The position numbers were made by a program, and so were the translations under genes. From the IMG/VR virus record IMGVR_UViG_3300047392_000058, positions 1 to 27,013 of that record: a stretch of DNA of 27,013 nt; one strand, written 5' to 3'. Of this stretch, positions 1-27,013 are shown one piece after another. The first letter of the stretch is position 1. Each line of letters opens with the position of its first letter. This stretch comes from a virus. The notes under the pieces were generated by a model. It was not told the DNA's origin. It worked only from the letters and a program-made list of their open reading frames with translations, and searched no databases.

Positions 1-779
1 TTCCTAGCCCTACTCGTGGCGACGCTTCTATCAAGGCTGCATCTACTCAAGTTAACCTGATCGCCGCAACTGAAACTGAAGTGCAAGTTTTAATTAACAA
101 GCATTACGAATACAGCCGTTTGATCGAAGACATCACAGAAGCTCAAGCTTTGTCTAGCCTGCGTCAGTTCTACACTGATGATGCTGGTTACGCTCTGGGC
201 AAGCAAGTTGATACCGACATCATCCGTTTGGGTCGTTTGGCTCAAGGTGGCGCTGGTGCTCGTTACGCTGGTGCTTTCATCGGTTCTAACGGTACTACCG
301 CTTACGACTACACCACTGACAACCAAGCTGCTTTGACTGACGCTGCAATTCGTCGTTCTATTCAGCGTTTGGATGACTCTGATGTGCCTATGGACAACCG
401 TTTCTTCATCGTTCCTCCATCGACTCGTAACACTCTGATGGGTTTGGCTCGTTTCACTGAGCAAGCTTTCGTGGGTGAACAAGGCGGTTCTAACACCATC
501 CGTAACGGTGAAATCGGTGATGTGTATGGCGTTAAAGTGTTTGTGTCTACCAACGCTGACACACCTACAGACGCTAACGACGGTTCAGGTACAGCTCAGC
601 CAGCACGTATCTGTTTGATGGCACACAAGGACGCATTTGTCTTGGTGGAGCAAGTCGGTATCCGCGCACAGACTCAGTACAAACAAGAATACCTCGGTAC
701 TCTGTTTACTGCTGACACTCTGTACGGCGTTGCTGAGTTGCGTGACTACGCTTCTGTTGCATTGGCAGTACCAGTCTAA
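1..779 (+). CDS. Major capsid protein, 5' end outside window
   Basis: The frame is open from base 3, so the GTG at 81 is an internal valine and not the start; the N-terminus lies upstream of the window. About 258 residues are visible. The product should be the HK97-fold shell subunit, because it matches the general pattern of podovirus capsid proteins (segments such as EDITEAQALSSLRQFYTDD and DVPMDNRFFIVPPSTRN, ending in a beta-rich tail) and is followed by connector and tail genes, the usual late order. Codon use is strongly biased to GCT, GGT, CGT and AAC, as expected for the most highly expressed gene. The exact family cannot be fixed without a search. Confidence 0.88.
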   Translation, partial: PSPTRGDASIKAASTQVNLIAATETEVQVLINKHYEYSRLIEDITEAQALSSLRQFYTDDAGYALGKQVDTDIIRLGRLAQGGAGARYAGAFIGSNGTTAYDYTTDNQAALTDAAIRRSIQRLDDSDVPMDNRFFIVPPSTRNTLMGLARFTEQAFVGEQGGSNTIRNGEIGDVYGVKVFVSTNADTPTDANDGSGTAQPARICLMAHKDAFVLVEQVGIRAQTQYKQEYLGTLFTADTLYGVAELRDYASVALAVPV

Positions 780-793
780 TAGTAGCTAAACTG

Positions 794-861
794 AAGGGGC
801 CTCCCGCAACGGAGTGAGGATCACAAGTTCTCGCTTCGCTACGATCACAAGGAGGCTCCTT
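794..861 (+). promoter_or_regulatory. Nested stem-loop after capsid gene
   Basis: An 11-bp outer stem pairs 794-804 (AAGGGGCCTCC) with 851-861 (GGAGGCTCCTT), with one G-U pair. Inside it a second stem pairs 810-818 (CGGAGTGAG) with 830-838 (CTCGCTTCG), with two G-U pairs. The sequence GATCACAAG occurs twice within the structure (819-827 and 843-851). It sits between the capsid stop and the next start at 894. Possible roles are a partial terminator that lowers expression after the capsid gene, or an RNase processing and mRNA-stability element. The short T run (860-862) makes it a weak intrinsic terminator. Confidence 0.6.
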
Positions 862-893
862 TGGTGTATCTACTACAAGAGGATAACCTTTAT

Positions 894-1085
894 ATGTCTG
901 CAACCTTTAAATGCCTACTTAGCGGTAACACCGTTACTTTTGAACACCAAGTCGATATTGACTCGATGAAGAACCATCCTGACTACGAACTCGTGGTTGA
1001 TGAAGCCCCTGTTGAAACTGAAGAAGTTAAGAAGACTGTAGGCCGTCCTAAGAAAGTTACTGCTGACACACCAGAGGTGGAGTAA
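894..1085 (+). CDS. Small hypothetical protein after capsid
   Basis: A 63-residue protein starting MSATFKCLLSGNTVTFEHQV. The ATG at 894 is preferred over the in-frame TTG at 861, because AGAGG lies about 8 bases upstream of 894 and the TTG falls inside the stem-loop. The N-terminal half looks like a small beta domain with DYELVVDE, followed by a charged tail with an AT-hook-like GRPKK stretch. Small proteins of this kind often follow capsid genes in phages; their role is unknown. Its stop overlaps the next start by one base (TAATG), so the two are probably translationally coupled. Confidence 0.7.
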   Translation: MSATFKCLLSGNTVTFEHQVDIDSMKNHPDYELVVDEAPVETEEVKKTVGRPKKVTADTPEVE

Positions 1086-1288
1086 TGGACGAGGTTTCAG
1101 CTCGTGAGTTTGGTAAGCTAGAAGCTCAGGTTGAATCCCTTCAAGGCGAAGTATCCGACTTACGTAGAGACGTTAAGTGCCTCTTAGAGTTAGCCAACAA
1201 GTCTAAAGGTGGTTTCTGGATGGGGATGACTATTGCATCTTTAGTTGGTGGTGGTATCACATTCTTCATGGATAGAGTATTTAAGTAA
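1085..1288 (+). CDS. Small coiled-coil membrane protein
   Basis: A 67-residue protein. Residues about 1-40 form an amphipathic helix likely to be a coiled coil (GKLEAQVESLQGEVSDLRRD). A glycine-containing hydrophobic segment follows (FWMGMTIASLVGGGITFF, residues about 44-61) that could cross the membrane once. This resembles the general layout of haemolysin XhlA-type or small accessory holin proteins, but here it lies among virion genes and far from the lysis cassette, so function is open. The start overlaps the upstream stop by one base and has AGAGGTGGAG just before it. Confidence 0.7.
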   Translation: MDEVSAREFGKLEAQVESLQGEVSDLRRDVKCLLELANKSKGGFWMGMTIASLVGGGITFFMDRVFK

Positions 1289-1299
1289 GGAATCAGGAC

Positions 1300-1494
1300 A
1301 TGGCTACAACTAAGAAACAAACTAAGAAAATCGGTAAGGTTATGGGTGAGTACAAAGAAGGTACTCTTCATAGCGGTAAAGGTGGCCCTGTCGTTAAAGA
1401 CCGTAAACAGGCTATCGCTATTGCCTTGAGTGAAGCTAAGATGCCCATGCGTGGTCAGCGTACCATGAAAAACAAAGCTAAGAAAATCAAGTAA
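1300..1494 (+). CDS. Small basic protein, DUF6496-like
   Basis: A 64-residue, very lysine-rich protein (MATTKKQTKKIGKVMGEYKE at the N-terminus). The core 'GTLHSGKGGPVVKDRKQAIA' followed by IALSEAK is the pattern I recall for the DUF6496 family, small proteins common in phage structural gene blocks and of unknown function. SD sequences (AAGGA, then CAGGA) precede the ATG. The high positive charge would suit contact with DNA or with acidic virion surfaces, but that is only inference. Confidence 0.75.
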   Translation: MATTKKQTKKIGKVMGEYKEGTLHSGKGGPVVKDRKQAIAIALSEAKMPMRGQRTMKNKAKKIK

Positions 1495-1496
1495 TC

Positions 1497-2159
1497 ATGG
1501 CATTACCGACTTTCCTCTCTCTCGTGAATGACGTTCTAGTACGTCTTCGTGAGCCTACTGTCTCTACCGTTGCTGAGAACACTCTGAGCACATTGGTAGG
1601 GAAGTTCGTGAATGACGCTAAACGTGAAGTTGCTGATGCTTACGATTGGGATGCCTTCAACACTTCTGTGACAATTACTACAGCAGCTAGTCAATATACT
1701 GGCTATACCTTAACAGGCGCTGGTACACGTTTCCGTGTCACTAACGTATTAGACATCACTGATTACGGTGTGTTGCTTCCCACTACTGTCGATAAGATTG
1801 AACGTAGGGTTTACAGCACCGCATCACCTCAGAATGCTGATCCTAGTGAGTATGCTTTCAACGGTGTAAGTAGCAACGGTGATTCTCAAGTGATGCTCTG
1901 GCCTATTCCAGTAGGCACTAATAATATCCGTTTTAGCTTGGTTGTGCCAGAATCTGACATGAGTGCTGACTCAGATACTACTAAGTTAGCTAAGGAGCCT
2001 ATCGTCCTAGGTGCTCTTGCTAGAGCCTTGGTTGAACGTGGTGAAGATGGTGGATTGTCTAGCTCTGAGTGCTACGCATTGGCTAAGAAAGCTTTGGCTG
2101 ATGTGATCGCTATTGAGCTGGCTCGTTCACCTGAGAATGATGCTTGGGTTCCTGCCTAA
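1497..2159 (+). CDS. Head-to-tail connector, tail tubular protein A-like
   Basis: A 220-residue protein whose N-terminus (FLSLVNDVLVRLREPTV, then FVNDAKREVADAYDWDAFN) is characteristic of the T7 gp11 / adaptor family that forms the ring between portal and nozzle. An alpha-helical first part, a beta-sandwich centre (about residues 55-150) and a helical end (PIVLGALARALVERGEDGG) fit that fold. It sits directly before the tail tubular protein B-like gene, the canonical order. Length is close to T7 gp11 (196 residues). Confidence 0.88.
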   Translation: MALPTFLSLVNDVLVRLREPTVSTVAENTLSTLVGKFVNDAKREVADAYDWDAFNTSVTITTAASQYTGYTLTGAGTRFRVTNVLDITDYGVLLPTTVDKIERRVYSTASPQNADPSEYAFNGVSSNGDSQVMLWPIPVGTNNIRFSLVVPESDMSADSDTTKLAKEPIVLGALARALVERGEDGGLSSSECYALAKKALADVIAIELARSPENDAWVPA

Positions 2160-2160
2160 T

Positions 2161-3708
2161 ATGTCTCAACAGATTCAATCCTTCTCGATCACTGCTCCGG
2201 GCTTCATGGGCCTGAACACACAGGATTCATCGCTGGATTTGGCCTCTGGCTTTGCCTTAGTTGCTAACAATGCAATCATTGACCAATATGGTCGTGTAGG
2301 TGCTCGTAAGGGATGGTCTAAGCAACACAGCACATTAGCTGCCTTAGGCACTGCCGATGTCAAGACTATCACTCAGTTGGTAGACAAAGACGGATCTACT
2401 TACACCTTGTGTGCAGGTAACAATAAGATCTTTAAGTTAGTAGGTACTACGCTTTCTGAAGTTACCTTCAACGGTGTAGGTACAGCCCCTACGATCACAG
2501 ACAGTAACTGGTCTACAGCTTTCCTCGATGGTGACTTGTACTTCTATCAGCGAGGCCATGTTCCTATCGGATTTGATCCAGCAGTCTCCACAACTCAATA
2601 CTATCGTGTAGACCAAGAAGCTGGTTATAACGGAACAGTTCAACTAGCTAATATCGTTATCAGTGCTTATGGACGTATCTGGAATGCTGATACTTCTACA
2701 GACAAAGTAACTGTTCAGTGGTCAGACATTAAGAACCCTCATAAGTTTGGTTCAGGTACAGCAGGTACATTAGATACAACTACTGTGTGGCCTAAAGGTG
2801 GCGACACCATCGTTGCCTTAGCTGCTCACAACAACTTCCTGTTTATCTTCGGTAAGCATAACATTTTAGTGTACACAGGAGCTAACACCCCTGCTACGAT
2901 GACTCTATATGATGTCATCACAGGTATTGGCTGTATCGCTAGAGACTCAGTAGTTAACACAGGTACAGACGTTATCTTCTTGTCTGACACTGGTGTGCGT
3001 AGCGTCACTCGTACTATCCAAGAGAAGTCAGCTCCTCTTCGTGATCTCTCTAAGAATGTACGCAATGACTTGATGTCTGCTGTAGCTGGTGAGAACTTAG
3101 CGACAATCAAGGCTGTGTACTCACCTAGAGATGCTTTCTACTTGTTGACTCTCCCTGTATTGAAGACAGTGTACTGCTTCGACATGAAGGGTGCTCTTCC
3201 AGACGGTGCTGCTAGGGTTACAACTTGGACAGGTATTGAGCCTAAGAGTTTCTGTGTCCTCACGGATGGTTCCTTGCTTCTCGGTAAGGAAGGCTTCATT
3301 GCTAAACACACTGGTTATTTAGATGATACGTCTACTTATCGTTTTCAGTATTTTACTAATCATACCGATTTAGGTACTCCATCAGTTACCTCTGTCTTGA
3401 AACGTCTTAACGCTGTTGTCATTGGCGGCAGTAACCAGTACGTGACATTCAAGTGGGGTTATGACTTCTACAGTAATTATCAAGCTCAGAACGTACAGAT
3501 TCCTGCTCAAGGTGTAGCTTATTTCGGTGTCAACGAGTATAATACTTCAGGATCAGAATACAGTAACGGTGTAGCTTTGCAGACACTTAAAGTCTACCCT
3601 ACAGGTTCAGGAAAAGTTGTTCAGACAGGATACGAAGCAGATATTAATAGCTTCCCCTTGTCTATACAGAAATTAGAGATTCAAGCGAAGAACGGAAAAC
3701 TAACATGA
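2161..3708 (+). CDS. Tail tubular protein B-like nozzle protein
   Basis: A 515-residue protein. The ATG at 2161 directly after the upstream stop gives [20 protein letters not shown]; an earlier in-frame start at 2113 would add 16 residues overlapping the upstream gene and is unlikely. The opening [14 protein letters not shown] and the early [17 protein letters not shown] are hallmarks of phage stabilisation / tail nozzle proteins, beta-propeller proteins equivalent to T7 gp12 (about 790 residues), so this is a shorter version. Later segments such as [20 protein letters not shown] and [11 protein letters not shown] read as propeller blades. The protein would extend the short tail and hold the fibres. 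The ATGA junction couples it to the adhesin gene. Confidence 0.87.
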
Positions 3709-4706
3709 CAGACTACAACAAGAGTACGAATTTTACCAGTAAAGATAGCCTCTCAACTGGTAATCCTTTAAAGATCATTAAAGGTACTGAGTTCGACACC
3801 GAATTCAACGCTATCTCGACGGCTATCGCCACTAAAGCTGACCTTAATAGTCCTACGTTGGTGACTCCTGCTTTAGGTACTCCTGCTTCTGGAGTAATGA
3901 CTAACGTCACAGGGCTTCCGCTGACTACGGGTGTCACAGGTACTCTTCCTGTCGCTAATGGTGGCACAGGCGCTACTACTTTAACAGCTAACAATGTCTT
4001 GTTGGGTAACGGTACAAGTGCTGTTCAAGCTGTCGCTCCCGGTACTTCAGGTAATGTATTGACATCAAACGGAACTACTTGGGCTTCTTCAGCTCCCGCA
4101 GGTGGTATTAGAGGTCAAGCTTTTACCTCGAATGGTACGTTCACTATTCCTTCAAGTGTAACAGCAATTAAAGTTACCGTAGTAGGCGGTGGTGGCGCAG
4201 GTGGCTCAGTTTCTGGAGGTAATGCCTACGCTGCTGGCGGTGGTGGTGCTGGCGGTGCAGCCATTAAGTACCTCACTAGCTTGACTCCCGGCAATACTTT
4301 GGCAGTTACTGTCGGTGGTGCAGGTAGTTCATCAAGTGTTGCTTCTGGTACGCAATCGATTACCACTATCTCAGCTACTGGTGGTAGCGCAGGCGGTGAT
4401 AATGGCGGCGCAGGTGGAGCAGGAGGTATCGGCTCTAATGGTGATTTGAACATTGGTGGCGGTGGCGGCATGGGCGGCGTTCACGGCGAAGAAGCTATCT
4501 TTATCGGATACCACGGTGGCGCAGGTGGAAGCAGTATCTTCGGCGGCGGTGGTAACTCTGTAGGTACTATTTCAACTGCCTCTAACGGTGCAGCAGGTCG
4601 CGCTTACGGTGGCGGTGGTAGCGGTGCTATCAGCACTTATAGCGGCGGCGGTGGCTCCTATTCTGGTGGCGCAGGTGCTGCAGGTGTTGTTCTTATTGAA
4701 TGGTAA
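3705..4706 (+). CDS. Glycine-rich tail fibre / receptor-binding protein
   Basis: A 333-residue protein with three parts. Residues about 1-50 ([20 protein letters not shown]) match the N-terminal segment common in phage tail fibres. Residues about 50-135 hold the [20 protein letters not shown] and NGGTGATT stretches typical of fibre shafts. The C-terminal 190 residues are packed with GGGGAGG-type runs and end in [10 protein letters not shown], the usual end of phage glycine-rich domains. Polyglycine II sandwich tips are known in the T2/T6 gp38 adhesins, and a similar receptor-binding tip is inferred here. It is the only fibre-like gene in the window. Its ATG overlaps the upstream stop (ATGA). 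Confidence 0.85.
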
Positions 4707-4993
4707 TGAAGACACCCGTAGTCTATAGTAAAAACTACGTAGTGTATTTTGAATACTACATGGGACAAACCATTATCCATTGTGATTGTTCTAAGTGGAA
4801 TAAACAAGTTAAGCTTGCTTTGCAAAAAGATGTAGACACTTTAATGGTCTTACATAAGAAACCCATATTAGCTTTACACGATATTGAAGACAGTAAACAT
4901 AGAAAGTTTTTAAAACTTATGAAATTTGAATATCACTCAGACGTTGCTTGCACAGACGGCAAGACTCGTCAAATATTTACTAGGAGTCTATAA
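4706..4993 (+). CDS. Small GNAT-like protein
   Basis: A 95-residue protein. The ATG at 4706 shares a base with the upstream stop (TAATG); an ATG at 4700 is also possible. The end, with KHRKFLKLMKFEYHSD, resembles the last helix and strand of GNAT acetyltransferases, but no acetyl-CoA pyrophosphate loop (Q/RxxGxG/A) is visible, so catalytic activity is doubtful. T7 gp13, an internal virion protein, is also acetyltransferase-like and precedes the other ejection proteins, and the position here is comparable. Function is an inference from that resemblance and position. Confidence 0.62.
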   Translation: MKTPVVYSKNYVVYFEYYMGQTIIHCDCSKWNKQVKLALQKDVDTLMVLHKKPILALHDIEDSKHRKFLKLMKFEYHSDVACTDGKTRQIFTRSL

Positions 4994-5979
4994 TGGGAGC
5001 AGCATTAGCAAGCATGGGCGGTAACGTCCTCGGTGCATATATTCAAGGAGAAGCCGCTAAGGACGCAGCTAATACAGCAGCTAGAGCACAGCTTCAATCG
5101 GCACAGATGGCTGCTGAAGCTCAGAAGTTCCGTCCTGTAGGCATTACGTCTAACTTCGGTACGTCTAACTTCCAGTTTAGTCCTGAAGGTTATCTCACAG
5201 GTGCTGGATACACTCTAGACCCTCGCTTACAAGCTGTTCAAGGTGGTTTGTTAGGCGGTCTACCTCAGACTCAGCAGGATGTAGCTAACATTCAGAACAT
5301 GGGTAGACAGTACATGGCTCAGTCTCCTCAAGAGGCTGCACAGCAATACATGGCTAATCAACAAGCTCTGTTGGCTCCTTCTCGTGAACAACAGTCAGCT
5401 CAGTTACTGAACCAACTAAGCAATACAGGTCGTACAGGCTTGTCCATCGCTCAAGGCGGTAACTTAGGTATGTCTAACCCTGAGTATCAAGCTCTAGCTA
5501 ACGCTCGTGCCTTACAAGACCTCCAGTTAGCCGCTAGTGCTCAACAAGCAGGTCAGCAACAATACACATTCGGTCAAGGCTTGCTCTCAAGTGCTTACTC
5601 TCCGTTGCAGTCTCAGTTAGGCACTGCTGCTACTTTGGAACAACTTGGTCAGTCTCCTCTGGACATCGGTGCTCAACTTGGCGGTCGTACTGCTACTGCT
5701 GGCGCTAACGTGGGTAATACGTTGCTCCAAGGTGGATTAGCAGCAGCTAGGACAGCTCAGGCAGGTAATGCTTACTCTCCATTCGGTACTGCGATCAGTG
5801 GAGCAGCTTCTAACCAAGCCTTCGGTAGCGGTATAGGTAACTATATTAACGCTTACGGGAATAGTTTAGACGCTAATAAACAATACGGAGCTGAGAACGT
5901 CTACGGTTATGGTGGAGGAGGAATGCAGCCTTCTGAGTCTGTATGGGGTAGTATGTTTAACGTGGACGGAGGCGTATAA
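4993..5979 (+). CDS. Probable internal virion (ejection) protein
   Basis: A 328-residue protein rich in Ala, Gln and Gly. It opens with a glycine/alanine segment (MGAALASMGGNVLGAYIQGE) and continues as a long helical, Q-rich region (QQYMANQQALLAPSREQQSA), then a glycine-rich end. This composition is usual for podovirus proteins ejected with the DNA, for example T7 gp14 and P22 gp7. It lies in a block of three such genes between the tail genes and the lysis genes, which supports the call. AGGAG lies 6 bases before the start and TAATG joins it to the upstream gene. There is no sequence signature that would prove it. Confidence 0.65.
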   Translation: MGAALASMGGNVLGAYIQGEAAKDAANTAARAQLQSAQMAAEAQKFRPVGITSNFGTSNFQFSPEGYLTGAGYTLDPRLQAVQGGLLGGLPQTQQDVANIQNMGRQYMAQSPQEAAQQYMANQQALLAPSREQQSAQLLNQLSNTGRTGLSIAQGGNLGMSNPEYQALANARALQDLQLAASAQQAGQQQYTFGQGLLSSAYSPLQSQLGTAATLEQLGQSPLDIGAQLGGRTATAGANVGNTLLQGGLAAARTAQAGNAYSPFGTAISGAASNQAFGSGIGNYINAYGNSLDANKQYGAENVYGYGGGGMQPSESVWGSMFNVDGGV

Positions 5980-5980
5980 T

Positions 5981-7354
5981 ATGGCAACACAAGATTCTAT
6001 GATCGCTGGCTTATTTACTACGCCTGAACAATATCAACAAGCTCAGAGTGAAGCTGCCCTTAACCGTGGCGTACAACTAGCTCAATTAGATCCTCTTCAA
6101 CGTGCATCAGCTCAGTTGTACCAAGGCGGCTACTTAGCTGGTGGAGCTATTGGAAGTGCTCTAGGTGCTCAAGATCCTATGCTGAAGCTTCAGAGTATGC
6201 GTCAACAAGCTGTACAAGGTATGGATCCTACTGATCCGAAATCTATTCTGGAAGCAGCTCAAAAGCTCTCTCAGTTTGATCCTACAGGGGCTTCGCAGTT
6301 GGCGCAATTAGCTCGTGATGCGGCAGCTAAGGGTGCTGAGACAACTTTAAAACTAGCTCAGGCTAAAAGAGCTGAAAACTTTCAAGCTGCCCAAGCGGAT
6401 GCTGAGAAGAAGCGAAATATTGTTGCCACTGTTGAAGATAGGCTTTCTAAAGGCGAGACAGTCGATCCTGTAGAAATAAATAAAGCTAAGTTAGCGTTTG
6501 GTGATATTAGTCGTCCTAAGACATTCCAACAAGCTGACGGTACTATTGTAACTGTTCCTCCTACAGTTGATTCTTCTATGTTTCCTAATATCGGGAAATT
6601 CATGACGGGTGCGGGTAGCGCGGCAGGGGGCAAAGCAGGTGTTATTACTACTCCAGCTTCTGAAAAAGCAGCAGCACAAGCCGAGCAAGCTCAAGAAGAT
6701 ACTGTTTCTAGTCTAAAGAACGGGCTTGTTAATATTGATAAAGCTCGTAATCTATCAAAATCGTGGACAACGAATCCTTGGATTTCTTCAACAACTGAAA
6801 ACTTGCCTACGGACGCTATGGCCTTGAAGGATACTGTTACTGCCTTGAACAGTCAGAAGACCATCGATCTTATTAACCGTATGAAGCAACAGTCTAAAAC
6901 AGGCGCTACTGGTTTTGGAAGCATCACCGAAAAAGAACTGGATTTACTGCAATCCGACATTGTTAAACTTAACTACCGTAGTCCTACATTTAAGGCTGAC
7001 TTGAAGCGTGTGGAAGACAAGTGGAAAGAGATTATCAATAAAATTGAAACAGACAAAGCACAAAAAGCTGCAAAAGAAACCACTCCTAGTGGTAGTGGGA
7101 CGACCGATCTAGAACGAGCCTCTGCTAATGTAGGAGGACTTCAGCGTGAAATTAGTAGGCTTCCTGCTAACGATCCTCGCCGTGATGTTCTTCAGCAAGA
7201 ATTGACAAAATCACAAGAACGTGTAAAATACGAAAATCGTATTAAGATTGCTGGTGAAAGAAATAAAGGTATGTCTCGTGCAGAGATTATTTCTAATTTG
7301 CAAAAGAACAAAGATGCAAGTGGCAATCCTGCACTTCCTTCTGACTACCGTTAA
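5981..7354 (+). CDS. Probable internal virion protein (457 aa)
   Basis: The start at 5981 (MATQDSMIAGLFTTPEQYQQ) follows GGAGG at 5968-5972; an upstream in-frame start at 5909 lies inside the preceding gene and is rejected. The protein is alpha-helical and rich in Ala, Gln and Lys, with a likely coiled coil at residues about 105-150 (AETTLKLAQAKRAENFQAAQ) and a second at about 350-380. A helical domain around residues 255-360 contains SITEKELDLLQSDIVKLN. No enzyme motif is seen. Position and composition match the ejection-protein block, T7 gp15-like in place though not in size. Confidence 0.62.
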   Translation: MATQDSMIAGLFTTPEQYQQAQSEAALNRGVQLAQLDPLQRASAQLYQGGYLAGGAIGSALGAQDPMLKLQSMRQQAVQGMDPTDPKSILEAAQKLSQFDPTGASQLAQLARDAAAKGAETTLKLAQAKRAENFQAAQADAEKKRNIVATVEDRLSKGETVDPVEINKAKLAFGDISRPKTFQQADGTIVTVPPTVDSSMFPNIGKFMTGAGSAAGGKAGVITTPASEKAAAQAEQAQEDTVSSLKNGLVNIDKARNLSKSWTTNPWISSTTENLPTDAMALKDTVTALNSQKTIDLINRMKQQSKTGATGFGSITEKELDLLQSDIVKLNYRSPTFKADLKRVEDKWKEIINKIETDKAQKAAKETTPSGSGTTDLERASANVGGLQREISRLPANDPRRDVLQQELTKSQERVKYENRIKIAGERNKGMSRAEIISNLQKNKDASGNPALPSDYR

Positions 7355-7362
7355 GGAATAAA

Positions 7363-9549
7363 ATGGCTACAGAACGTCCAGATACACGGGATGAAGCACG
7401 TAATGCTCTTATTGCTGCCTTACAAGCAAATGCTCGTGCTTTAAGAAATGCAGAAGCACAAGGAAATCAAGCAGGTGTTGCTTATTTACAACAACGTGAT
7501 CGTCAGCTACAAGCTCAGTTACGTGGTGCAAGTACTTTAGGAACTATTGGTGGAGGCATTGCTTCCGCTGGTGTTGGTCTTTTGACAGGTATTCCTGACT
7601 TAGTTATCTCAGGTTATAACTCAGCTGCTAATCCAACTATTCCAATGCGTACTTTACGTGAGCGTCTTTTAGGAGCTGCTCAGATTCCTACAGAAGCAAG
7701 TTCAGTAGAAGACCAAGGCACTTATGCAGCGCCTGAGATCGGTACTGCTGTTGCTGGTCTTGCTCAGTTGGGTAAACTTGGCTATAAGGGTGTTAAGTCT
7801 TGGTTGGAAAGTCGTAAAGTAGACGCTGTATTGTCTAAATTACCAACTGAAGAAGCAAACCGCTTTAAAGATTTAATGCTACGAGGACAAGGTAGTCCTA
7901 ACGCCGAAGTAGCTGCTTTAATTGCTCGTGCTCGTACTAATCCTAAGTTTACCGAAGCTTTCAACGCTCTTGACGAAGCAGCGACTAAACAAGCTATGTC
8001 TGGTATGGTTCCTCGTCCCTCACGTATTGAAGAGCCACAAGCTGCTAAGAATTTAGTTAGTGCTGTTGAGGAACGTCTTAAAAAGGTACGTCAAGCTCGT
8101 TCAGAAGCGGGTAATGAGAACTTTGCTAGAGCTTTTGAACTTGGAGGTGATCGTGCTATCTTGACACCTGAAAAAACTATCAACAAAATAGATGAGTTAA
8201 TAAGACAAACAGACACAACTACTGACTCAGGTAAAGCTGCTGTTAAATACTTACAAGAGACACGTGACAGTATTGCTCCTCGTGTTAATGTTGCTTCTCG
8301 TGAGGGAGTATCTTATACATCTCCTCAAGTCGCTCGTGATCCTCTTACAAACACACCAATTCCCGGCCGAGAAGTTACTTATAATATCCCCGGATCTGCT
8401 GGTTATACGATTCAACAAAGCCCTCGTGCTTTGACTGTGGAGCAAGTTCAAGCTCGTTTGCGTGATTGGGGACGTAATGCCGCTTCTGAGGGCGGTGTAG
8501 TACGAGATTTAGCTGTCAGTGACGAAGTACGTATTAGTAAAGCTTTGTTTGGAGCTATGAAAGATGATTTATCTGCTTCAACTAAGGCAGCTACTTCTGT
8601 TGCTGATAAACGTGCTTTAGGTGCTCTGGAGCAAGCTCGTAGTCAGACCAGCAAAGCTAGTCAGGATTACAATAACTTAGTTGCCCAAGGTATCCCTGAT
8701 TTCCTTAAAGGCAAGAACGTAGCTGATGTGAGCTTTGAAGATTTATCAGGCGCTTACAAGAACTTAAACCCTTCTCAACGTGCTGTCTTTCGTGATTGGG
8801 TTGGTCAAAATAAGGCTGAGTCTCTTCAAGCTATTGACCGTGATATATTCCAAGCCTTTAAATCTAAGCATACTGGCACTCTTCCTGATGGAACAATCGG
8901 TACAGATTTGAAGTCTATGGCTGAGGACTGGAATATCTTGATGAAAACAGATCCAAAAGCTGCTGATGCTTTAGCTGCTTCGTTAGGTCAAAACTTAAAC
9001 GAGTTTAACGGACGTATGAAGGATGCTTTAGCTTTTACTCGTCGTCTGCAAACAGGCGGTGCTGGAGCTGAAGAAGCTGCTGCTAAAGGTACAACACGCG
9101 CTGTTAGTGCTGTGGTTGGTTCAACTCCTTTGGGGTATCAAGGTGCTAAAGTAACTCAACTTGCTGGCGACGTTTTAGGTGGTTTTAAATCTGGTATTAT
9201 TTCAGATGAGTTATTCTTTAAAGCAGCATTAACACCTGAAGGCGCTGCTTTCTTAAAGACTGCCAAGTTAAGTCCCGGTAGTCAGCAAACTTTAGAGGCT
9301 TTAAATACGCTAAATCAAGCAGCTCCTAAGTTACCTGAGTACATTAGACCTGTCGCTCAAGTTGCTGGTGCTGTTGCGCCTAGTGTTACACCTCCTCCAG
9401 AAGCTGTTGAAGCACCTATTACTCAGCCAACCACAGGAGGTTTTGTGATGCCTGACTTCGGCGCTGAAGATGGAACAATTCCTACAACTCCGACACAGGA
9501 ACCTACAGCGACTACAAGCGGTTTTGTTATGCCTGAGTTTAACGACTAA
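7363..9549 (+). CDS. Large internal virion protein (728 aa)
   Basis: The largest gene in the window; AAGGA lies 5 bases before the ATG. Residues about 60-95 form a glycine-rich hydrophobic segment (LGTIGGGIASAGVGLLTGIP) that could insert in a membrane, as expected for a protein that helps DNA through the cell envelope. The remainder is mostly helical. The last 40 residues contain two copies of a short motif, GGFVMPDF and SGFVMPEF, separated by a Pro/Thr-rich linker. I see no lysozyme or transglycosylase motif, unlike T7 gp16. It is probably the largest ejection protein. Confidence 0.65.
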   Translation: MATERPDTRDEARNALIAALQANARALRNAEAQGNQAGVAYLQQRDRQLQAQLRGASTLGTIGGGIASAGVGLLTGIPDLVISGYNSAANPTIPMRTLRERLLGAAQIPTEASSVEDQGTYAAPEIGTAVAGLAQLGKLGYKGVKSWLESRKVDAVLSKLPTEEANRFKDLMLRGQGSPNAEVAALIARARTNPKFTEAFNALDEAATKQAMSGMVPRPSRIEEPQAAKNLVSAVEERLKKVRQARSEAGNENFARAFELGGDRAILTPEKTINKIDELIRQTDTTTDSGKAAVKYLQETRDSIAPRVNVASREGVSYTSPQVARDPLTNTPIPGREVTYNIPGSAGYTIQQSPRALTVEQVQARLRDWGRNAASEGGVVRDLAVSDEVRISKALFGAMKDDLSASTKAATSVADKRALGALEQARSQTSKASQDYNNLVAQGIPDFLKGKNVADVSFEDLSGAYKNLNPSQRAVFRDWVGQNKAESLQAIDRDIFQAFKSKHTGTLPDGTIGTDLKSMAEDWNILMKTDPKAADALAASLGQNLNEFNGRMKDALAFTRRLQTGGAGAEEAAAKGTTRAVSAVVGSTPLGYQGAKVTQLAGDVLGGFKSGIISDELFFKAALTPEGAAFLKTAKLSPGSQQTLEALNTLNQAAPKLPEYIRPVAQVAGAVAPSVTPPPEAVEAPITQPTTGGFVMPDFGAEDGTIPTTPTQEPTATTSGFVMPEFND

Positions 9550-9552
9550 AAG

Positions 9553-10284
9553 ATGCCTCTAATAATCCTTGCTGGTGCTCTCAAGGCTGTTGAGGCTATC
9601 CAGCAGGGATGTGAGCTATACAAAGAATACAAAGGTGTAGTCCTTAAAGCTAAGGAGACCTTCGATGAGGCTAAAGAGCACGTAGATGAAGTACTAGGTC
9701 TATGGGGGTTCATTAAGAGTAAGCTGTTTCCGTCACCGGAGCCTCCTAAGATTGTTACGCCGGAAACAATCGCCTCAGTTTCTGAGGTGAATAAGCCCCC
9801 TAATCGTCGCATAAGTAGGGTACAACATAGTGAACAGGACATTAAAGCTGATCTCATAAAGAACTTGAAGATCTTCTTTAAAGCGATGATAGCTATGAGG
9901 AAGAAAATAGCTGATCAGCAGTTAAGGATAGACACTCAGTATATTGAGCCTGATGAGCTACTGGATATCTCATTAGATCACGTAGTGGCTATGAAGGAGA
10001 TGGAGAAGCTACAGAAGGAGATCAGGGAGATCATGGTCTACCAAAGCCCTGCTGAGTTAGGTGCTCTGTATAGCGATGTAGTTGAGATGTTCGGGATAGT
10101 GCAAGAGAAGCAAGAGATAACGCACTTATTGTCGATAAAGAATAGAAAAGAAGAAGTATTAAAGAAACAACGTCTTATCGCTAAGGTAAGGAAACGGATA
10201 GCATTGGTCGTAGTAATGGCTATATTGGTATTGGAAATATGGGGACTAACAGCAGCGATTCTTCTAGCGAGACACTCTACGTAA
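9553..10284 (+). CDS. Unknown coiled-coil protein with C-terminal membrane anchor
   Basis: A 243-residue protein. It is highly charged and helical through residues 1-215, with a Pro-rich linker at about 57-72 (FPSPEPPKIVTPETIA), and ends with a single hydrophobic segment at about 216-238 (ALVVVMAILVLEIWGLTAAI). The N-terminal helix (GALKAVEAIQQGCELYKEYK) is amphipathic. Codon use differs somewhat from the virion genes before it, with more AGG and ATA. It starts 3 bases after the upstream stop, just before the lysis genes. It could be a virion protein or an envelope-acting protein; I do not recognise a family. Confidence 0.68.
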   Translation: MPLIILAGALKAVEAIQQGCELYKEYKGVVLKAKETFDEAKEHVDEVLGLWGFIKSKLFPSPEPPKIVTPETIASVSEVNKPPNRRISRVQHSEQDIKADLIKNLKIFFKAMIAMRKKIADQQLRIDTQYIEPDELLDISLDHVVAMKEMEKLQKEIREIMVYQSPAELGALYSDVVEMFGIVQEKQEITHLLSIKNRKEEVLKKQRLIAKVRKRIALVVVMAILVLEIWGLTAAILLARHST

Positions 10285-10391
10285 GCTTCCTAGTGCTGCT
10301 TACTCTATTGTTTTGCATCATCTTACCTTTTGAACTCTATTTATATATTATCGTAAAGGACGCTGTTGAGGCGTGTAAGGCAATGAAATGA
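10239..10391 (+). CDS. Small single-span membrane protein (50 aa)
   Basis: This frame lies between and across two longer genes and encodes 50 residues. After a polar N-terminus (MGTNSSDSSSETLY) comes a long hydrophobic stretch (VSFLVLLTLLFCIILPFELY) and then a short polar tail (KDAVEACKAMK). It begins inside the end of the 243-residue gene and ends in an ATGA overlap with the holin start, a junction type used throughout this genome, which argues that it is translated. The SD is weak (GGA at -6). Without it there would be a 103-base gap in an otherwise gap-free arm. A role in lysis (holin, pinholin or antiholin) is inferred from position. Confidence 0.62.
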   Translation: MGTNSSDSSSETLYVSFLVLLTLLFCIILPFELYLYIIVKDAVEACKAMK

Positions 10392-10846
10392 ACGACATAC
10401 TATCAGGATTGCTTAAAAATGTAGCGCCCGGCCTAGCTACTGCTGTTATGGGGCCTATGGGCGGAGCTGCTGTGTCAGCATTGGCTTCTAAGTTCGGTGT
10501 GTCTGACTCAGTAGAAGCTGTAGCTAAGGCTATCGCAGGTGATCCTGCTGCTGCTCAGAAGCTCCAAGAAGTTGAGCTTGAATTCTACAAAATAGAACAG
10601 AATAACTTGACGGATCGTTTGAAGGCTGATATGTCTTCTGACTCGTGGTTGTCTAAGAACATCCGTCCTATGGTTCTCATCTTCTTGTTGGTTGCTTATA
10701 GTGGTTTCGCTATAGCTTCCATCTTTGAATATGAGACTCGTGGGGCTTATGTGGAGCTGTTAGGTCAATGGGGTATGTTGGTTATGTCCTTCTACTTCGG
10801 TGGCAGAACGATGGAGAAACTAGCTGATAAGGTCGCTAAGAAATGA
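10388..10846 (+). CDS. Holin, 3TM family
   Basis: A 152-residue protein. Its first half has a glycine/alanine helix (VAPGLATAVMGPMGGAAVSA), then a charged amphipathic helix (LQEVELEFYKIEQNNLTDRL). The second half opens with SWLSKNIRPMVLIFLLVAYS, the hallmark of the GTA/phage 3TM holin family, and ends with a further hydrophobic segment (WGMLVMSFYFGGRTMEKL). The protein would form the membrane lesion that releases the endolysin. It is flanked by small membrane protein genes and lies two genes before the M15 lysin. AAGG precedes the start. Confidence 0.82.
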   Translation: MNDILSGLLKNVAPGLATAVMGPMGGAAVSALASKFGVSDSVEAVAKAIAGDPAAAQKLQEVELEFYKIEQNNLTDRLKADMSSDSWLSKNIRPMVLIFLLVAYSGFAIASIFEYETRGAYVELLGQWGMLVMSFYFGGRTMEKLADKVAKK

Positions 10847-11082
10847 AAGAACAAGTTATATTTGAAATTGCTAGGATGATCGCTAGGACTCTAGCTTTCG
10901 TTATGGTCGCTATGACTGTGACATTGTTAGGTGCTATGTTCCTCCCTAACAGTGTTGTAGACAACAAGGACATCTTCCCGATTATCGCTCCTGCATTCTC
11001 AACGATTGTCGGTGGCTTTATCGGTTGGCTTGCAGCTATCAAAATGAACGGTGACGAGGAGAAACAAGATGCAGCTGAGTGA
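10843..11082 (+). CDS. Two-span small membrane protein, possible second holin
   Basis: A 79-residue protein with hydrophobic segments at about residues 15-34 (LAFVMVAMTVTLLGAMFLPN) and 46-66 (IIAPAFSTIVGGFIGWLAAI) and a charged C-terminus (KMNGDEEKQDAAE). It overlaps the 3TM holin by 4 bases (ATGA) and the endolysin start by 14 bases, so it is almost certainly part of the lysis operon. Two membrane spans with both tails on one side fit class II holins or an antiholin. The function is inferred from context and topology only. Confidence 0.72.
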   Translation: MKEQVIFEIARMIARTLAFVMVAMTVTLLGAMFLPNSVVDNKDIFPIIAPAFSTIVGGFIGWLAAIKMNGDEEKQDAAE

Positions 11083-11521
11083 GCACTTTACTCTTGAAGA
11101 GGCTACCTACAGTGAGACTGCTGTACGTAATGGTATCGACAATCAACCCTCTACTGTCCAACTGGAGAACATGAAGACAGCAGCTCAGAAGCTAGAGCAA
11201 CTGAGAGCACTCACTGGCCCTCTACGCATCAACTCATGGTTGCGTCTACCAGCCGTTAACGTGGCTGTTGGAGGCTCTAAGGTCTCCTCACACATGGACG
11301 GTTGGGCTATTGATGTCTCTAGCTCTAAGCTGACTCCTCTGCAACTGTGTCAGGAAGTCAAGAAAGCTGGTATCAAGTTCGATCAGATGATCCATGAGTT
11401 TGGTCGCTGGATGCACATCAGCTTCGCTCCTGAGATGCGACAACAAGAGCTAACTATCTTTCGTCCTGAGAACAAGTACAAAGCAGGTATCCTCACTGAA
11501 GAACAGTATCACAAAGCTTAA
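11069..11521 (+). CDS. Endolysin, peptidase M15 family
   Basis: A 150-residue single-domain zinc peptidase. The ATG at 11069 follows GAGGAG (11056-11061) by 7 bases; a GTG at 11051 is a poorer choice. The M15 motif SSHMDGWAID gives the zinc ligands His75 and Asp82, and HEFGRWMHISF gives Glu110 and His116. Family members (M15_3, related to D-Ala-D-Ala carboxypeptidases and L-Ala-D-Glu endopeptidases) cleave the peptide part of peptidoglycan. There is no signal peptide, so release depends on the holins just upstream. It ends the rightward arm before a strong terminator. Confidence 0.88.
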   Translation: MQLSEHFTLEEATYSETAVRNGIDNQPSTVQLENMKTAAQKLEQLRALTGPLRINSWLRLPAVNVAVGGSKVSSHMDGWAIDVSSSKLTPLQLCQEVKKAGIKFDQMIHEFGRWMHISFAPEMRQQELTIFRPENKYKAGILTEEQYHKA

Positions 11522-11558
11522 GCTTAAGTTTACAATAAGTGAGTTTAAGTATACAAAG

Positions 11559-11588
11559 AAGCCCACCTTTTGAGTGGGCTTTTCTGTT
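11559..11588. terminator. Intrinsic terminator between convergent arms
   Basis: An 8-bp stem pairs AAGCCCAC (11559-11566) with GTGGGCTT (11574-11581), with loop CTTTTGA, followed by TTTTCTGTTT on the + strand. Read on the - strand, the same hairpin is followed by TTCTTTG. It lies just after the endolysin stop and just after the end of the leftward arm, so it probably stops transcription from both sides. Confidence 0.88.
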
Positions 11589-11592
11589 TCTA

Positions 11593-11748
11593 CTAGTCTA
11601 TAAAGAGTATTGCTACTGTGAAGAAGCCTAGATGTATTAGGATAGCACTAGCCATCTCGTACTCATCTTCGTCAGTCTCTACAATGGCTTGGTCAGTATG
11701 GTTAATACCGAGTACAAAGCCTCCAGACCATGAGAAGTCTACTATCAT
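11593..11748 (-). CDS. Small membrane protein (51 aa), last leftward gene
   Basis: A 51-residue protein with GGAGG about 9 bases before its ATG. The N-terminal half (MIVDFSWSGGFVLGINHTDQ) looks like a short beta hairpin, an acidic stretch follows (ETDEDEYEM), and the C-terminus is hydrophobic (ASAILIHLGFFTVAILF). It fills what would otherwise be an empty space between the reductase gene and the terminator. I believe I have seen similar short proteins next to T7-like replication or lysis genes, but I cannot name a family. Function unknown. Confidence 0.7.
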   Translation of the reverse strand: MIVDFSWSGGFVLGINHTDQAIVETDEDEYEMASAILIHLGFFTVAILFID

Positions 11749-11810
11749 GTCCAATGCCTCCACGTGTTAGCGATAATATGAAAGCAGGTGATCATCTCGA
11801 CCACCCGCAT
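11745..11810 (-). CDS. Possible 21-aa leader peptide
   Basis: A very short frame (MRVVEMITCFHIIANTWRHW plus one Thr) that begins 14 bases after the reductase stop and ends in an ATGA overlap with the 51-residue gene. The SD is weak (AAGG, somewhat distant). The overlap suggests translational coupling, but a frame this short could be chance. Confidence 0.3.
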   Translation of the reverse strand: MRVVEMITCFHIIANTWRHWT

Positions 11811-11823
11811 GAGTATAACTACC

Positions 11824-13734
11824 TTAGAAGGCAATCTCACAAGCTCCAGCAGTACACGACAACATCTGAGCACCCTCGACGTTATCTGTAACCTCGCTCA
11901 TCGCTTCCCAATCAATCGACTGAGGCATCTCCACAAGCATCGAATCATACGTTGCTTTGTCGATAGACTCATAGGGAGCCTGTCGATACGTACCGCCATC
12001 CATAGGCAAATACGATACGCCAGTAATCTCATCGAAGTTCTCCCATGTCCACGCCCCTACTTTAGGCCACTCATTCTCATTGACTGAGATGGTCACTGAA
12101 GGCTTATGTTCACACCAGTGGCGCTGGAATGTCAACCACAAGTCCAAGTGTTCAATGGCTGACAAGTCCTCACGCAGACGAGCACCCTCAGGAGTCTTCA
12201 TCGGGAAGGAGAAGATAGCTGTTGACTCAGGCTTCATCACACAAGGCTCCCAAGGGAATCCAGCATCCTTCAAGAACTGAGTGAGAGGATCTTTGGCATC
12301 AGAGCGTACACGACGAATGAAATAAGCACTGTGTTGAGGATGAATACCGCTGGCAGTACCAGTAAGCTGGCTAACCGTACCTTCGGGTTTGACACAGGTG
12401 ATTGCAGCAGAAGCATTGATGCCAAGTTCAGCAGCAAGAGACTTATTAGTATCCACAGCAACATTCTTCAGCTCCTCCAAACGTGCTGGTAGCTCCTTGT
12501 CGTAAGCGTCATTGAGCAATGTATTGTCTAGGATACCAGTCATGGAGACACCCAACAAACGCTCTTCCTCAGTGTTAGTCTGCCACACCTTACGTAGGTA
12601 CGGGAAGCTAGTCAAGGTCGATTGGAAGGTTCCCAAGATTGTCGCAATAGCGACTTTTTCTTTAAGAGACTCCAATGTATCCCCCGAACGCACAATAACT
12701 GAACTGAGGTTGCAAAATTGGTAAGGCCTGAGAATGATTTCAGAACAAGGGTTAGTACCCCATTCTTTACCGAGTACACGACGACCATTCTTAGACGCTT
12801 GAATCTCAGACGCATAGCGGTTAAAAATGCCACGCTCTCCTGAATGACTTTCATAGATATTGCTCCACTCTCGCATGAATTGGCCCACATCGGGCTTGAC
12901 ATCGTACACAGCTGAATTGTTAGCTAAGGCACGTTGACCATTACCGTCCCACCAGTTACCAGCTTTAGCGTGAGCCATACGATCATCGTCTAAGTCAGAC
13001 AGAGAGATCATCGCTGATCGACGAACTCCACCGACAACCACAACTTCTCCAATCTTACAGAGAATATCATGTGCTTCAATCGAGAAGAGCTTGCGGCCTT
13101 GGGCAGCTTTAAACTTAGCGACCACGTATTTAAAGAGTTCAACCAACGGCTCTGGGCCACTCGCACGACCTCCGAAGGTCTTGAGGCGTGTACCAGCAGG
13201 GCGCACAGCAGAGACATCCCATTTAGGTACTTCTCCCGCCCACAATAGAGCGAGTACCTGTCGTAGCGCCTTAGCCCATCCCTCTTTGGAGTCTTTAACG
13301 TGAACCATAGTATTAGACTCATAAAGCTTCTCAGGAATTTCAGGTAAACGGTTGACATACTTACGCTCCACAGAGAAACCTACGCCTGTACCGCACAGGA
13401 GGATGTACATAGCCTCATCGAAGGCTTTAGGGTCATCGATGGGCAAGAATGAGCAGTTGTAACCAGCTACGTTCTGACGCTCCAGAGCCTCACCTGAGGT
13501 CATGATGGAACGCATCGATGGCATAACGTCCAAGTTAATCACTGCATTCTCTAAGCGGCTACGCAACTCAGGTGTCAAAGTGTAGTTGTGCTTGTCACTT
13601 AGGTGACTCTCCATGAAGTCAAAGTAGCGTTTAGCTGTCTCGTGCCAGTGTTCACGGCGACCTTTATCGTCTAGGTATCGTGAATAGCGCGATTTTGCGA
13701 TATAGGTCTGATATGGTGTCATTGCTGATGTCAT
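11824..13734 (-). CDS. nrdJ: Class II ribonucleoside-triphosphate reductase, B12-dependent
   Basis: A 636-residue monomeric-type reductase that makes dNTPs from NTPs using adenosylcobalamin. NPCSEI gives the radical cysteine Cys330 and Glu332, and FCNLS gives Cys341, spaced 11 residues from Cys330 exactly as C408/C419 in the Lactobacillus leichmannii enzyme. YNCSF gives Cys94, matching C119. The C-terminal CTAGAC (Cys627, Cys632) is the CX4C pair that re-reduces the active site. GVSMTGI and CVKPEGTVSQL are also typical. It is shorter than the bacterial enzyme (739 residues), as in other phages. ATGA couples it to the DUF3310 gene. The phage would need host or environmental cobalamin. Confidence 0.95.
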   Translation of the reverse strand: MTSAMTPYQTYIAKSRYSRYLDDKGRREHWHETAKRYFDFMESHLSDKHNYTLTPELRSRLENAVINLDVMPSMRSIMTSGEALERQNVAGYNCSFLPIDDPKAFDEAMYILLCGTGVGFSVERKYVNRLPEIPEKLYESNTMVHVKDSKEGWAKALRQVLALLWAGEVPKWDVSAVRPAGTRLKTFGGRASGPEPLVELFKYVVAKFKAAQGRKLFSIEAHDILCKIGEVVVVGGVRRSAMISLSDLDDDRMAHAKAGNWWDGNGQRALANNSAVYDVKPDVGQFMREWSNIYESHSGERGIFNRYASEIQASKNGRRVLGKEWGTNPCSEIILRPYQFCNLSSVIVRSGDTLESLKEKVAIATILGTFQSTLTSFPYLRKVWQTNTEEERLLGVSMTGILDNTLLNDAYDKELPARLEELKNVAVDTNKSLAAELGINASAAITCVKPEGTVSQLTGTASGIHPQHSAYFIRRVRSDAKDPLTQFLKDAGFPWEPCVMKPESTAIFSFPMKTPEGARLREDLSAIEHLDLWLTFQRHWCEHKPSVTISVNENEWPKVGAWTWENFDEITGVSYLPMDGGTYRQAPYESIDKATYDSMLVEMPQSIDWEAMSEVTDNVEGAQMLSCTAGACEIAF

Positions 13735-14024
13735 TGTTGTTTGCTTTTCTCTAGTTCAATTAGTTTTTCGAGGTAATGGATTGCCTTTTGGAGGTCGGCT
13801 ATACCGCCCTTGTCTTTCCAGCGGGACACGTATTTTACACAGTTTCCTTCAAAATAGCCAATGTTATTTGCATAAATGTAGTCCCAAGGCTGAATTTCTT
13901 TCTCCTTGTAATGATTTCCACTTACTTGTTTAGCATTAGCACCCTTGATTACTAGGTCTTTAGCTGTTGTTCCGTTCAATCCTGACATATACTCCTCAAT
14001 CTCCTTTATTGTTGGTTTTCCCAT
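13731..14024 (-). CDS. DUF3310 protein (T7 gp1.7-related)
   Basis: A 97-residue protein. The core QVSGNHYKEKEIQPWDYIYA, then EGNCVKYVSRWKDKGG and DLQKAIHYLEKLIEL, is the DUF3310 signature. T7 gp1.7, which carries this domain, is a nucleotide kinase acting on dGMP and dTMP, so a role in dNTP supply beside the reductase is reasonable; whether this short version is an active kinase is unknown, since no Walker motif is visible. It overlaps the phosphoesterase gene by 29 bases and the reductase gene by 4. Confidence 0.88.
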   Translation of the reverse strand: MGKPTIKEIEEYMSGLNGTTAKDLVIKGANAKQVSGNHYKEKEIQPWDYIYANNIGYFEGNCVKYVSRWKDKGGIADLQKAIHYLEKLIELEKSKQQ

Positions 14025-14778
14025 AAGTTTCTTTCAAGTATTTTAAACTGACCGGCATTTCATCAAAACTACCGTCTTGTACATCGTTAAGCATCCAAAT
14101 TCCAGCCCAAGACCCATTTGTTTGAGGGGTGAGATAGTCTTCGTCATGGGGATAGCAAATACCTGCAAAAAGACCTGTCATTTGTTTGCCGTCTGCTCGT
14201 TTAGCAAAAGCAATCCCTCGATCTTGGACGTGCCCCATGACGCAGCTCATGTGCTTCTTTGTCAGCATAAGCGCAGGAGAACTAACAGGACGACCCATTA
14301 CACCAGAAGTAAAGTAGTGACAGTAAGCGATACCATCAATAATGACAGGTTGAAGAAAATCAACAAACTCCCAATCATCCTTGTCAAGTTTAAAATCTTC
14401 ATAGCCAATTAGACCATCAAGTTTTCTATCGCTGTTGACAGCGCGTTGAATGCGTTGCTCATGGTTTCCGCATAAGAACACAAGGCGTGGTTTCCACTGT
14501 TTTTCTTTATTACGTTTTAGGCGCTCTTTTTCTTCTTTGATTGGAGCCAATAAAGCCTCCATTCCTTGAAGACCCGCTGTAATGTCCGCTTGATAGGTAC
14601 GTCCTTCAAAAGCCTTTTTACCTACATCATAGATAGACAAGCTAGGCATATCCCAATGATCTCCTAAATGTACAATGACATCAGGTTTCTTTTCCGCAGC
14701 GTATTGACCTACCCACGCAAGGTGCTCAAAAGAATGTCCCGGTTTGCATTGCGTGTCAGGCACGACTAAATGTCTCAT
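13996..14778 (-). CDS. Calcineurin-like metallophosphoesterase
   Basis: A 260-residue protein with the dimetal phosphoesterase motifs in order: PDTQ (Asp8), GDHWD (Asp40), GNHEQR (Asn105, His106), CHYF (His154) and GHVQ (His183). The first motif is D-x-Q instead of the usual D-x-H, a replacement I have seen in phage members but which could change metal binding. Substrate is unknown; phage relatives are usually proposed to act on nucleotides or nucleic-acid ends. Its start overlaps the HNH gene by ATGA and its end overlaps the DUF3310 gene, inside the nucleotide-metabolism cluster. Confidence 0.88.
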   Translation of the reverse strand: MRHLVVPDTQCKPGHSFEHLAWVGQYAAEKKPDVIVHLGDHWDMPSLSIYDVGKKAFEGRTYQADITAGLQGMEALLAPIKEEKERLKRNKEKQWKPRLVFLCGNHEQRIQRAVNSDRKLDGLIGYEDFKLDKDDWEFVDFLQPVIIDGIAYCHYFTSGVMGRPVSSPALMLTKKHMSCVMGHVQDRGIAFAKRADGKQMTGLFAGICYPHDEDYLTPQTNGSWAGIWMLNDVQDGSFDEMPVSLKYLKETYGKTNNKGD

Positions 14779-15188
14779 TTACTTTCCTTTTGATACGTTT
14801 TAAGAACCCACTCAGCAAATGCAATCAACTGCTCTGGTGTAGCGTTTTGCTTCATAGCATTTGCAAGCTGGCTCAATATTTGAACATTGTCTTTAGTGTA
14901 CCCTTTAGATGAATCTATACGATCAACCGAAGGAGAATTAAACTGAGGTTTCCCATCACCTCGAACAAGTTCAAATCCAAATACAGGGCATACAGAATAC
15001 TCTGAGACATCCTCCAAAGTTAGATTAAAATCCAACCCTTTCTTACGCGCTCTTTCTCGAATACCTGCTAACACTTTTTCATCTTTGCGTTCAAAACTAT
15101 GTGCTTTGTCATAAGCTGCTTTTTGAATACGAAGACGTTCAATGTTCTTTTCTCGCCATTTTCGATTGTATTCTGTACGTGGGTGCAT
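14775..15188 (-). CDS. HNH-type endonuclease
   Basis: A 137-residue protein. Residues 1-50 are basic and helical (TEYNRKWREKNIERLRIQKA), probably DNA-binding. A cysteine-containing strand (CPVFGFEL) leads to SPSVDRIDSSKGYTKDNVQI, the pattern of a family of phage HNH nucleases in which D-R-I-D and the following G-Y-T-x-x-N-V form the beta-beta-alpha metal site. It may be a free-standing mobile endonuclease, although it is joined by overlaps to both neighbours (TAATG upstream, ATGA downstream), which suggests it has long been part of the operon. Confidence 0.78.
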   Translation of the reverse strand: MHPRTEYNRKWREKNIERLRIQKAAYDKAHSFERKDEKVLAGIRERARKKGLDFNLTLEDVSEYSVCPVFGFELVRGDGKPQFNSPSVDRIDSSKGYTKDNVQILSQLANAMKQNATPEQLIAFAEWVLKTYQKESK

Positions 15189-15682
15189 TATTCAAACACA
15201 CCTTTAGATTGCTGAGTCCAGTTAGGGCAGTCGTACACTTCAGGGAAGGCTAACAGGAGCTGCTGAAGCATCTGATCGTTCAAGCATCGTCCATAGCCAG
15301 CAAAAGGCTTACCAGTACGCTCATCGATTTCATTGAGAGGGAACTCAACTGCGTAGTACACCTGATCTTTGATGCTGTAGCCATAGTGCTTGCTCATCTC
15401 GTCTAGGATACGGTCTAGGACTTCCATCCAAGTAGTGTCATGAGGCTCGATAATGATGGATTCCTTGACAGGTCGGACATTGCCTTCCTCGTCAATCCAC
15501 TCATGTGTCACCATCTCGAAAGCCCAGTAGTCATCATCCATGAGCTTAGGATGGTCTTCCTCCTCAACGAAGGCTACAGGTTTAGTCCATAAGGACATGA
15601 AGTGTATCTTTAAATTCTCAAACATAGTTAACTCCTTCGGTTTGTTCTTTACGATTGCATGAAAGTATTCATCAAGTGTCAT
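15188..15682 (-). CDS. Hypothetical protein with two possible starts
   Basis: A protein of 164 residues from the ATG at 15682, or 145 from the in-frame ATG at 15625. Both have good SD sites: GGAG 6 bases before 15682, and AAGGAG 6 bases before 15625. The sequence is acidic and mixed alpha/beta (DDDYWAFEMVTHEWIDEEGN), with YYAVEFPLNEIDERTGKPFA and PEVYDCPNW later. I do not recognise the family. It sits between the HNH gene and three small genes in the recombination and nucleotide block. Confidence 0.68.
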   Translation of the reverse strand: MTLDEYFHAIVKNKPKELTMFENLKIHFMSLWTKPVAFVEEEDHPKLMDDDYWAFEMVTHEWIDEEGNVRPVKESIIIEPHDTTWMEVLDRILDEMSKHYGYSIKDQVYYAVEFPLNEIDERTGKPFAGYGRCLNDQMLQQLLLAFPEVYDCPNWTQQSKGVFE

Positions 15683-15878
15683 TGAAGTCTCCGTCTACAG
15701 GATGATACACCACCCATTGTGTCTCAAAGATTCCGTTACCGTAGTCTTTAATCACTTTAGATGTCTGTATCATTCTACACCCTAGTCTAGGATGGTCAGT
15801 TACGTAAACCTTATAACACCCATCAGTCCAATCAGGATGAAATGGAGGTGGTTTATAGTGAACTACTATCTTCGCCAT
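15672..15878 (-). CDS. Small hypothetical protein (68 aa)
   Basis: Starts MAKIVVHYKPPPFHPDWTDG; the ATG at 15878 is used because the longer frame begins with TTG and lies inside the upstream gene. An A/G-rich stretch with AAGGA lies before it at a slightly long distance. The protein looks like a small beta domain (CYKVYVTDH, GIFETQWVVYHPVDGDF) with many aromatic residues. It overlaps the upstream 55-residue gene by 26 bases and the downstream gene by 11. Function unknown. Confidence 0.66.
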   Translation of the reverse strand: MAKIVVHYKPPPFHPDWTDGCYKVYVTDHPRLGCRMIQTSKVIKDYGNGIFETQWVVYHPVDGDFNDT

Positions 15879-16020
15879 GATACTTCTTTCCTTCTTCAAT
15901 GCCTCTCTCCAAGGCCGTGATGATACCTAACTGGAGAAGAGCTAGACGTTCCTCATCGCTCATGTCGAACGAATAAGTTGCGCTACCATCTTCATGTTCC
16001 TTAACCAATTTTAGATCCAT
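15853..16020 (-). CDS. Small conserved phage protein (55 aa)
   Basis: A 55-residue frame that starts in a TAATG overlap with the upstream gene and ends 26 bases inside the next. The sequence has a short beta N-terminus (MDLKLVKEHEDGSATYSFDM) and then a helix (SDEERLALLQLGIITALERG). I recall close relatives of this pattern in many phages, always of unknown function. Without it, this stretch would be an unexplained gap in the operon. Confidence 0.75.
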   Translation of the reverse strand: MDLKLVKEHEDGSATYSFDMSDEERLALLQLGIITALERGIEEGKKYHGEDSSSL

Positions 16021-16334
16021 TATGCCACCATCCAGTCAGTTTCTGATTGAATTATGAGAGACTCAGATCCATCATACTCATCTACGATAAACTTAGTCCC
16101 CTCAGCAACCCATTTTACAACTAAGCCGTCTAAACCTCCTAAGTAAGCCTTAGGATATTTTTTAACAGCTACTTGCATGATTTGATCTTCGGACTTATCG
16201 TCTTCAATCATCTGAGCTATTTCAGGATCAAAAAGCATATCAGGATACTCATCGTTCCAAGTAGACCAACCTGCTCCAAAACCTTCTGAAATAAGCACAG
16301 CTATTTTACCTTCATGGGTTAATTTTTGTACCAT
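16020..16334 (-). CDS. Hypothetical protein (104 aa), common in phages
   Basis: Starts at the ATG at 16334 (MVQKLTHEGKIAVLISEGFG), inside the end of the endonuclease I gene, overlapping it by 23 bases. The motif GFGAGWSTWNDEYPDMLFDP near the N-terminus recurs in a family of small phage proteins whose function I do not know. A basic middle part (KKYPKAYLGGLDGLVVKWV) and a beta C-terminus follow. The sequence is acidic overall. It is coupled to the downstream 55-residue gene by TAATG. Confidence 0.72.
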   Translation of the reverse strand: MVQKLTHEGKIAVLISEGFGAGWSTWNDEYPDMLFDPEIAQMIEDDKSEDQIMQVAVKKYPKAYLGGLDGLVVKWVAEGTKFIVDEYDGSESLIIQSETDWMVA

Positions 16335-16761
16335 CACTTACTCGCTTTCTACGTTCTTTAAGCCAATCTTCAGGGATTACTTTATCAGCGTACATATACC
16401 CGTTCTTGATGCACCACATAGCATACGTTGTACGAGATGCCTTACTTAGACGCTGTTTGCTATTCGAGAATACGAAACGAATGTCTAAGTGAGGATGCTG
16501 CCTCTTCACGAGTATGTGCTTCTGACGATCTAGTGCAGTGAATAGCCCTTTAGTCTCGATGATGATACCGTTGTCAAGTACGAAGTCAGGTGTGTACTGG
16601 TGTTCACTCGCTGGCTTGATGTACTTAACTTTAGTCTTCTCATACGTGAAAGGGATACCCGCTTCAGTGAGAGCATTAGCGACCTTCTCCTCTAAGCCGC
16701 TACGCCAACCATGTCTGATAGCGTTAGCTCTTACTGTGCTTGTTGTCTTACGAGTTACCAT
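16312..16761 (-). CDS. Endonuclease I, Holliday-junction resolvase (T7 gp3-like)
   Basis: 149 residues, the same length as T7 gp3. The catalytic residues appear in order with the right context: SGLEEKVANAL (Glu24), YTPDFVLDNG (Asp59) and IIIETKG (Glu69, Lys71), equivalent to T7 Glu20, Asp55, Glu65 and Lys67. The enzyme is a domain-swapped dimer that cuts branched DNA; in T7 it resolves replication intermediates and helps break down host DNA. The rest, including the basic end (WLKERRKRVSDG), fits the family. It overlaps both neighbours. Confidence 0.94.
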   Translation of the reverse strand: MVTRKTTSTVRANAIRHGWRSGLEEKVANALTEAGIPFTYEKTKVKYIKPASEHQYTPDFVLDNGIIIETKGLFTALDRQKHILVKRQHPHLDIRFVFSNSKQRLSKASRTTYAMWCIKNGYMYADKVIPEDWLKERRKRVSDGTKINP

Positions 16762-17122
16762 CTACTGCCTCATACGTCATTTCAAAGATGTCAGGCTTGC
16801 ATGGGTAGTGCTCACCCTTTACGCCGGTGATGATCCAATCAGCAGGGCAGACAATGTGACCGCCTTCAAGCGTATCAATCCAACCGTGGTTGTGCATGAT
16901 GTCGCCGCAGTGTTTGCATGGCGTCTCTCCATCCATCTCTGGCGTCCTGTAGCGACGAACCACATCACCCTCCCAATCATTGCGCTTTCGCTCCTCTGGA
17001 TAAAAAGGTCGAAGCACACCCTTTTCGTATCCTTCATGAGTCTTGCTGTAGTCCATCGGATGGTCGCCGTTCTTAAACCATTGGTTGGCTTCGATCACCA
17101 CGGGCTTCTTACGAAACTTCAT
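16748..17122 (-). CDS. Conserved phage protein with Cys/His cluster
   Basis: A 124-residue protein beginning MKFRKKPVVIEANQWFKNGD, the usual opening of a family widespread in phages and prophages. A possible zinc site is formed by CKHCGDIMHNHG plus a later HIVC. The end, PADWIITGVKGEHYPCKPDI, is also standard for the family. Its function is not known to me. It overlaps the HExxH gene by 4 bases and the endonuclease gene by 14. Confidence 0.83.
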   Translation of the reverse strand: MKFRKKPVVIEANQWFKNGDHPMDYSKTHEGYEKGVLRPFYPEERKRNDWEGDVVRRYRTPEMDGETPCKHCGDIMHNHGWIDTLEGGHIVCPADWIITGVKGEHYPCKPDIFEMTYEAVDGNS

Positions 17123-17403
17123 AGTTTAGTCCTTTCATACTGATGCAACAAAGCACCGAAGGCATCTACGAAGATCTCATCGTGCTGAGTATGTCCCATA
17201 GCAAACATGATAGCGTGGACGAGTTCATGGCAGAATGTTTGTTCGGTGAAGTTCTTGTTCATACCTGAGCGAAGATAAATCATGAATGTAGCACAATCAC
17301 ATTTACCGTACTCGCTCAAGTCCTCTACGTACTTGACTGTCCATTGACACCCAACAAGATAGAAAGATGAGGGCACGTTTGGTTTGGTGTTCTTCGTAGC
17401 CAT
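17119..17403 (-). CDS. HExxH zinc-metallopeptidase-like protein
   Basis: A 94-residue protein with beta strands (FYLVGCQWTVKYV, ATFMIYLRSG) followed by FCHELVHAIMFAMGH, an HELVH zinc-binding helix, and a C-terminal helix with Asp/Glu residues (HDEIFVDAFGALLHQY) that may supply the third ligand. This minimal layout is shared by SprT-like and ImmA/IrrE-like zincins. In SprT/SPRTN relatives the target is DNA-bound protein; in ImmA it is a repressor. No DNA-binding domain is seen here. It overlaps the exonuclease gene by 79 bases and has no clear SD, so it may depend on coupled translation. Confidence 0.78.
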   Translation of the reverse strand: MATKNTKPNVPSSFYLVGCQWTVKYVEDLSEYGKCDCATFMIYLRSGMNKNFTEQTFCHELVHAIMFAMGHTQHDEIFVDAFGALLHQYERTKL

Positions 17404-18047
17404 AGCAACATCAAGTTTTCATCGACACGAAGTTGATTACCATCGTAAGCTTTGAGACAAGCGTCATAGTATTCCCTTGCAGTTTTACAATCTTTAAGAA
17501 GCTTCTCTGCCTTCTTAGGCCCAATGCCCTTCAAGCCAATGATGTTGTCAATACGATCCCCTGTGAGCACCTGAGTGAATAAGTTACGAAGACCTTGCTC
17601 CTCAGTAACGTAGTATTCCTCATGCTTCACGAAGTTGTAGTGCCAACCAGCGACTTGATCTAGGTCTTTGTCAATGGAGACAATCCACCCACCCGTTGAA
17701 GTAGCCTCGATAGCCACTGCATCGTCTGCCTCTTGACCTTCAACCAGTTCTGCCCCTAGGCGCTGGAGATGGTTCCTGATAGCTTCGTAATGCACTGGCC
17801 TCTTAGCATCCTTCCTGTTCCCTTTGTAAGGCTCAGTGACTGCTATCTCATTGCGAAAGTTACTACGACCTGTGATGTACGCTTTGTAGTCATCACACTT
17901 CAGGTCATCGAAGACAATCTCATGAACTAACTGAGTCACACGAGCCAAACAGATAGCTTCGCTTACATCCTCAGATGCAAATCCGATTCTGTATGTAATC
18001 AAATCCGCATCTATGATTGCCAATGAAGGTTTAGAGGGAATCATCAT
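17325..18047 (-). CDS. 5'-3' exonuclease, FEN-like (T7 gp6 role)
   Basis: 240 residues from the ATG pair at 18047/18044; the longer upstream frame is a read-back into the SSB gene. Metal-binding acidic residues appear in SLAIIDADLITYR near the N-terminus, EGQEADDAVA in the middle and VSIDKDLDQVA after it, followed by the helix-hairpin-helix LTGDRIDNIIGLKGIGPKKA. The basic YKGNRK stretch matches the arch region. In T7-like phages this enzyme removes RNA primers and helps recombination and host-DNA breakdown. It overlaps the SSB gene by 17 bases. Confidence 0.92.
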   Translation of the reverse strand: MMIPSKPSLAIIDADLITYRIGFASEDVSEAICLARVTQLVHEIVFDDLKCDDYKAYITGRSNFRNEIAVTEPYKGNRKDAKRPVHYEAIRNHLQRLGAELVEGQEADDAVAIEATSTGGWIVSIDKDLDQVAGWHYNFVKHEEYYVTEEQGLRNLFTQVLTGDRIDNIIGLKGIGPKKAEKLLKDCKTAREYYDACLKAYDGNQLRVDENLMLLWLRRTPNQTCPHLSILLGVNGQSST

Positions 18048-18450
18048 CTTCAACAGTAGTCTCAGGCACGTAAGTCTTAACTTCAGTGACCATAACAGTC
18101 TTGATTGAAGGAGCATTACCGTGTTTAGCTGACATACGATGTGTGTATGAGCCAACGATAGCTACGCACTTAGAGCCGTTACCGAGAGCTTCGATAGGCA
18201 CTTCTTGGAGCTTATCGTCAGTAGGTTTGAACAAGTACTTGCTCTTAGCGACAATGAAGTTCCCCATTGCATCCTTGTGCTTGACTTTGATACCCAAGCT
18301 TGTGAGCTTAGCTGCATCGTCATCGCTGATGTTACCGATGGTGCACTCGTAGCGATCATTGTCGGTGTTGAATGCTTTGTTGAATTCAGCCATCCACTTA
18401 CTCCAGAAGAGTTCACCTTGGATTTTAACTGCTTTGAGATCTGCTGACAT
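18031..18450 (-). CDS. Single-stranded DNA-binding protein
   Basis: A 139-residue protein. The first 120 residues alternate strands rich in Lys and aromatic residues (NFIVAKSKYLFKP, KCVAIVGSYTHRM), as expected for an OB-fold. The C-terminus ends in an acidic tail (TTVEDDDSL), the hallmark of SSBs that use the tail to contact the polymerase and other partners. T7 gp2.5 ends its tail in Phe; this one ends in Leu. It lies directly before the exonuclease and after the polymerase and methyltransferase genes. AAAGGA precedes the start. Confidence 0.78.
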   Translation of the reverse strand: MSADLKAVKIQGELFWSKWMAEFNKAFNTDNDRYECTIGNISDDDAAKLTSLGIKVKHKDAMGNFIVAKSKYLFKPTDDKLQEVPIEALGNGSKCVAIVGSYTHRMSAKHGNAPSIKTVMVTEVKTYVPETTVEDDDSL

Positions 18451-18489
18451 ATACTTTCTTTTCCTTTAAAGGATTGGGCTTTCGCCACG

Positions 18490-18675
18490 TTACTGTAAAT
18501 AACTACCTTCTTGACGAGAGATAGCTTCTGCTTCATCCTCGATGTAATCTAGGGCTGCTGAGAGCACCAAGTATACCTCAAGGAGATCTAGATCATCGCT
18601 GTGCAATAGAGTGAAAGAATTCTCACCTATGTTCAGCATGATCTGAGATTTTAATTTATCTGACTTATCGATCAT
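18490..18675 (-). CDS. Small acidic hypothetical protein (61 aa)
   Basis: Starts MIDKSDKLKSQIMLNIGENS, overlapping the methyltransferase end by 11 bases. The second half is helical and acidic (HSDDLDLLEVYLVLSAALDY, then EDEAEAISRQ). No family recognised. The 39 bases after it, before the SSB start, hold the SSB ribosome-binding site. Such small acidic proteins in phage replication operons are sometimes inhibitors or DNA mimics, but nothing here shows that. Confidence 0.6.
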   Translation of the reverse strand: MIDKSDKLKSQIMLNIGENSFTLLHSDDLDLLEVYLVLSAALDYIEDEAEAISRQEGSYLQ

Positions 18676-19360
18676 TCTCTACTTTCATTATAGCTCTTCC
18701 AATGAGTTCAGGGATAAGTGGAACGACTGCGTTTCCTAGCTGTTTAAGTCTGTCCACCCTTTTGGGAACCCCATCATCCACTCGATAAAGACAGGATGAG
18801 CTTTTCCACCAATCCTTGCTGACAACGATGGAGTGTTCCTCGTAAATTCTGCGGGATAGGCTCCCTCCTTTGCTAGATGACACGTTGGGGTAGGCAATAA
18901 TCCAGACTCGATCCCTTTGATGCGGAGCGCCAATGGAAGCAGCTGAGATACAATGCCATTGTGCATCATACCCGATCTCATTGAGTGACCTGAGAACTGT
19001 TTCCAATCCTCTAGAGCGAAGCACTGAGACATTTTCGATGAGCGCATACTTTGGCTTTGTTTCGTTAATGATTCTACAGAATTCAAACCACAACCCTGAG
19101 CGTTCTCCTGCAAGGCCTTTACCTGTTCCTGCTGTGGACAAGTCTTGACAAGGGAATCCTCCGCAAACAACATCGACTGTTCCAACATCATCTCCTTTAA
19201 GAGTTTTTACATCGTCAAAAATAGGCACTGAAGGCCAATGCTTTTTTAGAACCAAACAAGCTTTCTTGTCTACTTCGCAAAAGGCTTTTGTCTGCATTCC
19301 TGCTCGTTCTAAGCCTAGGCTGAAACCGCCTACACCGCTAAAAAGATCTAAGACTTGCAT
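18665..19360 (-). CDS. DNA cytosine-C5 methyltransferase, compact
   Basis: A 231-residue enzyme that transfers methyl from S-adenosylmethionine to cytosine C5. Motif I is LDLFSGVGGFSLGLERAG (residues 4-21), motif IV GGFPCQDLS with catalytic Cys71, motif VI ENV (110), motif VIII QRDRVW (148-153), and motif X GNAVVP (210-214). Only about 35 residues (160-195) separate motifs VIII and X-proximal RVDDGVP, so the target-recognition part is very small. No partner restriction enzyme is visible, so it is probably a solitary anti-restriction or regulatory methylase. Start at 19360 is joined by TGATG to the polymerase stop. A long second frame is nested inside it. Confidence 0.92.
   Translation of the reverse strand: MQVLDLFSGVGGFSLGLERAGMQTKAFCEVDKKACLVLKKHWPSVPIFDDVKTLKGDDVGTVDVVCGGFPCQDLSTAGTGKGLAGERSGLWFEFCRIINETKPKYALIENVSVLRSRGLETVLRSLNEIGYDAQWHCISAASIGAPHQRDRVWIIAYPNVSSSKGGSLSRRIYEEHSIVVSKDWWKSSSCLYRVDDGVPKRVDRLKQLGNAVVPLIPELIGRAIMKVENDR
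18736..19191 (-). CDS. Possible overlapping gene inside the methyltransferase
   Basis: A 151-codon frame, shifted +1 within the methyltransferase gene on the same strand. AAAGGAG lies immediately before ATG ATG TTG (19191, 19188, 19185). The product has EDWKQFSGHSMRSGMMHNG, ESGLLPTPT and FIEWMMGFPKGWTDL, patterns I recall from short proteins often annotated beside C5 methyltransferases. The resemblance may be forced: GYDAQW in the main frame shares its bases with SGMMHNG, and DGVPKRVDRL shares its bases with MGFPKGWTDL. It could therefore be a true dual-coding gene or an echo of the conserved main frame. Confidence 0.4.
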   Translation of the reverse strand: MMLEQSMLFAEDSLVKTCPQQEQVKALQENAQGCGLNSVESLTKQSQSMRSSKMSQCFALEDWKQFSGHSMRSGMMHNGIVSQLLPLALRIKGIESGLLPTPTCHLAKEGAYPAEFTRNTPSLSARIGGKAHPVFIEWMMGFPKGWTDLNS

Positions 19361-21096
19361 CAATGGGTTTCCCTCCAGTTACGTCCCACCTTGTATTCCC
19401 CATCTAGAGGACAACGTAGATTATACGCTATCCCCGCTTCCTTGATTGATTGTACAGCAGCTTTGCCAACTACGTCAGCTACGTCTGGTGAACACTCTAT
19501 CTGCCACTCATCGTGAACATTTGCCACAAATTTAGCATCAATCTTGTTGCGTCTAAACTTCTCATCTAAGATCACGAGAGCCTTCTTCATAACGATTGCA
19601 CCTGCGCCCTGTAACAAACTGTTGAGTGCCGCGTGTTCACTACGAACCCAAATCTTACGACCATCAAGCCCGGGTACATAGCCCTTGCTCGCGTATATGG
19701 CGACTTTATCACGTAGACGCTTGAGCGCGGGAGTCCCTTTAAGAAAGGCATCGATAAGCTTTTGTCCATCCTTAGCACTACCACCGACAATCGAGCCAAC
19801 CTTGGAAGGCCCCGCGCCATACATCCAGCTATAGATAAACGTCTTTGCTTGATCGCGTGTCTGCAACCCCGCTGCTTTCTGGTTGATCGTATGGATGTCC
19901 GTTCCATCTTTAGACGATCCCTCACAGACTGTTTTAACATATGCTTCGTCCTTCATATAATGAGCAAGCATTCGCAGTTCCAAACCACTAGCATCTGCTC
20001 CAACTAACACATTTCCCTCTTCCACTGTCCAACATTGTCTACACTCTGGCCCGTAGGGAGATCCTGAATTTGGAATTTGCGCCATATTTGGTTTCATATG
20101 AGTAGCCCTTCCAGTCACTGCACCATTAGTAATCACACGTCCGTGTACCCTTCCGTCAGCTCCTACGACCTCTAACCAAGATTCAATCTGAGCGATACGC
20201 TTCCCTAGCATCATGTACTCAGCTATCAACTGAGCGATAGGATACTTCAGCGACATCAACACAGCTTCATCGACAATAGCCTGACCTTGCGGGTAGTTAG
20301 CTGTAGGCTCAGTGAACTTCTTAGGTTTCCACCCGAGTCCCATAAGTTTTTCACAGATTTGCTGTCTAGAGGCAGGGTTAAAAGTGATAGTCTCAGGTTT
20401 CAAAAGCTTACCTGTTTTGGAACTTATACGTTCCACTTCGTATGGAGGATATAACTCCTGCATTTTGTCATTGATGGCACTCATCTTTCCCTTGAGTTCA
20501 GCTAGTAAGCACGTAGCGTGAATGGTGTCTAGTTTGAATCCGTTCTTCTCTTGCTTGTTTATGATAGCTGCTACTTGGTGTTCCAAAACAACGCTATCAG
20601 ATGAAAACCCTTTACTATCACAATCAGAGAAAAGACGGTGGCAAAGGTCAACCAAAACACGTACATCTCTCCGGCAATAGAATTCAAGAAGCGTGTCCAA
20701 AGGCGAGTCAAAACATTCTCCTTCATAGTCTTCCCTTCTGTTCATCATCCATTGCCACGTTGCCTTGTAGTCCAGCTTCTTGACTCCGAGGGTTTGTCCC
20801 CATGCGTCTAGGCTGTGTCCTCCGTCCCTCGTTGGCTCTAGTAGCCTTGACACTACGAGTGTGTCGTATGCTTGCTTCAGTCCAATCTTGGTCTTCCAGA
20901 GCTTGTTTAAGATCGGAAAGTCGAAGGATATTCCGTTGTGAGCTGCGATCAACGTAGCGTCCTTTAAGTAATCCCAAAGTCCTGTTTGAGCTTTCCATAC
21001 CTTCACCTCTCCTGTGTCAATGTCCTGAGTTACGCACAAATGGATCGTATCGTGAGCCATGTTCGTCTCGATGTCCAGTGCAATTCTTTTGGTCAT
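19360..21096 (-). CDS. DNA polymerase, family A (T7 gp5-like)
   Basis: 578 residues. The N-terminal 3'-5' exonuclease has ALDIE (Asp8, Glu10), AAHNGISFDFPIL and YCRRD (Asp144). Polymerase motif A is GADASGLELRML (Asp368), motif B RDQAKTFIYSWMYG (Arg414, Lys418, Tyr422) and motif C VHDEW (Asp529). GAVTGRATH and GLDGRKIWVRSEHAALN are typical T7-type segments. It is 126 residues shorter than T7 gp5, and most of the difference is the missing thioredoxin-binding insertion in the thumb: only about 17 residues lie between LYPPY and ITFNPASRQQI. It copies the phage genome together with the primase-helicase and SSB. Confidence 0.96.
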   Translation of the reverse strand: MTKRIALDIETNMAHDTIHLCVTQDIDTGEVKVWKAQTGLWDYLKDATLIAAHNGISFDFPILNKLWKTKIGLKQAYDTLVVSRLLEPTRDGGHSLDAWGQTLGVKKLDYKATWQWMMNRREDYEGECFDSPLDTLLEFYCRRDVRVLVDLCHRLFSDCDSKGFSSDSVVLEHQVAAIINKQEKNGFKLDTIHATCLLAELKGKMSAINDKMQELYPPYEVERISSKTGKLLKPETITFNPASRQQICEKLMGLGWKPKKFTEPTANYPQGQAIVDEAVLMSLKYPIAQLIAEYMMLGKRIAQIESWLEVVGADGRVHGRVITNGAVTGRATHMKPNMAQIPNSGSPYGPECRQCWTVEEGNVLVGADASGLELRMLAHYMKDEAYVKTVCEGSSKDGTDIHTINQKAAGLQTRDQAKTFIYSWMYGAGPSKVGSIVGGSAKDGQKLIDAFLKGTPALKRLRDKVAIYASKGYVPGLDGRKIWVRSEHAALNSLLQGAGAIVMKKALVILDEKFRRNKIDAKFVANVHDEWQIECSPDVADVVGKAAVQSIKEAGIAYNLRCPLDGEYKVGRNWRETH

Positions 21097-21259
21097 TCTT
21101 CTCTTTCAACAATTCAGCTATTTCGATGGCGTGTAAGATGAAGCCAGCACCGTAAAGTTTTTCAAAATAAATAAAATCATTTTTACCTACTTTAATAAAC
21201 TCTTCCAGCGAAGGCCTTGGCACATCTTTAAGTTCTTCTACAGCTTCTTCGTATGTCAT
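21017..21259 (-). CDS. Small hypothetical protein overlapping polymerase start
   Basis: An 80-residue protein. ATGA overlap with the upstream membrane-protein gene supports the start (MTYEEAVEELKDVPRPSLEE). The first 52 residues are a plausible helical domain (DFIYFEKLYGAGFILHAIEI, then AELLKEKND). The last 25 lie over the polymerase start and are probably constrained by it (CTGHRDEHGSRYDPF). Function unknown. Confidence 0.62.
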   Translation of the reverse strand: MTYEEAVEELKDVPRPSLEEFIKVGKNDFIYFEKLYGAGFILHAIEIAELLKEKNDQKNCTGHRDEHGSRYDPFVRNSGH

Positions 21260-21402
21260 TTCAAATTTAGGAACAAGCCTACCTGTGCAATAGCGTATCC
21301 AATCCAGATAGCCATGTTTGAGTACTCACCTTTGAGTCCCTGTAGCGTACCAACTATAGCATAACCGATACCTGTGCTACCTACGATAATCATTTCAATC
21401 AT
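21256..21402 (-). CDS. Small two-span membrane protein (48 aa)
   Basis: The start at 21402 follows AGGAG by 8 bases; the longer frame upstream runs back into the previous gene. Two hydrophobic segments (EMIIVGSTGIGYAIVGTLQG, and MAIWIGYAIAQVGLFLNL) are separated by GLKGEYSN. It could alter the host membrane during early infection or act as an accessory holin-like protein, but nothing supports a definite role. It overlaps its upstream neighbour by 8 bases and its downstream neighbour by 4. Confidence 0.68.
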   Translation of the reverse strand: MIEMIIVGSTGIGYAIVGTLQGLKGEYSNMAIWIGYAIAQVGLFLNLK

Positions 21403-21568
21403 TACGAAGCTCCTGATATTTGATTTCGTACCAATGTGTTTCTTTTCCTTTTCTGGCCCACCCAAAGCGAGTCTTTAAAACAGGATAATAAAACATAGGA
21501 TGATTGCACACTTCTGATTCCTGAACATGAATATTATTTTCGAGGTCTTCCGCCATTTCATTGAGCAT
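21395..21568 (-). CDS. Small hypothetical protein (57 aa)
   Basis: The ATG at 21568 (MLNEMAEDLENNIHVQESEV) follows AAAGG by 8 bases; the TTG at 21583 is a poorer start. The second half is basic and aromatic (NHPMFYYPVLKTRFGWARKG, ending YEIKYQELRND), suggesting a small beta domain. It overlaps the upstream gene by 11 bases. No family recognised. Confidence 0.6.
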   Translation of the reverse strand: MLNEMAEDLENNIHVQESEVCNHPMFYYPVLKTRFGWARKGKETHWYEIKYQELRND

Positions 21569-21809
21569 CTTTAAACCTTTCAATCAATTTATTAGAAAAG
21601 TAACCACCAACAAAAGCCCCACCAGAAAAGTCCATAGCTTGAGCACTGTCTTCAGCACAGGCTTTTACACACTCTTTTATTTGTTCAGCTGCTATTAGTT
21701 TAGCAAACTTAACAATCTGATATACACCGAACAGATTAGGTGTTGATGTTGCGTCTAGTGGAGTATTGCTCACCTGCCTAGCCATCTCAATGATTTCATC
21801 TTGTGTCAC
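21558..21809 (-). CDS. Small phage protein (83 aa), GTG start
   Basis: Starts at GTG 21809 in a GTGA overlap with the primase-helicase stop, with GGAGG 5 bases before it. The opening TQDEIIEMARQVSN and the middle YQIVKFAKLIAAEQIKECVK are a pattern I recall from many short phage proteins of unknown function, often in several copies per genome. The C-terminus has a glycine-rich turn (FSGGAFVGGYFSNKLIERFK). Confidence 0.7.
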   Translation of the reverse strand: MTQDEIIEMARQVSNTPLDATSTPNLFGVYQIVKFAKLIAAEQIKECVKACAEDSAQAMDFSGGAFVGGYFSNKLIERFKDAQ

Positions 21810-23431
21810 AGTTCCTCCATTGTTACTTCAACCATACGTCCAGTGTTCATATCGTACATCAGGGAGCAAGCAGGCCCAGTGAGTCCATTGTAGCGATTCT
21901 TAGCCACTGCAACCTTAGTCGTATGCCTCACGTTAGGGTCAGTACTCATGGAGTTACGCTCTAAGGTGATCACAGCATCGGACAACTGAGCGATAGCACC
22001 TGAGCCTCGCAGCTGAGACAACGATACAGCCTCACCGTCCTCATGTCCTTTGTTCGATGTGCTAGGTCGCTTGAGGTGTGACACACAGATCAAGGTAATA
22101 CCAGTCTCTTGAACCAATGTACGCAGACGAGTCATCAAGACATCAATGCTCTTGCGCTCATCATTCCCATCCATACCAGAGACAACGAGAGAGATGTGAT
22201 CCAAGAAAACAACACGGCAATCACAAGCCTTGGACATGTATCGTATGCGGTTAAGCACGTTGTCAATAGCAAGGGAGCCGAAATGATCAAAGAGGAACAC
22301 ACGATTAGTACCCAGAGTAGCATCGAATGCCTCCTTCAATTCTCGTTCTGTGACTTGGGTATCGGGTAGGTGCAACTTTTTGTTTGCTTGCAGTGACATA
22401 ATTGATCTGGCAGTCTTTCGCACTGACTCCTCCAGAAACATACCGCCGATGTTCCACTTGGTTGTTCGGAGTATCTGATACAGGATTTCTCTAAGGAACT
22501 GACTCTTTCCAAGGCCTGATCCAGCTGTGACTGTAATGAGTTCAGATGCTCGTAGACCGTATAGAAGTTCGTTAAGGCCTTTGAACGGATAGAAGGCTTC
22601 AGCGACTGGCTCAGGTGCAGATACGCTGTCCCAAAGTGTTGCCGCTTGGATGATCCCATCTGGTACGTACGACTCACTGCGCCACCATTGGTTAACGTAT
22701 TCGCTTCCTCGTCCGTTAGATAAATAATCGCAGGCATCTTTAAATCCTTTCAAGTGTTTGAATATTTTAACCTTGTTCCCGAACAGTTCAGCTACGTCCT
22801 TAGCTGCCTTCTGTCCTACCTCATCAGCGTCAAAACAGATCACGATAGTCTCGAAGCTATCTAGGTACTCATACTGAGCCTTGCAGTCTTTAACAGCCGC
22901 TGAAGCCCCATTACGGATACTCACAGTAGGCCACTTGCTGCCTGTCATCTGATACGAAGCTAATGCGTCTAGTTCACCCTCAACGATGGTGATGTACTTA
23001 CCCTCTTTCTGAAACAAGGACTGTCCGAAAAGTGTCGCTTTCTGAAAGTTTCCAGCGATTGAGAATGTCTTGTTCTCTACAGATCGAACCTTTTCCGCTA
23101 CTTTAGCGCCTGTTTCATCGAAGTAAGGATAGTAGTGCTTCCCTGTCTCCTGTGTGACACCGAAGAACTCACATGTATCCTTTGAGATACACCTGTCCAC
23201 TATGGCCTTAACTTCCCCTTGTGTTTTCATTGTAAATACCTTAGTTTTTGGTTTCTCATGTATAGAAAAGTCGGAATTGTTTACATGTTCAGTTCCTGAT
23301 GTATACGCATGGCAGACATGGCAGTACAAATGTCCGTCATCGTAGACAGACGAGCCATCTGAGCTGCCACAATGCTCACAAGAGGTATGACGCAGGAACT
23401 TAGAGGCTACTTTGAGGTTAGAAGTCATCAT
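21806..23431 (-). CDS. DNA primase-helicase (T7 gp4-like)
   Basis: 541 residues from ATG 23431 (MMTSNLK). A zinc-binding domain has Cys18, Cys21, Cys37 and Cys40 (CEHCGSS, then YCHVC), a near match in spacing to T7 gp4A. The TOPRIM primase core has VEGELDALA and CFDADEVGQKAA. The RecA-like helicase has Walker A GSGLGKSQ, Walker B FLDHISLVVSG and QLRGSGAIAQLSD. It unwinds DNA and lays primers for the polymerase. Unlike T7 gp4, the C-terminus (GRMVEVTMEEL) has no long acidic tail ending in Phe, the part that T7 uses to bind its polymerase. The start overlaps the upstream gene by 14 bases. Confidence 0.96.
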   Translation of the reverse strand: MMTSNLKVASKFLRHTSCEHCGSSDGSSVYDDGHLYCHVCHAYTSGTEHVNNSDFSIHEKPKTKVFTMKTQGEVKAIVDRCISKDTCEFFGVTQETGKHYYPYFDETGAKVAEKVRSVENKTFSIAGNFQKATLFGQSLFQKEGKYITIVEGELDALASYQMTGSKWPTVSIRNGASAAVKDCKAQYEYLDSFETIVICFDADEVGQKAAKDVAELFGNKVKIFKHLKGFKDACDYLSNGRGSEYVNQWWRSESYVPDGIIQAATLWDSVSAPEPVAEAFYPFKGLNELLYGLRASELITVTAGSGLGKSQFLREILYQILRTTKWNIGGMFLEESVRKTARSIMSLQANKKLHLPDTQVTERELKEAFDATLGTNRVFLFDHFGSLAIDNVLNRIRYMSKACDCRVVFLDHISLVVSGMDGNDERKSIDVLMTRLRTLVQETGITLICVSHLKRPSTSNKGHEDGEAVSLSQLRGSGAIAQLSDAVITLERNSMSTDPNVRHTTKVAVAKNRYNGLTGPACSLMYDMNTGRMVEVTMEEL

Positions 23432-23702
23432 CACAGTCCCTCTCACGTGGTTCTACGCCTGTTCCGTGACACCTACGGCATGATGCCCCATCGTAGTTAC
23501 CTTCACCGCAACCACCGCACAATGAACAGTCTTCCTGCATACTGTCGTCAATGTCATCGGTGTAGTCTTCATTGTCAATGTCGTCTTCATCATCAATCAT
23601 AGGTGTTTCTTTCTTTCCAAAGATTCTGTCCCAGTTATCGTGAATCTTCTTAACGTCTTCCTTACGCCTTGCAGATCCTTTACCGCCGTCTAGTAATGCC
23701 AT
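23418..23702 (-). CDS. Small protein with DnaJ-like zinc finger
   Basis: 94 residues from ATG 23702, with AAGGAG 7 bases upstream. The N-terminus MALLDGGKGSARRKEDVKKI is basic, the middle is very acidic (MIDDEDDIDNEDYTDDIDD), and the third part, CSLCGGCGEGNYDGASCRRC plus HGTG, has the CxxC pairs of a DnaJ-type or rubredoxin-like zinc site. It ends in an acidic, Phe-terminated tail (RDCDDDF). Proteins with the same opening are common near T7-like replication genes, with no known function. It overlaps the primase gene. Confidence 0.75.
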   Translation of the reverse strand: MALLDGGKGSARRKEDVKKIHDNWDRIFGKKETPMIDDEDDIDNEDYTDDIDDSMQEDCSLCGGCGEGNYDGASCRRCHGTGVEPRERDCDDDF

Positions 23703-23853
23703 GTGTGTTCTCCTTGTCCGCATTCCTGCTCAACCAAAGTTCAAACTTAGCGTCTACTTCGCTAGGCTTCGCTCGTTTCGTTCTTTTAGCTCTCTTAGCG
23801 GGTTCTACCCACTTAGGCCACGGAGCATTGGGTGCTAGTACTGTCTTTATCAT
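23680..23853 (-). CDS. Small basic protein (57 aa)
   Basis: The frame begins MIKTVLAPNAPWPKWVEPAK and continues with a very basic stretch (RAKRTKRAKPSEVDAKF), ending GITRRR. GGGAG lies 9 bases before the ATG, and the start is in an ATGA overlap with the tiny frame upstream. Its end overlaps the next gene by 23 bases. The high density of Lys and Arg suggests nucleic-acid binding, but no known fold is recognised. Confidence 0.66.
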   Translation of the reverse strand: MIKTVLAPNAPWPKWVEPAKRAKRTKRAKPSEVDAKFELWLSRNADKENTHGITRRR

Positions 23854-23909
23854 TGTTTATGCTCCCGTCTTGGTAACAAGAGATTTAGTAGGTAATTGAA
23901 TACGTTCAT
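23850..23909 (-). CDS. Possible 19-aa peptide between two ATGA junctions
   Basis: A frame of only 19 codons (MNVFNYLLNLLLPRREHKQ) that starts in an ATGA overlap with the upstream gene and stops in another with the downstream gene. GGGAGG lies about 10 bases before it. The hydrophobic first half and basic end would suit a membrane-associated peptide, or it may simply carry ribosomes from one gene to the next. Confidence 0.45.
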   Translation of the reverse strand: MNVFNYLLNLLLPRREHKQ

Positions 23910-24115
23910 AACTTAACGTCCTCCCACTTAGACAAGTCAGCGATGATGTCCGCTAGAACGCTCTCAGAGAGGCCTTTATAGGCTTGGTAGCCTTGGGTAG
24001 CCGCCTTGAGACTTTCGAGCATCTGACACGCTTCTAAGCCCTTCAATGCGTACTTGTGCGCCATGACCTGCTCAGGTTTAGACAAGTCATAAGTTAATGT
24101 TGCTGTACCACTCAT
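23906..24115 (-). CDS. Small hypothetical protein (69 aa)
   Basis: Starts MSGTATLTYDLSKPEQVMAH with AAGGGG 6 bases upstream. A short beta N-terminus is followed by helices (YALKGLEACQMLESLKAATQ, and SESVLADIIADLSKWED). The arrangement resembles small proteins often found early in phage operons; their role is unknown. It ends in ATGA shared with the 19-codon frame. Confidence 0.7.
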   Translation of the reverse strand: MSGTATLTYDLSKPEQVMAHKYALKGLEACQMLESLKAATQGYQAYKGLSESVLADIIADLSKWEDVKL

Positions 24116-24129
24116 GTTTTACCCCTTCT

Positions 24130-24145
24130 TGTCACTTAAGTGACA
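24130..24145. repeat. 16-bp perfect palindrome
   Basis: TGTCACTTAAGTGACA is a perfect 16-bp inverted repeat without spacer, 14 bases upstream (in the leftward direction) of the 69-residue gene. Palindromes like this are typical operators for dimeric regulators, and on RNA could fold back to mask the nearby SD. A near copy with one change occurs at 13592-13607 inside the reductase gene, probably by chance. Confidence 0.5.
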
Positions 24146-24181
24146 CTTTGATTAATGTTAAGACAAAGACAAACAAACTTA

Positions 24182-24343
24182 TTACCATGTTCTGTTTCCC
24201 ATTGTTGTTCTTAAGTCCCCTATGACTTTATCGTATCCATGTTCAACAATCAATTCCACAAAAGCATTAATGGTGTGTACATAATGTGCTTCTTTTTGTA
24301 ACAAGACATAATCATCTTCGTGTTGAGTTACAATTTCTTCCAT
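24182..24343 (-). CDS. Small hypothetical protein (53 aa)
   Basis: AAAGGAGGA, a near-perfect SD, lies just before the ATG at 24343. The product starts MEEIVTQHEDDYVLLQKEAH and continues as a single likely helical domain (TINAFVELIVEHGYDKVI), ending in TTMGNRTW. The strong SD and codon pattern make it a convincing gene despite its length. Function unknown. Confidence 0.72.
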   Translation of the reverse strand: MEEIVTQHEDDYVLLQKEAHYVHTINAFVELIVEHGYDKVIGDLRTTMGNRTW

Positions 24344-24356
24344 GATTCCTCCTTTA

Positions 24357-24393
24357 AGTCTTTTAAGACTACTTAGTATTCTTCTTAAGTAGT
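24357..24393. promoter_or_regulatory. Two adjacent hairpins in a leader
   Basis: AGTCTT (24357-24362) pairs with AAGACT (24365-24370), and the overlapping ACTACTTA (24368-24375) pairs with TAAGTAGT (24386-24393). They share bases 24368-24370, so the two stems exclude each other. They lie in the 83-base gap between two leftward genes, just before the strong SD of the 53-residue gene. This could be an mRNA processing or attenuation site; AT-rich stems make it a weak terminator. Confidence 0.45.
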
Positions 24394-24426
24394 ATCATAA
24401 ATAGTGTATTTACTTCTATGATTCTT

Positions 24427-24684
24427 TTAATCATCTAAGTCTCTAGAGTCTACTACATAGCTATATAGTGTCTCAATGTCTTCTAGGGAATCCCCTGTGT
24501 CCGTATCGTCATCATCGGTGTCTAAGTCTTGCTCAGTCATCAATGCTCGATTGTCGATTGTAGGGATGATTGTCTTCACATCCTCAAAACAAACTTTACA
24601 TAAGTCTAAGAACTGAAATGTAATAGCGTGTTTTCGTGTCGCTTCAAAGTCAGATAGCAGACGGTCGCAGTTAACGCAGTGCAT
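24427..24684 (-). CDS. Small zinc-ribbon protein with acidic tail
   Basis: 85 residues, start MHCVNCDRLLSDFEATRKHA with AGAGG before it. CVNC near the N-terminus and CKVC at about residue 30 form a likely four-cysteine zinc site. The C-terminal half is strongly acidic (TEQDLDTDDDDTDTGDSLED). Proteins with this zinc ribbon are common in T7-like phages, with unknown function. A basic or zinc-binding head joined to an acidic tail is a layout also seen in proteins that bind host transcription or DNA-repair factors; this is only a suggestion. Confidence 0.76.
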   Translation of the reverse strand: MHCVNCDRLLSDFEATRKHAITFQFLDLCKVCFEDVKTIIPTIDNRALMTEQDLDTDDDDTDTGDSLEDIETLYSYVVDSRDLDD

Positions 24685-24753
24685 TTATAGCCTCTTTCAT
24701 GGTGAACCCTAGTCAGGGTATTGGTTGATGATTTTAAGTGCCTTCCTGATCGA

Positions 24754-24900
24754 TTAAACAAGTCCTAGCACCATTGGAGCATCTGGGACTTGCTGTCTCT
24801 GTTCGTCATTGTACTTTTGTTGCTCCGTAGGTGTCCACGGCTTAGGTGGCACTTCAGATGGGAAAGGCCAATAGGGTTGTTGTTGTTGTTTATTCACCAC
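24754..24900 (-). CDS. Small proline-rich protein (48 aa), GTG start
   Basis: Frame from GTG 24900 (a second GTG follows), with TTGGAG about 8 bases upstream. It encodes VNKQQQQPYWPFPSEVPPKP, then WTPTEQQKYNDEQRQQVPDA, rich in Pro, Gln and Trp. I recall a similar PKPWTPTEQ pattern in short phage proteins. There is no predicted helix of note in the first half, so it may be disordered and act as a binding peptide. The 70 bases to the next gene hold a small ACCCT/AGGGT hairpin. Confidence 0.6.
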   Translation of the reverse strand: MVNKQQQQPYWPFPSEVPPKPWTPTEQQKYNDEQRQQVPDAPMVLGLV

Positions 24901-24949
24901 AGGTCATGCTCCAAGATTAGGTCGATACAGTAACAAATGAGAATCATTG

Positions 24950-25195
24950 TCATTTTGAAGGTGTCCCCCACATTGAAGGGAATTTATCTAATGGATTAGG
25001 CCCCAATGAATACTGTTGTTTTTCTACCACAGTAGTCACCATTGAATCTTTAAAGTCAGCATAAACGCCCTCATCCTCCCATAATCGCAGCATGTGTTCC
25101 TTATTGATTGCATCATACCTGTCACAAATAAAGTCACAATAGGCACAATCAAGGTTTCCCCTGTCGAATTGATCCTCGAATTCCTGTTCTGTCAT
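24950..25195 (-). CDS. Small acidic hypothetical protein (81 aa)
   Basis: GGGAGA lies 8 bases before the ATG at 25195; the SD is formed by the end of the upstream gene. The N-terminal part has three closely spaced cysteines (NLDCAYCDFICDRYDA), possibly a metal site. The remainder is acidic and helical (MLRLWEDEGVYADFKDS) with an extended end (NPLDKFPSMWGTPSK). No family recognised. Confidence 0.66.
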   Translation of the reverse strand: MTEQEFEDQFDRGNLDCAYCDFICDRYDAINKEHMLRLWEDEGVYADFKDSMVTTVVEKQQYSLGPNPLDKFPSMWGTPSK

Positions 25196-25199
25196 AGTG

Positions 25200-25445
25200 T
25201 CATTCTCCCATATGGTAAGTTAAATTATCCAAAGTGTCACCGAAGTTATCCCATTCCCTAAAGAATTCGAGATCATCTACTGTTGACAATTCATTGATTA
25301 CTGGTGAGTACTTTTGTAATATCTTCTTAGATACTGACAGCAAGTGTAGCAATTCATCCCGTGTAGAGACAAGCTCATCGGTTAATGGGTTACCTTCACG
25401 CCATAGACGGCGCTCCAAGTTAATAAATTCCTGCTTATTTAACAT
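25200..25445 (-). CDS. Small helical hypothetical protein (81 aa)
   Basis: Starts MLNKQEFINLERRLWREGNP; the SD region AAGAGGCTATC is nearly the same as that of the zinc-ribbon gene at 24684. The protein looks like three helices, including TRDELLHLLSVSKKILQKYS and DDLEFFREWDNFGDTLDNL. The acidic C-terminus ends MGE, whose codons also supply the SD of the next gene. Function unknown. Confidence 0.66.
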   Translation of the reverse strand: MLNKQEFINLERRLWREGNPLTDELVSTRDELLHLLSVSKKILQKYSPVINELSTVDDLEFFREWDNFGDTLDNLTYHMGE

Positions 25446-25454
25446 GATAGCCTC

Positions 25455-25787
25455 TTAGAATTGAACGTAGACAAAGGAACCTGTAGAGGTCAAACCCACT
25501 ACAGAGGTGTTATCTTCAAGATAAGCACGTACAACCTCAATTTTCTCATGTTCTTCTAGATCCTCTAGAGAATCAATATCGAAGCTGTAGTTGGTGGTGA
25601 TTTGATCCCACGATTCCTCTGCGAACTCACAACAGACACCCACAACGTCAAGTTCTACATCAGAGCCGCAGTCATTGAGATAGTCAAAGATTAAGCCTAG
25701 AGCCTCATAGCTGAACTGGTCTCCACGACCGCAGCGATGGAACTGGTCACGGAATTGTGAGGCGGTGTCGATTGTTTGGTATAGCAT
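25455..25787 (-). CDS. Conserved acidic phage protein (110 aa)
   Basis: The core FHRCGRGDQFSYEALGLIFD, then ELDVVGVCCEFAEES and YLEDNTSVVGLTSTGSFVYV, belongs to a family seen in many phages and some plasmids. The protein is strongly acidic, which has led relatives to be viewed as possible DNA mimics, but I know of no proven function. AAGGA lies 10 bases before the start. It is one of the first genes to be transcribed in the leftward arm. Confidence 0.78.
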   Translation of the reverse strand: MLYQTIDTASQFRDQFHRCGRGDQFSYEALGLIFDYLNDCGSDVELDVVGVCCEFAEESWDQITTNYSFDIDSLEDLEEHEKIEVVRAYLEDNTSVVGLTSTGSFVYVQF

Positions 25788-25819
25788 GATGATTCGATCC
25801 TTGAATAGTTAGTTGAGAC

Positions 25820-25856
25820 GGTACAATGTACCCCATAAGAGCCCCGTTAAGAGCCC
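25820..25856. repeat. Palindrome and direct repeat in a leader
   Basis: GGTACAATGTACC (25820-25832) is an inverted repeat with 6-bp arms and one central base. Next to it TAAGAGCCC occurs twice (25836-25844 and 25848-25856), 12 bases apart. They fill the gap between the 24-codon frame and the 110-residue gene and could be a regulator-binding site for the leftward arm. Confidence 0.4.
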
Positions 25857-25863
25857 TTATAAG

Positions 25864-25938
25864 TTAGATTGTAAGCCACACTACCAAGATAGCGACGGCG
25901 TAGAGACAGTATAGAATGCGATCAGTGAATGTAGACAT
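25864..25938 (-). CDS. Possible 24-aa single-span membrane peptide
   Basis: The frame MSTFTDRILYCLYAVAILVV continues for four more residues (WLTI). AAGGGA lies about 9 bases upstream. A short polar head and a 17-residue hydrophobic segment are typical of the tiny membrane peptides of phages. It occupies most of the gap between the two nearest genes. At this length chance cannot be excluded. Confidence 0.48.
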   Translation of the reverse strand: MSTFTDRILYCLYAVAILVVWLTI

Positions 25939-25950
25939 AGGTGTTTTCCC

Positions 25951-26151
25951 TTAGATTGTGAGTGCTTTGATGAAATTAGGTGCTTCGCCATTGTATGACG
26001 TGATGCGGAAGCTATGGAAGCCGTGCTCTGTGGCTACCTTTAAGACTTTTTGTATGTCTTGCTCTGTCTTACAGTTAGTAGACAATAAATCTTCTTGGTA
26101 GCGCTCTGTACTATCTTTAGCAAGGCCGTAGATGAGAATCTCTTTAGTCAT
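25951..26151 (-). CDS. Small conserved phage protein (66 aa), first leftward gene
   Basis: Starts at ATG 26151 (MTKEILIYGLAKDSTERYQE) with CGGAG 8 bases upstream; the longer frame to 26313 has no SD and lacks protein-like sequence. The remainder (LSTNCKTEQDIQKVLKVATE, then GFHSFRITSYNGEAPNF) is a small alpha/beta protein seen in several phages. As the gene nearest the divergent control region it should be expressed first in the leftward arm. Function unknown. Confidence 0.74.
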   Translation of the reverse strand: MTKEILIYGLAKDSTERYQEDLLSTNCKTEQDIQKVLKVATEHGFHSFRITSYNGEAPNFIKALTI

Positions 26152-26313
26152 TGTGTGTGCTCCGATACTTGGTGAACATGGCGACTGTGCCATGATAGTT
26201 ATATTGCAAGCCCCATGCCAGCCTTGATTTATTAGTACTTGATAGTTACAAATGTGTTGGCATTGTAGACTTCTGGTGTACAGATCATGTAAACTGTGAC
26301 GTATAGTATTCAT

Positions 26314-26443
26314 TTATGATGCACCATAATGATACAATTTAGACACCCATGCACTATTATGATGCACTTTCATGCACCAAGTTGGTTAGACTGTGGATAA
26401 CTACGTACTTATGCACAATTTAGTAACAGCCATGTGTGGATAA
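26314..26443. other. Candidate replication origin with DnaA boxes
   Basis: TGTGGATAA, the exact complement of the consensus DnaA box TTATCCACA, occurs at 26392-26400 and 26435-26443, 43 bases apart and in the same direction. ATGCAC occurs five times (26319, 26349, 26362, 26372, 26411). Within these, TTATGATGCAC repeats at 26314 and 26357, also 43 bases apart. ACAATTTAG repeats at 26334 and 26415. The cluster lies in AT-rich, gene-free DNA at the divergence point of the two arms, where an origin is expected. Confidence 0.55.
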
Positions 26444-26520
26444 CTCTTGAGGTAGGTGTTTATACTTAGAACTATTGTGTCTAGGATGTACGATATAGGT
26501 GCTACATAGCTACACACATT

Positions 26521-26551
26521 TCACCATATGAGATATATCACCATATGAAAT
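26521..26551. repeat. Tandem TCACCATATGA repeat
   Basis: TCACCATATGAGAT (26521-26534) and TCACCATATGAAAT (26538-26551) differ in one base and are 17 bases apart. Each holds the palindrome CATATG. Their position between the DnaA boxes and the rightward promoter suggests protein-binding sites. Confidence 0.55.
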
Positions 26552-26773
26552 CTATGGAGTTACTGACCAATGAGTCATTAGTGTTACTTGATAGGGGGGG
26601 ATACCCTGTGCTATGGTGTTACTTTTGTGGGAGCCTCCTAAGTACACAAAAAAGAGTAATTTAGAAAGTAGACAAACATGACTAAAAAGTCTAATAAAAT
26701 CAAAGAAGTTATGGAATTAATTAGGGACAGGTTAGGACTATGGAGATAATCTGTGCACAGGAGGGCTGTCATA

Positions 26774-27008
26774 GACACTTGAGGTCATGAAAGTGGACAC
26801 AAGAGGTCTATGATGTAACATAGGTGACAGAGACTATAAATAAATTAAAATAAAGCTTGACATTTGAGAAAACAGGTATATAATTCTCTATGAAGGTAAT
26901 CCTTCCAAGAACTCAAATGAAGACTTTGTAGACAGGCTACTTAGTTAATACAGGAAGTTTCTAAGTGAGTTACTCTGATGTCTAGCTTCCTAAGTTGGAC
27001 ACAAGAGG
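26774..27008 (+). repeat. GACAC-N2-GAGG repeats around the promoter
   Basis: GACACTTGAGGTC at 26774-26786 and GACACAAGAGGTC at 26796-26808 are 22 bases apart, about two helical turns. A third copy, GACACAAGAGG, lies at 26998-27008, downstream of the promoter. All have the same direction. They may bind a regulator on both sides of the promoter. Confidence 0.5.
26857..26884 (+). promoter_or_regulatory. Sigma70-type promoter facing right
   Basis: TTGACA (26857-26862), a 16-base spacer and TATAAT (26879-26884) match both consensus hexamers exactly. Transcription would begin near 26891 and run out of the window to the right, away from the leftward arm. An A/T-rich stretch upstream (TATAAATAAATTAAAATAAA) resembles an UP element. 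The promoter implies that genes served by the host RNA polymerase lie to the right. Confidence 0.85.
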
Positions 27009-27013
27009 AAATA

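Follow-up and report, generated by a model that had tools for sequence, protein, structure and literature searches.

A probable host-run control site, combining a predicted sigma-54/NtrC promoter with a DnaA-box cluster, ahead of the replication genes of an uncultured T7-type phage

Gene arms and non-coding features of the viral contig

The DNA analyzed here (the window, 27,013 nucleotides) comprises positions 1 to 27,013 of the IMG/VR virus contig IMGVR_UViG_3300047392_000058 and is a partial genome. Structural and lysis genes run rightward, beginning at the left end of the window, and a leftward arm from about 26.15 kb holds the replication genes, namely those for primase/helicase, family-A DNA polymerase, DNA methyltransferase, exonuclease, endonucleases, and ribonucleotide reductase. 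A first-pass annotation, made from the sequence alone, had described T7-like enzymes, and this was borne out in that the relatives of this virus have a T7-type primase and polymerase. The non-coding stretch past the replication arm holds DnaA boxes and ATGCAC hexamers. The features of the locus are as follows.

19360-21096, minus strand: family-A DNA polymerase (phrog_17, E 2e-146), in the same arm as the primase/helicase
21806-23446, minus strand: T7-type primase/helicase (phrog_239, E 6e-185), in the arm served by the putative sigma-54 promoter
25951-26151, minus strand: gene for 66 aa with no assigned function, probably the first of the replication arm
26206-26220, minus strand: predicted sigma-54 (RpoN) -24/-12 promoter TGGCATGGGGCTTGC, the only perfect TGGCAYNNNNNTTGC in the window
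26320-26336, no strand: promoter-proximal NtrC-type dyad TGCACCATAATGATACA, two mismatches to TGCACY-N5-RGTGCA, 116 bases upstream of the promoter start
26350-26366, no strand: distal NtrC-type dyad TGCACTATTATGATGCA, one mismatch, 146 bases upstream of the promoter start
26373-26389, no strand: TGCACCAAGTTGGTTAG, possibly a weak third NtrC site, with an intact inner part and a degenerate outer half, as read from the sequence
26392-26400, minus strand: exact DnaA box TTATCCACA, -180 from the promoter start
26409-26417, plus strand: third DnaA consensus box TTATGCACA, -197, including the fifth ATGCAC (26411)
26435-26443, minus strand: exact DnaA box TTATCCACA, -223 from the promoter start
26594-26660, minus strand: T-tract/C-tract element (...ACTCTTTTTTGTGTACTTAGGAGGCTCCC...CCCCCCC, roughly CTATTTTRCTCTTTTTTGTRTCTGRGRGGGTACY then CCCCTCCCCC), deeply conserved
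26857-26884, plus strand: sigma-70 promoter TTGACA-16-TATAAT (12/12), a consensus match only, pointing away from the replication arm

On the minus strand, a GGAG-type putative ribosome site at about 26160-26163 is followed by an ATG at 26149-26151, and the first gene of the replication arm probably starts at 26151. A longer open reading frame reaching 26313 is judged a probable artefact because stop codons interrupt its additional 5' portion in three relatives (L003, L029, and L051). Elsewhere in this part of the window, an exact 13-base direct repeat (TGGACACAAGAGG) occurs at 26794-26806 and 26996-27008, spaced 202 bases, and paired TTTCACCATATGAGAT/ATATCACCATATGAAAT repeats lie at 26518-26551, where two relatives (L018 and L044) have TTTCACATGGTG...CACATGGTGAAA. 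The rightward sigma-70 match raises the possibility that the two gene arms rely on different host sigma factors. A nucleotide search with the window gave no match among isolated phages, searching bacterial genomes with the primase turned up no prophage or host, and an Rfam search returned no credible match. Motifs were scored against published consensuses.

A cluster of DnaA boxes

Scored against the published consensus TTWTNCACA (PMC5835720), the DnaA cluster consists of two TTATCCACA and one TTATGCACA within 52 bases and includes an R1/R4-type box. Apart from those at 26392-26400 and 26435-26443, the window has no exact boxes (0.24 are expected per window), and none of 2000 dinucleotide-preserving shuffles placed two exact boxes on one strand within 60 bases of each other, which confirms the pair 43 bases apart that was noticed at first pass. 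An 11-base repeat with the same spacing (TGTGGATAACT, 26392-26402 and 26435-26445), previously listed beside the boxes, is indeed present but is not an independent feature, because it is identical to the two exact boxes plus two flanking bases. Host DnaA is likely to bind at 26392-26443, as judged from these motifs.

A predicted sigma-54 promoter with NtrC-type enhancer dyads

The -24 GG and -12 GC elements of a sigma-54 promoter are found with exact spacing (TGGCAY-N5-TTGC) at 26206-26220, in line with the published consensus TGGCACnnTTnTTGC (PMC8743547), and the predicted transcription start lies at about 26195, leftward into the replication arm. Five ATGCAC hexamers stand upstream, beside the DnaA boxes, at 26319, 26349, 26362, 26372, and 26411 (irregular spacing of 30, 13, 10, and 39 bases). 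Only their clustering is unusual, because the count of ATGCAC in the entire window is at chance frequency (14 seen vs 14.8 expected); five within 95 bases were absent from all 2000 dinucleotide-preserving shuffles, which upholds the hexamer cluster as originally reported. Read as palindromes, four of the five give half-sites of the 17-base NtrC site, whose consensus is TGCACCAnnnTGGTGCA (PMC8743547). The resulting distal and proximal dyads are 30 bases apart, and at -146 and -116 they fall within the range of an upstream enhancer (about 80-200 bases away). Under the same rules, the E. coli glnA positive control yielded the promoter TGGCACAGATTTCGC and two 1-mismatch dyads at -122 and -90 (32 apart), so that the palindromes have one and two mismatches here vs one and one in the control. 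Several relatives have perfect half-sites, the proximal-dyad offset is occupied in relatives by 1-mismatch versions, and the TTGGTGCA half of the weak third site is also kept in relatives. Together, these matches make it very likely that the site is a sigma-54 promoter with an NtrC-type enhancer.

The first-pass annotation had read the hexamers as iterons and suggested a plasmid-like mechanism as one way to start replication. Neither idea was supported: the hexamers are irregular and non-tandem (Tandem Repeats Finder reports no tandem repeats at this region), four of them are NtrC-type half-sites and the fifth lies inside a DnaA box, and nothing like a plasmid iteron array, or a Rep gene among the proteins searched, was found. 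Leaving aside the one inside the DnaA box, NtrC-type enhancer dyads account for the hexamers better than iterons do, and we therefore do not place the region with the iteron-type plasmid origins.

Conservation in close relatives

Scanning IMG/VR with the primase yielded 80 relatives, and most of those with enough upstream DNA have a sigma-54 promoter ahead of the replication arm. For motif counts, relatives were selected by the presence of a sigma-54-like site, and 400 bases upstream were scanned in the resulting 36; TGGCA and GC are invariant in their alignment, the sites having been selected by that core. An NtrC dyad was present in 27 of the 36 (vs 0.22 expected from the rest of each locus) and an exact DnaA box in 25 (vs 0.09 expected likewise). 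Since the remaining 11/36 have no exact box, the boxes are not essential to the whole group, and with about a third of close relatives lacking them, the origin part of our interpretation is less certain than the promoter part.

The NtrC dyads of relatives fall at a small set of recurring offsets (-146/-116, -145/-124, about -113, or -202/-150), and the -146/-116 offsets of the window recur in 11 relatives. In all 12 loci with this enhancer geometry, DnaA boxes are kept at -180 and -222/-223 with no drift, so that the boxes passed the check for conservation proposed at first pass; the distal box of one locus (L033) is the variant TTATACACA. Sequence outside the motifs is just 62-84% identical among these loci, and spacing that stays constant while sequence drifts suggests one phased complex.

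Seven relatives (L054, L055, L058, L060, L065, L075, and L077) carry TGTC-N8-GACA dyads (TGT-N10-ACA, a NifA-like form) at about -70 to -145 in place of the NtrC dyads and keep the sigma-54 promoter; the motif has one further occurrence elsewhere across the seven loci. This exchange suggests a different activator in these relatives, so that NtrC would not be the sole activator used, and an exchangeable activator site with a constant promoter fits an enhancer and not an iteron. Other arrangements were also seen. Five relatives (L007 at 5560-5960, L010, L022, L030, and L040) have GTGTTGTATAAAAACAACAC-like repeats, possibly another regulator's site, around a single DnaA box and an NtrC dyad, and in two (L008 at 900-1260 and L019 at 200-480) inverted DnaA boxes lie between enhancer and promoter, the module being rearranged yet kept.

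Conservation beyond the clade and origin-like features

Three unbiased scans of IMG/VR covered DnaA pairs spaced 42-43, NtrC-dyad plus sigma-54 cassettes, and the T/C-tract element, which was defined independently of the DnaA, sigma-54, and NtrC motifs. Among the matches listed, 119 loci had such DnaA pairs, with a perfect sigma-54 site within 400 bases in 17 (vs 0.7 expected) and an NtrC dyad in 14 (vs 1.2 expected). The cassette scan gave 40 stretches, and an exact DnaA box lay within 300 bases in 7/39 (vs 0.23 expected). At the T/C-tract loci (101 among the matches listed), exact DnaA boxes were found in 36 (vs 1.2 expected), exact sigma-54 sites in 29 (vs 0.3), and NtrC dyads in 23 (vs 1.7); many contigs are of shared ancestry, and these enrichment counts are thus not fully independent. 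The primase was downstream and co-oriented in 36/36 T/C-tract loci showing it (among the matches listed). Bacterial genomes, serving as negative control, gave 25 chance-like matches to the T/C-tract pattern, with no sigma-54 site, no window homologue, and one DnaA box.

When primases were clustered at 65% identity, eight of the resulting clusters contained DnaA boxes and several contained sigma-54 sites and NtrC dyads, and the clusters carrying the motifs include primases far below 60% identity to that of the window. DnaA boxes are interleaved with NtrC half-sites in two contigs (L086 and L180), and a DnaA cluster lies directly ahead of the sigma-54 promoter in five (L104, L110, L165, L188, and L194). 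Another five contigs (L212, L205, L229, L231, and L236) have NtrC sites and at least one sigma-54 promoter with no detectable homology to the window proteins tested, and may be additional groups exploiting the same host system.

The T/C-tract element is kept across uncultured phages with primases just 45-60% identical (among the matches listed) and is a candidate unwinding or initiation element, for which a packaging or transcription role was also considered. When 50-mers of the window are ranked by stability, two of the lowest five are nearby (26674 and 26835), as is the conserved T-tract (26641-26654), and none of these directly adjoins the DnaA boxes as in oriC. The GC-skew profile proposed as a check does show a cumulative minimum near the boxes, at the junction of the divergent arms, but it follows gene orientation and was discounted, since a minimum that coincides with a gene-strand switch is not independent evidence. 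We consider the case for a DnaA-dependent origin at this site to be evenly balanced.

A probable composite control site and alternative explanations

No DnaA gene was found in 24 related virus records, several of them fragmentary, and no sigma-54 activator (enhancer-binding protein) in 13 related phages, in both cases with working controls. T7-type RNA polymerase (PF00940) was likewise absent from the 24 records and was found in the Rhizobium phage Pasto control; a T7-type transcription-primed origin was set aside on this ground, the window and several records being partial. With no phage RNA polymerase, DnaA, or activator detected, transcription and probably the first replication step would use host proteins. 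Of the two routes to initiation offered by the first-pass annotation, host DnaA or a plasmid-like mechanism, the former is thus plausible, because relatives with T7-type primase and polymerase have no T7-type RNA polymerase and the boxes are conserved; the latter, like the iterons, was not supported.

The locus is probably a composite, host-run control site in which a sigma-54/NtrC-controlled replication operon is joined to a probable DnaA-dependent origin. From the motifs, their geometry, and their conservation, all read in the sequence, we infer protein binding, nitrogen dependence, and origin activity. Host sigma-54 RNA polymerase would wait at the -24/-12 promoter (26206-26220, minus strand), and host NtrC, the nitrogen-stress activator, would bind the dyads 116 and 146 bases upstream and loop over. 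Firing by NtrC would lead to transcription of the replication operon (primase/helicase, polymerase, nucleases, and ribonucleotide reductase); in sister phages, an activator other than NtrC would fire the sigma-54 promoter. Host DnaA would bind the box cluster at -180 to -223, a fixed distance from the promoter, where it would most probably open the origin for loading of the phage's own T7-type primase/helicase, and it may also tune the sigma-54 promoter.

The locus might instead be purely a promoter, with NtrC and sigma-54 driving the operon, DnaA acting just as a transcription regulator (repressor or co-activator), and replication starting elsewhere. The exact phase of the boxes with the promoter is compatible with this, DnaA has an established role in regulating transcription (e.g., mioC repression; PMC5835720), and sigma-54 sites are steadier in the clade than DnaA boxes (loose matches in 23/24 vs 16/24). 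We nevertheless regard it as rather unlikely, as numerous related phages carry groups of 4-10 DnaA boxes in an origin-like manner (L091, L095, L134, and L148) and other primase clusters have DnaA boxes where no sigma-54 site was detected. A phage genome present in many copies, each with high-affinity boxes, would also titrate DnaA, and a decoy that halts host replication, with no role in a phage origin, has precedents in datA and mioC (PMC5835720); with just three boxes here, and a fixed promoter distance that titration would not need, such a decoy is improbable.

Two further alternatives concern the short repeats. Their cluster adjoins DnaA boxes in a non-coding stretch, as would be expected of a DnaA origin whose iterons serve an initiator that the phage encodes, on the model of plasmids or phage P1 oriR. 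However, the repeats form palindromes at irregular intervals and keep phase with the sigma-54 promoter, another dyad replaces them in relatives that retain the promoter, and no Rep-type gene was recognized in the proteins searched (no family match to a Rep initiator in PHROGs/Pfam scans, for a partial genome with several small genes unassigned); we therefore consider iterons very improbable. The architecture could also be the one we propose with the TGCAC-N7-GTGCA dyads bound by another host enhancer-binding protein of NtrC-like specificity, given that many bacteria have several such proteins and that sister phages carry a different dyad (TGTC-N8-GACA). Full matches to the NtrC consensus TGCACCAnnnTGGTGCA on other virus contigs (e.g., TGCACCAATATGGTGCA in L205) speak for NtrC itself, and we give this substitution little credence.

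Comparison with known systems and significance

The predicted promoter resembles E. coli glnAp2, in which a pair of NtrC dyads separated by about three helical turns lies upstream of a -24/-12 promoter (offsets -122/-90 vs -146/-116 from the promoter start in the window), and differs from it in driving a phage replication operon and in being combined with a DnaA-box cluster. With bacterial oriC, the site shares clustered DnaA boxes near a T-rich element and a strand switch with a skew minimum, whereas its boxes are few, its unwinding element is a candidate only, and the phage supplies its own helicase. In phage P1 oriR and related plasmid origins, DnaA boxes stand beside repeated short motifs; unlike these, the window has no regular iterons or recognized Rep gene and has T7-type replication enzymes.

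T7 replication starts from promoters of its own RNA polymerase. Like T7 and the RNA-polymerase-less T7 supergroup (SIO1 and Pelagibacter phage HTVC115P), the window encodes a T7-type primase/helicase and a family-A polymerase, with 44-48% primase identity; T7 has its own RNA polymerase, and none was detected in the related records searched. SIO1 and HTVC115P showed no exact DnaA boxes, sigma-54 sites, or NtrC dyads in the parts read, and the DnaA/NtrC/sigma-54 module was not found on inspection of SIO1, HTVC115P, Pasto, and a Manatee Spring genome. To our knowledge, how T7-supergroup phages without RNA polymerase begin transcription and replication is unsettled.

In marine T4-like cyanophages, NtcA promoters have been reported to exploit the host nitrogen-stress regulator (PMC3037559). 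The window is alike in the use of such a regulator by a phage promoter and different in its components, NtcA being a CRP-family factor in cyanobacteria, whereas the window has sigma-54 with an NtrC-type enhancer, another motif, and the coupling to DnaA. Phage exploitation of a host nitrogen regulator is thus already known, while the sigma-54/NtrC promoter and its DnaA coupling are apparently new, in that our searches of the open-licence literature turned up neither a phage replication promoter of the sigma-54/NtrC kind nor one coupled to DnaA boxes.

For a large uncultured group, this reading offers a concrete answer, in which a host sigma-54/NtrC nitrogen-stress switch would start transcription and host DnaA would start replication. 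More tentatively, uncultured T7-type phages that have no RNA polymerase of their own may, as a broad group, combine swappable host inputs (sigma-54 with NtrC or other activators, and DnaA) in one phased complex at a single conserved start site, gating lytic development by host nitrogen status and replication competence. If true, phage production would be tied to nitrogen limitation, paralleling the NtcA promoters of cyanophages, and infection would be coupled to the nutritional and replication state of the host.
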